From contig JANXSF010000137.1 of the NCBI GenBank assembly GCA_025352795.1, positions 1 to 64,000 on the forward strand: a stretch of 64,000 bases of DNA, read 5' to 3'. The translations under genes were made by a program, and so were the position numbers. Below are positions 1 to 64,000 of the stretch, piece after piece. The stretch comes from Acidobacteriota bacterium. Lineage in GTDB: Bacteria; Acidobacteriota; Terriglobia; Bryobacterales; Bryobacteraceae. Every line of letters starts with the position of its first letter. Position 1 is the first letter of the stretch. The notes under the pieces were generated by a model, which was not told the origin of the DNA, did no database searches, and saw only the letters and a program-made list of their open reading frames with translations.

Positions 1-79
1 CCTTGATTTTCTCCAGGCTTAGCTTCTCTCCACCTTTCATGCTGATGATCAATCCCCAGCTTCCGACACCTTGCCCCTT

Positions 80-133
80 CAGGCTCTTCTTGTGTGAGAA
101 TCGACCTCCGCTCCAGGCTCTTCTTGCATGAGA
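80..133. repeat. two-copy direct repeat upstream of the first gene
   Basis: Two 20-base copies (80-99 and 114-133) share CAGGCTCTTCTTG followed by TGAGA and differ at only two positions; a weaker related stretch (CTCCAGGCTTAGCTTCTC) lies near position 11. They fall in the 187-base gene-free leader before the TPR/VCBS operon. No strong promoter or ribosome binding site is visible. Function unknown; they could be an operator, or remnants of a dispersed repeat. Confidence 0.5.
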
Positions 134-187
134 CAAGACTAGCCCTTTATTCCTACACCCGGCTACAGTTACAATCATCTAATCGTG

Positions 188-3175
188 ATGCGTAACGTAG
201 CCAGTGTAGGAATACTTCTTCTTATTTTATCCGCCTCCCAATCTGGCCCCTCTGTTGCTGAACGTCTTGCCATTCATAGAAACTTAGGGAAAGCTTTTTA
301 CGAAAATCCCACCACCCAAGCCTTGGCCGTAGTTGAATTTCGCAAGGCTTATGAGTTGCAACCAAATTCCTCTCGCGAACGCTTGAACTACGCCCTGGCG
401 CTGTTGCGTGCCGGTTCCACAGAACAAGGCATAGATGAGCTTGAGAAAACGCAGAAGCAAGATCCGTCTTTGCCCCACACCTGGTTCAATTTGGGAATTC
501 AGTTCAAACGGCGTGGCGAAGCAGACAAGGCTCGAATTCAGTTTCGTAAAATGGCCGAACTGGATCCAAAAGATCCCATTACGCAATATAACCTTGGGGT
601 GCTGGAAAAGTTGGATGGCCGCATGGAACAAGCCGCTGCCGCCTTTGAAAATAGTCTACGACTGGATGCCATGCTCATGGCCCCGCACTTTCAGCTTTTT
701 AATTTATACCGGCAAATGGATAAGTCAGTGGAATCGCAAAAGCATTTGGCAGATTTCCAACGGCTGAAAAAAGATCAGGAAGGTGCTGCCATTCCAGAGG
801 ATATGGAATGGAATAAATATGCTGAAGTTCTGGACGAAGTGGCCCCTGCCGGCGATCCTTCTCCGGTAGTTGTCGCTCGTTGGGAAGATCGACCCATTGC
901 GTTGCCAGGTGGTTTGAAAGTGGAATCGCTCACCCGCTTTGGCCACGGAGTGATTGCATTGGGTGGCAACCAGGCTTGGTTATTGCAAGTGGGTCAGCCA
1001 GCTAAACCATTGCCCGCTCTGGCCGGTGCTATTTCCGTGGCTGTAGGCGATTTTGACAATGACGGCATTTCCGATCTTTGCGTGATCACGCCTACCGAAG
1101 CCTTTTTGTCGAAAAAATTTGCCCGTGGCGCCACCGTGGCCAAAGGGAAATTCACCAAGGCTGTGTGGATTGATTACGATCACGATTACGACTTGGACCT
1201 GGTGCTGCTGGGTGAGGAGCAGAAGCTATTCCGCAATCAGGGTCCGGCCGGGTTTGTGGATAAGACTGCCAGCTTCCCGTTTGTTAAAGGCGTTGCCCTG
1301 GATGCAGTGTCCTTTCGATTGGAAGCCGAAACCAAGGGCTGGGATTTAGCGGTTTCCTACGCTGATCGGGTCGGCGTACTTTACCATGATCAACTGGGCG
1401 GCGTTTTCAAACCCATGGATTGGCCTGCATCCCAAGGCAGAAAGGATTTGGTAGCTGAAGATTTGGATCGGGATGGGGAAGTAGACATCCGCTCTGGAAG
1501 TAAAGTTTTCTATAACCGATTGACCCGTGGAATGCGTAGTTGGGTCCCAGGGGAATGGAAAGAAGCGTTTGCTGCGGGAGTGGTTCTGGATGGTGGCGAC
1601 ATTGCTTATCTGGATGCAAAGCAGCAACCGCACTTCGCCATAAACCGCGCCGTAGGCTCCAATTGGCTTCGAGTGCAATTGACTGGCGTGAAAAATTTGA
1701 AGCTGGCCCAAGGTAGCGAAGTGGAAGTGAAGTACGGGCGCTTTTATCAAAAGCAGGTCTATAACGGAGATCCCATTGCATTTGATTTGGGAAGTTATAA
1801 GAAAGCCGAAGTAGTGCGCGTCGCCTGGCCCAATGGTCTGATTCAAAATGAAATGAATCAAACCACTGCTGCCGTGCTACGTGCCAAAGAAGCGCAAAGA
1901 TTGTCCGGTTCCTGCCCTATGATTTGGATCTGGAACGGAAAAGAATTCGAATTTGTGACCGACATTTTAGGTGTTGCCCCACTAGGAGCATCCTCCGGCG
2001 ATGGCGATTATTTCCCTGTAGATCACGATGAATATATTCAGATTCCGGAAGGCGCACTCAAAGCGAAAGATGGGCGATTCAATATTCGCATCACCGAAGA
2101 GCTAAGCGAAGTTGCCTACCTGGATGAAGTGGCTTTGGTGACTGTTGATCACCGTGCTAAACAAGATATTTTTGTGGCTGATAAATTTCAAACACCACCG
2201 TATCCTGAATTTAGAGTTTACGGTGTAAGCCATAAACTACCCCTTCTTGGCGCCAGGGAAAATGGCTTGAACGATGTTCGTGCTGCACTGGCCAAACGCG
2301 ACGCCATCTATCCCAGAGGGTTTCGTCGCGATGCCGCTGGTGTTGCTCAAATGCACAGTCTGGAACTGGACATTGCCCCAGGGTCCGATCTGCTGCTGTT
2401 GAACGGCTGGGTGGATTGGGCCGATGGCAGCACGTTTTTAGGTGCTTCTCAGGAAAGTAAAGATGGTCTAGTTTTCCCTCGCATTGAAGTGAAAGGTTCA
2501 GATGGGAAATGGAAAGTCGCTGTAGCCGATATGGGTATTCCAGCCGGTAAACCAAAGACTATCGTCGTCGAATTGCCTACTACGATTTCGCGCAAAGGTG
2601 CCACCATCCGCATTGTGACTAATCTGGCGCTTTATTGGGATGAGGTGTTCACCGCAAGCAACGAGAATTTCGAAGGCACTATATCGACACTACATGCCGT
2701 GGATGCCGTCACCAAATTTCGCGGATTTTCCAAAGCCATCATTCATCCGCAGCGCCTGCAACCGGAACGATTTCTATATTTCCCCAGCAGTCCAGTGTCG
2801 ATGTGGAATCAAACACCGGGGCTCTACACGCGCTATGGCGATGTCCGTGAATTAATTAATTATCCTGATGATCGCTTTGTGATCATTGGGTCTGGTGATG
2901 AATTACAGCTTCAGTTCGACGCCACCCGCTTGCAGGCGCTGGCCCCGGGATTGGTGCGTAGTTTCCTGTTGAAAGTAGATGGCTGGGCTAAAGATCGGGA
3001 CGCGAACACGGCGTTTTCTCAATCCGTAGAACCGTTACCATTTCATTCCATGACCAAGTATCCTTATCCCAAGGCGGAACGATTTCCTGCTGACGAACAA
3101 CATGCCACTTGGCGCAAACAATACAATACGCGGCCCGCTATCAAAACCCTACGGCCATTGACGGTGAGCCGATGA
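188..3175 (+). CDS. secreted TPR + FG-GAP/VCBS + ASPIC-UnbV-like protein
   Basis: A 995-residue exported protein. Residues 1-24 look like a signal peptide (hydrophobic core LLLILSA). About five tetratricopeptide repeats span residues 29-190. FG-GAP/VCBS calcium-loop motifs follow: DFDNDG at 278-283, DYDHDYDLD at 319-327 and DLDRDG near 425. An ASPIC/UnbV-like segment (NWLRVQLTG ... VRVAWPNG) ends near 565, and a further beta-rich C-terminal domain begins at the SCPMIW motif near 573. I chose ATG 188; an in-frame GTG lies one codon upstream and neither has a clear ribosome binding site. The stop overlaps the next start as ATGA, so translation is probably coupled to the cytochrome gene. The domains suggest a periplasmic or surface binding protein; the substrate is unknown. 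Confidence 0.85.
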   Translation: MRNVASVGILLLILSASQSGPSVAERLAIHRNLGKAFYENPTTQALAVVEFRKAYELQPNSSRERLNYALALLRAGSTEQGIDELEKTQKQDPSLPHTWFNLGIQFKRRGEADKARIQFRKMAELDPKDPITQYNLGVLEKLDGRMEQAAAAFENSLRLDAMLMAPHFQLFNLYRQMDKSVESQKHLADFQRLKKDQEGAAIPEDMEWNKYAEVLDEVAPAGDPSPVVVARWEDRPIALPGGLKVESLTRFGHGVIALGGNQAWLLQVGQPAKPLPALAGAISVAVGDFDNDGISDLCVITPTEAFLSKKFARGATVAKGKFTKAVWIDYDHDYDLDLVLLGEEQKLFRNQGPAGFVDKTASFPFVKGVALDAVSFRLEAETKGWDLAVSYADRVGVLYHDQLGGVFKPMDWPASQGRKDLVAEDLDRDGEVDIRSGSKVFYNRLTRGMRSWVPGEWKEAFAAGVVLDGGDIAYLDAKQQPHFAINRAVGSNWLRVQLTGVKNLKLAQGSEVEVKYGRFYQKQVYNGDPIAFDLGSYKKAEVVRVAWPNGLIQNEMNQTTAAVLRAKEAQRLSGSCPMIWIWNGKEFEFVTDILGVAPLGASSGDGDYFPVDHDEYIQIPEGALKAKDGRFNIRITEELSEVAYLDEVALVTVDHRAKQDIFVADKFQTPPYPEFRVYGVSHKLPLLGARENGLNDVRAALAKRDAIYPRGFRRDAAGVAQMHSLELDIAPGSDLLLLNGWVDWADGSTFLGASQESKDGLVFPRIEVKGSDGKWKVAVADMGIPAGKPKTIVVELPTTISRKGATIRIVTNLALYWDEVFTASNENFEGTISTLHAVDAVTKFRGFSKAIIHPQRLQPERFLYFPSSPVSMWNQTPGLYTRYGDVRELINYPDDRFVIIGSGDELQLQFDATRLQALAPGLVRSFLLKVDGWAKDRDANTAFSQSVEPLPFHSMTKYPYPKAERFPADEQHATWRKQYNTRPAIKTLRPLTVSR

Positions 3176-5868
3176 CACGAACTAAAATCGCTGGAATTAC
3201 TCTGATCGTTTTCCTTGTAAGCACCGCCTACGTAGCCGCGTTTGCTTCTGCCACCATTTTTTACATGGCAAATGTGGTGATGCATTTGGTGTTGGGTGCC
3301 TGCCTGTTTGTCTATGCGGCAAGCCTGCTTCCCAATGTCCCTCGCTATATTTTGGGCGTCGCTTTTCTCACTGGCCTTTACTTAGCGTGGCAAGGTTCGT
3401 TGTACTCCAACCGTCCCGTTTGGATTGCCCACATTGTTGTTGCAGCCGTTGGGCTGCTGTTTCTAGGCATGTGGATCTTTAAGCAGCATCGCGATTTTGT
3501 CCCGTGGTTCTTCAGCTCTGCAGCGTTGTTGATTCTGCTACCAGCAGGGGTGCGGGTGTTCGGCGAACCACCGTTGAAGGTGGAAAATGCTCTCATCATT
3601 CCTACCTCAATGGAAGAAGAAGGAGGCGGTCCTAAATCTCCTTTCTGGCCTTCTGCATCCAAGACGAACGTTGGCGGAACCATACCTTCCAACTTTTTTA
3701 TGGATTCCAAGCTATGCGGAGAATGCCACAAAGATGCCTATCAGCAATGGGAAAGTTCCATGCACCACTTTGCATCGTTCAACAACCAGTTTTATAGAAA
3801 GTCCATTGAACAGATGCAAGAGTTAAGTGGCACCAAAGGCAGCAAATGGTGTGCCGGTTGTCATGACCATGCACTGTTCTTTAACGGTCGGTTCGATACT
3901 CCAGTGAAGGATCAGATTGACACACCCGAAGCGCAGAACGGGTTGGGATGTGTATCCTGCCATTCCATAACCCATGTGCAAGGTTCCGTGGGCAACGGTG
4001 CGTTCACCATCCAATATCCTCCTTTGCACGAACTGGCTTCCAGTCGCAATCCGGTAATCCATCAAGCAGATCGTTTCCTGACCTTCTTGAATCCAGAGCC
4101 GCATCGTCGAACGTTCCTGAAACCGTTCATGCAGCTATCGGAATTTTGTGCCACTTGCCACAAAGTTCACTTAGATGTTCCGGTGAACAATTACCGCTGG
4201 ATTCGCGGCTTCAATGACTATGACAACTGGCAGGCCAGCGGCGTCAGTGGGCAGGGTGCTCGTAGTTTCTACTATCCACAGAAAACTTCCACTTGCTCGG
4301 ATTGCCACATGACTATGGTGGATTCAAAGGACCCTGGAAATCGAAATGGGAAAATCCATTCGCATCGTTTCAGTGCCGCCAACACGGCGGTTGCCAATGC
4401 CAATGGTGATCAAACACAGTTAGCGGAAACAGAAAAATTTCTGAAATCAGGATTTGTCACAGTCGACATCTTCGCTATATCGCCCGTTGAAAAAGCTACC
4501 GGTTTGGAGATGCGTCGTCGAAACGACGCGCCACAACAGTTGATGTCGTTCAATGGAGTTGGCGAAGAATCGGAACAAGGCGGCCAAACTGTGATTCGCG
4601 AAGTGGGCAAGGTGGCAGCGCCGTTAGACAAAGCCGGTGCTTCAGTTAAACCGGGGGATACAGTGCGTGTCGACGTTGTGGTGCGTACGCGTAAAATCGG
4701 CCATTTCTTTCCCGGAGGTACAGTGGATTCCTTCGACGTCTGGCTGGAACTGGCGGCCAAAGATGCCGACGGAAAAGTAGTCTTTTGGAGCGGCGCTGTG
4801 AACGATGGCGGTCCGGTTGAACAGGGTGCCCATTTCTACCGCGCATTTGGTTTAGATGGCGAAGGCAACCCCATCAACAAACGCAATGCCTGGCAATTGC
4901 GCAGTGTGCTGTATGCCCGATTGATTCCACCCGGTGCTGCCGACGTTGCCCATTTCCGCATGAAGATCCCCGAAGGCGTGAAGGGTCCATTGCAACTGGA
5001 AGCGAAGCTGAACTATCGCAAATTCTCGCACTATTACACCGAATATGCCTACGCAGGGAAGCCCGGAGCAGGCAGTGCAGGGCTGGATCACGATAGTCGC
5101 GAGTACAGTTTTGTAAAATCAAATATTCCCAAGAATGTTTCAGGCGCAGTGAAGGATCGAATTCCGCAAGCTCCTATTGTGGTGCTGGCCACCACGAAAT
5201 CAGCATTAACAGTGGGTCCGGGGATTTCCGCATGGCAGCCCAAAGTGGAATTGAAAGATCGGGAACGGTGGAACGACTGGGGTATTGGAATGTTGTTGCA
5301 GGGGGATTTGAAAGGAGCCGAATACGCCTTCAAAAAAGTTACCGAAGCGGAACCTGGTTATGCCGATGGTTGGTTGAACGTTGCTCGCGTGCTGATTCAG
5401 GAAGGCGAAACAGAAGCGGCCAAACCCTTTTTAGCAAAAGCCATGTCCCTTGATTCGTCCCTAGGACGAATTCATTTCTTCCAGGCTCTAGTTGAAAAAG
5501 CCGATGGAAACTACGATGCGGCATTGGCCAGTTTGGAAACTGTTTTGGCAAAGTATCCGCGGGATAGGGTTGTGCTCAATCAAGTGGCTCGCATTCGTTT
5601 TCTGCAACGCAAGTATGAAGCGTCTGTTGAAGCGGGCAATCGGGTGTTGAAAGTGGATACTGAAGACGTTCAGGCACACTACACTTTAATGCTCGCTTAC
5701 CGGGGCTTAGGCAAAGTGGAGGAAGCGGCCAGGGAAGAAAAACTGTTCCGACGCTTCAAGGCCGATGAGCCATCGCAATCCATTACTCAAGTGCGCAGGC
5801 AAGCCAGTGCCGAAGATAACAACGAACGGCAAATGATTCACGATCACGGGAGTGTTCCATTACGATGA
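3172..5868 (+). CDS. membrane-anchored five-heme cytochrome c with C-terminal TPRs
   Basis: An 898-residue protein. The N-terminal 140 residues contain about four to five hydrophobic segments, so it is membrane anchored with the remainder probably in the periplasm. Five CxxCH heme-binding motifs begin at residues 182 (CGECH), 227 (CAGCH), 260 (CVSCH), 326 (CATCH) and 375 (CSDCH), arranged as in cytochrome c554-like proteins. A beta-rich region follows, then about four TPRs at 700-865. I set the start at ATG 3172, overlapping the previous stop as ATGA, although the frame stays open upstream to 3109. It ends in another ATGA overlap with the CRTAC1 gene. It is likely an electron carrier or multiheme oxidoreductase working with its two neighbours; the TPRs may dock a partner. 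The donor and acceptor cannot be read from the sequence. Confidence 0.88.
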   Translation: MTRTKIAGITLIVFLVSTAYVAAFASATIFYMANVVMHLVLGACLFVYAASLLPNVPRYILGVAFLTGLYLAWQGSLYSNRPVWIAHIVVAAVGLLFLGMWIFKQHRDFVPWFFSSAALLILLPAGVRVFGEPPLKVENALIIPTSMEEEGGGPKSPFWPSASKTNVGGTIPSNFFMDSKLCGECHKDAYQQWESSMHHFASFNNQFYRKSIEQMQELSGTKGSKWCAGCHDHALFFNGRFDTPVKDQIDTPEAQNGLGCVSCHSITHVQGSVGNGAFTIQYPPLHELASSRNPVIHQADRFLTFLNPEPHRRTFLKPFMQLSEFCATCHKVHLDVPVNNYRWIRGFNDYDNWQASGVSGQGARSFYYPQKTSTCSDCHMTMVDSKDPGNRNGKIHSHRFSAANTAVANANGDQTQLAETEKFLKSGFVTVDIFAISPVEKATGLEMRRRNDAPQQLMSFNGVGEESEQGGQTVIREVGKVAAPLDKAGASVKPGDTVRVDVVVRTRKIGHFFPGGTVDSFDVWLELAAKDADGKVVFWSGAVNDGGPVEQGAHFYRAFGLDGEGNPINKRNAWQLRSVLYARLIPPGAADVAHFRMKIPEGVKGPLQLEAKLNYRKFSHYYTEYAYAGKPGAGSAGLDHDSREYSFVKSNIPKNVSGAVKDRIPQAPIVVLATTKSALTVGPGISAWQPKVELKDRERWNDWGIGMLLQGDLKGAEYAFKKVTEAEPGYADGWLNVARVLIQEGETEAAKPFLAKAMSLDSSLGRIHFFQALVEKADGNYDAALASLETVLAKYPRDRVVLNQVARIRFLQRKYEASVEAGNRVLKVDTEDVQAHYTLMLAYRGLGKVEEAAREEKLFRRFKADEPSQSITQVRRQASAEDNNERQMIHDHGSVPLR

Positions 5869-7481
5869 GGCTCATCATAGCCTGTTTATTGCTCATTTCA
5901 GTTTGCTTTGGGCAAGTGAAATTTACTGACATCACCAAAGAAGCTGGGATCGTGTTCAATCACAACAGTGGGCGGGCAGGCAAGCGCTGGCTGCCGGAAA
6001 CTATGGGGTCCGGGTGCCTGTTCTTCGATTACGACGGGGATGGTTGGCAGGATATTTTCCTGGTGAATTCCAAAGACTGGACGCCCAAGGGTCGCAAATC
6101 CATTGGCGCTTTATATCACAACAATCGTAACGGGACCTTTACCAATGTCACAGCAGGAAGCGGTTTGGATGTGGAGATGTTTGGTTTGGGAGTGACCTCG
6201 GCAGATTACGATAACGACGGGCGCGAAGATATTTACATCACCGCACTGGAAGGCGACCGTCTATTCCACAACGAAGGCAATGGCAAGTTTCGCGATGTGA
6301 CAGCGGCGAGTGGAATTCACAACGCAGGGTTCCCGGCCAGCGCCGTCTTCTTTGATTTTGATCGCGATGGAAAAGTGGATCTATTCGTCGCCAACTACGT
6401 GGATTGGACCATTAAAGGTGACCTGTGGTGTTCGCTCGATGGAAGTACAAAATCGTACTGCACTCCGGAATCCTATAAAAGTTTGCCGTCAAAGTTGTAT
6501 CGAAATTTGGGGAATGGAAAATTCGCCGACGTCAGCCAGGCGGCAGGTTTGTCAGACAAAGGCAGCAAGGCGTTAGGAGCCACCGTGTTGGATTTTGATG
6601 GGGACGGCTGGCCAGATCTGTTTGTATCGAACGATACGCAGCCCAACAAACTGTATCGCAATAATCGCAATGGAACTTTCAAGGAAATCGGGCTCAGCGC
6701 CGGAGTAGCGTTCGGCGAAGACGGCGTGGCCCGTGGCGCCATGGGTGTGGATGCTGGCGATTACGACCGTTCTGGCCGACCCCATTTGCTGGTTGGAAAT
6801 TTCTCAAATCAGATGCTGGGTTTGTATCATAACGAAGGGAATGGGTTGTTTGTAGATGAAGCTCCGCGATCCTCAGTGGGCCGTTCCAGCCTGCTTTCAT
6901 TGACCTTTGGAGCATTTTTCTTCGATTATGACCTGGATGGTTGGCTGGATATTCTTACAGCCAATGGGCACATTGAAGAAGAAATTGGCCGTGTGCAACC
7001 CAAGGTGCAGTTTCGTCAACCACCGCTTCTATTTAGAAACTTGGGCAAAGGCAAGTTCGCCGATTTCTCCAAATCCGTTGGACCGGACTTCCAAAAATCC
7101 ATTGTGGCCCGCGGCGCAGCCTATGCCGATTTTGACCATGACGGCGATTTAGATGTCCTCATTTCCACCAACAACGGCCCGGCATATCTATACCGCAACG
7201 ATGGCGGCAATAAGAATAACTGGTTGCAAGTGAAGCTGGAAGGTGTGAAATCGAACCGTAGCGCGATTGGCGCAGTGGTCCGCATTGAATCCGATTCCGG
7301 TAAGCAATGGCAAGTGGTCCACAGCGGATCCAGCTACTGCTCGCAAAGTGATTTGGCGTTGACGTTCGGCTTGGGGCAGGACGCTGTGGTCAAAAGTATC
7401 CAGATTGAATGGCCCAGCGGAACCAAACAGAAGTTGGAAAATGTAAAGGCCCGCCAGACTTTGAAAATCAAAGAACAGTAG
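5865..7481 (+). CDS. CRTAC1-family protein (FG-GAP/VCBS repeats, ASPIC-UnbV domain)
   Basis: A 538-residue secreted protein with a short signal peptide (LIIACLLLISVCFG). Seven calcium-binding loops of DxDxDG type are visible: DYDGDGWQD, DYDNDGRED, DFDRDGKVD, DFDGDGWPD, DYDRSGRPH (degenerate), DYDLDGWLD and DFDHDGDLD, consistent with an integrin-alpha-like seven-bladed propeller. The last 80 residues form an ASPIC/UnbV domain (NWLQVKLEG ... IEWPSGTKQ). The gene starts inside the stop of the cytochrome gene (ATGA), making a three-gene translationally coupled unit. The family is very common in Acidobacteriota and Planctomycetota but its biochemical role is unclear. I infer a periplasmic or surface scaffold acting with the cytochrome. 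Confidence 0.9.
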   Translation: MRLIIACLLLISVCFGQVKFTDITKEAGIVFNHNSGRAGKRWLPETMGSGCLFFDYDGDGWQDIFLVNSKDWTPKGRKSIGALYHNNRNGTFTNVTAGSGLDVEMFGLGVTSADYDNDGREDIYITALEGDRLFHNEGNGKFRDVTAASGIHNAGFPASAVFFDFDRDGKVDLFVANYVDWTIKGDLWCSLDGSTKSYCTPESYKSLPSKLYRNLGNGKFADVSQAAGLSDKGSKALGATVLDFDGDGWPDLFVSNDTQPNKLYRNNRNGTFKEIGLSAGVAFGEDGVARGAMGVDAGDYDRSGRPHLLVGNFSNQMLGLYHNEGNGLFVDEAPRSSVGRSSLLSLTFGAFFFDYDLDGWLDILTANGHIEEEIGRVQPKVQFRQPPLLFRNLGKGKFADFSKSVGPDFQKSIVARGAAYADFDHDGDLDVLISTNNGPAYLYRNDGGNKNNWLQVKLEGVKSNRSAIGAVVRIESDSGKQWQVVHSGSSYCSQSDLALTFGLGQDAVVKSIQIEWPSGTKQKLENVKARQTLKIKEQ

Positions 7482-7502
7482 TTGATAGAATGGGGGGATT
7501 CC

Positions 7503-8363
7503 ATGGAACCCAAACTGCGAATTGCCTCCATTACAGACGAATTTTCCCCCGATCTTGCCCTGGCTCTCAATGCCATGACGGCCATCGGAATGACTGGAGC
7601 GGAACTGCGCGTTCTGTGGGGAAAGAACATTCTGGACCTCTCCGATGAGGAACTAGCCAAGGCTAAATCTCTTCTCGTAGAACACAAAATGGAAGTCATT
7701 TCCATTGCCTCTCCGCTTCTGAAATGCGTTTTACCGGGTGCCCCTAAAATTGATGGTCGCTTTCAGCAAGACGTCTTTGCCGCCAAACATACGTTTGAAG
7801 ATCAGGCTCGGCTTACGGAACGGGCCTTTCATGCGGCGGAATTTTTCGGAGCAAAGATCGTTCGTGTTTTTAGCTATTGGCGAACAGTGGAACCGGAACA
7901 ATGTTTCCCTGCTGTTGCTGCCGCGCTAACTGCTTTGGGTGAAAAGGCAGCAGCCCGGGACTTGATTATCGGTCTTGAAAATGAACATGCATGTAACGTT
8001 GCCACGGCTGAACATTCCGCCAAGATGCTGGCCATGGTGGCCCACGCGGCGGTGAAACTGGTCTGGGATCCGGCCAATGCGCTCTGTTCCGGGGAAGTTC
8101 CATTCCCATTTGGGTACAAATTGCTTCCGGTGGACCGCATTATTCACGTCCACACCAAGGATTGTCACATGGAAAATCACAAGCCAATTTGGGGACCACT
8201 GGGCACCCGCGACGTGGATTGGAAGGGTCAAATTGCCGCTTTGTGGGCCGATGGATACCGTGGTTGGCTCAGTTTAGAGACACATTGGCCCGGACCAGGG
8301 GGAATCAAGATGGAGGCATCTACCATCTGCGGATGGAACTTGCGTGGTTTGGCAGCCATGTAG
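7503..8363 (+). CDS. sugar phosphate isomerase/epimerase-like TIM barrel
   Basis: A 286-residue cytoplasmic protein of the xylose-isomerase-like/AP-endonuclease-2 superfamily. Metal-site residues appear in the expected order: Glu in LENEH, Asp in VWDPAN, His in HVHTKD and Glu in LSLETHW. I chose ATG 7503 because a GGGGGG tract sits about five bases upstream; an in-frame TTG at 7482 follows the preceding stop directly but has no such signal. It lies 21 bases after the CRTAC1 gene and may be read with it, though the function looks unrelated. The substrate is unknown: family members act on hexuloses, inosose and similar sugars. Confidence 0.85.
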   Translation: MEPKLRIASITDEFSPDLALALNAMTAIGMTGAELRVLWGKNILDLSDEELAKAKSLLVEHKMEVISIASPLLKCVLPGAPKIDGRFQQDVFAAKHTFEDQARLTERAFHAAEFFGAKIVRVFSYWRTVEPEQCFPAVAAALTALGEKAAARDLIIGLENEHACNVATAEHSAKMLAMVAHAAVKLVWDPANALCSGEVPFPFGYKLLPVDRIIHVHTKDCHMENHKPIWGPLGTRDVDWKGQIAALWADGYRGWLSLETHWPGPGGIKMEASTICGWNLRGLAAM

Positions 8364-8531
8364 CTGGTACTATTTCACCCTACTAATGTGATAAATTTCC
8401 TGTTATCCGTGTAGCGAAAGGGAAACTTTCAGCGTCAAACCTAGTATCGTTGTGCGGAAAAAAATCTGGGGTGTGGTCCGGCGGAATTGCCTGGCAATAA
8501 CCGCTATAGGTCACATCCCTTTTAAGTTTTT
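8364..8531. other. intergenic leader of the DUF4159-MoxR operon
   Basis: This 168-base gap separates the isomerase-like gene from the nine-gene operon that begins at 8532, so it should carry that operon's promoter. I see no convincing -35/-10 pair, hairpin terminator or riboswitch fold. An A-rich stretch (GGAAAAAAATC) lies near 8457-8467. Confidence 0.35.
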
Positions 8532-9356
8532 ATGGGAGGCAACTTGAAGAGGCGTCGGAAATTAGCTGTTTCGGCGATGGTGATCTTAATGCTGGCTGCC
8601 GCAGCGCTTGCCCAGCGTCGATCTCAACCCGTTGATTACCCATTCGACGAAGGTGCGCCTGTAGTAATGCCCCCAGACGCCAACGAAAAGACGGAATTTG
8701 CCTTTGCCCGGCTTCGTTACCCCAACTGGCAATCCAACGACCGGATGTGGTCCATGCGCGGCAGTTGGTCCATTGATTATCCCAAGGCTGACCGGCAATT
8801 CGTGTCAGGAGTGCGGCGTCTAACCCGTCTGCATGTTCGTTCTGTAGAACAGATTGTGGATCTTGAAAGTGACGATATTTTCAACTGGCCCTGGATCTAT
8901 GCCGTAGAATCTGGTCACTGGGATCTACCCGATAAACAGGCCGCCAAGCTTCGCGAATATCTGTTGCGTGGCGGATTCCTGATGACTGACGATTTCCACG
9001 GAACCATGGAATGGGAAATCATGATGGCCTCCATGAGCCGCGTGTTTCCAGACCGTCCAGTGGTAAACATTCCTGCCAACGATCCCATCTTTCACATTCT
9101 TTACAATCTTGATGACAAATTTCAGGTACCTGGCACGGTAAACTATCCTTTCAACAAGACTTATGAATACGATGGCTACGAAGCGGAATGGAAGGGGATT
9201 TATGACGACAAAGGTCGCTTGATGGTGGCCATCTGCCACAACATGGATTTGGGCGATGCCTGGGAATGGGCCGACAGCCCGTACTATCCAGAGAAATATG
9301 CTGGATTGGCTTATCGTATTGGAATTAATTACATTATTTACGCCATGAGCCATTGA
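8532..9356 (+). CDS. DUF4159 domain-containing exported protein
   Basis: A 274-residue protein with an N-terminal signal peptide (basic KRRRK, then a hydrophobic stretch ending AAALAQ). The body matches the DUF4159 pattern, including GGFLMTDDFHG and the FPDRP...DPIFHILY segment. In other bacteria DUF4159 is often fused or adjacent to BatA/VWA proteins, which is the context here. Two starts are possible: ATG 8532, which lacks a ribosome binding site, or TTG 8544, which has GGGAGG four bases upstream; both keep the signal peptide. It is the first gene of a co-oriented run to 22838. The molecular function is not established; the fold is thought to resemble a glutamine-amidotransferase-like Rossmann domain. 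Confidence 0.85.
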   Translation: MGGNLKRRRKLAVSAMVILMLAAAALAQRRSQPVDYPFDEGAPVVMPPDANEKTEFAFARLRYPNWQSNDRMWSMRGSWSIDYPKADRQFVSGVRRLTRLHVRSVEQIVDLESDDIFNWPWIYAVESGHWDLPDKQAAKLREYLLRGGFLMTDDFHGTMEWEIMMASMSRVFPDRPVVNIPANDPIFHILYNLDDKFQVPGTVNYPFNKTYEYDGYEAEWKGIYDDKGRLMVAICHNMDLGDAWEWADSPYYPEKYAGLAYRIGINYIIYAMSH

Positions 9357-9366
9357 TCTAATCATC

Positions 9367-11613
9367 ATGTTCGAATTTTTGTTCAAATATCCGTCCAGTG
9401 TTTTCGCCAAAGGCAAGTTGGTTCTGCTTGCCGGTTGGCCGTCGTGGTTACTGCTTTTATTGGCGTTGCTGGTTGCCGTTGGTTTGGCATGGCTGATGTG
9501 GAAGAACCAGCCCGGTTGGAGCAAATTACGTTCTGGCTTGCTGTGGGCTTTGCAAGCGGCAGTGGTTTGTACCCTGTTGCTGATGCTTTGGCAACCAGCG
9601 CTCAGCGTTTCTGCATTGAAACCACAACAAAATATTGTGGCAATTGTGGTGGACAATTCCAGCAGCATGAAACGTACCGATGCCGATGGCACACGTCTTG
9701 ACGCCGCCAAAAAGATTCTAGATTCGGGGCTGTTAAAAGATCTTGAAAAACGCTTCCAGGTGCGGCTTTATAGCATTGACCAGGGACTGCATCGGATTGC
9801 TAAAACCGATGCCCTCACTGGGGATTCGACGGTCAGCAAAATCGGCGAAGGGCTAAAGCAGTTGACGGCGGAATCCTCTGGATTGCCCGTAGGTGCCGTG
9901 CTTTTACTCAGCGATGGGGCCGATAGCGCCGGGGGCATTGATCGCCAGACCATCGTCGATATTCGCAGCCAGCGGATTCCCGTGCACACCATTGGTTTCG
10001 GCAAAGAGCAATTAACCAAAGATCTGGAAATTCGTAACGTGGACGTGCCGTTGCGTGCACTGGCCGATGCCCGTTTGAGCGCTGTGGTGCGCTTGCGGAA
10101 TCGTGGTTACGGTGGGCAGAGGACTCGTTTAGAGATTCGCGATGGGGTGAAAATCCTGGCGGCGAAAGATGTAACTTTGGCGAAAGATGGGAAGGAGCAA
10201 ACGGAATCGCTGCTTTTTAATGCAGGAATCGCTGGGGCCAGGCATCTCAATGTGGGCTTGAAATTAATGGACGGGGAAGAAAATCAGGCTAACAATTCCA
10301 TGAGCCGATTCGTCGTAGTAGAAAGTCGCAAGCCCCGTGTGCTTTACATTGAAGGCGAACCACGCTGGGAATTCAAGTTCATTCGCCGTGCAGTTGAGGA
10401 AGATCGTAGCCTGCAATTGATCACCATGCTGCGCGTGACCCAAAATAAAATTCTGCGTCAGGGTGGGGCTAATGCCAAGGAGTTGGAAGCTGGCTTTCCC
10501 ACAACCGCAGAAGAATTGTTTCAATATGACGGGCTGATCATCGGCAGCGTGGACGCCGGTTATTTCTCTTTGACGCAGCAGGAACTGATCCGTCAATTTG
10601 CGGATCGACGCGGCGGCGGAGTGCTGTTCCTGGGTGGTCGCAGTTCGCTGGGTGATGGCGGTTACGATAAGACGGGCATGGCCGAAATGCTGCCTGTTAC
10701 CCTGACCGGAAACAAGGGAACGTTTGAGCGTGACCTGGCCATTCCCAGCGTCACTCCAGCCGGCAAGGACAGTCTGATTTTAAGGCTGCTGGAAGATCCT
10801 GACAAGAACGTTGAACGTTGGAAGACCATGCCCAAGCTGGCTGATTTTCAAGCCACCGGTAAGGCCAAACCTGGTGCCGTTGTGCTGGCAGAAATGTCCA
10901 CACCAAAGGGTGTGTTTCCATTGTTGACCGTTCAAAATTACGGACGCGGACGCGTTGCCGTCTTCGCTACCTCCGGCAGTTGGCGCTGGCAGATGACGCA
11001 GCCCAAAGAAGACACCACGCACGAAATGTTCTGGCAGCAGTTGCTGCGCTGGATCAGTTCGGCGACCCAAGGTCAGGTGGTTTCCTCGACTCCGAATCCG
11101 CTTTTAGCTGATGATGGCAAGCTGCCCATTCGTGTTGACGTTCGGGAAAAGAATTATCTTCCAGTGGCCGATGCCGATGTTACGGCGCGCATTCTAGGCC
11201 CCGCCGGTGTGGCTGCGCAAGTCAAGTTGACGCCAGACCCAGTGACTCCCGGAGTTTATGTGGGCTTGTGGAATGCCCCTGCTGTTGGCGATTATGTGGC
11301 CGAAGTAGAAGCGCTTCGCAATGGGCAAAAAGTAGGATCGGACGCACTGCTATTCCGCCGTGAAGACGGTGTCACAGAGAATTTCTACTCCGAACAGAAT
11401 AAAGAATTACTGGAAAAGCTGGCCGAAGAAACAGGTGGAAAATACTGGAAGCCGGAAGATGCGAAAAAGCTACCCACAGAGATTTCTTTTTCTGAAGCCG
11501 GTATCACCACCCGCGAGACTTACGATTTATGGAACATGCCGTTCTTCTTCCTTTTATTACTGGCAATGCGCGCGGGCGAATGGTTGCTGCGTCGCAAGTG
11601 GGGTGCTGTATGA
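9367..11613 (+). CDS. VWA-domain membrane protein with amidotransferase-like domain
   Basis: A 748-residue inner-membrane protein. Two N-terminal hydrophobic helices (about 20-80) precede a von Willebrand factor A domain starting near residue 90, whose MIDAS is DNSSS (D96, S98, S100). A central region (PRVLYIEGEPRWEF onward) resembles the class I glutamine-amidotransferase-like domain found in large BatA-type proteins, but no catalytic Cys triad is evident. The C-terminus has a membrane helix (FFFLLLLAM) and a basic tail. Its stop overlaps the next start (ATGA). In this operon it probably recognises partners for the MoxR ATPase in a Mg-dependent manner; that role is inferred from MoxR-VWA systems. 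Confidence 0.85.
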   Translation: MFEFLFKYPSSVFAKGKLVLLAGWPSWLLLLLALLVAVGLAWLMWKNQPGWSKLRSGLLWALQAAVVCTLLLMLWQPALSVSALKPQQNIVAIVVDNSSSMKRTDADGTRLDAAKKILDSGLLKDLEKRFQVRLYSIDQGLHRIAKTDALTGDSTVSKIGEGLKQLTAESSGLPVGAVLLLSDGADSAGGIDRQTIVDIRSQRIPVHTIGFGKEQLTKDLEIRNVDVPLRALADARLSAVVRLRNRGYGGQRTRLEIRDGVKILAAKDVTLAKDGKEQTESLLFNAGIAGARHLNVGLKLMDGEENQANNSMSRFVVVESRKPRVLYIEGEPRWEFKFIRRAVEEDRSLQLITMLRVTQNKILRQGGANAKELEAGFPTTAEELFQYDGLIIGSVDAGYFSLTQQELIRQFADRRGGGVLFLGGRSSLGDGGYDKTGMAEMLPVTLTGNKGTFERDLAIPSVTPAGKDSLILRLLEDPDKNVERWKTMPKLADFQATGKAKPGAVVLAEMSTPKGVFPLLTVQNYGRGRVAVFATSGSWRWQMTQPKEDTTHEMFWQQLLRWISSATQGQVVSSTPNPLLADDGKLPIRVDVREKNYLPVADADVTARILGPAGVAAQVKLTPDPVTPGVYVGLWNAPAVGDYVAEVEALRNGQKVGSDALLFRREDGVTENFYSEQNKELLEKLAEETGGKYWKPEDAKKLPTEISFSEAGITTRETYDLWNMPFFFLLLLAMRAGEWLLRRKWGAV

Positions 11614-12524
11614 AATGGATTTCCATGCTGTTGCTGATGGCAAACGCCAGCTTTGGCGCCTCCTGGTATGTGACCATCTCCGGCTTGGGTGGCGATCTTG
11701 AATACGAAGTTCGCTTCGCAGGCTGGGCTACCGATTTGGATAAGTCGCTACGAAACATTCCCGATGCCCAAGTAAACACTTACATCGGCAAGACTGCTAC
11801 CAAAGAGACTTTACGCAAGGCGTTTGCTGAATTTGCAGGAAAGGTAAAACCGGATGACAGTTTTGCAGTGTTCCTCATCGGCCATGGCACTTTTGATGGC
11901 ACCGATTATAAATTCAACATCCCCGGGCCAGATCTTTCTGCTGCCGAACTTGCCGGATGGATGGATAAGCTTCCCGCAACTCGTCAATTAGTGGTCAACA
12001 CTACATCTGCTGGCGGGGCATCCATAGCAGCCTTGCAGCGCGTCAATCGCACGGTGATTTCGGCAACGCGGAGCGGCACAGAAAAGAACGCTACATTGTT
12101 CGCCCGCTATTTTGTGGAAGCCTTGCGCGACCCCAGTGCCGATACCGATAAAAATGAAACGTTGAGTGCGCTGGAAGCCTTCCACTACGCCGATCAGAAA
12201 ACCGTGAAGTTCTACGAGACTCAGAAACGCCTTGCCACTGAACATGCCGTTCTGGAAGACACGGGCAAGGGTGAGGCGGTTCGAGCTCCGTCTGCCGAAA
12301 ATGGTAAGGGTCTGACAGCGGGCCGATTCCCGCTGATGGCTCTTGGAAACGCCCGCAAATTCTCCCCTGAAAAAACGAAGTTGGTGGAGAAGAAACAGGA
12401 TATTGAAGGGCAGATCGACAAGTTGAAATATGAGAAGGCGGCCATGCCGTCCGATGAATATCGCAAGAAGCTTGCCGGACTCTTAGTGGAACTGGCCCGC
12501 ACGCAGGAGGAATTAGACAAATGA
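11610..12524 (+). CDS. caspase-like (clan CD) exported protein lacking the catalytic Cys
   Basis: A 304-residue protein with a signal peptide (MKWISMLLLMANASFGAS). The fold pattern resembles C13/C14 caspase-like peptidases: a hydrophobic strand ends in the His motif FLIGHGTFDG (His near 92), and a second strand ends in VVNTTSAGG where active enzymes carry a Cys (typically CxSG). A segment DTDKNETLSALEAFHYA matches the acidic, EF-hand-like stretch seen late in this fold. The C-terminal 70 residues are charged and probably coiled coil. I chose ATG 11610 because it overlaps the previous stop and opens the signal peptide; the frame is open back to 11529. With Thr/Ser in place of Cys it is probably a pseudo-enzyme or adaptor. 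Confidence 0.7.
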   Translation: MKWISMLLLMANASFGASWYVTISGLGGDLEYEVRFAGWATDLDKSLRNIPDAQVNTYIGKTATKETLRKAFAEFAGKVKPDDSFAVFLIGHGTFDGTDYKFNIPGPDLSAAELAGWMDKLPATRQLVVNTTSAGGASIAALQRVNRTVISATRSGTEKNATLFARYFVEALRDPSADTDKNETLSALEAFHYADQKTVKFYETQKRLATEHAVLEDTGKGEAVRAPSAENGKGLTAGRFPLMALGNARKFSPEKTKLVEKKQDIEGQIDKLKYEKAAMPSDEYRKKLAGLLVELARTQEELDK

Positions 12525-14713
12525 AATTCTTGCTGCTTTCACTGTTCTGTGTGACCTCCTGCAACTGGGCCGCCGCGCCAGCACCGCCATCCCCTTGTGA
12601 AGATCATCGCAAGCATGGAAGACGCGAAGCGGCCACCGCCTGCTTCAATAACTTGGTGAATACATCGAAAAATCCTGCCTTGATTGCCGAAGGATTCTGG
12701 GGCTTGAAAAACTACAAAGCGGCCAATGAACTGTTCCGCAAAGCTGTGGCGGCCAACCCGAAAGATCCGCATGTGCGGGTCCGTTGGGGCCGCATGTACC
12801 TGGATCATTTCCAAAAAGTGGATGCAGCAGGCTTATTCGAAGAAGCTCTGGAGTTGAAAGAAAATTACGCTCCGGCACAGTTGGGCTTGGCCCTGGTGGC
12901 ATCGGAGTCCTTTGAGGAAAAGGCAGTTGAAATGGCCAAGGAAGGGCTGAAGAACGACCCGACTTTGGTAGAAGCCCAGGAACTGTTAGCCCGCCTTGCC
13001 CTGGAAGAAGGCAATGAATTGAAGGCTGGTGAAGAGGCGGAAAAAGCGCTGAAGATGTCGCCTGAAGCTCTGGATGCAATGGCCGTGATGGCTACCATTC
13101 ACATGCTCAATGATCGGGATGCTTCGGAGTGGACCAACCGGATTTTGAAAATCAATCCCAGCTATGGTCAGGCCTGGTCCATAGCCGCCCACTTTTTCGT
13201 CATCAATCGGCGTTACGAAGAAGGCATCCAGATGTACTACAAAGCTCTTGAACTGGACTCAGGCCTGCTTGAAACCAAATCCGACCTTGGTGTGAATCTA
13301 ATGCGTCTGGGTCGTGACGTGGAAGCTCGCAAGTTATTGGAAGAAGCCTTTGCTGGAGGGTACACCAGCGCTGCCACGGTGAATACTTTGAAGCTGATGG
13401 ACAGCTATAAAAACTTTGACACTCTGCTAACTCCCAAAACTGACATCCGTCTGCACAAGAAAGAAACTGCTTTACTCAAGCTATATTTCCAGCCAGAACT
13501 GGAACGCGCCATTGCCACTTACGAGGCTAAATATAAATTCAAATTGAAAGAACCGGTGCGGCTGGAAGTATATCCAGACCATGAGGATTTCGCAGTTCGA
13601 ACCATGGGTCTGCCAGGGCTGGGTGCTTTAGGCGTAACTTTCGGAACCGTAGTTGCTATGGATTCCCCTTCAGGTCGCAAACCCGGTGCGTTTCATTGGG
13701 CCAGCACTTTGTGGCACGAACTGGATCACGTGTATGTACTGACAGCCACCCAACATCGCGTCCCGCGCTGGTTCGCCGAAGGCATGGCGATGCATGAAGA
13801 AACCGCCAACAACCCTGAATGGGGTGACCGTTTTTCTGTGGAAGGAATCACCGCCATTCGTGACAAAAAGCTGCTGCCCATTGCCACTCTCGATGCTGGT
13901 TTTGTCCGTCCCAAATATCCGGCACAAGTAACTGTAAGTTATTTTCAAGCAGGTAAAATTTGCGATTACATCAAAGAACGTTGGGGTTTTGACAAGCTTC
14001 TGGAAATGATGAACGCCTTTGGTGCCAAGCAAACCACCGAACAAATTGTCGAACAAAAACTGGGAATGAAACCAGAACAGTTCGACATTGAGTTTCTGGC
14101 TTGGCTTAACAAACAGGTTGGAAATACGGTGGCTCACTTCGAGGAATGGCGCAAGCGGCTAAAGCAGAGCGTCGCCCTGATGAAAGAAAAGAAGTATGAC
14201 GAAATATTGAAAGATGGTCATGAGATTCGTGACCTCTATCCAGATTATGTTGAGGCCGGGAACATTTATGAGATGATGGCCACCAGCTTTCTGGAAAAGA
14301 AAGATACCGAATCGGCGATCCAGGAATTGACGGCTTACGCCAAAATCGGTGGGCGGGATCGGGATGTGCTGAAGAAGCTCGGAAAACTGCTGGAAGACAA
14401 GGGTAACAAGCAGGAAGCTGCCGCCGTCTACGACCGTATCAACTATTTTTATCCTATGCAGGATGAAGAATTGCACCGAAAATTGGGCGATCTTTGGATG
14501 GATTTAAAGAACGCCAAAGGGGCTGTTCGGGAATTTAGCGCCGCCCTTGGTTCCAAACCCGTAGATCCGGCTCTGGCCTATTACAATCTGGCTCGGGCGC
14601 AAAAAGCATCGGGAAACAAGGACGATGCTCGCGAAAGTTTAGTGAGTGCACTGGAAAATGCGCCTGGCTTTAAACCGGCGCAGAAAATGTTATTGGAGCT
14701 TACAGACAAATAA
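12521..14713 (+). CDS. TPR protein with embedded HExxH metallopeptidase domain
   Basis: A 730-residue exported protein; a short hydrophobic N-terminus with CNWAAAP may be a signal peptide. TPRs occupy about residues 35-290. A gluzincin-type peptidase domain (about 310-540) contains the zinc motif H399-E-L-D-H403 and, 22 residues on, FAEGMAMHEE, whose Glu is the likely third ligand. More TPRs follow from 545 to the end. The start overlaps the preceding stop as ATGA. Within the MoxR/VWA operon it is the only member with an intact-looking protease active site, so it may be the effector that the ATPase and VWA proteins control. The substrate is unknown. Confidence 0.82.
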   Translation: MKFLLLSLFCVTSCNWAAAPAPPSPCEDHRKHGRREAATACFNNLVNTSKNPALIAEGFWGLKNYKAANELFRKAVAANPKDPHVRVRWGRMYLDHFQKVDAAGLFEEALELKENYAPAQLGLALVASESFEEKAVEMAKEGLKNDPTLVEAQELLARLALEEGNELKAGEEAEKALKMSPEALDAMAVMATIHMLNDRDASEWTNRILKINPSYGQAWSIAAHFFVINRRYEEGIQMYYKALELDSGLLETKSDLGVNLMRLGRDVEARKLLEEAFAGGYTSAATVNTLKLMDSYKNFDTLLTPKTDIRLHKKETALLKLYFQPELERAIATYEAKYKFKLKEPVRLEVYPDHEDFAVRTMGLPGLGALGVTFGTVVAMDSPSGRKPGAFHWASTLWHELDHVYVLTATQHRVPRWFAEGMAMHEETANNPEWGDRFSVEGITAIRDKKLLPIATLDAGFVRPKYPAQVTVSYFQAGKICDYIKERWGFDKLLEMMNAFGAKQTTEQIVEQKLGMKPEQFDIEFLAWLNKQVGNTVAHFEEWRKRLKQSVALMKEKKYDEILKDGHEIRDLYPDYVEAGNIYEMMATSFLEKKDTESAIQELTAYAKIGGRDRDVLKKLGKLLEDKGNKQEAAAVYDRINYFYPMQDEELHRKLGDLWMDLKNAKGAVREFSAALGSKPVDPALAYYNLARAQKASGNKDDARESLVSALENAPGFKPAQKMLLELTDK

Positions 14714-14714
14714 T

Positions 14715-15737
14715 ATGTCATCAACGTTAGGCAGTATTGAAACCGCCGATCTTCAGGCACGAGTCTCGCGCTTCCAGGAGATTGAACAGAAGATTCTTAC
14801 CCAGGTGCGCAGTGTGATTGTGGGGCAGGAAGAAGTGGTGGAACAGGTTCTAATCAGCTTGTTTGTAGGCGGCCATTGCCTGATCACAGGTATGCCCGGA
14901 ACCGCCAAAACACTGCTTGTGCGAACCATCTCCGATGCCTTGGGGCTGGTGTTCAAGCGCATTCAATTCACTCCTGACTTGATGCCGACAGACATCACAG
15001 GTACCGACATCATTGAAGAGGACGAAACCACCGGACGTCGCAAATGGACCTTTGTTCCCGGCCCAATTTTCACCAACGTTCTGCTAGCCGATGAAGTGAA
15101 TCGTACGCCTCCTAAGACGCAATCGGCCCTGCTTGAAGCCATGCAGGAAAAGTGTTGCACCGTACGTGGCAACAACTACGTGCTTCCCAAACCATTTTTC
15201 GTATTGGCCACACAGAATCCCATTGAACTGGAAGGCACCTATCCATTGCCTGAAGCGCAATTGGATCGCTTTCTGTTCAACACCATCATGGGTTACCTTA
15301 CCGCCAAAGAAGAGCTTGAGGTGCTGTCACGAACCACTACCACTGCGGCGCATTTTGCTGAACCTGTGACCAACGCTGAAGAGATTTTAGGGATGCAGCA
15401 ACTGGTTCGCATGGTGCCAATTGCTGACGCCGTGGCCAACTACGCCATCGCTATTGTGCGTGCCACGCGACCTACCGATCCCAGCGCTCCAGATTTTGTG
15501 AAGAAGTACGTGAACTTTGGCGCATCCGTCCGTGGTGCGCAGTTCCTGGTGCTGGCGGCCAAGGCTCGGACGTTGGTCAAACGACGCTATAACGTGTCCT
15601 ACGAAGATATTGCCGCACTTGCCGCCCCCATTTTACGCCATCGTATTTTGCTGAACTTTCATGCAGAATCAGACAAGCAAGACACCGATGCCGTGGTCAA
15701 GAAAATCATTGAGGCGGTACCTGTTCCCCGAGCCTAA
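14715..15737 (+). CDS. MoxR family AAA+ ATPase
   Basis: A 340-residue cytoplasmic ATPase. The Walker A is GMPGTAKT, Walker B LLADEVNR, and sensor-like ATQNP motif and the C-terminal AAA lid follow, all typical of MoxR. MoxR proteins act as chaperone-like remodelers together with VWA-domain partners. I chose ATG 14715, one base after the previous stop, because the first residues (MSSTLGSIETADL) lead straight into the conserved helix; the frame is open upstream to 14646 inside the preceding gene. DUF58 follows three bases after the stop, the usual MoxR-DUF58 order. Confidence 0.95.
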   Translation: MSSTLGSIETADLQARVSRFQEIEQKILTQVRSVIVGQEEVVEQVLISLFVGGHCLITGMPGTAKTLLVRTISDALGLVFKRIQFTPDLMPTDITGTDIIEEDETTGRRKWTFVPGPIFTNVLLADEVNRTPPKTQSALLEAMQEKCCTVRGNNYVLPKPFFVLATQNPIELEGTYPLPEAQLDRFLFNTIMGYLTAKEELEVLSRTTTTAAHFAEPVTNAEEILGMQQLVRMVPIADAVANYAIAIVRATRPTDPSAPDFVKKYVNFGASVRGAQFLVLAAKARTLVKRRYNVSYEDIAALAAPILRHRILLNFHAESDKQDTDAVVKKIIEAVPVPRA

Positions 15738-15740
15738 ACT

Positions 15741-16628
15741 ATGCTGGAGCGATTTCTAATTCCGTCGGTCCTTTCTGGTCTTTCCAGTCTGGAACTTGTG
15801 GCTCGAACCGTGGTGGATGGCTTTGTCTCAGGCCTCCATCGGTCCCCCGACTTCGGTTTCAGCCAGGAGTTTGCCGAGTACCGTGCCTATACCGAAGGTG
15901 ACGATTTGCGTCACGTCGATTGGAACGTTTACGCTCGTACTGAAAAAATTGTTCTGAAGCGTTTTCGCGGCGAAACCAATTCGCAAGTCACCGTGATTTT
16001 AGATGCCAGCGCTTCCATGGGCTTTGGACCCAGCGGCGTTACCAAAATGGATTACGCCCGCTATTTAACGGCCAGTATTGTCTACATGGCCAATCTGCAA
16101 CGCGATGCTTATGGCGTGATTGTATTCGATGACGATATACGAACCTACGTCCAGCCTTCCTCCCGTCAAGGGCAGCTATATCGTGTACTTCATGCGTTGG
16201 ATCAAGCCGAACCAAAGGCCCGGACTGACTACGCCAAACCGTTTTTCCATTACCAGCAGTTTCATCGCAAGCGCGGAATCACAGCGGTGATCTCAGATTT
16301 TTGGGAATCTCCAAAGACCATTGTGGATACCATTGCACCGCTCCGCTTCCGTGGAAACGACGTAGTGATGTTTCACCTATTAGACCCTCAGGAATACCGT
16401 CCAGATTTTCGCGATTCTGTTCTGCTTGTCGATTCAGAAACCAATCGCACAGTTGAAGTGACGCCCGATTACGCAAAGCACGAGTATGGTCCAAAGATCG
16501 ATGCGCACATTGCTGCCTTGCGATCTGCAGCTCAGGCCAATGGATTGGACTACTGCCAAATCATGACCGACAAGCCGCTGGATGCAGCTCTCCGCGAATA
16601 TCTGACAGTGCGCAAGGGGAGGAACTAA
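15741..16628 (+). CDS. DUF58 domain-containing protein
   Basis: A 295-residue protein. The DUF58 hallmark EYRAYTEGDDLRHVDWNVYAR is clear near residue 50, followed by a VWA-like fold with a MIDAS-type loop DASASM. No membrane segment is present, unlike some DUF58 proteins. It follows moxR by three bases and is followed by the BatA-like gene two bases later, the standard MoxR-DUF58-BatA arrangement. It is thought to be the MoxR-associated VWA partner; a specific function for this copy is not known. Confidence 0.93.
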   Translation: MLERFLIPSVLSGLSSLELVARTVVDGFVSGLHRSPDFGFSQEFAEYRAYTEGDDLRHVDWNVYARTEKIVLKRFRGETNSQVTVILDASASMGFGPSGVTKMDYARYLTASIVYMANLQRDAYGVIVFDDDIRTYVQPSSRQGQLYRVLHALDQAEPKARTDYAKPFFHYQQFHRKRGITAVISDFWESPKTIVDTIAPLRFRGNDVVMFHLLDPQEYRPDFRDSVLLVDSETNRTVEVTPDYAKHEYGPKIDAHIAALRSAAQANGLDYCQIMTDKPLDAALREYLTVRKGRN

Positions 16629-16629
16629 A

Positions 16630-18678
16630 ATGGGATTCCTTTCTCCCTGGTTCCTGCTTGGATTGCTTGGCGTGGGGCTCCCCGTCTGGCTACATTTACT
16701 GAAGCAGCATAAGACCGTGCCGCAGGCGTTTAGTTCGCTGATGTTCTTTGAAAAGCGGACCCAAAGTTCCGTAAAGCATCGCCGGTTGAAGCACCTGTTA
16801 TTGCTGGCTCTGCGACTCTTATTATTGGTTTTGCTCGCCCTGTTGTTCGCTGGTCCTTACATTCTTCAAAAGCCTTCCTCCGCCAACAGCGGTAGGCGCA
16901 ACGTAGTTATCGCGGTAGATCATTCGTTCAGCATGCGCCAAGGTGGTCAGTTGCAACGGGCGAAGAAAGAAGCTGCAAGCCTGGCTTCAGGGTTGGGTTC
17001 TGGCGCTCGTGCTGAAGTGCTGGCCGTGGGCATGCATTCCCGAGCCATGTCGCAAATGATTGCCGACCCTGGTCAGATTCGTGCCGCAATTGAGGCCATT
17101 GCTGCCTCCGACGAACGTAGCGATTATTCGGAATTGGGCCGTGCCGTGCGGGCAATTTCAGAAACGGAACGAGTGCCTGTGGAAGTTCACTTTTTCACCG
17201 ATGCACAGCAGACTTCCATGCCCGCCAATTTTAGCGATCTGGCCATGCCCGCCGACGCAAAGTTAACCGTGCACCGCACTCGCGAATCCGCCAAACCAAA
17301 TTGGACCATAGAGACTGTATCCGCCCCTGGCCGTATTTTTGACACCAAAAAAGTTCGTGTGCAAGCAACCATTGCGGGCTTTGGAACTCCCGTCACGAAG
17401 AAACAAATAAAACTGATTGCTGGTGGCAAAACTTTGGATTCAAAGACTGTGGACATTGCCGCTGATGGGCGCGCCTCAGTTGAGTTTGTATCTTTAGATA
17501 GCAGCTACGGTTTCAACAAATGCGAAATTCGGATTGAACCTGCCGATGAGTTTCCCGCCGATGATGTCTTTCGTTTCGCTGTAGAACGGGCCGATCCGCG
17601 CCGCGTACTTTTCGTTCATTCCGATTTAGATTCTCGTTCGGCGTTGTACTACCGCACTGCTCTGGAATCCGCTGGGAGTGGCAACTTTGTGATGGACGTG
17701 GTCAGTACGGGGCAAGCAGGGAATCAGTCTCCAGAGAAATTTGCATTCATCGTATTGTCCGATCCTGGCCCCTTGTCGCAAGGATTTGAAGAATCGTTGA
17801 AACGGTATGTCTCCGGCGGTGGTGCCGTTTTCATTACCCTTGGACGCGCAACAGTTGCCGCTGGAAAGCTGCCCCTAACCGGCGATGTACTCGATGGCAC
17901 TCGTACCGCACAACGATCCGGTGACCGTTTTTTCAACATCACCTGGACGGACACAACCAATCCCGTGATCGCCAAATCCGCTGGTCTGGACCGTGTAAAA
18001 TTCTTTCAATTGGTCAATGTGCAAGGGCAAGGCTGGCGGCACATGGCTCGCGTTTCCGATGGCGGCTGGGTTCTGGCAGAGAAGCAATTGGGTGAAGGTC
18101 GGGTCATGGTGTTGGCATCGGCATTAGATAATGTGGCGAACGATTTGCCCTTGCATCCAACGTTTCTACCGCTGGTTGAACAATCGGGCCGGTTGCTGGC
18201 TAGGGAGACGGAATCGACCACGAGTATGCCCGTTGGGGCACCGCTGGAATTGCGCACGGCTCGCGAAAGGGCAACTAGCGTAGAAGTTTTGGACCCCGAT
18301 GGCAAACGACTTTTAAGTTTGGAAGAGTCGGTAAGAGCACTAACGGTGAACCTGGATCGCGAAGGGTTTTATGAAATTCGCCGCGCGCAAGGCAGACAAT
18401 CGATGGTGGCTGTAAACGCCCCGCGCAGTGAATCGAACCTGGCCCTAGTACCTCAGGAGACCCTTGCGCTGTGGGAAAATAAAGGCCAAACGGGGGCTTC
18501 GGCCTCTGCCCAATCCACCACGCCAGATTTCGAAAAACCGCAGCCAGTAAGCTATTGGCGTCCTTTGCTGGTGTTGCTGTTGTTGGCTGTGTTGGCAGAA
18601 AGTTTTGTAGCAGGGCGGCATCGGGATAGAGGTGAAGCCCAGGATGACGAAGTAGAGAATTTGCAGGAGGCCGCATGA
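16630..18678 (+). CDS. BatA-type VWA membrane protein
   Basis: A 682-residue protein. The first 80 residues match the BatA N-terminal domain (FLSPWFLLGLLG, VWLHLLK, then SSLMFFEKR), with two membrane helices. A VWA domain follows at about 95-230 with a MIDAS variant DHSFSM. A second Rossmann-like, amidotransferase-like region spans about 310-480, and a C-terminal membrane helix (WRPLLVLLLLAVLAESF) precedes an acidic tail. It resembles a paralogue of the 9367 VWA protein. The stop overlaps the next start (ATGA, 18675-18678), implying coupling to the DUF4175-like gene. Confidence 0.88.
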   Translation: MGFLSPWFLLGLLGVGLPVWLHLLKQHKTVPQAFSSLMFFEKRTQSSVKHRRLKHLLLLALRLLLLVLLALLFAGPYILQKPSSANSGRRNVVIAVDHSFSMRQGGQLQRAKKEAASLASGLGSGARAEVLAVGMHSRAMSQMIADPGQIRAAIEAIAASDERSDYSELGRAVRAISETERVPVEVHFFTDAQQTSMPANFSDLAMPADAKLTVHRTRESAKPNWTIETVSAPGRIFDTKKVRVQATIAGFGTPVTKKQIKLIAGGKTLDSKTVDIAADGRASVEFVSLDSSYGFNKCEIRIEPADEFPADDVFRFAVERADPRRVLFVHSDLDSRSALYYRTALESAGSGNFVMDVVSTGQAGNQSPEKFAFIVLSDPGPLSQGFEESLKRYVSGGGAVFITLGRATVAAGKLPLTGDVLDGTRTAQRSGDRFFNITWTDTTNPVIAKSAGLDRVKFFQLVNVQGQGWRHMARVSDGGWVLAEKQLGEGRVMVLASALDNVANDLPLHPTFLPLVEQSGRLLARETESTTSMPVGAPLELRTARERATSVEVLDPDGKRLLSLEESVRALTVNLDREGFYEIRRAQGRQSMVAVNAPRSESNLALVPQETLALWENKGQTGASASAQSTTPDFEKPQPVSYWRPLLVLLLLAVLAESFVAGRHRDRGEAQDDEVENLQEAA

Positions 18679-21600
18679 ATCCCCGAGAGTCCTTAGCCGC
18701 GTACTTGAACAAAATTGAAAGCCGATTCCGCTGGGGAACCACGGCGCGCGGTCTAGCCATAGCCGCTCTGGCTGCGTTGTCGGCCACCTTGGCATTAGTT
18801 GTGCTGTTAAACTCCCTCGAGTTTGAACGCAATTTTGTCATTGCCGCACGAGTTGTTTTATTTCTCTCCATTGCCATAGCCTTGTGCTTTGGCCTGGGTG
18901 CACCGTTGCTGGCACTCAATCGTAGACGCGCGGCACATCGCGTGGAAGCCAAGTTCCCTGAATTTGGGGAACGGCTGGTGACCTTCGCCGAAAAAGAAAA
19001 TCAGGCGATACCCGATCCGTTCTTGCCACTGCTTGCTGCCGATGCTTTGAAGGTGGCTGCGCGTGTGGAACCCGCACAAGTTTTGTCCTCAACGTGGATC
19101 GCAGGCTTCGCCTCTGCGGCACTGGCACTGGTGGGCACTTTAACCTGGTTGATCTTCGCCGGTCCTGGATACCTGGGTGCCGGAGCGAATCTTTTATGGG
19201 CCGGTCCACCACGCATTGATACGCCTGGTATCGGTTTGACCAAGAGCATCACCATCAAGCCGGGCAACCGCAAAGTCCGTCGCAAGTCAGATCAAATGGT
19301 GTCCGCTGGGTTGATAGGATTTCATGCTCCCATCGTAAAAATGTACGCTCGTTATCACAGTGGCAGTAAGTGGGAACAGGCTCCAATGTTGCCGCAAGGG
19401 CAAAGCAATGGTTACGAATTTCTGTTTTCTGGATTGCCGGAAAGCGTAGATTATTACGTGGAAGCGGCTGGTGCAAAATCAGCAACATTTACGTTGACCG
19501 CAGTGGATCTTCCGGGTGTCAAGCGCATGAAGGTTACCTATCGGTATCCCGCGTGGCTGGGGCTCAAAGCAGTCAGCGAAGAACCTGCCGGCGATCTGCG
19601 TGCAGTGGCTGGAACTGAGGCGATTCTATCCATTGAAACGGACAAGCCGTTAACCACTGGCGTCCTCATGTTGGATGATGGCAAGAAGATTGAAGTGAAG
19701 GCCAAGGAAGGAAATTGGTTAGAAGCTCGTGTCCCCATTCAGAAAGATGGGCTCTACTACATAGCAGCCATGGATGACGGCCAGCCAGTGCGTTTGAGTG
19801 ACGATTATTTTATTGAAGCCCGCAAAGATACGGAACCCACGTTGCGTGTTCGCAAGCCTGGACGGGATTTGAAGGTGAGCCCCATTGAAGAGGTTCCCTT
19901 TGAAATTGAAGCTACCGATGATTATGGCTTGCAGGATGTGACCCTGCATTACTCAGTGAACGGTGGCGAAGAAAAGAGTGTTGTTCTAGGCAAGGGCGGT
20001 AAGGAAATTCATGCCAAAACCATGTTGTCCCTGGAAGATTTTTCCATGGTTCCCGGCGACGTTGTGAGTTTCTACGCTACTGCCCGCGATGCGAAGACTA
20101 TCGCGCAAACGGATATGTATTTTCTGGAAGCGCAGCCTTATGAAAAGGAATATTCACAGTCCCAGCAAGGGGGCGGCGGAGGTGGCGGTGGTGGGGAAGG
20201 CGGGCAGGACTCGAAAGTTTCTGAACGTCAGAAGGAAATTATTTCTGCTACCTGGAACCAGATTAGGAATCGTTTTTCGACACCTGCACAACAGCAGGAA
20301 AACGCCAAGTTCCTGAGTGAACAGGAAGCGAAATTAAGCGAACAGGCTAAGAGCCTCGCCAAGAGAATGCGCAGCCGTGAGTTAACCGGCGGCAATCAGG
20401 AATTTGAACAGTTCGCGAAAAACATGGATGAAGCGGTGAAGGCCATGGGCGGCGCTGTGGACAAGTTGAAGGTGGCCAAGTTGCAACCTTCGCTGGCCGA
20501 TCAGCAAAAAGCTTTGCAGCATTTAATGCGAGCGGAAGCCATCTTCAAGCAGATCCAAGTTGCCTTTGGAAGCAAAGGCGGTGGCGGGGGCGGCGGTGGT
20601 GGCGCCGGTCGGGAACTGGAAAGTCTGTTCGACTTAGAACTGGATACTGAAAAAAATCAATTCGAAACCGGGCAACAAGCTTCTTCTGAACAGAAGGCCA
20701 AGGAAGTGGATGAGGCTCTGGAAAAATTGAAGCAACTGGCACGGAAGCAGGAAGAACTGGCCGATGCACGGCAGAAGAGTCCGCAATCGTTTGAACAGCG
20801 CTGGCAGCAGGATATGCTGCGTCGTCAGGCGGAAGAATTGAAGAAGCAGATGGAGCAATTGTCACGCGGATCGGAAAGTTCGCAGTCCCAGTCACAGTCC
20901 CAATCGCAATCACAACAATCGTCCAACGGCGGGCAACAGGGTCAGCAAGGGCAACAGGGTCAGCAAGGGCAACAGGGTCAGCAAGGGCAACAGTCTGGAT
21001 CGCCACAGTCACAACAACAGCAGCAACAGCAGCAGCAAGCGGGGAACCGCAATCAGCAACAGCAGCAGCAGCAACCCAAGCCGAATTCGCCCACCAGAGA
21101 ACGTCTGCGCGATATGGCTGGTGCCAATGAAGTGGATCCGCGCCTGAAGCAGGCATTGGAGCGGTTAGATGCCGCTACCAAGGACATGCAGCGGGCAGGT
21201 GATTCCAAGCAAGGCGGAGAGACTGCGCAATCGGCTGCGGATGCCCGACGTGCGGCAGAACGTTTGAATGAAGCGAAGAATTTGCTGGGCGGCATGCGCG
21301 GTCAGCAGACTTCAGATAAAGTGCACGAGCTTTCCCAGCGTGCTTCAGACTTGGCCGATAAGCAGCGTGATTTTTCTGAACGGATGAAACAGACTTTCCC
21401 CAATACTCCCAGTGGACAACCTACGCCCAGCGCAGATCGTGCGCAGAGTGCGGCTTTGGGTCAGGAAAAGGAAAAGCTGCAAGAGAAATTGCAGGGTTTG
21501 GAACGGAGCATGCAGGATGCATTGCGGGAACTCAATAACGGCAAAGGTGAAGCGGCTGGCAAGGTTCGGGAAGGCTTAGAACTTATCCAAAAGGACCAGT

Positions 21601-22553
21601 TGGGCTTGCGCATGAAGTACAACGCTGAAAATATCAAGAATGGTTTTGGGGCGTATGTGCGTTCGCGTGAAGATATGGTCACGGCCGATTTGGACAAGCT
21701 GCGTGAAATGATGCAGCAGGCCGAAAAATCGATGAACGGTCAAAGCCGTGGCGGGTCGGACAAGGAAAAGGGCTTAGCGGGCGTTGAGAAACTTCGCGAG
21801 CAGATGGAGAGCATGGCTCAGGCCGCCAGAGGCCAACAGCAAGGCAAGGGTCAGGGGCAACAACCAGGCCAACAGGCTGGCAATCAGCCTGGACAGCAAG
21901 GTCAAGGTCAGCAGGGCAAGCCAGGACAGAATGGACAGCAGGCTGGGAATCAACCTGGACAACAAGGCCAAGGTCAGCAACCAGGCCAAGGTGAAGGTCA
22001 GGGCCAGGGCCAGGGCCAACCAGGTCAGGGACAAGGACAAGGCCAGCAAGGTCAGGGTGGCCAACAGGGGCAAGGTGGCGGACAACGTGCAGGCGGCGGG
22101 AACCAACAGGGTGGTGGCACCGGGGCATTTGGAAATCCGGGTCGCGACAATTTTGGTGGCAATGGCTATGGTGCGATGAATCGCGGCGATGTCCCGTTCA
22201 ATACAACTGCTATGGAAGGCGCACTGCGCGACGGTGCCCGCAATCTGAATGAGCTTCGTCAAGCGTTGGGTCAAGGTAAGGATGTGGAGTCGGCGGAAAT
22301 GTCTAAGGAAATCGAGCGGCTGTTGCAAGAGATTCGCGACATTGATCCCAAGCAATTCAAGGGCAACCCGGAATTGATTGAAAAGATCCGCACGCAGCTG
22401 CTTCCATCGCTGGAACATTTAGAGCTGTCATTACGACGTCAGGTAGACGATTCAGTGAAGGGGCAAGTACGGACCCCGGCATCCGATAAAGTTCCTGCAG
22501 GCTATGCTCAGGCTGTGGCCGATTACTTCCGGAAGTTGAGCAGCGGCAAGTAA
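18675..22553 (+). CDS. giant DUF4175-like membrane protein with Gln/Gly-rich tracts
   Basis: A 1292-residue protein. About three hydrophobic helices lie in the first 180 residues, then a beta-rich periplasmic part to about 490. A glycine run at about 498-507 leads into long helical, coiled-coil-prone regions separated by low-complexity tracts: Gly-rich near 635, Ser/Gln then Gly/Gln at 735-800, and Gly/Gln/Pro at about 1053-1150. The final 120 residues are again charged and helical. The layout fits DUF4175 family proteins that lie downstream of BatA in MoxR loci. It starts within the previous stop (ATGA). The tracts are built from short DNA repeats and are probably length-variable. Confidence 0.82.
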   Translation: MNPRESLAAYLNKIESRFRWGTTARGLAIAALAALSATLALVVLLNSLEFERNFVIAARVVLFLSIAIALCFGLGAPLLALNRRRAAHRVEAKFPEFGERLVTFAEKENQAIPDPFLPLLAADALKVAARVEPAQVLSSTWIAGFASAALALVGTLTWLIFAGPGYLGAGANLLWAGPPRIDTPGIGLTKSITIKPGNRKVRRKSDQMVSAGLIGFHAPIVKMYARYHSGSKWEQAPMLPQGQSNGYEFLFSGLPESVDYYVEAAGAKSATFTLTAVDLPGVKRMKVTYRYPAWLGLKAVSEEPAGDLRAVAGTEAILSIETDKPLTTGVLMLDDGKKIEVKAKEGNWLEARVPIQKDGLYYIAAMDDGQPVRLSDDYFIEARKDTEPTLRVRKPGRDLKVSPIEEVPFEIEATDDYGLQDVTLHYSVNGGEEKSVVLGKGGKEIHAKTMLSLEDFSMVPGDVVSFYATARDAKTIAQTDMYFLEAQPYEKEYSQSQQGGGGGGGGGEGGQDSKVSERQKEIISATWNQIRNRFSTPAQQQENAKFLSEQEAKLSEQAKSLAKRMRSRELTGGNQEFEQFAKNMDEAVKAMGGAVDKLKVAKLQPSLADQQKALQHLMRAEAIFKQIQVAFGSKGGGGGGGGGAGRELESLFDLELDTEKNQFETGQQASSEQKAKEVDEALEKLKQLARKQEELADARQKSPQSFEQRWQQDMLRRQAEELKKQMEQLSRGSESSQSQSQSQSQSQQSSNGGQQGQQGQQGQQGQQGQQGQQSGSPQSQQQQQQQQQAGNRNQQQQQQQPKPNSPTRERLRDMAGANEVDPRLKQALERLDAATKDMQRAGDSKQGGETAQSAADARRAAERLNEAKNLLGGMRGQQTSDKVHELSQRASDLADKQRDFSERMKQTFPNTPSGQPTPSADRAQSAALGQEKEKLQEKLQGLERSMQDALRELNNGKGEAAGKVREGLELIQKDQLGLRMKYNAENIKNGFGAYVRSREDMVTADLDKLREMMQQAEKSMNGQSRGGSDKEKGLAGVEKLREQMESMAQAARGQQQGKGQGQQPGQQAGNQPGQQGQGQQGKPGQNGQQAGNQPGQQGQGQQPGQGEGQGQGQGQPGQGQGQGQQGQGGQQGQGGGQRAGGGNQQGGGTGAFGNPGRDNFGGNGYGAMNRGDVPFNTTAMEGALRDGARNLNELRQALGQGKDVESAEMSKEIERLLQEIRDIDPKQFKGNPELIEKIRTQLLPSLEHLELSLRRQVDDSVKGQVRTPASDKVPAGYAQAVADYFRKLSSGK
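20940..20993 (+). repeat. 18-bp tandem repeat x3 within the DUF4175-like gene
   Basis: Three perfect copies of GGTCAGCAAGGGCAACAG occur at 20940-20957, 20958-20975 and 20976-20993, encoding GlnGly-rich sequence. Because 18 is divisible by three, copy-number change would not break the frame. Adjacent CAA/CAG and CAGTCC runs (20880-20930 and 21005-21075) are less regular. Confidence 0.9.
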
Positions 22554-22568
22554 TTCAAGGAGTCGAAA

Positions 22569-22838
22569 ATGCGGCGAGTAGATGCCAACGATAGCGACAT
22601 GTCCGGGTCCACATTCATCAATGTGAATCTTGCCAGCGCTGTCTTTGATGATGTCAATTTGACGGGAACAACCCTCAACAACGTCAATCTCTCTGGTCTA
22701 CGGATCAGCCATGCAAATCTAAAGGGCGCGTCCATTGTCCAGAGCCTGACGGATGGGATGACCATCAACGGCATCTCAGTAATAGAATTGTTAGCCTGTT
22801 ACCAAGCCAATTATCCTGTCAAACCGGATGCTGCGTAA
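22569..22838 (+). CDS. small pentapeptide-repeat protein
   Basis: An 89-residue protein composed largely of A(D/N)LXX-type pentapeptides, visible as NVNLASAVFDDVNLTGTTLN and later NVNLSGLRISHANLKGAS. This should give a short right-handed beta-helix. The start ATG 22569 has a strong AAGGAG six bases upstream and lies 15 bases after the DUF4175-like gene, so it is probably the last gene of that operon. The C-terminal 25 residues (SVIELLACYQANYP) depart from the repeat. It converges with the matrixin gene, with only five bases between the two stops. Function unknown. Confidence 0.8.
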   Translation: MRRVDANDSDMSGSTFINVNLASAVFDDVNLTGTTLNNVNLSGLRISHANLKGASIVQSLTDGMTINGISVIELLACYQANYPVKPDAA

Positions 22839-22843
22839 GCAAA

Positions 22844-25279
22844 TTATTTCTGAACGGGTAGATTGTAGACTGGCGTCGTAATGGAATCGAGTGTAACCGT
22901 CATCGGCTGCACTCCATTCACTACTTCGTTCTTCAGGAAGAACTGCAACTGCATCGCCGACCCAAATAGCAACGCACTGACCGGCTTGTGCTCAATTCCG
23001 GCAATGCTGATAACCACTTGCTTCGGTGTGCCCAGGTTTTCAGGGATGCCCGTAACAATCATGCCAAGCAGTTCCCCCACGCGAGCTGGCCGATTGGAAT
23101 CCACTACAATTCCTGGACCGGCGATCAAGGAAGTAATCTGCGTCAGCGGTGCAACATTCAGCACCGTCGGTTGGCTCACATCGCCGTTGTATTGCAACCG
23201 CGCAACTGCCGGACCCGTAGATAGACCCACTGGCATGGGGAAGCTCACCGAGCCACCCAGGACAGTAACGGCCACCTGCTGATTGTTGATGAACAAGACC
23301 AGATTGAGCGGATTTTCCGGCAGGTTCAGGACATTCAAGACTCCTGTCGATCCCGGTTGATACGACTGCACATTGCTTGGTACGGAAATCGTCAATTGGC
23401 GTGGATTGGGTGCCACTACCGTAATTCCCAAAGCTTGCGTGAAGGTGCGTAGGCCAGTGGAAACGCGCATGGCGTAGGTGCCCGCCTGGGTGTTGGGGGC
23501 AACGGCCACGGTGACCAGAAGGCGGTTGGGATTCACCACCCATACACGCTTTACAAACAGATCGGTCGTTGAAAAACCGACAGTCGTTTGGGCATCGAAA
23601 GCCACATTAATTCCAGTCACCTCAATCACCGATTCCGACGCCGAGGGCAGGGAAGTATTCGGTGCCACAATCGAGGAATTCTCGGTTCCTTCGTAGAGAA
23701 AAGTTACCGGAGCTTGCACGAACAATGAGCTTTGACCATCGGGATTGGCAGCCGTGACAAAAGCCCGGTACCCGCTGGGTGCAGACGGCAATGTGACCAC
23801 CAATCTACCCAGTTCATCCACAGACTTGTTCAGAGCAGCCGTGCCATCAAACAAAATTTTCGTACTCATCGTCAAATTGGCACCAGTAATCACTGCCGAA
23901 TCCTGAACGATAGCCAGTGAAGTAATGGAAGGCGGTTGACGGGAAACAATATGCAATCCATTGGGCAGAATGTAAAGCTCACCATTGCGGGTGAAGACCA
24001 GGTGCTCTGGACCATCGTTGATCAATGGTTTCGCTGTCCAATCCACTTGCAGGTAATCCACTGTGGCAGCTCTCAGGTTGCTGGCTGTTAAATCTTCGCC
24101 CAACATAGATAGTTGCAGGCCCGCAGCCACTTGCCCGTTCTGCAGAAGGCCTTCGCCAATCGCGTATGAAAAATAGCGGTTCCCTGCCGTGTTCAAATGG
24201 GCCGGACGAATAAAAAGCTGGCCTGGATAACTGTAGGTCAGGACATCATAAAGGGTAAGGGAAGCGCGCCGTTGCACTGAGAAATTTTGAGGATCGCCGG
24301 CTTGCCCTGCGGAAACATTCGTGATGGAACTGGGAACTTTTGTCCCCGGATAAAAGACGCTTTCGAAATCCGGACTCCTGTCCATGTCCCGGTTCAAATT
24401 GTCTTTGGGCAGCACCAATCCAATGGTTGGTGGCAGCGGGCTGACATACAAATTGTAGGAGCCAGCAGGCAGGCCGTCAATTCTGTAAGTGCCATCAGGA
24501 TTAGTGTAAGTACTGATCGCCGGACCCTTGGCCACAATGGCGGTGACGCTTGCTAAGGCCACTGCAGCACCACTATTGGTGACCCTCCCGGTGACGAAAC
24601 CGAATGTTTCTTTCGCGGCCTGTGTGGGATAAAGAGTGGAGATACCTGCGATATCGTCGAAAGTCAGCGGTACAGTTTTGGTGGTTGTTCGCTGCAATTC
24701 CTGGCTCATCGCGCCAGCCGAAGTGGAATGTTGCAATCCCAATGCATGCCCCAGTTCATGAACTGCGGTTTGAAAAAAGGCTTCCGTCCACGATGGCCGA
24801 AGCGAAGCATCTTTACGAAGGATCACCTGAGATCGAAGAATGGGGACGTAGTTGCCTGTTGCCAAAAACACCTGGTCACCCTTCACAATGGGACCGCTAC
24901 GACCGAAAACTCCTGGTTCCAGATCGTCGAAAATCACATCGATTCCCGGTGTATTTTGCGGGATGGAATTGGTTAGAAAACCGCCAAAGCGGACCCGCAG
25001 ATCAGAAGTTTCCACCGCGTTCCAAATGTTAGCCGCAGCCCGAATCTGGCTCACAACTGCCTGGAAATTATCGCCGTCAGCGTACTTTGTCGGGCCCTGA
25101 TCGGAAATCAAAAACGTAACTGTTTTTTCAGGTAATGCATTCAAGTCGAACCGTTCCACAATCGGATTGAAGGGGCCCGTTCGATTTGTATAGTGGACAA
25201 AAAAGTAATATGCGTCAGCCGCAGACGATAACAGAATCATGCCCGCTACCAGTGCTGCTACTCGTTTGGTGGCTTGCAT
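22844..25279 (-). CDS. secreted matrixin-type metalloprotease with large beta C-terminus
   Basis: An 811-residue protein with a signal peptide (residues 1-23). The peptidase domain has the metzincin motif H174-E-L-G-H178-A-L-G-L-Q-H184 and a Met-turn AGAMS at about 191. A carboxypeptidase-regulatory-like beta sandwich follows (about 222-300: GFVTGRVTNSG ... PDGTYRIDGLPAGSY). The remaining 500 residues are beta-rich, with IPT/TIG-like segments such as SITSLAIVQDSAVITGANL. It starts two bases after the stop of the 175-residue partner gene, so the two are co-transcribed. It is likely an extracellular protease; its target is unknown. Confidence 0.85.
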   Translation of the reverse strand: MQATKRVAALVAGMILLSSAADAYYFFVHYTNRTGPFNPIVERFDLNALPEKTVTFLISDQGPTKYADGDNFQAVVSQIRAAANIWNAVETSDLRVRFGGFLTNSIPQNTPGIDVIFDDLEPGVFGRSGPIVKGDQVFLATGNYVPILRSQVILRKDASLRPSWTEAFFQTAVHELGHALGLQHSTSAGAMSQELQRTTTKTVPLTFDDIAGISTLYPTQAAKETFGFVTGRVTNSGAAVALASVTAIVAKGPAISTYTNPDGTYRIDGLPAGSYNLYVSPLPPTIGLVLPKDNLNRDMDRSPDFESVFYPGTKVPSSITNVSAGQAGDPQNFSVQRRASLTLYDVLTYSYPGQLFIRPAHLNTAGNRYFSYAIGEGLLQNGQVAAGLQLSMLGEDLTASNLRAATVDYLQVDWTAKPLINDGPEHLVFTRNGELYILPNGLHIVSRQPPSITSLAIVQDSAVITGANLTMSTKILFDGTAALNKSVDELGRLVVTLPSAPSGYRAFVTAANPDGQSSLFVQAPVTFLYEGTENSSIVAPNTSLPSASESVIEVTGINVAFDAQTTVGFSTTDLFVKRVWVVNPNRLLVTVAVAPNTQAGTYAMRVSTGLRTFTQALGITVVAPNPRQLTISVPSNVQSYQPGSTGVLNVLNLPENPLNLVLFINNQQVAVTVLGGSVSFPMPVGLSTGPAVARLQYNGDVSQPTVLNVAPLTQITSLIAGPGIVVDSNRPARVGELLGMIVTGIPENLGTPKQVVISIAGIEHKPVSALLFGSAMQLQFFLKNEVVNGVQPMTVTLDSITTPVYNLPVQK

Positions 25280-25281
25280 AA

Positions 25282-25803
25282 CTACTCTTTCCCCGCGCCG
25301 ATTCGGCTGCGCAATTCGGTCAGCGACATCCTGAAACCGGTCTCATTTTGTGGCACTAATGTCGCTTTTTCGAGCATAATTGCATCAGAAATGGCGTTTC
25401 TGGAGATGAATTGCGCACCTAAAGCATCTTTTTGGATGTCAAAAGCGCCCTGTTGCATCCCAATAACGTGGATCAGACCCTTCGGAGATTTCCACAGGAA
25501 TAAGACCATTTCTGAGTTGGCAACCAGTTTGGGAGCTCCTGCAACAGATTGCGAAAGTCCGTTAGCAGACCCGCCAGGAACAAGAACGTCCAAGTTGGCG
25601 GTGCTAGAACCTTTCAATTTTTCAGTGACTTGTAGCGAAAACTTGGTGTAAATTGTGCGACCGGAAAGAATCCCCGTGCCACCTTGGATTCGAGCCCGAA
25701 CAATGTAAGTGGATTGCGCGATCATCTGGTCCATGGACAGACGTTCCAACGTGGTTGCACCCACGCTTGCCATCGTCACCAATATAATTGCCAGGAACCG
25801 CAT
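25282..25803 (-). CDS. small exported protein paired with the matrixin
   Basis: A 173-residue protein with signal peptide MRFLAIILVTMASVGA. The mature part starts with TTLERLSMDQMIAQS and contains a conserved-looking beta core (YIVRARIQGG ... FSLQVTEKLKG). I chose ATG 25803, which has AGG five bases upstream; an in-frame GTG at 25809 is possible. I recognise no named domain. It directly precedes the matrixin gene, so an inhibitor, chaperone or substrate-binding partner role is conceivable, but that is context only. Confidence 0.65.
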   Translation of the reverse strand: MRFLAIILVTMASVGATTLERLSMDQMIAQSTYIVRARIQGGTGILSGRTIYTKFSLQVTEKLKGSSTANLDVLVPGGSANGLSQSVAGAPKLVANSEMVLFLWKSPKGLIHVIGMQQGAFDIQKDALGAQFISRNAISDAIMLEKATLVPQNETGFRMSLTELRSRIGAGKE

Positions 25804-25919
25804 ATTCACCTGTCCATAAGATAAGCAGGTCTGATGCCACGTGCAAGGCTTTTTATTGTCAATCAGTTAGAGGCTGGAAGAGGTGGCTATCGTGTGTTGG
25901 TGTGACACGCTGTTGGGTC

Positions 25920-26390
25920 CTACTGACGCGATTCGTGACAATAGGTACAGTCGTTGGACACCTTGTTTTGCCGGTGGCACTCCATGCAATCTCCCATAGC
26001 GATGCCCACTTCCTTGAACATTTTGTCGCGTTGGGCAACTTCGCCGTGACAGGTCTTACACTCTGTGCCCTTTTCCATATGGATGCGATGGCTAAAAAAG
26101 ACATATCCGGGAAGCTGATAAATGCGTTGCCAGGGAACATTGCGTTTGGCTGCATGAAACTCGGCCAGTTTCGCGATTTGCGGAGAGTCCTTTTTGATGC
26201 TTTGATGGCATGTCATGCACTTTGCGGTCATTGGAATCCCCATGATTTCGCCGGGATCCTTGTTTTCATGACAATCCTTACACTTCATACCCATCGATAG
26301 ATGGGTCTTATGGCTGTAAGCAATGGGCTGCTCTGGACCTGGTGCTGCCGTTTGAAAAAAGGCCAGAAACAGTACTGAGACCCAATCCAT
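25920..26390 (-). CDS. five-heme cytochrome c (c3/c7-like)
   Basis: A 156-residue periplasmic cytochrome with a short hydrophobic N-terminus serving as signal peptide. Five CxxCH motifs begin at C37, C58, C111, C135 and C148. Histidines in YSHKTH (near 26-30) and FSHRIH (near 100-104) are the likely distal ligands. The stop of the upstream GMC gene lies immediately before the start, so it is the last gene of a three-gene unit. It probably takes electrons from the GMC flavoprotein, replacing the cytochrome subunit of classical gluconate-2-dehydrogenase-type complexes. Confidence 0.9.
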   Translation of the reverse strand: MDWVSVLFLAFFQTAAPGPEQPIAYSHKTHLSMGMKCKDCHENKDPGEIMGIPMTAKCMTCHQSIKKDSPQIAKLAEFHAAKRNVPWQRIYQLPGYVFFSHRIHMEKGTECKTCHGEVAQRDKMFKEVGIAMGDCMECHRQNKVSNDCTYCHESRQ

Positions 26391-27974
26391 TTACAGATCA
26401 CCTTTGCGCTTCTGTTCCAGAATATACTCGCTGGCCCGCATGGTGAGCGATAGGATAGTCAACGTTGGATTTTGCGCGCCTCCGCTGACAAAACTGGACC
26501 CATCCACTACAAACAGATTCTTCACGTCGTGAGTTTGGTTCCACTTGTTCAGCACACTGGTATTTGCGTCAGAGCCCATGCGACATGTCCCTAATTCATG
26601 GATGCTTTCACCGGGCGGAACGACTTCCTTATGAGCGGCTAAAATTTCAAATCCAGCACCTTTGGCCATCTCAATGCCCATGTTCATAGCGTCTTCGGCC
26701 ATGTTGTATTCATTGCTGGTATAGCGATGTTGAATGTGTAAACAGGGGATTCCCCAGGCATCTTTCAGATCGGGGTTGATGCGGACATGATTTTCTTTGC
26801 GGGCAAGCACTTCGCCCATGGTAGTCATGCCAAAGCAAGTGCCGTTCACATCCTGGAACTTTTTGTAGAAATCGGCTCCGTAGGCGTTGATTTGGGCTGG
26901 TTGGGGACCGCCGCCGCTGTAAAAATCGTAAGTATATCCGCGCAGAAATTTGGGATGCTTTTCCTTAATATTGCGGAATCGCACAATGTAGCCGCCCCCG
27001 CCCATCAGGTTTTTGGGGGCCTTGCCCGCTCGAGCTTCAGGAACCACGGCAGTGACGGTGTTTTTCACGTAAATCTGATCAAACAGATATTGACCAAGCA
27101 CGCCGCTGGAATTGGCCAGGCCGGTAGAAAATCGCGGACAGGTGGAATTCAATAAAAGCCGGGTCGATTCCAACGTGGATGCGCCCAGGATAATTATTTT
27201 TGCAGTGACATGGTAATCGCGCTTGTTGCGGCGATCCACAAAATTTGCTCCATTCACCAGACCGGTTTTAGGGTCAACCGTGATTTCCCGCACAATCGCA
27301 TCGGGCACCACTTGCAGATTTCCGGTGGCCAGGGCGTCGGGCAATAAGAGATTCAAAGAACTGGCTAATGTACCGGTTGCCCGGCGAGCTTTGGTGGTGG
27401 GAACACCTAACTTTTTCGCCGATTCAATGAAGCGTTGGATGCTAAGGCTATCGCTGCTCTGGTCGGCTATCAGGTTTCCATCAGGCAGTTGGGGTAAGCC
27501 TTCGTTGCGTCCAGAGACACGAAATAGGGGCTCACAACGATCATAAAACGGAGAAAGGTCTTGCAAAGAAATAGGCCAGTTATCGCCGTGCCCATCATGA
27601 TCCTTCCCTTTGAATTCAAAGTTGGACAGCCGCCAACTGGCCCGTCCCCAGCGATTCATTTTCCCGCCGATCATGCGGATGCGAACCCAATAATAGGGGT
27701 CGCCTTCGGGGTGGGTGTAAGGATTCTTTTCTTCGTCAATCCATAGATTCGCATCGAACTCAGAAGCTTGGGTGATGTGCGGAAAGCGATTGGGCCGGTT
27801 GAAGTTGCGGTAGGGGAGCTCCCACGCCGATTTCATGGAGCGCTGCTTTTCAAAATCCACGGAAGGTCCGGCATCCAGCATCAGGCATTTCACGCCGGCT
27901 TTTGCCAAAGTGTATGCGGCCATACCGCCAGAAGCGCCTGACCCAATAATAAGAACATCATGATCGGTTTTCAT
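26391..27974 (-). CDS. GMC family FAD-dependent oxidoreductase
   Basis: A 527-residue flavoprotein. The FAD-binding Rossmann motif GSGASGG is at 11-17 with LMLDAG after it; the GMC C-terminal domain carries the catalytic pair H459 (HELGTCRMG) and N502 (QNPTLT). It lacks its own export signal but follows a TAT-signal small subunit by 18 bases, as in gluconate 2-dehydrogenase-like complexes where the large subunit is carried across with the small one. The five-heme cytochrome lies directly downstream. Likely a periplasmic sugar or polyol dehydrogenase; the substrate is not readable. Confidence 0.92.
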
Positions 27975-27992
27975 ATCGGTTGGTGTCCTTTT

Positions 27993-28598
27993 TTAGTCCA
28001 GTAGGTGCCAATACGGATTTTGGCCAGCACCGCGACGGCGCCCGCTTTGCACGTCGGCATACTGCTTGGAATTAACGGTGGCGCGGAAGAAATCATCCTT
28101 GGCTTCACGCAGGAATCGGGCAAATTCATCTTTTGGCGGATTGTAGGTCCAAGGTTCCAGCAGTGAGACCAGCAGAGGTGCGGCTTGTTGGGGGTCAATC
28201 TCCCCAAAGCCAGTTAATCGGCGATTCCTGGCTTCCTGGTTCAGGCGGTCCAGACCCATTTGGTAGCGCTGCTTGTGTTCCGATGTGGATTGGGAGATGT
28301 AGAAATCCAGAAAATCTGGAGCTTCTGCGGCCACGGCACCGGGAAACGACCCATTAGGCGGCAATAGTAAATCACCTAGCCGCCGCAGGGCTGCGAATTG
28401 ATCTTTAGTGAAGAAATGAAGTGTCGGTTCGCCGACGGAATCAAGACCAGTGACGTCCAGGGTGGGGCGTTCGGTCGCAGGTGCCGCCGCTGGTGCTGAT
28501 TGCGCCTGAGCAGGCTGTGGGGTAGCCATGGCTGCTGCTGCCGGGACAGCAGCGGTAAGGGATTGGATCCAGCGTCTTCTTGGGATTCGATCTGACAT
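27993..28598 (-). CDS. gluconate 2-dehydrogenase subunit 3 family protein (TAT signal)
   Basis: A 201-residue protein. The N-terminus has a twin-arginine signal (RIPRRRWIQSL at about 4-14, then an Ala-rich hydrophobic run to AQAQ). The body matches the subunit-3 family: a helix near ALRRLGDLLLP, then GAVAAEAPDFLDFYI and WTYNPPKDEFARFL. It heads a three-gene unit with the GMC flavoprotein and the cytochrome, and likely supplies the TAT export signal for the GMC subunit. A divergent pentapeptide gene starts 64 bases upstream, so both promoters share that gap. Confidence 0.88.
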   Translation of the reverse strand: MSDRIPRRRWIQSLTAAVPAAAAMATPQPAQAQSAPAAAPATERPTLDVTGLDSVGEPTLHFFTKDQFAALRRLGDLLLPPNGSFPGAVAAEAPDFLDFYISQSTSEHKQRYQMGLDRLNQEARNRRLTGFGEIDPQQAAPLLVSLLEPWTYNPPKDEFARFLREAKDDFFRATVNSKQYADVQSGRRRGAGQNPYWHLLD

Positions 28599-28662
28599 AG
28601 TTCAAGATTTAGCATACAGGGACTTAAAACTGTTCGCCATCAGGGCGATAAGATTCTTTGCG

Positions 28663-29625
28663 ATGAACACTCTTGCTGAACAACCGGAGATTTCTACTGT
28701 CCGGGATGTAATGGTGGCTGGAAAGTCATTGGAGTCAGGATTATTGGCCCATGGGGCATGGCTGGAAAAGAAGCAGGAGGGCATGCGGGCTGATTTTACT
28801 GGGGGAAGTTTCAACGGACTAAAGTTGGCAAACAGGAACCTTGCTCGGGCAATTCTGCGCAGCACCAACTGGATCAACGCCGATTTGGTGGGTGCGAATT
28901 TGTCAGGGGCGATGTTGGGTCACGCCGATTTTCGGCAGGCAATGTTGATGCAGGCAGACCTTACTGCAGCGGATTTGGCAAATGCGAATTGTGAAGGGGC
29001 CTGGCTGCGTTGGGCGAATCTTTCGGAATGTTCGCTGGGGACGGTCAATTTTCGAAGGGCGCGAATGGAAGGTGCCCGGTTGTTGGAAGCAAAGTTAAAT
29101 GAGGTAGATTGTTCGGAGGCCGAACTGAATGGCACAGGTTGGCATCATGCAAGAGTTTTCCGTTGTCAGTTTAGCTCTGCCAATCTGGATGGATCGTTGT
29201 TCTATAACGCCCAAATACAATTCAGCCGGTTTGTGAATAGCAGTGCCGTTGGTTCCAGCTTTGCCAACGCCACGGTTCAGGATTGCGAACTGCTGCGAGC
29301 CAATTTCACCAATGGAAAGTTCAACCGGGCGAAATTGGAACGCAGTAGTTTTCGTGAAGCAAACTTCCTGCTCGCTGATTTTAGGGAAGCGAAGCTGAGT
29401 GGGTCCATTTTTCAGAATGCTGTATTTGAGGGTGCCCGCTTTCAGGGTGCAAACTGTTTTGGTGCAGATTTCCGTGGGGCTAACTTGAAAGATGCCAAAG
29501 AGTTCAATCCAGAAATGTTGTCACAAATGAGAACGGATGAAAAGACTATTCTGCCCAATGGATCTAAGGGGCCGTATTGCAAGGGGTCGGGTGCGGAGCG
29601 TGCTGGCGGACAGTGGTCTCGGTAG
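28663..29625 (+). CDS. pentapeptide-repeat protein
   Basis: A 320-residue protein made mostly of pentapeptide repeats from about residue 55 to 300 (for example GANLSGAMLGHADFRQAML, ANFTNGKFNRAKLERSSF, GANCFGADFRGANLKDA), predicting a long right-handed quadrilateral beta-helix. Residues 1-50 are not repetitive. I chose ATG 28663 because translation from further upstream would run into the divergent small-subunit gene; the frame stays open to 28528. Some family members mimic DNA and protect gyrase, but nothing here points to that role. A GACCGC-type palindromic repeat follows the gene. Confidence 0.8.
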   Translation: MNTLAEQPEISTVRDVMVAGKSLESGLLAHGAWLEKKQEGMRADFTGGSFNGLKLANRNLARAILRSTNWINADLVGANLSGAMLGHADFRQAMLMQADLTAADLANANCEGAWLRWANLSECSLGTVNFRRARMEGARLLEAKLNEVDCSEAELNGTGWHHARVFRCQFSSANLDGSLFYNAQIQFSRFVNSSAVGSSFANATVQDCELLRANFTNGKFNRAKLERSSFREANFLLADFREAKLSGSIFQNAVFEGARFQGANCFGADFRGANLKDAKEFNPEMLSQMRTDEKTILPNGSKGPYCKGSGAERAGGQWSR

Positions 29626-29636
29626 GAGTTCTTAAA

Positions 29637-29674
29637 GACCGCTCCCTCGCGGTCACGGCTCGGTAACGTACTGA
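29637..29674 (+). repeat. palindromic dispersed repeat, copy 1
   Basis: A 38-base unit beginning with the hairpin GACCGCTCCCTCGCGGTC and continuing ACGGCTCGGTAACGTACTGA. It lies between the stops of two converging genes (29625 and 29678), where the hairpin may help terminate both. Related copies are at 34572-34650, 34654-34681 (opposite strand) and 46529-46606. Confidence 0.9.
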
Positions 29675-29677
29675 ACG

Positions 29678-30937
29678 CTACAACAATCGGAGCGAACGGG
29701 GTTTGTGCATTTTGGCTTCCAGACGGGCTTTCCGTTTGACCAGACCTGGATTCACTTCCACTTCCATGGCGATCAGAACAAACTCCATGGCCATGGCTGG
29801 ATTCCGCTCTTTGTGTTCGTAGTGCTTGGCTAATTCTTCGCAAGCTGCTGGTCGAAACGGATTATCGGCACCGGCCAGTTCCGCATATAACGCCAGTGCT
29901 GAATCGGGCTTTTCCAGCTTTCGTTCCAGTCCTGCTAAATCCCACATGGTGCGCCATGTCAGTTCATCAGCCAACCCACTGGTGAGTGCCTTACGGAACA
30001 ATCGCGTTGCCTGGTCCAACTGCCCGGCCTGCCGTAGCCATCGTCCCAGGCCTACCCATTCCGCTGGATGACGTGCCGGGAGCATGTCCCATCCCTCGGA
30101 TTGAAATGCCCGAGGCACTATGGCTGTCAGACATGCCAGCGTCACTATATCTAATGTGTTGTGCTCAAACACAGGACCCAACCTTGGGGAATGTCCCATG
30201 CGTACATACTCAAAATAAACATAGGGAATGAGCGATCCCGGAATATCCCCTTCGCGTTCCACTCCCAGAATTTGGTATTCCAATTCAACGAGTCGGCAAC
30301 TGTCAAAACAGAGTTTCCACAACCGCCGGGCACCGAACAGCAAATCCAGATGTGCCATTTTTGAAAACGGGGGACAAGTTCGCGACATCCGGTAGCGCGT
30401 CTCAAGCAACGGCTGATCGTAGGCGCGACCGTTGTAGGTGATCAAGACCTCGAAATCTGCCAGATGCCTGGTAAGCGCATCCAGCATACTGGCCTCTTCT
30501 GAAAAATCACGCATGAAGAATTGCTTCACACGAAAGCCATCGCTGGTGATGCGGCCGACACCCACAAGGAATGCATACGTGCCACTGCCACCAGCCAGAC
30601 CGGTGGTTTCCGTATCGAGAAAGGCCCAATGTCCTGGGTTACATTGGGGAAAGCCTTCATCGGCAAGGCTGCTTAAATGGTTTGTTGGAAGTGTCGCCAG
30701 GCTGCCGATATCCACGTTGCCATGGCGGCGATAAGCGGGATACAATCGCTCACATTCAAAGTGCTTGCCGAAGGCAGTTTCTACTTCTCCGGCTTGGCTC
30801 CAACCATCCAACATATCCTCCAAGGCCTGAGTTATTTTCGGCTGGCTGGGACGTGGCGTTGCAGGCTGGAACGTGCGCTGCTCCATGGTGGCGATTTTAG
30901 CCCGTAGAATTGCGAGTTGTGCGTGTAGATCTGCCAA
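29678..30937 (-). CDS. RNase H-like (YprB-type) exonuclease with TPR tail
   Basis: A 419-residue protein. The ribonuclease-H-like fold has DEDDh-type exonuclease residues: D108 and E110 in LDTETTG, D174 in YNGRAYDQP, and H259/D263 in EHNTLD. The last 130 residues contain TPR-like helices. I chose TTG 30937 (first residues MADLHAQLAILRAK) because it follows the ABC-F stop by 22 bases and has a GAAGG about five bases upstream; the frame is open back to 31027, but that would overlap the ABC-F gene by 68 bases. It is the last gene of the run 40197-29678. Probably nucleic-acid processing; substrate unknown. Confidence 0.85.
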   Translation of the reverse strand: MADLHAQLAILRAKIATMEQRTFQPATPRPSQPKITQALEDMLDGWSQAGEVETAFGKHFECERLYPAYRRHGNVDIGSLATLPTNHLSSLADEGFPQCNPGHWAFLDTETTGLAGGSGTYAFLVGVGRITSDGFRVKQFFMRDFSEEASMLDALTRHLADFEVLITYNGRAYDQPLLETRYRMSRTCPPFSKMAHLDLLFGARRLWKLCFDSCRLVELEYQILGVEREGDIPGSLIPYVYFEYVRMGHSPRLGPVFEHNTLDIVTLACLTAIVPRAFQSEGWDMLPARHPAEWVGLGRWLRQAGQLDQATRLFRKALTSGLADELTWRTMWDLAGLERKLEKPDSALALYAELAGADNPFRPAACEELAKHYEHKERNPAMAMEFVLIAMEVEVNPGLVKRKARLEAKMHKPRSLRLL

Positions 30938-30959
30938 TGAGCCTTCGCCCTTTCTTTGC

Positions 30960-32900
30960 CTACTGTAACTCCTCAAGGGCAGCGGCGGCAACTTCCCATT
31001 TCTGCATGGTTGCATCGCGATCTTCAATCAGCTTCTGCACGCGCTGGGAAGCGGCCATTAACTCATCTTGAGAACTGGGGTTGGACATGGTTTGTTCGCA
31101 CGTTGCAATGTCTGTCTCCAATTGCGATACACGGTTTTCCAGCTTGGTGCAATCCTGTTGCATCTGCTTCAGCTTGATTGGATTCACTCGCTTTTTCGAG
31201 GAATCAGGGGCGGCTTGTTGTTGCTCTGCGCTTGCCAGGGACGATGACGCCGATGATGCCACAGACGACTTGAGGCCTGCCTCCATAGCTGCTACGCCGC
31301 CTTGTTTGCGGAAATGGAAGTCTTCGTAATTTCCGGGAAACACCACCACTTCACCATGATCAATTTCGTACACCTTAGTGGCCAGCTTGTCGATAAAATA
31401 GCGATCATGAGAGACCAGCACAACCGTTCCGGTGAACGATGACAGCGCTTCCAGCAACACGTCTTTGGCCCGCATGTCTAAGTGATTGGTAGGTTCATCC
31501 AACAGGATAAAATTCGACGGCTGCAACAACAGCTTGGCCAGCGCGTAGCGATTGCGTTCCCCACCGGAAAGCACGCTGATGCGCTTGAAAACGTCGTCTT
31601 CACTAAACAGGAAGCAGCCAAGCAGGGAACGAAGTTCGGTTTCCGTCTTCATGCCTGCGATGGAGCGAAGGTCGTCCAGCATCTTCGCATCGCCATTCAG
31701 TTCCTTGTACTGATCCTGCGCGAAATAATCTACGCCAACGTTGTGGCCCAGCGTGTAATCGCCTGTGGTCAACGGTTCCAGACCGGCCAGCAATTTGATC
31801 ATGGTAGATTTACCGGCCCCGTTCGGACCCACTAGCGCAATCCTTTCGCCGCGTTCAATGACAAAGCTGGCTTTGTCGAAAACGAACTTATCGCCGTAAG
31901 ATTTCCCGACGTTTTTGAACTCCGCAACTACCTTGCCACTGGGCTTGGGCTGGGGAAAGGTAAAGTGAATTGTTTTCTCATCGGGTGGAATTTCAATTCG
32001 CTCAATTTTTTCCAGCTCCTTGATCCTGCTCTGCACCTGCTTGGCTTTGGTGGCCTGTGCACGAAAGCGATTAATGAAGGCTTCCAACTGCTCAATCTTT
32101 TCTTTCTGATTCTTGTAAGCCGCTTCCAGCGTGGTCTTGCGCATCTCTTTTTCGGACAAAAACTTTTCGTAATTGCCGCTATAGAAATGCACTCCTTTGT
32201 TCCATATTTCTACGATCTTGTTTACGGTCACATCCAGAAAATACCGATCATGCGAAATAAGAACGAACGCGTAAGGGTAGTTTTTAAGATAGTCTTCCAG
32301 CCAGTTGCGGGCTTCCAAATCCAGGTGATTGGTGGGTTCGTCCAGCAGCAGCATGTTGGGTTTTTCCAACAGCAGCTTGGCCAGTGAAATTCGCATTTGC
32401 CAGCCACCGGAAAATTCTTCGGTGCGTCGCGTCCAATCTTCTTTCTTGAACCCTAGGCCCGTCAACACGGTGCCTGCCTGCGATTCCAGCGCGTAGCCAT
32501 CGTGTGCGGTGAATTCGCTTTCAATACGATGAAAGCGATCTGCCACTGCGGCATATTCCGGTGTGGACGGATCCAGTTCAGGCATGCTGTGGGTCAGCGC
32601 TTCCATCTCAACTTCCAGCGCCCGCAGCCTATCAAACACGCTCATCACTTCAGTGAAAACAGTACGGCCGGAAAGCGAAAGACCATCTTGAGGAAGGTAG
32701 CCAGTGGTGACGCCCTTGGTCTGGGTCAGGTCACCCATGTCTAAGGTATCCATTCCGCCAATCACTTTTAGCAGAGTCGATTTTCCGGTGCCGTTGCCAC
32801 CAACCAAACCGCTCCGTTCATTGGGAGTAATCAGCCAGTTCAAATTTTCGTAAAGGAGTTTGTGTCCGAAACGCTTGCCTGCATTGCTCAGTTGAATCAT
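30960..32900 (-). CDS. ABC-F family ATPase (Uup/EttA-like)
   Basis: A 646-residue soluble protein with two ABC domains in tandem: Walker A GGNGTGKST (34-42) and GPNGAGKST, signatures FSGGWQMR and LSGGERNR, and Walker B LLLDEPTNHLD and ILLDEPTNHLD. The charged linker between domains and a C-terminal coiled coil (from about 560) are typical of ABC-F proteins, which act on ribosomes. No membrane segments are present. The start ATG overlaps the stop of the aminoacylase gene (ATGA). I cannot say whether it serves translation regulation, Uup-like roles or antibiotic tolerance. Confidence 0.93.
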   Translation of the reverse strand: MIQLSNAGKRFGHKLLYENLNWLITPNERSGLVGGNGTGKSTLLKVIGGMDTLDMGDLTQTKGVTTGYLPQDGLSLSGRTVFTEVMSVFDRLRALEVEMEALTHSMPELDPSTPEYAAVADRFHRIESEFTAHDGYALESQAGTVLTGLGFKKEDWTRRTEEFSGGWQMRISLAKLLLEKPNMLLLDEPTNHLDLEARNWLEDYLKNYPYAFVLISHDRYFLDVTVNKIVEIWNKGVHFYSGNYEKFLSEKEMRKTTLEAAYKNQKEKIEQLEAFINRFRAQATKAKQVQSRIKELEKIERIEIPPDEKTIHFTFPQPKPSGKVVAEFKNVGKSYGDKFVFDKASFVIERGERIALVGPNGAGKSTMIKLLAGLEPLTTGDYTLGHNVGVDYFAQDQYKELNGDAKMLDDLRSIAGMKTETELRSLLGCFLFSEDDVFKRISVLSGGERNRYALAKLLLQPSNFILLDEPTNHLDMRAKDVLLEALSSFTGTVVLVSHDRYFIDKLATKVYEIDHGEVVVFPGNYEDFHFRKQGGVAAMEAGLKSSVASSASSSLASAEQQQAAPDSSKKRVNPIKLKQMQQDCTKLENRVSQLETDIATCEQTMSNPSSQDELMAASQRVQKLIEDRDATMQKWEVAAAALEELQ

Positions 32901-34510
32901 CGTTTCAGTGCGAGTCCCGCTTTCGCATTCGTCAGCTTTCCATCATCAATCATTAATTTTCCATTGACCACTACATAATCGAACCCTTCGCTATAGTGAT
33001 GGGGATCGGGATAAGTTGCTTTGTCCTGAACTTTTGCTGGATCGAATAGCAGTAAGTCTGCGGCCATTCCTTCGCGAATCATGCCGCGATCCTTAAACCC
33101 AAATGTGCGTGCGGGCAGGGAAGTCATGCGTCGAACGGCGTCTTCTAACGTCAGAATATTTCGTTGTCGAACGTATTCGGCAAGCACGCGGGCGTTGGTG
33201 CCATAAGACCGCGGATGCGGCACCCCGACGCCAAATTCACGAACGCCGCCGTCACTGGCAACGGCTGTGAAAGGGTACTTCATAATACGATCTACATCTT
33301 CATCGCCCATGGAGTGGTAAACCATCTGAGCTCCACCACGTCGCATAATTTCAAGGATGGTTTCAACCTGGTTATCGACGGTTGGTTCAGTGCCACGAAG
33401 CTTGGTGATTTCAACTATGTTTTTGCCATCCCAAGCATGATCGCTACTAAAATTGGCTACCGTGGCGTAGGTGTAATCGTCAAAGCCTTTGTTCTTCAAA
33501 TGGACTTTCATTTCGCCGACAATTTTCGCTTTGCTTTCCGGAGCGTCTAAGCGTTCCTTCAAACTTTTGGTGCCACCTGCTAACGCCCAACTGGGAAGTG
33601 TGATGCCCAGGTTGGTGCTGGAATGATCGTAAGGATATTGATCAATAACTACGTCCACACCTTCGCGACGATATTTTTCGACCAAAGCCAGCGACTTTGT
33701 ACTGGCACCCCACAGGTTTCGATTGTCGATCTTAAAGTGCGATAGTTCCACGCGAAGTCCGCTCTGTTTGCCAACCAGCACTGCTTCGTTGATGGCATCT
33801 TCAATCTTTTCGCCTTCATCGCGCATGTGACTGGCGTATACCCCACCATACTTTGAAGCAGCTTTGGCTAGAGCGACAACTTCCGCAGTGTTGGAATAGG
33901 TACCAGGAATATAGATGAGTCCGGTGGAAAAGCCAACGGCACCTTCTTCCATAGCACGGGCTACCAACGCTTGCATTTTCAGGATTTCGTCGGCAGTAGC
34001 CAGCCGATTTTCACTGCCCATTACTTCAGCTCGAACGGAGTTGTGCCCAATCAAAGTGGCCACGTTGATACCCAAGCCAATGGTCTGAATTTTCTTGAGC
34101 CAATCCCCGACCTTGACGTTGGACCCGCCGCAGTTGCCGGTGACGACAGTGGTCACGCCATCGGTAAGGTAGTTATCGGCACGGGGAACTTTTTCCACGG
34201 CACCTTCAATGTGCGTATGAACATCAATGAATCCAGGGGCCAGGATTCGTTCCTGGGCATCAATCGTGCGAACTGCAGTTGCTGTTTTCAGATTTCCAAT
34301 GGCGGCAATCTTTCCGGCTTTTACAGCGACGTCGGCACGAAACCAGGGATTACCGGTGCCATCGACAACGCGGGCGCTGCGCAGAATCAGATCGTAGTCA
34401 GCGGGGAATGCCAGTGCAGCGAAGGCAAAGAACAGGGCCAGGGGGAAGTTTAGTTTTTTCGGAAACTGAAATGAAGACTTCGCTTGCAGGCAAAACTGCC
34501 TGGCCCACAT
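32897..34510 (-). CDS. exported D-aminoacylase-like amidohydrolase
   Basis: A 537-residue zinc amidohydrolase of the N-acyl-D-amino-acid deacylase group. DVHTHIEG gives the first metal His pair; YASHMRDEG, SHFKI and the C-terminal GMIREGMAADLLLFDP match the family. Residues about 15-35 (FPLALFFAFAALAFPADYD) form a signal peptide. The start is uncertain: ATG 34510 is the last ATG before the signal peptide but lies inside a 24-base tandem repeat, and the frame stays open through repeats to 34753. The stop overlaps the ABC-F start. Family members hydrolyse N-acyl-D-amino acids or cyclic imides; this substrate is unknown. Confidence 0.85.
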   Translation of the reverse strand: MWARQFCLQAKSSFQFPKKLNFPLALFFAFAALAFPADYDLILRSARVVDGTGNPWFRADVAVKAGKIAAIGNLKTATAVRTIDAQERILAPGFIDVHTHIEGAVEKVPRADNYLTDGVTTVVTGNCGGSNVKVGDWLKKIQTIGLGINVATLIGHNSVRAEVMGSENRLATADEILKMQALVARAMEEGAVGFSTGLIYIPGTYSNTAEVVALAKAASKYGGVYASHMRDEGEKIEDAINEAVLVGKQSGLRVELSHFKIDNRNLWGASTKSLALVEKYRREGVDVVIDQYPYDHSSTNLGITLPSWALAGGTKSLKERLDAPESKAKIVGEMKVHLKNKGFDDYTYATVANFSSDHAWDGKNIVEITKLRGTEPTVDNQVETILEIMRRGGAQMVYHSMGDEDVDRIMKYPFTAVASDGGVREFGVGVPHPRSYGTNARVLAEYVRQRNILTLEDAVRRMTSLPARTFGFKDRGMIREGMAADLLLFDPAKVQDKATYPDPHHYSEGFDYVVVNGKLMIDDGKLTNAKAGLALKR

Positions 34511-34534
34511 CAGGCAAAACTGCCTGGCCCACAT
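34487..34534. repeat. 24-bp perfect tandem repeat x2
   Basis: Two identical 24-base copies at 34487-34510 and 34511-34534. Each contains the palindrome CAGGCAAAACTGCCTG followed by GCCCACAT. They overlap the apparent start of the aminoacylase gene and encode two identical octapeptides (MWARQFCL) in its frame. Confidence 0.95.
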
Positions 34535-34571
34535 GTAGATGGCCTGGTGACAGATGCCTTTCACTGAACTG

Positions 34572-34650
34572 TAGAATCTCCCAACCTTTGTTGAGGTAAC
34601 CTGTGGGCAAAAGACCGCTTCCTTGCGGTCACGGTTCGGTAACATACTGA
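34572..34650 (+). repeat. palindromic dispersed repeat, copy 2 (extended form)
   Basis: The 38-base core is at 34613-34650 (GACCGCTTCCTTGCGGTC, then ACGGTTCGGTAACATACTGA). Homology with the 46529 copy extends about 40 bases upstream (TAGAATC, TTTGTTG, TAACCTGTG and AAAGACCGC shared), showing the full unit is about 80 bases. It sits in the gap between accD and the aminoacylase. Confidence 0.9.
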
Positions 34651-34653
34651 TCC

Positions 34654-34681
34654 TACCGAGCCGTGACCGCGAGGGAGCGGT
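34654..34681 (-). repeat. palindromic dispersed repeat, copy 3 (inverted)
   Basis: Twenty-eight bases matching the core in reverse orientation (ACCGCTCCCTCGCGGT then CACGGCTCGGTA when read on the minus strand). With copy 2, four bases away, it forms a large inverted repeat that could fold into a long hairpin; a T-run (34681-34685) follows on the plus strand. Confidence 0.88.
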
Positions 34682-34749
34682 TTTTCGATGGCCTGATACG
34701 CTTCGCACCAAAAAGCTCCACATGTTGATGCCCTGGTGCCCGATGCCTT

Positions 34750-35613
34750 TCACTGAACTGGTCCAAGGAAGAAATCGAACGATTTGGAAAAGTAGTCCTT
34801 CATATCTTGCCGCTTCACTACTGCATCCAGAAATCCATGTGTCAACAAAAATTCGCTCCGTTGGAAGCCGGGCGGCAGTTTCTGGCGAATGGTTTGTTCA
34901 ATGACGCGAGGTCCGGCAAAGCCGATTAATGCTCCTGGTTCGGCAATGTTCAAATCGCCTAACATGGCGAAACTGGCGGTAACGCCGCCGGTGGTTGGGT
35001 CGGTTAGAACGCTGATGTAAGGGATGGCCGCTTCATCTAACTTCATTAATGCCGATGAAATTTTCGCCATCTGCATTAGGCTGATGGCACCTTCCTGCAT
35101 GCGCGCTCCACCTGATGCGGAAATCACTACCAGCGGTGAACGATCCACCAAACAGCGTTCAATGGCACGGGTGATTTTTTCACCAACAACGGAACCCATA
35201 CTGCCGCCAACGAAGCGCAGGTCCATGGCGCATACCTGAGTCTTTCGTCCATGGATAAGGCCAGAGGCGGCGATTAAAGCGTCATTGCGCGACGTTAACT
35301 TGCGCATGCCCGCCAGGCGTTCCTTGTAGGGTTTGGAATCTGTGAAGTGCAATGGATCGGTAGAGGTGAGCGACTTATCGTGCTCATCCCATTTTGCATC
35401 GTCGAAGATTAAATCGAGCCGTTCGGGAGCGTCGATTCTGAAATGGAAGCCACACTTGACGCAGGTATTCAGGCTCTTATCCAGATCTTTCTTCCAGATA
35501 ATTTCCGAGCAGGAATCACACTTCAGCCACAGGCCTTCTGTTTTGACTGTTTTTTCTTTATCGTCGGCAGTCGGCGCCGACAAAGAGGGATCTTTCCGTT
35601 TCCACCAGGACAT
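34750..35613 (-). CDS. accD: acetyl-CoA carboxylase carboxyltransferase subunit beta
   Basis: A 287-residue protein of normal length. The N-terminal zinc ribbon has C32-x2-C35 and C51-x2-C54 (CDSC, CVKC). The carboxyltransferase core shows SASGGARMQEGA, LTDPTTGGVTASFAMLGD and GFAGPRVIEQT. With AccA it transfers carboxyl from biotin to acetyl-CoA, the first committed step of fatty-acid synthesis. No accA, accB or accC is in the window. It follows lysA by 57 bases in the same direction, and its last codons lie within a 40-base direct repeat. Confidence 0.96.
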   Translation of the reverse strand: MSWWKRKDPSLSAPTADDKEKTVKTEGLWLKCDSCSEIIWKKDLDKSLNTCVKCGFHFRIDAPERLDLIFDDAKWDEHDKSLTSTDPLHFTDSKPYKERLAGMRKLTSRNDALIAASGLIHGRKTQVCAMDLRFVGGSMGSVVGEKITRAIERCLVDRSPLVVISASGGARMQEGAISLMQMAKISSALMKLDEAAIPYISVLTDPTTGGVTASFAMLGDLNIAEPGALIGFAGPRVIEQTIRQKLPPGFQRSEFLLTHGFLDAVVKRQDMKDYFSKSFDFFLGPVQ

Positions 35614-35670
35614 GTTTTAGGAGATTGGCTCCGAATCCCAGGGTAACGCGCCTACACCCACAAGGCAAGG

Positions 35671-36912
35671 CTATTCGCCCTGAACCAGATCTTCCAACGT
35701 CTCCCGTTGGCGGATCACTCGCCATTGCTTCCCTTCTACCAGCACTTCACAAGCCCTGGGTCTGCTGTTGTAATTCGATGCCTGAACGAATCCGTAGGCC
35801 CCAGCGGTCATCAATGCCACGTAATCGCCAGGGAAGACATTGGCCATCTGCCGGTCCCGTGCAAAATAGTCGCCTGATTCGCAAACCGGACCCACTACAT
35901 CGGCGGTGATTGTTCCGAGAGACCGTTGGCGCAGCGGTAGGATTTCATGATGCGCCTGATAGAGAGACGGGCGAATTAAATCATTCATGGCTGCGTCTAC
36001 AATGACGAATTCTTTGTTGGCGGTTGTCTTGCGATACATTACTCGCGACACTAATACACCGGCAGCCGCGGCAATGCTGCGACCCGGTTCCACCATCAGT
36101 TTCAAACCGAGATTAGCCGTTTTTTCGCAAATTAATTTGATGTAGGTCTGTACCGACGGGGTAGTTTGTTGGTCGCTATAAGCAACTCCCAAACCACCGC
36201 CCATATCCAGTTCGGTGATGGGATGCCCTGCTGCGCGCAGCTTTTCCACCAGCGTCAGCACGCCATCGAGGGCTTCGAACAATGGGTTCGTGTCCAGCAA
36301 TTGCGACCCGATATGGCAGCTTACGCCGGTCAACCGCAGATGCTGTAGGGCAGCGGCGCGGTCGTACACTTCTTTCACCACATCGATGTTGATGCCGAAT
36401 TTATGATCGTGCAGACCGGTGGAAATATATGGGTGGGTCTTTGCGTCAACGTTGGGGTTCACGCGCAGGGCGACGCTGGCGAATACGCTATGGCGCGACG
36501 CTATGGAATTAATGAGTGCCAGCTCTGCTTCTGATTCGCAATTGAAGCTGTGGATGCCGTTGGTGATGGCGTATTCCACTTCTTCACGACTTTTGCCGAC
36601 ACCTGAGAAAACCACTTTTGCCGGGTCGCCGCCTGCACGAAGCACGCGGAACAATTCTCCGCCAGAAACGATATCGAACCCCGCCCCAGCTTTGGCCAGC
36701 ATGCGCAGGATGGATAAATTGGAGTTGGCTTTTACGGCAAAGCACACTTGATGGGGAGCGGTTCCGAAGGCCTGGTCATAGGCGCGATACTGCGAAAGAA
36801 TGGCAGCGCTGGAATACACGTAGCAAGGCGTGTCTTCTTTTTCGGCGATATCGGCCAGAGTCACTTCTTCAACGGATAGTTCGTTGTCTCGATAAAAATA
36901 GGGTGCAATCAT
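35671..36912 (-). CDS. lysA: diaminopimelate decarboxylase
   Basis: A 413-residue PLP enzyme (alanine-racemase-like barrel plus beta domain) that converts meso-diaminopimelate to lysine. The PLP lysine is K61 in CFAVKANSN; other motifs are SGGELFRVL, HIGSQL, DMGGGLGVAY and the CESGDYF motif of the C-terminal domain. The start ATG overlaps the preceding stop by one base (TGATG). Its neighbour is the GAF/SpoIIE phosphatase rather than other lysine genes. Confidence 0.95.
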   Translation of the reverse strand: MIAPYFYRDNELSVEEVTLADIAEKEDTPCYVYSSAAILSQYRAYDQAFGTAPHQVCFAVKANSNLSILRMLAKAGAGFDIVSGGELFRVLRAGGDPAKVVFSGVGKSREEVEYAITNGIHSFNCESEAELALINSIASRHSVFASVALRVNPNVDAKTHPYISTGLHDHKFGINIDVVKEVYDRAAALQHLRLTGVSCHIGSQLLDTNPLFEALDGVLTLVEKLRAAGHPITELDMGGGLGVAYSDQQTTPSVQTYIKLICEKTANLGLKLMVEPGRSIAAAAGVLVSRVMYRKTTANKEFVIVDAAMNDLIRPSLYQAHHEILPLRQRSLGTITADVVGPVCESGDYFARDRQMANVFPGDYVALMTAGAYGFVQASNYNSRPRACEVLVEGKQWRVIRQRETLEDLVQGE

Positions 36913-38660
36913 CAGGTAACTTTCAGCACAAGCAAGGTCTGGTCATCGAACTGTTCGGTGCCTTCAGTGAAAGAATCGAGGTCCAGGAAAATGGCGTCAA
37001 CAATTTGTTTGGGGGTGCTTGCAGAACTGCGTTTCATCACACTGCTGATGCGATCCACACCAAATTCGTCACCATCCACATTGGTGCCATCGGAAACACC
37101 GTCGGAGTAGAGCACCATCACATCGCCAGGATTCATTTGGATTTGAACTTCGTCGTAATCGCGGGTGTCTAAAAGGCCAATGGGGACACCTTCCGCCCTT
37201 GGTTTCAAAATTTTCCCTTTGCGAATAATCAATGGGGTGGCCGCACCGGCATTGGCCATAGTCAGCATGCGCGTGTTGGCTTCCCAACGGATCACCAGCA
37301 GGGTGACATACTGCGCTTCAACCTTGCGTTCCAGCAACGTTTCATTCAAAGCTTTAAGCAGTTCCGCAGGCCTGCGACGGCGTGGAGCAAGGGAACGTAA
37401 CAAGCCACTGACCAGAGCACCATATAAAGCTGCGGCGGCACCTTTACCACTGGAATCGCCAAATGCGATGACTACGTTATCCTCACCATGCTCGAAAAAA
37501 TCGAAGAGATCGCCGGAGATTTGGCGTGCTGGTCGCAGTCCGATACCGATTTCTAAGCCCTTCACTTCAGGCGCTTCACTGGGCAGCAGGACAGATTGCA
37601 GTTTACGACCAGCCTGCAAATCCTTTTCCATTTTCTGTTCGCGAATGGCTACTTCTTCATATAGGCGGGCATTTTCAACCGATGCCGCTATTTGCGGGGC
37701 AAGCGTTTGCAGAATACGAACATGCTCATCGGTATAGTGTCCGAACTTTTCGCTTTCAAGATCTAAGACACCAATGACGCGGTTCTTGAGGATCAAGGGC
37801 AACGCCACTTCACTGCGGATACCTGGGTGCGATGCAATATAACGGGGGTCAGCTAAAGTGTCGTCTACGCGCACTGTTTCACGGGTTAGTGCAGCGGTTC
37901 CGGTGAGTCCTTTACCTAATGGAATATTGTCCAGCTCCATACGCTGGTCATAGCGAACCGTGAATTTCCGTCGCAGAACTTTTTGTTCCTCATCTACCAG
38001 GAACAAGGAAAACGAATCGTAGGAAATCAGCGTTCGCATGATTTCGGCCAGCTTACCGAGAAGCGCATCGACATCGAGAAGCGAAGAAAATTCTTGCGAC
38101 ACACGGTGCAATGTTTTGAAGGTACGGTTTTGCTGATCCACTCTGCGATAGAGTCTGGCGTTGTCTATGGCTGAGGCAACGCGCGCAGCAATGAGCTTCA
38201 GGATGGCCCGATCGTATTCAGTGAAAGTGCCGATTTTGGTGGATTGAATATCAATCACGCCGACCAATTTCCCGCGAGCTACCATGGGCACCGCTAATTC
38301 CGATTGCACGGCATCCAGTGCATTCAAATAGTCAGGATGCTTGGTTACATCGGGAACCAGAATCGCTTGTCGTTCCAATGCAGCCAAGCCGGTGATGCCT
38401 TCACCCAGGGCTACGTTCAGGTGCTTACAAATTTCTTCGCGGTGGCCTATAGCGTGCTTAATTCGCAAGGTCTTGCGCTTGTCGTTGTAAAGCATGATGG
38501 CGAACAACTGATAGGGGATCACCTTCTTAATGATCTCGGCTACATTGTCCAGCAGACGGTCCAGGTCTAGCGTTTCAGCAGTGATTGCGGAAACTTCCAA
38601 TAGAAAATCGAGGAGTTCGGCGCGCTCTTCAAAGCGCACCGCAGTCTTTTTCACAGGCAT
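36912..38660 (-). CDS. tandem-GAF PP2C (SpoIIE/RsbU-type) serine phosphatase
   Basis: A 582-residue cytoplasmic signalling protein. Two GAF domains (about 15-165 and 190-335) each carry the GLTGxA pattern (GEGITGLAAL, GKGLTGTAAL). A short coiled linker (EEVAIREQKMEKDLQAGRKLQ) leads into the PP2C/SpoIIE phosphatase (about 370-582) with metal-binding GDSSGKGAAAALYG and YSDGVSDGTN. Such proteins dephosphorylate anti-sigma-factor antagonists in partner-switching systems, but no RsbW/RsbV-type genes are near. It begins directly after the deoC stop and overlaps lysA by one base. The GAF ligand is unknown. Confidence 0.92.
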   Translation of the reverse strand: MPVKKTAVRFEERAELLDFLLEVSAITAETLDLDRLLDNVAEIIKKVIPYQLFAIMLYNDKRKTLRIKHAIGHREEICKHLNVALGEGITGLAALERQAILVPDVTKHPDYLNALDAVQSELAVPMVARGKLVGVIDIQSTKIGTFTEYDRAILKLIAARVASAIDNARLYRRVDQQNRTFKTLHRVSQEFSSLLDVDALLGKLAEIMRTLISYDSFSLFLVDEEQKVLRRKFTVRYDQRMELDNIPLGKGLTGTAALTRETVRVDDTLADPRYIASHPGIRSEVALPLILKNRVIGVLDLESEKFGHYTDEHVRILQTLAPQIAASVENARLYEEVAIREQKMEKDLQAGRKLQSVLLPSEAPEVKGLEIGIGLRPARQISGDLFDFFEHGEDNVVIAFGDSSGKGAAAALYGALVSGLLRSLAPRRRRPAELLKALNETLLERKVEAQYVTLLVIRWEANTRMLTMANAGAATPLIIRKGKILKPRAEGVPIGLLDTRDYDEVQIQMNPGDVMVLYSDGVSDGTNVDGDEFGVDRISSVMKRSSASTPKQIVDAIFLDLDSFTEGTEQFDDQTLLVLKVT

Positions 38661-39578
38661 TTAGTAGCCGTCCTGCTTGGCTGCGTTTGCGATGGTACCA
38701 CCACCGGCAGCTTCCATGATTTTGACGCTGGCGCTGGCCCCAATCCGCGATGCCCCAGCGGCTTCCATGATCTTCACATCTTCCAGACTGCGAATGCCGC
38801 CCGATGCTTTAACGCCCATACCAGGGCCCACAATACTACGCATCAGGGCAATGTCGGCAGCAGTCGCGCCACTTTTGGCGAAGCCTGTGGAAGTCTTCAC
38901 AAAATCGGCACCTGCTAACTTGGCGAGTGTGCAGGCCATGGCTTTTTGTTGATCGTCTAAAAGGGCGGTTTCAATGATAACTTTCAATATGGCACCACCA
39001 CGATGGGCGGCTTGCGCTACACAACGAATATCGCGTTCCACAAATTCGTAATCACCCGATTTCAAGGCACCGACGTTGATCACCATATCCACTTCTTCGG
39101 CGCCGCACAGAACAGCGTTTTCAGTTTCAGTCACTTTGATATCGGTAGTATTGGCACCTAGCGGGAATCCGATTACGGTGCAAACCTTGACAGGCGAGCC
39201 TTTCAACAGCTTGGCCACAAAGGGAACCCAGAACGGGTTAATGCAAACACTGGCAAAGCTGTACTTTCTGGCTTCGGTACAAACCTTGCTGACTTCATCG
39301 GCAGTGGCGTCGGGCTTCAAGATCGTGTGATCAATGAGCGATGCGATTTCCGGGGCAATGCGGGTCAGTTTTTCACTGGCGGAAATACGGTCGGCACCGC
39401 AGGCAATAATCTTTTTGGTCTTGGCTTCGCAGGTTTGGGCACAACGTTGGGTGCAGCCCGGACAGACCGTATTGGCAATGCCCAGCCCTTCTGCCCCAGC
39501 AAGCTTTTTTGCGCTTAGTCTGGCCAAAATTTCTTCGCCGATTTGAGATACCAGTTGATCCAGTTCCGCCGGGTTCAT
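38661..39578 (-). CDS. deoC: deoxyribose-phosphate aldolase with N-terminal targeting-like helix and Cys cluster
   Basis: A 305-residue class I aldolase. Catalytic residues fit DERA: Schiff-base K228 (FVKTSTGF), K257 (GVKASGGIR) and D164 ([10 protein letters not shown]). About 75 residues precede the core at LIDHTILKP. They begin with an amphipathic helix ([20 protein letters not shown]) like bacterial-microcompartment encapsulation peptides, followed by a cysteine cluster C39-x2-C42-x3-C46-x3-C50 and C60. I chose ATG 39578, seven bases after the rpiB-like stop. The C-terminus repeats VKIMEAAG twice (268-275 and 285-292). It cleaves deoxyribose-5-phosphate to acetaldehyde and glyceraldehyde-3-phosphate; the aldehyde product would suit compartmentation. 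Confidence 0.88.
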
Positions 39579-39585
39579 TATCAAT

Positions 39586-40197
39586 TCACTTTGTATGTTT
39601 TTGTTCAATGGCAGTAATTTTATCGACTCTTGCCTGGTGCCGTCCGCCTGCGAAAGGGGTGGTAATCCAAGTTCGCAACACCTCTTCGCACTGCGTCGCA
39701 GTAAGCAACCTTCCGCCCAAAGTTAAAACGTTGGCGTTGTTGTGTTCCTTGGCATTGCGGGCTGAGGCTTTATCCCAACACAGGGATGCACGAACTCCTG
39801 GAACCTTGTTGGCGGCCATGGAAGACCCGATTCCTGCTCCATCAATGACCACGCCCATACAGACTAATCCCTGAGCCACCATGTCGGCCACTTTTTCGGC
39901 GATATCGGGATAGTCAACGGACTTTTCTTCATAAACACCCACGTCACGAGCAGTAAATCCTAACTCTTCAAGGATCGGCTTCAACCGTTCTTTCACCTCA
40001 AAGCCACCGTGATCGCTACCGATTCCTACTGTCTTATTTGCGGGTACAACACCATTTAATTCGTGTGCTTGCACTTCAAGAATTGCCACGCCGCGTTCGG
40101 AAGCTAAATCCCGTGCGGAAGGCGTCACAATGGTGCCCACCGGGACACGCAGCGGACCACTGGCAGGAACGTCGATAGTTGTAATCACTCGTCGCAT
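39586..40197 (-). CDS. RpiB/LacAB-family sugar-phosphate isomerase with 55-residue N-terminal extension
   Basis: A 203-residue protein. The RpiB core begins near residue 56 ([14 protein letters not shown]) and keeps [28 protein letters not shown] and GGRHQARV. At the position of the E. coli catalytic Cys (ICGTGVG) it has D119 (VIDGAGIG), so its chemistry may differ. The first 55 residues, including [16 protein letters not shown], are absent from ordinary RpiB proteins of about 150 residues and may be a targeting or interaction module. It heads the run with deoC, which follows after seven bases. Ribose-5-phosphate isomerase activity is possible but not assured. Confidence 0.82.
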
Positions 40198-40258
40198 GCA
40201 TTTAGAGACTGCAAATTAACTTGTAATCTCTATTGTATGAAGATTCGTCGAACTCTGC

Positions 40259-41101
40259 CTAAAATCCTATGGTTATGATTGCTTCAATCTGGTTGCGCTT
40301 GTTCTTGGTTGAAAACGTGTTGAAGGGGGAATCCAGGAAGTAGGTATAGCGCACGCTTGGTACAACACGAATACCCAAAGGATCAACCATGTGAATGCCC
40401 ACACCACCCACTAAGCCATTGGTATTTTTCTTGTGAGGGGTGATGGGAGTGGTGACGCAGCAAGTGGTGGTGCCGCCATTGATTGTGGAGTCGATGGAAC
40501 TTTTGATGCTGGAAACCTTGCGGATGACCCCACCTGCTTCCAGAAACAAATGGGCACCTTTTTCCTGGCGGCCTTTTGCAAAATAGCGCACGGTTACTGG
40601 GATATCGTAAAAGCGGGCGCTGGTGGTTTCGTTGGAAATTGTGTGCTTGCGCTCGTCGATGAGGGTTAGGATGTTGTCAGTACCGGTGAAAACATCACTA
40701 TTCATTGCGTAAGCTGTTTTTCTGATAAAAATACCAGCACTGATTGCCAGGTGGTTGGTGATGGCGATCTGCCCGGTGGCACCATAGCCGATTCGTTTTG
40801 ACTGCACTGTTGTGGCATAGATGGCGTCAATCTGATTGTTTACCTGACCGGTGGTGTTGTCCTTCATTGTATCCAGCGCCAGCACACTTAAAGATGCAGC
40901 AATGGAGAAGCGTCGCACGTAGTTCACCTTTTCCATGCTTGCGCCGGTGGAAGAAGTGGGCCTGCGGATGGTGTCTTTCTCAGGTGCTGTGGCTAGAGGG
41001 ACCTGGGAAGAAGGCGCGGGTTCAGGCTTTTGCGCGCTCACATTGAAGACTGCCAGCATTGTGATCGCGGCGATGGTGGTGGTTTGCTTAAGAGAAAACA
41101 T
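40259..41101 (-). CDS. outer-membrane beta-barrel-like protein
   Basis: A 280-residue exported protein with an N-terminal signal (MFSLKQTTTIAAITMLAVFNVSAQ). After a Pro/Thr-rich linker, alternating hydrophobic strands with aromatic ends (YVRRFSIAASLSVLAL, ARFYDIPVTVRYFAKG, AHLFLEAGGVIRKV, GIRVVPSVRYTYFLDSPF) end in EAIITIGF, a terminal-Phe strand typical of outer-membrane barrels. The CC pair in TTCCVTT is unusual for such a protein. Sixty-one bases separate it from the downstream rpiB-like gene. No specific function recognised. Confidence 0.7.
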   Translation of the reverse strand: MFSLKQTTTIAAITMLAVFNVSAQKPEPAPSSQVPLATAPEKDTIRRPTSSTGASMEKVNYVRRFSIAASLSVLALDTMKDNTTGQVNNQIDAIYATTVQSKRIGYGATGQIAITNHLAISAGIFIRKTAYAMNSDVFTGTDNILTLIDERKHTISNETTSARFYDIPVTVRYFAKGRQEKGAHLFLEAGGVIRKVSSIKSSIDSTINGGTTTCCVTTPITPHKKNTNGLVGGVGIHMVDPLGIRVVPSVRYTYFLDSPFNTFSTKNKRNQIEAIITIGF

Positions 41102-41214
41102 TGGTAACAGGGAAATTAAAATTCTTACTATGATAACCCGGATCTAAATCCAGCTTGGTCGGGGTGGCGATTGTTTACTTCCGTCTACTTTGCGGAGGGT
41201 GTAGTTAAAATCAG

Positions 41215-41251
41215 AAAGCGCGAACCAGACCAAGGGTCCAGTTCGCGCTTT
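41215..41251 (-). terminator. hairpin terminator after the Gly-rich gene
   Basis: Perfect 11-base arms AAAGCGCGAAC (41215-41225) and GTTCGCGCTTT (41241-41251) enclose a 15-base loop, about 20 bases downstream of the gene that stops at 41272. The minus-strand exit is T-rich but interrupted (CTGATTTT). Probably an intrinsic terminator. Confidence 0.7.
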
Positions 41252-41271
41252 TCATTCCTATTGGAAACCGA

Positions 41272-41931
41272 TTACGCTTGTCTGGAACGGTCAGCCATGC
41301 GCGACATGGCAATGGTCAGCGCCGCGCCGCCAAGGGTCTTGATCAGCGTTGGATGTTCTGCGTAAATGGAACTCAATCGATCCATGACGGAAGGATCCTG
41401 TTGTGCTGCCTGGTGAGCCAACTTCTCCACCACTTCGTCAGGAACTTTAGCAGCCATTTCCGGTGTAACCTGCTGGTTGCCACTTAACAGACCTTCCAGT
41501 GCGGAAATCCCGCCACCGCCAAGAAGTCCACCCAACATTCCTGCCAAACCACCACCACCGCCGCCCATCAAACCGGAAAGAGCCGATCCGCCGCCACCGC
41601 CCATTAACCCTGCCAGTGCTGATTCCATGCCGCCGCCTTGACCGCCAGCCATCTTCTGCATCATCATCGGACCGGCAACCGCAAGCAGTGTATTCAATAC
41701 TTGCGCCTTGGTATCACCGCCAGAAGCTCCGAAAAGTTGTGCGGCCTGGTTCCCAAACGACGGTGTATGCTGGGTATCCATAAATGCGGCGAGTAACCCT
41801 TCAGCCATTGATGCCGGTGAGCTGACTTGCGCTACTTGATCGTAATGTTGTTCTACATCGGCTGGAGGTGCTCCGCCTTGTGCTCCAGAGTATTGCTGGA
41901 GCAGATCTCCCAATTGACCCATCAAATCCAT
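41272..41931 (-). CDS. Gly-rich hypothetical protein (possibly DUF937/YidB-like)
   Basis: A 219-residue protein without a signal peptide. Residues 1-95 are helical (MDLMGQLGDLLQQYSG, AAQLFGASGGDTKAQVLNTLL), resembling DUF937/YidB-like proteins. The centre, about 97-145, is low complexity with repeated GLMGGGGG and ALSGLMGGG units, then a helical tail (TPEMAAKVPDEVVEKLAHQAA). The C-terminal part (HPTLIKTLGGAALTIAMSRM) is mildly hydrophobic. Family membership is a weak resemblance only; function unknown. Confidence 0.6.
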   Translation of the reverse strand: MDLMGQLGDLLQQYSGAQGGAPPADVEQHYDQVAQVSSPASMAEGLLAAFMDTQHTPSFGNQAAQLFGASGGDTKAQVLNTLLAVAGPMMMQKMAGGQGGGMESALAGLMGGGGGSALSGLMGGGGGGLAGMLGGLLGGGGISALEGLLSGNQQVTPEMAAKVPDEVVEKLAHQAAQQDPSVMDRLSSIYAEHPTLIKTLGGAALTIAMSRMADRSRQA

Positions 41932-42078
41932 TCTATTTCTCCTTAACCTTAATTATTTGTCGCACGGCTATTGGCATGCTGTCTTGATATGAAACTCCAA
42001 CAAACTTCAAAGATTCGACACTATTGTACCTTTCGCGATTCCCCTAAGTGAAGTGTTTCGCACTTCTTTCCCAGACCA

Positions 42079-43911
42079 ATGACGCTAGAAAGTGAAATTA
42101 GGTTTCCAAGGGATAATGAAAGTAGATTGAATACTCGAATTGAACCAAGATCCGAATACGAAAGGCGTCTGGCTAAAGCAAGTCTTTCCGTTTCCCAATG
42201 TGAGAAAAAACATATCCTGCTGGGCAACTTACGACTCGGCGTCGCAGTGTGTGCTGCTGTATTGGGGTACGCATGCTTTCGTTCTTTGGTTCCTGTGGCA
42301 AGTTTGCTTGTCCCGGTGTTAGTTTTTTGTGGCCTTGTGATATGGCATAGCCGTATTTTAGCGGCATCCGGACGAGCTCTGCGCATTCGTCGACTCTATG
42401 AAAAAGCCTTGGCAAGATTGGATGATAAGTGGCACGGCCAAGGGGAAACCGGGGATCGATTTCTGAATGCCAACCACCCCTATGCCCGCGATCTGGATGT
42501 GTTTGGTCCCGATAGCCTGTTTCAATTATTGAATTCTGCCAGAACAAGAATGGGTGAAGATGTTTTAGCCCGATGGTTGTGCAATCCGGCACAACGGCAG
42601 GTGATCCATCTGCGTCAGCAAGCCATTCAGGAGCTATCGACGAAGCTGGATCTGCGGGAAGACTTAGCTGTTTTGGGGGAGGAAGCCACAAGCGGTGTGC
42701 ATCCTTCCAGACTCAAAAGCTGGGGTGCCGATCCGGTGGTTCTGCGGGGCGGATGGCAGCAATTGCTGGCCTTTTTGTTGGCCTTGATGAATGTCGGCGG
42801 GGTGGCTTATTGGCTACTGGTTGGCCAAGTGTGGTGGCTGACGGTTTCGCTTGGTCTGACGCTGATGCTGCGATTCGTGATGCGTGGGCACATTGGGGCC
42901 ATTCTAGGTTCAGCACAAGGCGCGGCGGCCGATCTTCAATTGCTGGCTGCTGTGCTGGCCCGGATTGAAAAAGAACCGTTCACTTCAGCCTATATCGTGA
43001 ATTTAAAACGATCTCTGGAATCCGATGGGGAACCGCCATCGGTGGCCGTTGCCCGCTTAGCTAAATTAGCGCAATGGATTGATTCTTTAGATAATCCTGC
43101 GGTCAAAATACTGAACGTGTTACTACTGATGTCTGTTCACATCTCTTTCGGCGTGGAAGCCTGGCGGCGCACTTACGGACACCTGATTTCAAAATGGTTG
43201 GACGCCGTTGGAGAAGTTGAAGCGGCACTTTCGCTGGCAGCTTATTCGTTTGAGCATCCAGAAGATCCGTTTCCAGAAATTTTGGATGAGAATCTGCCAG
43301 TTTTCTTTGATGCGGAAGCACTGGGTCATCCACTTCTACCATCGAAAACAATGGTTCGGAATGCTGTTTCGTTTTCTGCGAAGGAGCCTTTCATCATCGT
43401 CAGTGGTTCAAACATGTCTGGTAAAAGCACTTTCTTGCGAACAGCGGGCATCAATACCGTGTTGGCCTTGGCCGGAGCACCCGTTCGAGCCAAACGATTT
43501 CAACTGACTCCGTTCCAAGTTGGCGCGTCCATCCAAACAGTGGATTCGCTGGCTGAAGGCCGTTCCCGGTTTTATACGGAAATCCTGAGGCTCAAATTGA
43601 TTGTAGAAATGACCAAAAGTGGACTGCCTGTTTTCTTTCTACTCGACGAGTTGCTGGCTGGGACAAACTCACATGATCGAGGGATTGGTGCTGCGGGAAT
43701 TGTGCGCGGTCTGCTGGATAATCGGGCCATTGGGATGGTCACCACTCACGACCTTTCGTTAACCCAGTTGGACGATTCCAGAATCCGGAATCGTCATTTT
43801 GAGGATGATCTGCAAAATGGAATCCTTCACTTTGACTATCAAATGCGCTCTGGGGTTGTGGCGAAATCGAACGCATTGGAATTGATGAGGAGTGTCGGGC
43901 TGGATGTTTGA
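42079..43911 (+). CDS. membrane-anchored MutS-family ATPase
   Basis: A 610-residue protein. Hydrophobic segments near 50-105 and 230-265 suggest membrane attachment. A MutS core/lever-like helical region leads to the MutS domain V ATPase: Walker A GSNMSGKST (443-451), Walker B FFLLDELLAGTNS and the THD motif in MVTTHDLS. It lacks the N-terminal mismatch-recognition domain (no FYE motif), so it is not the mismatch-repair MutS; similar short, membrane-associated MutS homologues exist in many bacteria with unknown function. The Gly-rich gene diverges 147 bases away. Proline dehydrogenase follows nine bases after the stop. Confidence 0.88.
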   Translation: MTLESEIRFPRDNESRLNTRIEPRSEYERRLAKASLSVSQCEKKHILLGNLRLGVAVCAAVLGYACFRSLVPVASLLVPVLVFCGLVIWHSRILAASGRALRIRRLYEKALARLDDKWHGQGETGDRFLNANHPYARDLDVFGPDSLFQLLNSARTRMGEDVLARWLCNPAQRQVIHLRQQAIQELSTKLDLREDLAVLGEEATSGVHPSRLKSWGADPVVLRGGWQQLLAFLLALMNVGGVAYWLLVGQVWWLTVSLGLTLMLRFVMRGHIGAILGSAQGAAADLQLLAAVLARIEKEPFTSAYIVNLKRSLESDGEPPSVAVARLAKLAQWIDSLDNPAVKILNVLLLMSVHISFGVEAWRRTYGHLISKWLDAVGEVEAALSLAAYSFEHPEDPFPEILDENLPVFFDAEALGHPLLPSKTMVRNAVSFSAKEPFIIVSGSNMSGKSTFLRTAGINTVLALAGAPVRAKRFQLTPFQVGASIQTVDSLAEGRSRFYTEILRLKLIVEMTKSGLPVFFLLDELLAGTNSHDRGIGAAGIVRGLLDNRAIGMVTTHDLSLTQLDDSRIRNRHFEDDLQNGILHFDYQMRSGVVAKSNALELMRSVGLDV

Positions 43912-43920
43912 GGAGGGGCA

Positions 43921-44832
43921 ATGCTGCGGAATGGCTTTCTTTGGTTGTCGAAGAATAAGTTGGTGCGGGGTTGGGTGGAATCGTCGGCAGGGGCGCGTCG
44001 GCTTACTTCAAGATTTATTGCAGGTTTAACTTTAGATGATGGTGTGCAAGTTGCTGCATTGCTGGCGACTCAAGGAATTCAAACTGCGCTGGATCATCTT
44101 GGGGAAAATGTGGAAACTGCGGATGAGGCTAAGTCCGCCAGCAAAGCAGCAGAAAAAGCGCTACTCAACCTGAGCGAAATGTCCATTGGCGGCACCATTG
44201 CTATAAAGTTAACTCAATTTGGACTCGATCTTTCAGTAGAGGAATGCGTTGCCAATATTGAGCCTTTGGTGAAGCTCGCCAAACGATACGGCACACGGGT
44301 GGAAGTGGACATGGAATCAACCACTTACACAGAACGAACGCTGCGGATTGTGGAAAGAATGCAACAGAATCATGGCTGCGTGCGAGCGGTAATCCAGGCC
44401 TATCTGCATCGCAGTGAACAAGATGTTCGTAATCTGAATAGTCTTCGGATTCCAGTCAGGCTTTGTAAAGGCGCATATAAAGAGTCGCCAGAGCTTGCAA
44501 TTGCCGATAAGAAGGGTGTGGATGAGGCTTATGTTCAGCTAATGCGACTTCTATTGAAAGATGGTACTGACCCTGCGATTGCCACTCATGATGAACAAAT
44601 CATTCAAATGACAACTGCCTACGCCTCGGAAATTGGTCTTGCCGCCAGCGGATTCGAATTCGAAATGCTGTTGGGCGTGCGGCGCGATCTTCAGCAGAAG
44701 TTGAGAAAGCAAGGGTATCGTTTACGTCTTTATGTTCCTTATGGGGAAGCCTGGTATCCCTACTTTATGCGTCGTCTGGCAGAACGTCCGGCCAATGTTT
44801 GGTTTTTTGTAAGGAACATGATTCGCAATTGA
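43921..44832 (+). CDS. proline dehydrogenase
   Basis: A 303-residue FAD enzyme (beta-alpha barrel) oxidising proline to pyrroline-5-carboxylate. Motifs: VEVDMESTTY, PVRLCKGAYKES (the family's RLVKGAYW element, here with Cys), FEMLLGVR and the signature RLYVPYGEAWYPYFMRRLAERPAN at the C-terminus. Its length matches stand-alone bacterial ProDH. A strong GAGGAGGGG overlaps the end of the mutS-like gene just upstream of ATG 43921, so the two are co-transcribed. The P5C dehydrogenase partner is not in the window. Confidence 0.93.
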   Translation: MLRNGFLWLSKNKLVRGWVESSAGARRLTSRFIAGLTLDDGVQVAALLATQGIQTALDHLGENVETADEAKSASKAAEKALLNLSEMSIGGTIAIKLTQFGLDLSVEECVANIEPLVKLAKRYGTRVEVDMESTTYTERTLRIVERMQQNHGCVRAVIQAYLHRSEQDVRNLNSLRIPVRLCKGAYKESPELAIADKKGVDEAYVQLMRLLLKDGTDPAIATHDEQIIQMTTAYASEIGLAASGFEFEMLLGVRRDLQQKLRKQGYRLRLYVPYGEAWYPYFMRRLAERPANVWFFVRNMIRN

Positions 44833-44890
44833 ATCGTTCTAAATATCATACTTCAGCAACTTTTGATGGGATGAAGGAGTCTAATCAGAC

Positions 44891-45331
44891 ATGAGATATT
44901 GGGGATTTTTGTTCTCCAAGCTGTTGGCGGTTGCAGGAGCGTTTTACTGCATTTGGCTGGGTCTGAATCTGTGTTTGCCGGAACCAACATCATTCAGTGA
45001 CTTCCGTTTGGCGCGCTTTGCACAAGACCTGCCATGGACTTTTGCGATCATGGTGTTTTGGCTGGCTGCCTTAGGTGCAGTGGCTTTAGTTGCTCAAGAT
45101 CAGCGGTACCGTTGCCGAACCTGCCTGCGAAAATTGCGAATGCCAGTGGGCGGTGGAGCCTGGGATAAGATTTTTCGTTTGGGAGCGCCCCAAGTAGAAT
45201 GGATCTGCCCGTTTGGCCACGGAACGTTGAAAGTCTTTGAACTTCACTTTACCGGTCGACTCAGCGACGATTGGCGTGAGCATGATGCCGATATCTGGCG
45301 AGAGTTGGAACTTCTGGATCTGAAAAAATAG
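44891..45331 (+). CDS. small membrane protein with zinc-ribbon-like tail
   Basis: A 146-residue protein with two membrane helices (about 6-30 and 48-72). The soluble C-terminus has CRTCLRKL, then about 30 residues later CPFGHG, so Cys/Cys...Cys/His could bind zinc. An AAGGAG ribosome binding site lies about ten bases before ATG 44891. It follows proline dehydrogenase by 58 bases. No family recognised. Confidence 0.65.
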   Translation: MRYWGFLFSKLLAVAGAFYCIWLGLNLCLPEPTSFSDFRLARFAQDLPWTFAIMVFWLAALGAVALVAQDQRYRCRTCLRKLRMPVGGGAWDKIFRLGAPQVEWICPFGHGTLKVFELHFTGRLSDDWREHDADIWRELELLDLKK

Positions 45332-45332
45332 C

Positions 45333-45372
45333 CGATTTTCAGGCAGATTTTAGGTCTGTTTGCAGAAAATCG
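45333..45372. terminator. possible bidirectional terminator
   Basis: Inverted arms CGATTTTC (45333-45340) and GAAAATCG (45365-45372) flank 24 bases at the junction of converging genes ending at 45331 and 45339. The long loop makes this weak, and most of it overlaps the vapC 3' end. Confidence 0.3.
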
Positions 45373-45740
45373 TTTCCCACAAAAAGTAAAGGTAATCCTG
45401 CCGCTTTGGTAATGGCATACGTAAAGCAGTCGCCCATATTGAGCGCTGCTGGATGACGACCCTTCCCATATCGTGTGAAGGCGTGGCTAAACCAAGTGAG
45501 ATGCTTGACGGCGAACGGGATGAGTTCTATTTCAAATTCCTGGTAGAATTCCAGCAAGATTGCGGTAGGATCGCGGCCCAACTTTGAGTTCAAGACAATG
45601 AGGGTTTCCGCTGCGCATGGCGTGGGGACAATGCGCAGTTGGGCGGCCAGCAATTTACCTACAAGGTACTCTGCCGTAACTTCCCGCGTAATGATGGCAA
45701 CAATAGCGGAAGTGTCGACCACCATCCCGATTCCCGCCAT
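45339..45740 (-). CDS. vapC: VapC-type PIN-domain toxin
   Basis: A 133-residue PIN-domain protein. Acidic active-site residues appear in MVVDTSAIVAI (Asp), in AAETLIVLNSKLG (Glu) and in ALNMGDCFTYA (Asp), the usual VapC pattern for a Mg-dependent RNase. The start ATG overlaps the antitoxin stop by one base (TAATG), so antitoxin and toxin are translationally coupled. An internal Met at residue 6 is an alternative start. Confidence 0.9.
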   Translation of the reverse strand: MAGIGMVVDTSAIVAIITREVTAEYLVGKLLAAQLRIVPTPCAAETLIVLNSKLGRDPTAILLEFYQEFEIELIPFAVKHLTWFSHAFTRYGKGRHPAALNMGDCFTYAITKAAGLPLLFVGNDFLQTDLKSA

Positions 45741-46012
45741 TAGACTGGTGCCCCATCAGGACCGTAGCCAAGGATTTCGTCCTCTTCTGCGCGACTGAGC
45801 GTACGGCTGGCGTTTGGAGGAAGAGTGGGCCACAGCCGATCATGCAGGAATTGTAGAGCGCTGGTTTGGGAATCGCGCGCAAAACCAAGGATCATCCGCT
45901 GCCTCTTTTCAAGAAGAGCCTGCCGGATGACTTCGGTTTTAGAAGAACCAGCCAGAAGTGCCACTTCGGAAGCCAGACTTTCGACTTCGGGGTTTTTGAG
46001 GTTGAGTGCCAT
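45740..46012 (-). CDS. VapB-like antitoxin (Rv0623/PSK type)
   Basis: A 90-residue protein. The N-terminus MALNLKNPEVESLASEVAL and the GSSKTEVIRQALLEK helix match the Rv0623/PSK antitoxin family, a ribbon-helix-helix-like DNA-binding domain. The C-terminal part should wrap and inhibit the PIN toxin encoded directly downstream. It probably autorepresses the pair. Confidence 0.88.
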   Translation of the reverse strand: MALNLKNPEVESLASEVALLAGSSKTEVIRQALLEKRQRMILGFARDSQTSALQFLHDRLWPTLPPNASRTLSRAEEDEILGYGPDGAPV

Positions 46013-46022
46013 GATGGTGTAA

Positions 46023-46466
46023 TTATTGTAGCATGGTGGATTGGATTTGGGAAGATTTTAGTTTCTGATATGAGAACGTTGCACGAATTCCAGTGAACAA
46101 AAGAAGTATGAGTGCGGTGCTCATTACGCCTATGGGATTTTGTCCGGCCATGAGAACAGAAGCTTGCTCAATCAAATAAAGGATGAATCCACAGATGGCG
46201 GCTGTGCGATACATTCGTCGCATACCTATTCCAATCAGAAAGAATAGAAAGGCATCCAGCAGAGAGCCAACAGGTACCACTCGAAACATTGCAGCAATCG
46301 AAGTAATCGCTGAGACAAAAAACGTTCCGTACATCGCATTTTTCGCCGCTTGTTGGGCGGAAATCTGATCCGAGACGTCTGGCCAAAGCCAAGTTTTCCA
46401 AAAGGGTTCCGTTTTTGGAGTATTTGGTGACAGACCTAGGCTTTGCATGCTGCCTGAGTCTATCAT
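46023..46466 (-). CDS. small hypothetical membrane protein
   Basis: A 147-residue protein. After about 45 polar residues (including DVSDQISAQQAAKNAMYG) come three to four hydrophobic segments up to about residue 130 (FFVSAITSIAAMF, LLDAFLFFLIGIG, AAICGFILYLIE, STALILLLFTGI). Starts at ATG 46466 or ATG 46448 are both plausible; the second has AGG five bases upstream. It lies ten bases upstream of the antitoxin gene and could share its transcript. No family recognised. Confidence 0.6.
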   Translation of the reverse strand: MIDSGSMQSLGLSPNTPKTEPFWKTWLWPDVSDQISAQQAAKNAMYGTFFVSAITSIAAMFRVVPVGSLLDAFLFFLIGIGMRRMYRTAAICGFILYLIEQASVLMAGQNPIGVMSTALILLLFTGIRATFSYQKLKSSQIQSTMLQ

Positions 46467-46528
46467 CAAACCGAATTCTGACGTTTACGAAGGCGAAAGC
46501 GCCTAATGCCACTTAGTTTTCCCGCATC

Positions 46529-46606
46529 TAGAATCTTCAACTTTTGTTGGAATAACCTGTGATTGAAAGACCGCTCCCTGGCGGTCACGGCTCTGTAACA
46601 TATTGA
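46529..46606 (+). repeat. palindromic dispersed repeat, copy 4 (extended form)
   Basis: The core at 46569-46606 begins GACCGCTCCCTGGCGGTC. The upstream 40 bases match copy 2 (TAGAATCTTCAACTTTTGTT, TAACCTGTG, GAAAGACCGC). It lies downstream of the aconitase stop at 46632 and may end that transcript. Confidence 0.9.
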
Positions 46607-46631
46607 TTATACAAAGCTGAATGCGATGAAA

Positions 46632-49274
<2,643 letters not shown>

Positions 49275-49335
49275 GAGTATTTGGGACTGCTCATTCGATT
49301 TTAGCGTATATGGACGGTATTGGATATCAGGAGTT

Positions 49336-51480
49336 CTAGTTCAAAGTCCTTTCGAAAAAGCTAGTCAACGTTTGCAGCATGTGTTTACTTGCCGGGCCGC
49401 TGACTCCATGATTTTTCTGTGGATAGATCATGGTTTCAAATGGCTTGTTGGCTTGCTGCAATGCGTCCATCATTTGCATGGAGTTTTGGAACAGAACGTT
49501 ATCGTCTTCAATGTTGTGAACAATCATCAATTTGGCTTCCAGATTCGCGGCCTGATTCAATGGGGAACTGTATTTGTAACCTGCGGAATTTTCACCGGGG
49601 ATGTCCATGTAGCGTTCGGTGTAGATGGTGTCGTAGTGGCGCCAGTCTGTTACTGGAGCACCGGCGATTCCGGCTTTGAAGGTCTTCGGGGAATTGAACA
49701 GCGTGTAGAGCGTCATGAAGCCGCCGTAACTCCAGCCGTACATGCCTAAGCGATTGGGGTCCACAAAGCCCATGGATACCAGATGCGACAAGCCCACCTT
49801 TTGATCGGACAGTTCCTGTTCCCCAAGACGACGAAACACTCTGGATTCCCACTTATGGCCACGACCCGCGGAGCCATGATTATCCATTTGCCAAATAACG
49901 AAACCCTTGTGGGCTAGGGCTTGATCCCAACTCAGCCCGGCGAAGCTATTGCGGACGGTTTGCGCTCCAGGGCCGCCGTAGACCATGACGATGGCCGGAT
50001 ATTTGCGAGTGGGATCGAAATTTGGGGGCTTGATCATGCGGGCATACATGGTGTCTCCAAATTCACTTTTCACCTGGACGATTTCGGTGGGCAGAATCTG
50101 ATAATCGGTGAGCACTTTACGATCGCGTTCGCGGTAGACGGCTAGCTGTTTCCCGGTTGAATCGTGAAGCGTTCTGCCCGATGGTTCGGTGAAGCTGGAA
50201 TGGGTATCCATGAAAAATGCGCCGTTGGGACTCATGGATATGGAGTGAGTGCCTGCTGCGGTGGTCAGTTTCTTTAGGTCGCCGCCTTTGAAACTTGCAC
50301 TGTAAAGATGACGTTCCAATGGGCTGGCTGCGGTTGAGGTGAAATAGACGGTCTGTTCTTTTTCATTGATGGCGGCGATTTCGGAAACTTCCCAATCGCC
50401 ACTGGTGATCTGTTTTTGCAGTTCGCCTTTGAGGGAATAAATGTAGAGATGGCGAAATCCGCTGCGTTCGCTGGCCCACAGGAATTGATTCGTAATGGGA
50501 AGGAAGCGGAGCATGGAATGCACGTTGATCCAGGCCCAATCTTTTTCTTCCAGAACAGTGCGTGGGGAACCGCTGGCAACATTGACGGCTAACAGTTCCA
50601 GACGATTTTGCACGCGGGGAAGTTTTTGAACGAATAGTTCTTTGCTATCGGGTGTCCAATCCACACGGGCTAACAGGGTATCGGCGGAACCGGTTACGCT
50701 CATCCATTTTGTTTCACCACCACCAACACTGACCACACCCAGTTTCACATCGGCGTTGGGCGAACCTGCTTTGGGGTAGCGCTCGGGTTCATAGACGGCT
50801 CGATTAGCGGTGACCATATCGACGTGGGGGTGGGTCATCTGCTTGCTGACGTCGAATTGCAGATAGGCGATGCTTTGGGAATCAGGGGACCACCAGAAGG
50901 CGCGGGACAAGCTAAGCTCTTCGGGATAGACCCAGTCCAAGCGACCGTTGCGCAATAGATCTGACCCGCCGGTGGTAATGCGCTGTTCCTGTTTGGTGGC
51001 GATGGTGATGACGTACAGATCGTTATCCCGACGGAATGCCACGCGGTTGCCATCGGGAGAAAGGCGGGCATCTCGTTCCTGGTCTGGAGTGGCGGTTAAT
51101 TGTTTCCAACCTTGATCCCATAAAAAGATGTCGCCGTCTTGCGCGTAGAGGAAGCGGCGGCTATCGGGGGTCCACTGCATTTGGTCTTCGCGGACGCGGC
51201 GATTTTCCCAATCGAAGACTGGCTTGCCTTTCGATGCGACAACCAGTTCATCTAGAGCTTCCAAATTGGCTAGTTCTGATTTCTTCTGAGTGGCGGCGTC
51301 ATAGAGCATCAACCCTTTGCCTTCTGTGTAAGCGAAACTTTTGCTATCGGGGGTCCAGGTGATGGCGCTACTGCCCGAGCCACGTGTGCGCCCACCGGAA
51401 AGGGCATCGAGCGTGACTGGTTTTTGTGACCACGCGTAGGGAATGGCGAAAAGGAGTAAGGTCAGGAATCGGCTGTGCAT
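49336..51480 (-). CDS. S9 family dipeptidyl-peptidase IV-like serine peptidase
   Basis: A 714-residue exported peptidase. I chose ATG 51480, which opens a signal peptide ([19 protein letters not shown]); the frame is open to 51591 but that extension has no family character. The N-terminal beta-propeller (DPP-IV N region) spans about 45-480 with repeated WTPDSK blades. The hydrolase domain has the triad S584 (GWSYGG), D659 (IEDDN) and H691 (NHG). It probably releases X-Pro dipeptides in the periplasm. Confidence 0.92.
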
Positions 51481-51524
51481 GACTATTTTTGATGATAGCG
51501 CGCGGGCAGCTTGATGGTGTTGTG

Positions 51525-52727
51525 CTATTGGCCACCAGGTGGGCGCAAGCTTTGGGACTTGTATGGGTAGAGTCGACCCCATTCTGGCCAATCCATTTTG
51601 AGTCCCAAGCCAGGCGTCTCAGTTAGTGTGACGTGGCTCTGCTTGACTAAGGGGAACGTGTTTTTGGTAACGGCGGCGAATGTGGATTCCATACCTGCAT
51701 CCCATTCCTGCATGAGGAAGTTTCTTACGGCTGACATGGAGTGCAAAGAGGCGATATGGGCTATGGGTCCGTAATACATGTGCGGTGAAATTTCGGCACC
51801 ATAGAGTTCAGACAGAGCGGCAATTTTGCGGATCTCAGTTATGCCGCCGCAGTGGATAACGTCGGGCTGGATGATTTGCGCACCTTTGGCATCAAGTAGC
51901 TGTTTGAATTCGTAGCGGGAGATGAGCCCTTCGCCGCCAGCGAGTGGCACGGGACTTTTCGACGCGATTTCTCCAAGAGCCTGCGGAGTTTCGCGCCAAG
52001 TTGGTTCTTCAATAAACATGGGACGGAAAGGGGCGACGGCCTTGGCCAATTCTATGGCAGAACGAACGCTGAAGGTTTCCCACATTTCCAGGCCAATGTC
52101 CAGGTTGGGTCCACCGCCGCGTCGGACTGCTTCTACTTCAGCGACTAATCGGTGCAAGCGTTCCGATTCCGATCCGCCTTTGGGTAGAACCCACTTGAGG
52201 CACGTCCAGCCGTCTTTCACGGTTTTGGCGGCTAAGGCAGCGAGCTTTTCTGGAGTGCGTGGTTCCATGCCATGGCTCCAGTGGCTATAGTAGACGCGCA
52301 TGGGCTTGGCTTCAGCGGCCCCCAGCAGCCGCCAAAGCGGTTCGCCCAGGCGTTGGGCTTCAATATCCCACAAAGCGATGTCAACGGCGGCCAGAGCTGT
52401 CATCAGGATAGGGCCGTTGCGATAGCGGGAGAGTTGATAGTAAGCACGGTTCCAATTGTCTTCAATCCCTGCGGCAGGCTTGCCGATTAGGAACGGGGCG
52501 AACCATTGGATGGCCTGTTCGACGATTTCCACACGGCCGGAAACGGAGCCTTCACCGAGGCCAGTGATGCCGCCATCGGTTTCAATTTCCAGAAAAAGAT
52601 AATCGCGATTGCCGATGGTGTGCTTGCGGGTGATGAACTTTTTGATGTTCAGGCGAGTAGCGGTGTCGGCAAGTGCCGGGATGGCGGCAAGAAACAGACG
52701 GCGCGAAAGTTGGGCGGGTGAAGGCAA
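51525..52727 (-). CDS. enolase-superfamily (mandelate racemase-like) protein with TAT-like signal
   Basis: A 400-residue protein. The start is TTG 52727, giving SRRLFLAAIPALA, a twin-arginine-like signal, unusual for this normally cytoplasmic superfamily. The barrel shows CLKWVLPKGG (Lys), LDIGLEMWE, FIEEPTW and GGEG (metal ligands), QPDVIHCGG and SPHMYYG, closest to the galactonate/sugar-acid dehydratase group. The gene follows the GT4 gene by three bases and is the last in the polysaccharide-region transcript. Likely acts on a sugar acid; the substrate is not readable. Confidence 0.85.
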   Translation of the reverse strand: MPSPAQLSRRLFLAAIPALADTATRLNIKKFITRKHTIGNRDYLFLEIETDGGITGLGEGSVSGRVEIVEQAIQWFAPFLIGKPAAGIEDNWNRAYYQLSRYRNGPILMTALAAVDIALWDIEAQRLGEPLWRLLGAAEAKPMRVYYSHWSHGMEPRTPEKLAALAAKTVKDGWTCLKWVLPKGGSESERLHRLVAEVEAVRRGGGPNLDIGLEMWETFSVRSAIELAKAVAPFRPMFIEEPTWRETPQALGEIASKSPVPLAGGEGLISRYEFKQLLDAKGAQIIQPDVIHCGGITEIRKIAALSELYGAEISPHMYYGPIAHIASLHSMSAVRNFLMQEWDAGMESTFAAVTKNTFPLVKQSHVTLTETPGLGLKMDWPEWGRLYPYKSQSLRPPGGQ

Positions 52728-52730
52728 TTT

Positions 52731-53813
52731 TTATTTTGTGGCAGAAACCAATTCGTTGTACAGCTTAACCCATTGCTGGGCCACTTGGGGACCTTGGTAG
52801 CGGGTGCATTCCATGAATCCTTGCGTGGTTAGGGCGGTGGCAAAGCCTGGTTCTTCTATTAGCCTGAGAGCGGCGTTGGCCATGGCTTGATGATCGTTGA
52901 TGGGAACCAGCAGTCCGGTTTTTTCATTTTCGACAATGAATGGAACGCCACCGGCAGCGGTGGAAACGAAGGGGAGTCCGCAGGCGAAGCATTCCAGAAT
53001 GGACCCTGGCATGTTGTCTATGTTGGGACTCATCAGATAAATTTCGGCAGCTTCGTAGAGTTGGCGCATGCAGGTTTGATCGACAAAGCCCAGAAACTGA
53101 ACATTGTTTAAGTTTAGCTCCAGGACCATGGCTTCAAGCTGCTGTCGCAGTGGGCCGTCGTGAGCCAAGATCAGAGATGCTTCGGGGTATTTCTGCTGCA
53201 CGATGGCGAAGGCTTTCAGAGTGCAGGGAATGTTGTAAAGAGGCTCCATTCCACGATTGTGGAAGAATTTGGGACCGGGCGTGGGACGGGGACGAAAGTT
53301 GAATTGCGTGGTATCCACGATGTTGGAAATGTAGGTGGCTGGCAATCCGAATTTGGCAAACACTTCGACGAGAAAGCCGCTGGGCGGGACAATGCGGTCT
53401 ACCAGACTCATAATGCGGATGGCGATGGGCCACTTGTTGAGATGATCTTCGGCTTGGCCATCGCGATAGTTGAGAATGGTCTTTTTCCTGAAGAGCTTGC
53501 TGAATAGAATGGCTGGAGCAGGGGCCAACATAAATGACCAATAACCAGCACTGAACAGATGAATCACGTCATAACTCCAAATGCGAATTAGCAGGGCAAT
53601 GAGGTAAGTGGTTTCCGTGACAATGGTGCGGACATATTTGATCTGCTGGAGACAATGCAAAGGACCGGGCAGTGCGGGATTGATGGCTTGAAAGGCTACT
53701 TCTACTTGCGGAAACGCCTTCAGTTCCTGCATGAGGCGAGCTGCCTGAACGGCTTGGCCACCGGTGATGCGCAGGGAGGGGGCAACAATTAAAACTCGGA
53801 GCTTATTCGTCAT
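52731..53813 (-). CDS. GT4-family glycosyltransferase
   Basis: A 360-residue GT-B enzyme. The N-terminal domain starts with VLIVAPSLRITGGQAVQAARL, the acceptor-side glycine motif. The C-terminal nucleotide-sugar domain has NRGMEPLYN, LGFVDQTCMRQLYEAAEIYLMSP and the E(x7)E region SILECFACGLPFVSTAAGG. It overlaps the asparagine-synthase gene start-to-stop (ATGA). It likely adds a sugar during polymer synthesis; donor and linkage unknown. Confidence 0.9.
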   Translation of the reverse strand: MTNKLRVLIVAPSLRITGGQAVQAARLMQELKAFPQVEVAFQAINPALPGPLHCLQQIKYVRTIVTETTYLIALLIRIWSYDVIHLFSAGYWSFMLAPAPAILFSKLFRKKTILNYRDGQAEDHLNKWPIAIRIMSLVDRIVPPSGFLVEVFAKFGLPATYISNIVDTTQFNFRPRPTPGPKFFHNRGMEPLYNIPCTLKAFAIVQQKYPEASLILAHDGPLRQQLEAMVLELNLNNVQFLGFVDQTCMRQLYEAAEIYLMSPNIDNMPGSILECFACGLPFVSTAAGGVPFIVENEKTGLLVPINDHQAMANAALRLIEEPGFATALTTQGFMECTRYQGPQVAQQWVKLYNELVSATK

Positions 53814-55699
53814 GCCCGGCTGAGCTGTTGGGGCTGCGGAACAGTGGGTCGCGACTGTTCATGCCGCAACCAGGTTTCAAGCACATAGAGGTACCACAAT
53901 TGATTGGGGACTTCGCCACGGGCTGCGGTTTGCTTCCAAAGGTCGAGAACTTTGCTGGATTGAATGTAGCCTTCGCGAGCTAAGTGGGAATTTTCCATGG
54001 CCTGCTGAAAGTGAGGACCCCAGCGTCCGGCTAGCCAGCGCGTGGCTGGAATACCGAACCCTCTCTTGGCACCTTTGGCGACTCTTTCGCCGATGTTTCG
54101 GCGGGCGATTTCACGCAGGATAGCTTTCAGAGATCCGTTATGAAGGCGAAGACCACAGGGCAGGGAACCAGCATATTCCCACAGTTTGTGATCGAGAAAA
54201 GGGGAACGTGCTTCCACGGCATAGCGCATTGCGCCGCCGTCCACTTTGGTCATATATTCGCCGGTGAAGCGCGTTTTACGGTCGTATTCAAGGAATTCGA
54301 CGAGAAGATTTTTGGCGGAGCTTTGCGACCAGGGAATTTGACGCTGGCTTACAGAAAGATCTTTAAGTCGTGCACCAAGCAGATTATTTTGCCAGTAGAC
54401 GGGCAAGCCATCGTGGACATTGGCCACAGCGCCGACGCCGCCGGTGGCGTAGTCCATAAAATGTTTGGCGCGTTTGAGCAGGCCGGAATTGGGAAATGCG
54501 CCGCGAATCTGTTGCCAGGAAGAAAGCGTGAAATTGGGCAACTTGGCCGCCAATTGCTGGGCCATCCAGAGGTTTTTATGTTCAGGGTAACCGAGGAAAA
54601 TATCGTCGCCACCATCGCCGGTGAGTAACACGGTGGCTTCCTGTTTGACGGCTTTGGAAACGCGCAGCATGCCTAAGGCTGAAGCGCAGGCGAAGGGTTC
54701 CCCATAAGCGGAAACAAGTTCATCGACGCTGGGTGAATCGTCGGGGGCCACAGTAATCACCTGATGGGGAATGCCTAGCGCGCGGGCCGTGGCGGCGGCA
54801 TCTGCCGATTCGTCCAATGGACTGTTGGGTGTGCCGATGGTGAAGGCTCCGATGTTGCCACCAAGTTTGGCGATGGCCCAACACACCAGACTGGAATCGA
54901 TGCCTGCACTGAGGAGCGCTCCCACTTTAACGTCGGCTTCCAGACGGAGTTTCACGGCATCCAGAAATAGGAGTTCAGTTTGGTCGACGGCTTCTTCAAA
55001 TTGAATTTGTGATTCCGTTTCGACACTGGGCAGCTGCCAATAGGAGCTTGATTTAAGCGTCCCATTGCTCCATTCAATTAGACCGCCAGCGGGGACTTTA
55101 TGAATGCCTTTATAGATGGAACGGTCATCGGTAACGTATCCGAATTCAAGGAATTCGGTAATGCCATTTTCATCAATGGTTGGCGCAAATCCGGCATCGC
55201 GCAAGGCTCTGGCGGTGGAGGCGAAGGCCAGTTTTCCATCGTTGACGGTGAAGAGTAACGGCTTGACGCCTAGCCGGTCACGAAAGAGGAATGTTTTGCG
55301 ATTGGGGGCGTCCCAAATGCCGCTGGCGAACATGCCGCGCAGCTTGGGGATCATTTTATGGATTCCCCAATGACGATAACCATGCACCAGAATTTCGGTG
55401 TCTGTCCGGCTGCGGAATTGGTAACCTGCTGCTTCTAACTCAAGGCGTAGTTCGTGGAAGTTATAGATGGCCCCGTTGAATACCACGCCGATTTGGCGGT
55501 CTGGGGAGAGCATAGGTTGTTTGCCGAGCTCGCTGAGGTCGAAGATGGAAAGGCGGCGATGACCGAAAGTGGCTCCGGGCCAGGATTCCAGACCTTCGGC
55601 GTCGGGTCCGCGCAAGGCCATGGATTGTGTCATGCAGCGGACGACCTGTTCCCCGTAGTGAGTTTCAAATTCGCCGACGAATCCGGCTATTCCACACAT
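53810..55699 (-). CDS. asparagine synthase (glutamine-hydrolysing)-type amidotransferase
   Basis: A 629-residue two-domain protein. The glutaminase domain has the nucleophile Cys2 (MCGIAGFVG) and RGPDAEG; the synthetase domain has the PP-loop LLSAGIDSSLV and GDGGDDIFLGY. Length and C-terminal WLRHEQ are typical of AsnB homologues that sit in exopolysaccharide loci (including XrtA/PEP-CTERM-type loci), where they may amidate sugars or uronates rather than make asparagine. Its stop overlaps the GT4 start. Confidence 0.9.
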   Translation of the reverse strand: MCGIAGFVGEFETHYGEQVVRCMTQSMALRGPDAEGLESWPGATFGHRRLSIFDLSELGKQPMLSPDRQIGVVFNGAIYNFHELRLELEAAGYQFRSRTDTEILVHGYRHWGIHKMIPKLRGMFASGIWDAPNRKTFLFRDRLGVKPLLFTVNDGKLAFASTARALRDAGFAPTIDENGITEFLEFGYVTDDRSIYKGIHKVPAGGLIEWSNGTLKSSSYWQLPSVETESQIQFEEAVDQTELLFLDAVKLRLEADVKVGALLSAGIDSSLVCWAIAKLGGNIGAFTIGTPNSPLDESADAAATARALGIPHQVITVAPDDSPSVDELVSAYGEPFACASALGMLRVSKAVKQEATVLLTGDGGDDIFLGYPEHKNLWMAQQLAAKLPNFTLSSWQQIRGAFPNSGLLKRAKHFMDYATGGVGAVANVHDGLPVYWQNNLLGARLKDLSVSQRQIPWSQSSAKNLLVEFLEYDRKTRFTGEYMTKVDGGAMRYAVEARSPFLDHKLWEYAGSLPCGLRLHNGSLKAILREIARRNIGERVAKGAKRGFGIPATRWLAGRWGPHFQQAMENSHLAREGYIQSSKVLDLWKQTAARGEVPNQLWYLYVLETWLRHEQSRPTVPQPQQLSRA

Positions 55700-55747
55700 G
55701 AAATCGTCCTCTCTTCCTAGTTTATCGTAACGGGTTGATGCGTCTGC

Positions 55748-57259
55748 TTAAACCAACTTGGCTTTCAGCGAAATGGGCAGAAAGCGACGCAGCAGTGCTT
55801 TTTCATCGTCGTCAAGGAACCCGGTTAGGAACAACATGAAAATATAGACAATGGCGAAAGTGATTGAGGTGCCAGCGAGCAGGATAAACAGCGTTCTCCA
55901 AGTTTCAACCGGTTGCCAGGCCATCATTTGATGCTTAACAGCAAGAGAAGCAGCGCCACCCACTATTGCCGATAAAGCGGTACGTCCAATATCGTAAAAC
56001 TGGGGAAAATCAGCACGAGTGACGTTGAGAATACGGCTGAAAGTGAAGGCGGCGAAGAGCCTGTCAATGATTCCGGCTGCTGCTACGACAGCGATTGCAC
56101 CATAGGGTCCGAATTTTGGAGTGGCCCACCACAGCATGAGGGCCGATGCGGGAAGCAGAAAGCACTGAAATTTAATGAAATACATTCGACGTTCAGGAAA
56201 GGTGCGCATCAGCGGGTCGGCTGGAAAGATGGTGGTGAGGATTAAAAGAAGATTGACGGAAAAAATGAGGGCGCTGGGGCGGAACTTGTTGGTAAGCAGG
56301 AAGACCATAAAGGGCTCTGCAACGGTGCTGAAATAAAAATAGATGGCAAATGCTGGAACGGAAAGTTTTCTCATGACTCTGGCCACCAAACTGAGCATTT
56401 CGTGGGTGGTTCCACTCTTGCGGAGTTCACTCAAACGTGGAAGTACCACGGCGGTGGAGGATTCGGCGATCATACCCATGAGCGGCAATTGGAAGCAGCC
56501 ATTTTGATAGATGGCAAGGGCGGCGGCGCCAAAGAAATTGGAAACAAAATAATTGTGCATGTCCAATTGCAAAATCCAAAGCAAACCGGCAAGTCCAATG
56601 GGAGCAGCATAAGCGATTTGCCGTCGCAGCAATGGGCCGTCGAAGTGTTTCCAAAATCCTGGAAAGCGAGAGATGAGGTACCAGAACATCAGCGTGACGA
56701 TGATGGCACCCTGGATCAAAAAAGAGATCAGGATGGAAAGCGGGGTGCCCCAAATGGTGACGGCTAGGAAGATGGAAAGTGTTCTGGTGGCCTGGATTAG
56801 GATGAGGAGAAATGCGGTGAGTTGCACTTCCTGATTGGCCATCAGTAACGTTTCAAACCCCTGGCAAAGAACGGTCAGGGGGATGGCCAAGGCAACATAC
56901 ACGGCATATTTGCTAAGACTGGGATCGCCCAGGAGTTTCGTGTAAATCTGTGGGAATGCCAATACAAGAACTGCTCCGAAAATTCCCACTAGAGAAAGTA
57001 CGATAACAATGTTGAATATGATTTCGTTGCGTTTTTCCTTTTCACTGGGTAAAAAATAGTAGGCACACGTTGCAAAACCAAGAGGCAAAATATTGGAAGC
57101 GGAAAGGATCGCCGCAAAAAGTTGCTTATACACGCCCTGCGTAACCAGATCCAGCCGCCTTGCGACCACCAATGGCGTGACGATGGCGAGTAGAAAGGCA
57201 ATCAGCTTTCCTGCGAAAAGCCAGGAAGCTTTATTTGTAAGGCTGCGCTGTTGACTCAT
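55748..57259 (-). CDS. oligosaccharide flippase (Wzx/MOP superfamily)
   Basis: A 503-residue integral membrane protein with about 12-14 predicted helices spaced along its length (for example WLFAGKLIAFLLAIVTPLVVA, IIFNIVIVLSLVGIFGAVLVLAF at its N-half, LFILLAGTSITFAIVYIFMLF at its end). The pattern fits polysaccharide transporters moving lipid-linked repeat units to the periplasmic face. It lies between the dehydrogenase (16 bases upstream) and the amidotransferase (48 bases downstream). Confidence 0.88.
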   Translation of the reverse strand: MSQQRSLTNKASWLFAGKLIAFLLAIVTPLVVARRLDLVTQGVYKQLFAAILSASNILPLGFATCAYYFLPSEKEKRNEIIFNIVIVLSLVGIFGAVLVLAFPQIYTKLLGDPSLSKYAVYVALAIPLTVLCQGFETLLMANQEVQLTAFLLILIQATRTLSIFLAVTIWGTPLSILISFLIQGAIIVTLMFWYLISRFPGFWKHFDGPLLRRQIAYAAPIGLAGLLWILQLDMHNYFVSNFFGAAALAIYQNGCFQLPLMGMIAESSTAVVLPRLSELRKSGTTHEMLSLVARVMRKLSVPAFAIYFYFSTVAEPFMVFLLTNKFRPSALIFSVNLLLILTTIFPADPLMRTFPERRMYFIKFQCFLLPASALMLWWATPKFGPYGAIAVVAAAGIIDRLFAAFTFSRILNVTRADFPQFYDIGRTALSAIVGGAASLAVKHQMMAWQPVETWRTLFILLAGTSITFAIVYIFMLFLTGFLDDDEKALLRRFLPISLKAKLV

Positions 57260-57275
57260 AGCTTATGTGGCTAAT

Positions 57276-58565
57276 TTAAACCGGTTGTCCGGTTCCGCTG
57301 CGGACAAGGTCAATTACAGGTTTCCCGGAGGCACGAATTGCTTCGGCCAAAGCAGTGGAAGGCTTTTGGGCGATCACGATATGGTCTGCCCAACCTAACA
57401 TGTCCTCCAGCCCTCCCACCATAAGTTTGCCGATATGCGGAACGGCGTTCAAAATAAAATTCTTGTTGCTTCCGTAGATTGCGTCGATTTGAATATGCGG
57501 GTCGAACACTTTCATGTCACGGCCTTTGCCGATAAGATATTCGAGCATGGTGACGACAGGGCTCTCCCGCAAATCGTCGGTATTTTCCTTGAAAGCTAAG
57601 CCGAAGATCCCTAGCTTTATGTTGCCCAAGTCCGCCACTGCGTCAATGGCACGGTTTAGATGTTCGTCGTTGCTGGCCAGAACATTACACAACATGGGCA
57701 GCTTGATATCCAAACGAGAAGCGCGATAGTTGAGGGCTCGCAGATCTTTCGGAAGACAGGAACCACCGAAGGCGAAGCCCGGCTTCAGGTATGCCTTGGA
57801 GATATTCAGGTGGTCATCCTGGCAAAGCGTATCCATCACTTCTTCAGCGGAGATATTCATCCGAGATGCCAGCGCACCGATCTCATTGGCGAAAGAAATT
57901 TTCACCGCATGGAAAGCATTGCAGGCGTATTTGATCATTTCTGCTGTTCGCAAACTGACCAGGCAAGGGGGCACGCCAAGAGGACTATAAATGCCAGCGA
58001 CCCGCTCCACTGCGGCTGGATCACTTCCGCCGACAACAATTATTGAGGGTTCGCGGAAATCTTTAACGGCAGTTCCTTCTCTCAAAAATTCAGGATTGGA
58101 GACAACTCGAACCAGATCGTTACCAGCAAACACAGATTCCACGATTTCTTCACAAGTCCCTGGAAATACTGTGCTGCGAACAGCTACATCTAATCGCTTC
58201 TGGCGTCCGGCGAGTTTAACGTTGATGTTGGTTACCACGCGGCGCAGTTGGTCAAGCCCCAGATTGCCGGTTTTTTCTGAAGGCGTGCCGACGCACAATA
58301 AGACGATATCGGCGGCAGCAATGGCATCAGCGGTAGAGGTGGTTGCTGTCAATAGCCCCCGCTCTACGCTGGACTTAACCAGAGCTTCCAAACCGGGTTC
58401 GTAGAAGGGTGCCTCGCCCTTGACCACGTTTGCGACCTTGCCAGGATCGGTATCCACTCCGATTACTTTGTGACCCAGATTGGCCAGGCAAGCCGCTGTG
58501 ACACAACCCACATATCCAAGTCCAAACACGGCAATGGTGGTGGGGTTATTTGTTATAGAAGACAT
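57276..58565 (-). CDS. AlgD-like nucleotide-sugar 6-dehydrogenase
   Basis: A 429-residue NAD-dependent dehydrogenase oxidising C6 of a nucleotide sugar to the uronate. The Rossmann motif is FGLGYVGCVTAACLA; the catalytic Cys lies in GFAFGGSCLPKD, followed by LRALNYRASRLD. The stretches MIKYACNAFHAVKISFANEIG and CQDDHLNIS resemble GDP-mannose 6-dehydrogenase (AlgD) more than typical UDP-glucose dehydrogenase. That assignment is by eye. It implies a polymer containing mannuronate or glucuronate. Confidence 0.87.
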   Translation of the reverse strand: MSSITNNPTTIAVFGLGYVGCVTAACLANLGHKVIGVDTDPGKVANVVKGEAPFYEPGLEALVKSSVERGLLTATTSTADAIAAADIVLLCVGTPSEKTGNLGLDQLRRVVTNINVKLAGRQKRLDVAVRSTVFPGTCEEIVESVFAGNDLVRVVSNPEFLREGTAVKDFREPSIIVVGGSDPAAVERVAGIYSPLGVPPCLVSLRTAEMIKYACNAFHAVKISFANEIGALASRMNISAEEVMDTLCQDDHLNISKAYLKPGFAFGGSCLPKDLRALNYRASRLDIKLPMLCNVLASNDEHLNRAIDAVADLGNIKLGIFGLAFKENTDDLRESPVVTMLEYLIGKGRDMKVFDPHIQIDAIYGSNKNFILNAVPHIGKLMVGGLEDMLGWADHIVIAQKPSTALAEAIRASGKPVIDLVRSGTGQPV

Positions 58566-58668
58566 AGTTTGTTATCCTTCGCCATGCATCCATTTTAAAA
58601 GCTTCGCGGCGAATTACTGGACTCGTCGGTGAAAGCAATGCTGGGATGGCTGTTCGGGCTATTTTGAA

Positions 58669-59871
58669 ATGAAAATACTTTGGGTTTGCGGTACGTTTTT
58701 GCATCCTACCAACAAAGGTGGGCAGATTCGTACTTTGGAAATGTTGAAACGATTGCATCAGCGGCACGAAATCCACTATGTTGCTTTTGCGCAAGAAGGA
58801 CAGACTGAAGGGTTTGCCAGAGCGGGCGAGTATTGCACCCATGCCTATGCCATTCCTCACAAGGTTCCGCCAAGGACTTCGCCGGCATTTTTTGGACAAT
58901 TGGCGGTGAATCTGGTTTCTGCACTGCCACTTTCGGTCAGCCGGTATGTGAGTCAGCCGATGAAAGATGCCATTGATTCTTTGCGGAAAAAGGAGACATT
59001 TGACAGTGTGGTTTGCGACTTCCTTTTCCCGGCTCCCAACTTTGCTGATTTGAGCGATGTGGTGTTGTTTGAACACAACGTGGAATCGATGATTTGGCAG
59101 CGTCATGTGGAGAGCAGTGGTGACCCGTTGCGACGGGCTTACTTTGGCATGCAGCACAAAAGAATGCTGGAATGCGAACAGAAGGCTTGTCGTGAGGCGG
59201 CCCATGTGATTGCCGTTTCGCCCATTGACGCGCGCAAGATTGAACAAATGTTCGGCATTGCCAAAGTTTCTGATATCAAAACGGGCGTTGACCTGGACTA
59301 CTTTGAACCCCCACCCACGGCGCAGGCTCGTGTGGCCGATTTGGTGTTTGTCGGATCTATGGATTGGATGCCCAACATTGACGGCGTTCGATATTTTGTT
59401 GCCGAGATATTGCCCTTGATTCAAGCGAAAATTCCCGGAGTGAAGCTGGCTATTGTGGGGCGCACGCCTTCGGCGGAGATTCAAAAACTGGCGGAAAAGG
59501 GAAACATTGTGGTCACAGGCACTGTTCCGGACATTCGGCCCTACTTGTGGGGTTCGGCGGTTTCCATTGTGCCACTGCGGATAGGAAGTGGAACCCGTTT
59601 GAAGATTTACGAATCGATGGCCGCGAAGACCGCCGTAGTATCCACAACCATTGGAGCGGAAGGGTTGATTTACGCCGACGGAATGAACATTGCGATTGCT
59701 GATTCGCCGGAGCACTTCGCTGGAAGGTGTATGGAACTGATCGAAAATAGCGAGGGGCGCAAGAAAATGGCACAAGCGGCGTTCGACATGGTTGCGCAAC
59801 GGTTCAGTTGGCCGCAAGTGGCCACTGAGTTTGAAGAGATCTTGCGGAGCTACCCGACGCGAAAGCATTGA
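58669..59871 (+). CDS. GT4-family glycosyltransferase (inverted in the locus)
   Basis: A 400-residue GT-B glycosyltransferase. It opens with KILWVCGTFLHPTNKGGQIR and has the C-terminal motifs LVFVGSMDWMPNIDG, VVTGTVPDIRPYLWGS, GSGTRLKIYESMAAKTAVVSTT and GAEGL. It is the only plus-strand gene between 51525 and 62595, diverging from the dehydrogenase (103-base gap) and converging with the GT2 gene one base after its stop. Donor unknown. Confidence 0.9.
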   Translation: MKILWVCGTFLHPTNKGGQIRTLEMLKRLHQRHEIHYVAFAQEGQTEGFARAGEYCTHAYAIPHKVPPRTSPAFFGQLAVNLVSALPLSVSRYVSQPMKDAIDSLRKKETFDSVVCDFLFPAPNFADLSDVVLFEHNVESMIWQRHVESSGDPLRRAYFGMQHKRMLECEQKACREAAHVIAVSPIDARKIEQMFGIAKVSDIKTGVDLDYFEPPPTAQARVADLVFVGSMDWMPNIDGVRYFVAEILPLIQAKIPGVKLAIVGRTPSAEIQKLAEKGNIVVTGTVPDIRPYLWGSAVSIVPLRIGSGTRLKIYESMAAKTAVVSTTIGAEGLIYADGMNIAIADSPEHFAGRCMELIENSEGRKKMAQAAFDMVAQRFSWPQVATEFEEILRSYPTRKH

Positions 59872-59872
59872 G

Positions 59873-60991
59873 TTATTCCCAAGCCATCTGTTTGCGGCTA
59901 GTCATGGCGTGGTAGAAACCGAAGAAGACGGCAACGTTGATCATGGTGAAGTAGAAGGGCAGCATTAAAAGTCGTGGTTTCAGCTTGACGAAATTACCAA
60001 TGACGGCCAGTAGGTAAAAAAGAACTTGTCCGACCATCAATACCTGATAAAAAAGCGAGTCAAGCAGGAACAGATTAGTGACCAGTGCGCCGACCATGGC
60101 AAAGGGGACCAGCAGGCGGACCACTTTGTGCGATAGGAAGAAGAACAAGGGGAGTGGTCGAAAGGGACGAATCACGCCCTTGATCTCTCGTATCTGCTGA
60201 ATGTTGCCGGCCATAATTCGTACTCGTCGACCGAAGCCAGTCATTTCCTTGGCTTCTTCATAGACAATGGCTTGAGGATCATAAACTGCCCGAAATTGTT
60301 TGGCAAGAACGGAGACAGGAATAATATAGTCATCGTTGATGGTGCCGGGCGGAGGGAAAGGATACAAGTGCTTTCGAATGGCATGAAGATGGCCATGTCC
60401 TCCCAAAGTTGACGCCAGTTCCGATTCCTGAACCTTGAGAAACGTCTCGTATTTCCAATAAAAATCTTCGGACTTACCCACGTCTACTTCATCGGCTTTG
60501 ATCACTGTATACTTTCCACTGGCGGCACCCACCTGGGGGTCTGCAAAATTCATGAGCAGCGTTTTGACAGAATCCTTGTATAGCATGGCGGCGGCGTCGG
60601 AAAACACCACAATTTCATTGGAACAGTGGCCAATGGCGTCGTTGAGGGTGAGGATTTTGCCGCGATTTTTCTTGAAGTCAAGAATCCTCACACGAGTACC
60701 CTCGGCTGCTTTCTTGGCCAGTTCCGTGGTTCGATCCTTGGGTCCATCGCAAGCTACCAAAATCTCAAGCTTATCGGCAGGGTAGTTGAGGTCAAGTGAA
60801 TTTCGGATTTTCTGTTCGATAATGTGCTCTTCGTTATAAGCCGGAATGAGTAAAGAAACAGATGGTTCGAACGGCTGCCGCAGCACAGGCCGGTGGATTA
60901 CCAGCCTGAGTAGCAGCAGAACAATGGGGTACCCGAAGTATGCATACACGGGTACCGCTACAAACAACCAGAATAAGAATTGGGTGGGCAA
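59873..60991 (-). CDS. GT2-family membrane glycosyltransferase
   Basis: A 372-residue processive-type GT-A enzyme. One N-terminal helix, then VSLLIPAYNEE, the donor-binding VACDGPKD and VVFSDAAAM (DxD-like region), then a cytoplasmic TINDDYIIPV/QIREIKG segment. Three to four helices from about 290 end the protein. The QIREIKG position resembles QxxRW of synthases but differs. Nine bases separate it from the upstream methyltransferase gene. Confidence 0.9.
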   Translation of the reverse strand: MPTQFLFWLFVAVPVYAYFGYPIVLLLLRLVIHRPVLRQPFEPSVSLLIPAYNEEHIIEQKIRNSLDLNYPADKLEILVACDGPKDRTTELAKKAAEGTRVRILDFKKNRGKILTLNDAIGHCSNEIVVFSDAAAMLYKDSVKTLLMNFADPQVGAASGKYTVIKADEVDVGKSEDFYWKYETFLKVQESELASTLGGHGHLHAIRKHLYPFPPPGTINDDYIIPVSVLAKQFRAVYDPQAIVYEEAKEMTGFGRRVRIMAGNIQQIREIKGVIRPFRPLPLFFFLSHKVVRLLVPFAMVGALVTNLFLLDSLFYQVLMVGQVLFYLLAVIGNFVKLKPRLLMLPFYFTMINVAVFFGFYHAMTSRKQMAWE

Positions 60992-61000
60992 TGGAGCTGC

Positions 61001-61666
61001 CTAAACGGGACGGGCATCCACGCAGAACAACTTGCCAATCGATTCACAGGAAACAACCTTGTAGCCTGAGGATTCCAGCATGTTGTAAACCTGTTCCTTC
61101 TTGAAGAAGTAAACAGGGCAACCGTCCATGTATTCCAGACGTACTTTGCGCACGGGCATGCGCCATGTCCAATAACGCGGCCACGCCGACAGAAATTGCT
61201 TGTTCGTGAACTTACGGATCAGCTTCAACCGTTCCGGTGGATCCATGATGTAATCCCAAAAGCCAATGGCTATGGTGATGTCATAATTTTGATCGGGAGT
61301 CCAGTTAAGAACGTCGGAAACCTGGAACTTACACTGCGAGGCAACGCCTTCTTTCTGGACCAGATCGGTGGCCAATTTGATCATGGAAGGAGCGACGTCC
61401 ACCCCCATCACTTTACTGGCACCGCGTTTGGCCAGTTCCGCCACAAAGCGGCCTGAACCACAGCCGACGTCGCAAACAGATTTGCCTTTGACGTCGCCTA
61501 CCTTCTCCATTACCCAATCAAATCTTTGGTAAATGTCTTTTCGAAAGGTTTTGTCAAGAGTGCGAGCGAACCCGGATTTGCCTTCCCCCGTATAAATTGC
61601 ATCAAAATCGTTAGCTATCTTATTCCAGTAGCTTGCCACTTGGGGCATGGTGTCTTTTTTAGTCAT
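61001..61666 (-). CDS. class I SAM-dependent methyltransferase
   Basis: A 221-residue Rossmann-fold methyltransferase. SAM motif I is VCDVGCGSGRF, followed by VMGVDVAPSM (acidic ribose-binding residue) and ITIAIGFWDYI. The C-terminal half (LEYMDGCPVYFFKKEQV) resembles small-molecule methyltransferases. Lying 14 bases downstream of the deacetylase and nine upstream of GT2, it may methylate a sugar in the polymer; that is context inference. Confidence 0.88.
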   Translation of the reverse strand: MTKKDTMPQVASYWNKIANDFDAIYTGEGKSGFARTLDKTFRKDIYQRFDWVMEKVGDVKGKSVCDVGCGSGRFVAELAKRGASKVMGVDVAPSMIKLATDLVQKEGVASQCKFQVSDVLNWTPDQNYDITIAIGFWDYIMDPPERLKLIRKFTNKQFLSAWPRYWTWRMPVRKVRLEYMDGCPVYFFKKEQVYNMLESSGYKVVSCESIGKLFCVDARPV

Positions 61667-61680
61667 TGCGAACTGATCCT

Positions 61681-62595
61681 TCAGTTTGAACTGGCTTCCC
61701 AGAATTTACTGTCCTTGAGAAGGGGAGCATTTTCAATTAGATTCGAGCCGACGAAGGGACAAAAATCCACCCGCTTGGCCAGAGACTCTAACCGTCCTTC
61801 CATTTTAGACAAGTTGTTGTAATGCCGGAGGCGGGAAAGCATTCTCCCCGGCAGTCGTGGTTGTTGCGGATCAACTTCCCACGGATGTAAATATGTTACT
61901 AAAGTTAACCCCTGACTCTGTGCTGTGGAAACTCCTAACTGAGTAAGGGGCATGGGGAAAAGTCGTAAATAGCCACCGCCACCAACGGGCATATTGGGGC
62001 CCATAGGCACCTTGAACGTGGTCATGGGACACTCCACGATTTCCCCGGATTTGGTTTTTAAGCGGAATGGCTGGCGCGGGGCATTGGGTACGCCGTACGT
62101 ATCGTGCCGCACTGGAAAAATACTGGAATCGTACTTAAATCCGCATTCGGAAAGGACGTCGAGAGCCCAACGGGATTTGGCAACAATGGAAAAGCTTGGG
62201 GCGCGATATCCCTTTACGGCAACGCCACCGGCCTGTTCCAGAACATTTTTAGCGCGCAGAGTATCTTCTCGAAACTCTTCTGGGGTCAATTTGAAGATCA
62301 ACCGATGCCAATAGGAATGGCAGGCCAACTCATGGCCACGGTCAACAATTTGTTTCACTAAATTGGGATACTTTTCGGCAACCCAGCCCAGAACAAAACA
62401 GGTGCTTTTGACGTTCCAGGAATCGAACAAGTCCAGCAATCGATGGGTATTGTCGACGACACGGCTGGGATAGGAATCCCACTGTGAACGGTTAACAATA
62501 TCGGAAAAGGCTTCTACGTGAAAATAGTCCTCTACATCCACGGATAAAATTCCAATGGGGCGGGTGCTTGTCGACAATTTGGAGTCTAAGGCCAT
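61681..62595 (-). CDS. polysaccharide deacetylase, DUF3473 (PEP-CTERM locus-type)
   Basis: A 304-residue NodB-fold deacetylase. The catalytic Asp lies in SVDVEDYFHVEAF (D23 is the likely metal Asp), zinc His pair H93 and H97 in CHSYWH, and RAPSFSI follows. The C-terminal DUF3473 region has GGGGYLRLFP and TYLHPWEVDP. This combination is typical of exopolysaccharide loci linked to XrtA/PEP-CTERM systems. It heads the deacetylase-methyltransferase-GT2 unit. No signal peptide, as is usual in this subfamily. Confidence 0.93.
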   Translation of the reverse strand: MALDSKLSTSTRPIGILSVDVEDYFHVEAFSDIVNRSQWDSYPSRVVDNTHRLLDLFDSWNVKSTCFVLGWVAEKYPNLVKQIVDRGHELACHSYWHRLIFKLTPEEFREDTLRAKNVLEQAGGVAVKGYRAPSFSIVAKSRWALDVLSECGFKYDSSIFPVRHDTYGVPNAPRQPFRLKTKSGEIVECPMTTFKVPMGPNMPVGGGGYLRLFPMPLTQLGVSTAQSQGLTLVTYLHPWEVDPQQPRLPGRMLSRLRHYNNLSKMEGRLESLAKRVDFCPFVGSNLIENAPLLKDSKFWEASSN

Positions 62596-62691
62596 AACGG
62601 GGAAGGTACTCCCATTTTCGCATATCGTCCGAACTCGCGAATAAGTTCACATTTGAACCATAGCTAAATACTGGTTCACGACTGCTATTGG

Positions 62692-62734
62692 ATTGCTATG
62701 CTACTTGTAATCATTAGTTTACAGCATAGCGATA
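62692..62734. promoter_or_regulatory. inverted repeat with T-run between divergent genes
   Basis: Arms ATTGCTATGCT (62692-62702) and AGCATAGCGAT (62724-62734) pair with one mismatch; a second nested pair, TGTAA/TTACA, lies inside. A TTTTTT run follows at 62737-62742. It lies in the 194-base gap between divergent genes starting at 62595 and 62790. It could be an operator, attenuator or mobile-element scar. Confidence 0.45.
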
Positions 62735-62789
62735 TGTTTTTTCTTAATATTCCGTCTCTAAAATTCAGGACAGAGGTGGACAGTAAACA

Positions 62790-64000
62790 ATGCAAAGAGC
62801 AATTTTCCTGATCGCCCTGCTGGTATTTCCAGTAAGGGAATGCGCGGCTCAAACCAGAATTGATTTGAGTTCGCAATCAAAAACGGTGGATTTTTCAGGG
62901 GCAACCTATACCCTGCCAGTGCGCACAGGGCCTGCACTTGCGGGCACTTGCAAGACTGGTGAACTTTTTTACAAGACAACTGCCCCTGCCGGACAAAACC
63001 TATATGGCTGCACTTCCACCAATGTCTGGACGCTGCAGAGTGGAGGTTCCGGGAGTAATGGAACTGGCAGTGGCGGGGCGGTAAGCAGCGTGTCTGGAAA
63101 GACAGGGGACGTGAAGTTACAACTCACCGACCTGACGGACTTCAAGGTGGATCTTTCTAATGGAACGATTACGGTGGGGGCAGGGTGTAGTGCTTCGTTG
63201 CCTTGCACCATCCGCTTTGGATCAAAAACCTACCTTATCCCGGCACCGGCCACGATCAACAATGTGGCTGGAACGGGCAGCATCGGCCCGCACACTGTTT
63301 ACATTTTTATTCGTGCTGACGGGGTGCTTTACTTTGGAATCGACGGTGTTGCGGTAAGTGGGGCCACCTTGAACGGCGTGGTTCTATCTACCGGGACAAC
63401 CAATTTTCCTAGCGATAGTTATGGGCTTTCCAGTTGCCTTGTGAGTAACAACACCATTACACAATGTACGGACCTTCGTGGAATTGGAAGGGACATTGTG
63501 GCGGCGGCGGACAGTACTTTGCAGGTAGTGAACAATCCCACGACGGGCTACCAGGAGATCGCAATAAACCCTTCGTCAGTGGCGACGATTAACGGCAGCA
63601 ACGATCTTTCAGGCAACAATAAAGTGAATTTAGGAAGCCAATATTTGTCCTTAACGCTATCCAACGATCCCACCACGGGCACGGTGCAAAACCGTTTTGT
63701 AACGCTCACTGCGTCGGGAACGGCGGGGCTGCCTGGCACAGCGGCCAACGGCAGGATATTGGGCGTCTGCATGTCTTCCTGTGGAAGCACGGGGACTGCA
63801 AGGATCGCAACGCGGGGTCAAGTGCTAGTACAGTTCGATGGTCCGACAATCGCTGGGAATTATGTAAAGCTATCCAATCAAACTGCAGGGAAAGCGTCGG
63901 ACGCCGGTTTTACGCGTCCCACGTCAGGTCAGATTTTGGGTTATGTGTTGACCACGAACATGGCGGCGGGAACCTATACGGTGGTGCTTGAGCCGGATGT
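62790..64000 (+). CDS. secreted Gly/Ser/Thr-rich protein with tail-fibre-like motif (partial, runs off the end)
   Basis: The frame is open from ATG 62790 to the window edge (403 codons), so the C-terminus is missing. A signal peptide (MQRAIFLIALLVFPVRECAA) is followed by a domain with TYTLPVRTGPALAGTC, a Gly/Ser linker, and VSSVSGKTGDVKLQLTDLTD near residues 100-120, a pattern common in phage tail-fibre and surface adhesin proteins. The rest is Thr/Gly/Asn-rich beta sequence with repeated forms such as NNPTTGYQE and SNDPTTGTVQ. A GAGGTGG lies ten bases before the ATG. Probably a secreted or surface-exposed protein; function unknown. Confidence 0.75.
   Translation, partial: MQRAIFLIALLVFPVRECAAQTRIDLSSQSKTVDFSGATYTLPVRTGPALAGTCKTGELFYKTTAPAGQNLYGCTSTNVWTLQSGGSGSNGTGSGGAVSSVSGKTGDVKLQLTDLTDFKVDLSNGTITVGAGCSASLPCTIRFGSKTYLIPAPATINNVAGTGSIGPHTVYIFIRADGVLYFGIDGVAVSGATLNGVVLSTGTTNFPSDSYGLSSCLVSNNTITQCTDLRGIGRDIVAAADSTLQVVNNPTTGYQEIAINPSSVATINGSNDLSGNNKVNLGSQYLSLTLSNDPTTGTVQNRFVTLTASGTAGLPGTAANGRILGVCMSSCGSTGTARIATRGQVLVQFDGPTIAGNYVKLSNQTAGKASDAGFTRPTSGQILGYVLTTNMAAGTYTVVLEPD

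Follow-up and report, generated by a model that had tools for sequence, protein, structure and literature searches.

The closest described systems are bacterial microcompartments (BMCs) of the SPU (sugar phosphate utilization) type, for which the cited sections of Axen 2014 (PMC4207490) and Sutter 2021 (PMC8217296) give an RpiB (pfam02502) and a DeoC (pfam01791) as signature enzymes and report RpiB-DeoC fusions in Marinimicrobia. The same sections describe the ACI type, a PVM-like BMC of Acidobacteria that occurs mainly in Subdivisions 4 and 6, whose AldDH lies consistently on a satellite locus and which is listed among the types with no obvious aldehyde-making signature enzyme (PMC4207490; PMC8217296). 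As to the chemistry of RpiB itself, the portions of PMC4783025 and PMC3755991 used here assign the removal of the C2 proton to a Cys, proton transfer between O2 and O1 to a Thr, ring opening to His residues and phosphate binding to Arg residues.

The locus analysed here lies in a window of 64,000 nucleotides (positions 1 to 64,000 of contig JANXSF010000137.1, assembly GCA_025352795.1, an Acidobacteriota bacterium of the Bryobacteraceae) and consists of an rpiB-like gene and a deoC gene that match pfam02502 and pfam01791, respectively, like the signature enzymes of the SPU type. The pair is, with good probability, a detached two-gene SPU-type BMC cargo cassette in its acidobacterial form. The sequences show orthology, an active-site Asp throughout the clade and an Ala nearly throughout it, a deoC that is adjacent or fused, shell genes that occur in the same genomes and a shared N-terminal module; we infer the encapsulation, the substrate and the chemistry of the RpiB-DeoC pair. 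The features of the locus are the following:

39586..40197, minus strand: rpiB-like gene, 203 aa, ATG start, stop codon within the coordinates.
40063..40197, minus strand: N-terminal module of RpiB, residues 1-45, with an ITxxD...G. motif, putatively shell-docking (HMM of 77 rows; NCBIfam).
39616..40029, minus strand: RpiB/LacAB domain, residues 57-194 (Pfam LacAB_rpiB; Foldseek).
39841..39843, minus strand: codon of Asp119, the catalytic Cys position of RpiB (Asp in 95/95 distinct sequences).
39835..39837, minus strand: codon of Ala121, the Thr/Ser proton-shuttle position of RpiB (Ala in 91/95 distinct sequences).
38661..39578, minus strand: deoC, BMC-type deoxyribose-phosphate aldolase (TIGR00126; the longest ORF starts at TTG 39608).
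39507..39578, minus strand: N-terminal helix of DeoC resembling an encapsulation peptide (a similar helix occurs in SPU DeoCs).
39399..39464, minus strand: Cys cluster of DeoC, ...C, between the helix and the aldolase domain (recurs in DeoC rows).

Residues 57-194 of the rpiB-like product match Pfam LacAB_rpiB (6.2e-51), the TIGR01120 rpiB model is passed narrowly (139.1 bits against a cut-off of 138.65), and full-length orthologues are present in relatives. Foldseek aligns the predicted model to 3he8 with a TM of 0.97 by target length and an rmsd of 0.9, the fold being practically identical to that of C. thermocellum RpiB. With the canonical RpiBs of E. coli, C. thermocellum, T. cruzi and L. 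donovani, the window protein has in common the fold, the ring-opening His, the phosphate-binding Arg, and the DHGG and DYP stretches; it differs from them by the replacement of Cys by Asp (residue 119) and of Thr/Ser by Ala (residue 121), by a Ser fixed at 125 and by its N-terminal module. Neither the RpiB-type catalytic Cys nor the Thr/Ser two residues on is thus present, and the ring-opening His, the Asn and the phosphate-binding Arg-His-Arg are all retained. The initial annotation had placed an Asp at the catalytic Cys position, and the alignment of E. coli RpiB bears this out, D119 facing the C of LICGTGVG, just as it confirms the Cys of the CGTG motif in the E. coli enzyme; the Glu ascribed to actinobacterial RpiB agrees with the Glu75 used by the M. 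tuberculosis enzyme, as stated in the sections cited of PMC4783025 and PMC3755991. None of the well-characterised RpiBs aligned at this position has the same residue, E. coli and the five PDB matches read there all showing Cys.

The orthologues read share the first substitution in every case and the second in nearly every case. All 95 distinct sequences, the window's included, have Asp at position 119, and position 121 is Ala in 91, Val in three and Thr in one. These 95 distinct core sequences represent 103 rows (seven sequences being duplicated besides the query). A scan of species genomes, whose patterns lay beside the Asp and not on it, contributed 81 rows, the query and the best 80 of a larger number of matching loci, which were taken by similarity and are not an unbiased survey (Asp in 80/80, or 81/81 with the query). 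The other 22 rows are the long RpiBs with the module carried by 22 of 61 genomes (the window's and 60 relatives), again with Asp in 22/22, an RpiB fragment of G012 (residues 1-86, at a contig end) having been left out. The short RpiB paralogues that were read have Cys in 26 of 26 cases. Twenty further loci fetched from the same phylum comprise 19 with Asp and one with Cys, the shuttle position of the 19 being Ala in 17, Ser in L155 and Leu in L153; a Thr or Ser at this position is therefore found in two of 114 Asp-type sequences (95 + 19), L101 and L155. No variation is seen across the 81 + 22 rows at D62, H63, Y96, P97, H152, N153, R186, H187 or R190, and D95 is conserved in every row but one. 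Since the papers assign the roles and the other residues do not vary, the changes are, as far as alignment can tell, limited to the two isomerisation residues among the active-site residues checked. A chance substitution of the Cys was ruled out, the Asp being clade-wide. The residue oddity singled out at first is thus real; it is not peculiar to the window protein, as it is fixed in the clade sequences examined and LacA has an Asp there too.

A 68-row tree, in which the query and 32 of the best 80 loci represent the Asp group, sets this group apart by a branch that is only modestly supported (93/26), and LacA is its nearest outside branch, on a long stem; alignment A2 comprises the window and 60 of the best 80 loci. 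The two LacA sequences compared (E. faecalis and Lactococcus) have, like the window RpiB, an Asp at the Cys position; they differ from it in having a Tyr at the Thr position and LacB as partner, whereas the window protein has Ala121 and deoC as its neighbour. A LacA/LacB-type heteromer was rejected, as there is no LacB beside the gene and the LacA model TIGR01118 scores 74.7 bits, far below its cut-off of 181.1. A phage gene was likewise discarded, one scan of viral contigs having returned no relative.

The enzyme is probably not an ordinary ribose-5-phosphate isomerase. The single most likely chemistry, put forward tentatively, is that RpiB opens the ring of deoxyribose-5-phosphate and supplies the open aldehyde to DeoC. 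As 2-deoxyribose-5-phosphate (dR5P) has no O2, the Cys and Thr that serve proton transfer at C2 could have become Asp and Ala, and the retained His, Asn and Arg would open the furanose and pass the open aldehyde to DeoC, whether adjacent or fused. A protein in which the His and Arg are kept, the C2/O2 residues are lost and DeoC is coupled or fused would suit this role. In the published excerpts used here, dR5P is 99.8% furanose in solution, the chemistry of DeoC requires the open aldehyde, and no residue of DERA corresponds to the His with which phosphoglucose isomerase opens the ring; against a ring-opening role, the same excerpts expect DERA to open the ring itself and state that phosphorylation speeds ring opening. 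A precedent is the anomerase YhcH, which opens its substrate for a Schiff-base aldolase and whose authors, in the sections cited, anticipated more such cases (PMC8141875). YhcH is a DUF386 metalloprotein acting on sialic acid with no BMC involved (PMC8141875), and the window protein belongs to another family.

Ranked directly after ring opening, and conceivable rather than probable, is an Asp-based aldose-ketose isomerase, in which Asp119 would act on C2/C1 as the base in place of the thiolate of Cys. The remaining active-site residues checked are conserved, the fold is that of C. thermocellum RpiB and L101 and L155 retain a Thr or Ser at the shuttle, all of which speak for isomerisation; the loss of the O2/O1 Thr/Ser in 94 of the 95 distinct and 18 of the 19 further sequences speaks against it. 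The product, Ru5P, is not known to be a DeoC substrate, which also tells against isomerisation. The literature, in the parts cited, bears on both sides: Sutter et al. (PMC8217296) describe this type of RpiB as isomerising R5P, and a carboxylate base is known, at another position, from Glu75 of M. tuberculosis RpiB, but T67A cost LacB about 20-fold, and neither LacB with C65A nor L. donovani RpiB with C69S was active (PMC4783025; PMC3755991). The site could also be dead, like the Asp half-site of LacA, leaving a catalytically silent scaffold that docks DeoC to the shell. The Asp at the same position in LacA, the nearest (if long) outside branch, and the RpiB-DeoC fusions would accord with such a scaffold; it is nevertheless unlikely, given that none of the 81 + 22 rows departs from H152, N153, R186, H187 and R190 and that in LacAB, where one of two possible sites is active and the other is reported vacant, the silent site is described in the cited section as made of wholly different residues (PMC3755991). 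With Cys lost clade-wide, Thr/Ser lost almost completely, the residues for ring opening and phosphate binding kept and DeoC fused repeatedly, the question is testable by one enzyme assay; if ring opening is true, the protein would be an RpiB-fold anomerase (“openase”), and this would explain what RpiB does in SPU organelles.

The adjoining deoC is confirmed: its product scores 268.5 bits with TIGR00126 (cut-off 117.3), and its catalytic Asp, Lys and Lys are all in place. The rpiB stop codon occupies 39586-39588 and the deoC ATG 39576-39578, leaving a gap of seven nucleotides if ATG 39578 is the start; this start is more likely than TTG 39608 because the ORF of the nearest relative begins with MNPSELDQ. 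Between the N-terminal helix and the aldolase domain, the Cys cluster recurs in BMC-type DeoCs from Chloroflexi to Acidobacteria, with variation and some losses, and is a possible candidate metal or Fe-S site. Another DeoC, of the ordinary kind, and another RpiB, of the Cys type, are encoded in the window's own genome, and the rpiB-deoC pair is therefore extra. The initial annotation had suggested that the gene, paired with a modified deoC, may belong to a dedicated deoxyribose or sugar-phosphate pathway, a proposal that was right in outline and missed the BMC setting, that is, the SPU-type loci and the shell genes.

This setting emerges from the orthologues. Among the best 80 loci, Asp-type rpiB is accompanied by BMC shell ORFs in 19, belonging to Chloroflexi, Gemmatimonadetes and Bacteroidetes, with deoC in 19/19 and AldDH in 13/19. 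By their domain content, these shell-linked loci are of the SPU type, an assignment made because they share pfam02502 and pfam01791 with that type as given in the cited sections of PMC8217296 and PMC4207490. The SPU loci examined have the same type of N-terminal module and the same DeoC extension as the window pair; their enzymes lie within the shell locus, whereas the window pair is detached from any shell gene. Three of the best 80 loci (L068, L090, L096) also look like RpiB-DeoC fusions, and of the 20 loci fetched from the same phylum, 11 have shell ORFs and eight are RpiB-DeoC fusions. Other families of the window's phylum, too, have this RpiB inside SPU-type loci. Across 396 genomes of the phylum, a shell domain is found in 89 of 90 Asp-scored genomes (at least 210 bits with the Asp profile, a line chosen after the scores had been seen) against 84 of 306 others; a Fisher p for this co-occurrence overstates the evidence and is not a true probability, the genomes being related. 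At or above that line, 19 of the 90 genomes were read (17 of the 20 fetched loci together with G000 and G058), all with Asp, the score being the sole basis for the other 71; of the three fetched loci that fall short of the line, two, at 205 bits, have Asp and L167, at 207 bits, has Cys. The one Asp-scored genome with no shell domain, G139, is 82% complete. The sections consulted of Axen 2014 (PMC4207490) and Sutter 2021 (PMC8217296) do not mention the Asp/Ala active site, and the words “active site” and “cysteine” are absent from the main text of the latter (PMC8217296).

In the window's genome the rpiB-deoC pair stands alone: shell-domain matches fall on contigs C7 and C95 and none on the window's own contig, C134, and no shell ORF was seen in the acidobacterial loci among the best 80 (flanks of at most 10 kb, on contigs that are often short). 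This isolation would be expected of plain cytosolic deoxyribose or ribose salvage, in which the BMC-type extensions are kept by descent and the pair enters no compartment, as would the lack, by eye, of the leading helix of SPU RpiBs in the window RpiB. Such salvage is an improbable explanation in view of the shell co-occurrence (89/90) and of the DeoCs of 10 BMC-free relatives, none of which has the extension. The window's genome and its 60 relatives (n=61) comprise 51 genomes with a BMC and 10 without; 20 of the former and none of the latter have an extended DeoC, defined by a match that begins no later than residue 21. Counting against BMC cargo, besides the isolation of the pair, three genomes (G025, G039, G054) have an extended DeoC and no Asp-type RpiB, and a crude hydrophobic-moment test of the helices was not significant. 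As a detached cassette, the pair would serve a BMC for which other parts of the genome encode the shell and an acylating-type AldDH; DeoC would be recruited by its N-terminal helix and RpiB by its N-terminal module, a relative of the H1/H2 region with which EutQ binds the shell, and the BMC dehydrogenase would convert acetaldehyde into acetyl-CoA.

The extension of about 55 residues that had been regarded as atypical is real, and it is not private to the window protein: it is a recurrent BMC module. AlphaFold2 predicts residues 1-40 with a pLDDT of 86-95 by blocks of ten (83-91 is also given for these residues), as a strand, a helix (26-35) and a strand, followed by a weak linker (residues 49-51 below 50). 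No solved fold matched the isolated module in Foldseek (best E 0.8), and as a single-sequence query against the window's genome the 55-residue module retrieved nothing but itself. An HMM was made from 77 RpiB N-termini, four of the 81 rows (L118, L120, L131, L136) having been left out for lack of the module. Against 23 proteins of the E. coli eut region (full-sequence E values scaled to 4,300 proteins), this HMM matches the N-termini of EutQ at 1.8e-5 and of EutT at 1.2e-4, the next protein at 58. When 32 members (A3) were compared singly with 18,950 NCBIfam models, EutQ was touched by 15, TIGR02536 by 14, PduM by 10 and EutT by five, all of these matches being weak (best E 9.4e-5; the window module itself touches EutQ alone, at 0.13). 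In Pfam, the 32 members most often touch the E3-binding domain (13, ahead of PDU_like with eight; best E 1e-4), which is no BMC family and counts against BMC cargo. An E3-binding module of lipoyl complexes was rejected, the window module scoring 18.3 bits against a cut-off of 23.7, with weak PDB profile matches (best E 0.012).

The module also forms the tail of BMC AldDHs, in 26 of 30 loci (the window's genome included) by reading and in 25 of 30 within the HMMER inclusion threshold, with a profile-profile probability of 95; in the window's genome, this tail was first noticed by eye and is weak alone (iE 0.016), and it is stronger in relatives. In Salmonella, the H1/H2 region of EutQ (residues 9-41) binds the shell and is required for cargo encapsulation, according to the sections cited of PMC12487888. 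The window module is profile-similar to this region, which is followed in EutQ by the H3/H4 helices and a cupin and in the window protein by the RpiB domain. Because the module resembles the region of EutQ that binds the shell, we infer by analogy that it may dock RpiB and AldDH to the shell. Common to RpiB, AldDH, EutQ, EutT and PduM, it offers a handle for further hidden cargo, and cargo cassettes with no shell genes are missed by surveys in which the shell genes are what marks a satellite.

A class II aldolase (PF00596) in an SPU locus of Ardenticatenales (L138:17692-18516, plus strand) is also matched by the module HMM at its N-terminus (4.8e-16) and carries the same module as the local RpiB. 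Another SPU-locus protein of about 138 aa (L136:15001-15414, plus strand) gives a weak module match (iE 0.26; TIGR02536 at 0.091). In G002, a 66-residue ORF consisting of the RpiB module alone (L055:6750-6950, minus strand) lies about 0.7 kb upstream of rpiB and looks like a broken duplicate.

The BMC genes elsewhere in the window's genome resemble, in their layout, the ACI type. Contig C7 carries one BMC-H, three BMC-P and a tailed ORF that looks by eye like a class II aldolase and whose homologue in L138 is PF00596, and on contig C95 a BMC-H adjoins a 603-residue AldDH; the genome thus likewise has a class II aldolase-like ORF, a BMC-P triplet, a BMC-H and a separate contig with AldDH and BMC-H. 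The C95 AldDH comes closest to TIGR02518, an acetylating acetaldehyde dehydrogenase, with 551 bits where the cut-off is 620, and such a TIGR02518-like enzyme would suit acetaldehyde released by DeoC; PduL was sought in the same genome and was not found, which counts against BMC cargo. Among 18 relatives of family f3, the shell domain is present in 18/18, a homologous AldDH in 17/18 and an Asp-type RpiB in 0/18. The family-f3 BMC does without an Asp-type RpiB, so to that BMC the rpiB-deoC pair can be no more than an accessory. For the acidobacterial BMCs listed as having no obvious aldehyde source, the detached pair is a candidate one.

In 19 genomes of the window's family, 19 AldDH genes (L200-L218; for example L200 = G002:C162:45800-48100) have the module behind an in-frame TGA. 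The stop reads TGA CTG in 19/19 and is preceded by G-[Y/F]-[G/S/T] in 18/19; CTG also accounts for 29 of the 57 other Leu codons in the module behind the TGA. Over the 30 codons of this module, the first position varies in 12, the second in 13 and the third in all 30, and pairwise codon differences amount to 1894 synonymous against 990 other. A TGA falls inside the AldDH match in 18 of 137 genomes with AldDH (G455 also has a TAA, and G644 was added by reading), and the comparison AldDH L219 of G003 has none. These genes are candidates for programmed UGA readthrough, or reinitiation, that would add a docking module to part of the AldDH; no paper joining stop-codon readthrough with BMCs was found in the open-access PMC literature.

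Elsewhere in the window, two overlapping small ORFs at 45339-46012 have by eye a VapBC-type look, with a PIN-like protein and a short antitoxin-like protein. Similar APSRSRLG stretches are seen by eye at 34530-34753, the start of ORF 32897-34753, and at L006:11615-11890, which suggests a dispersed repeat.
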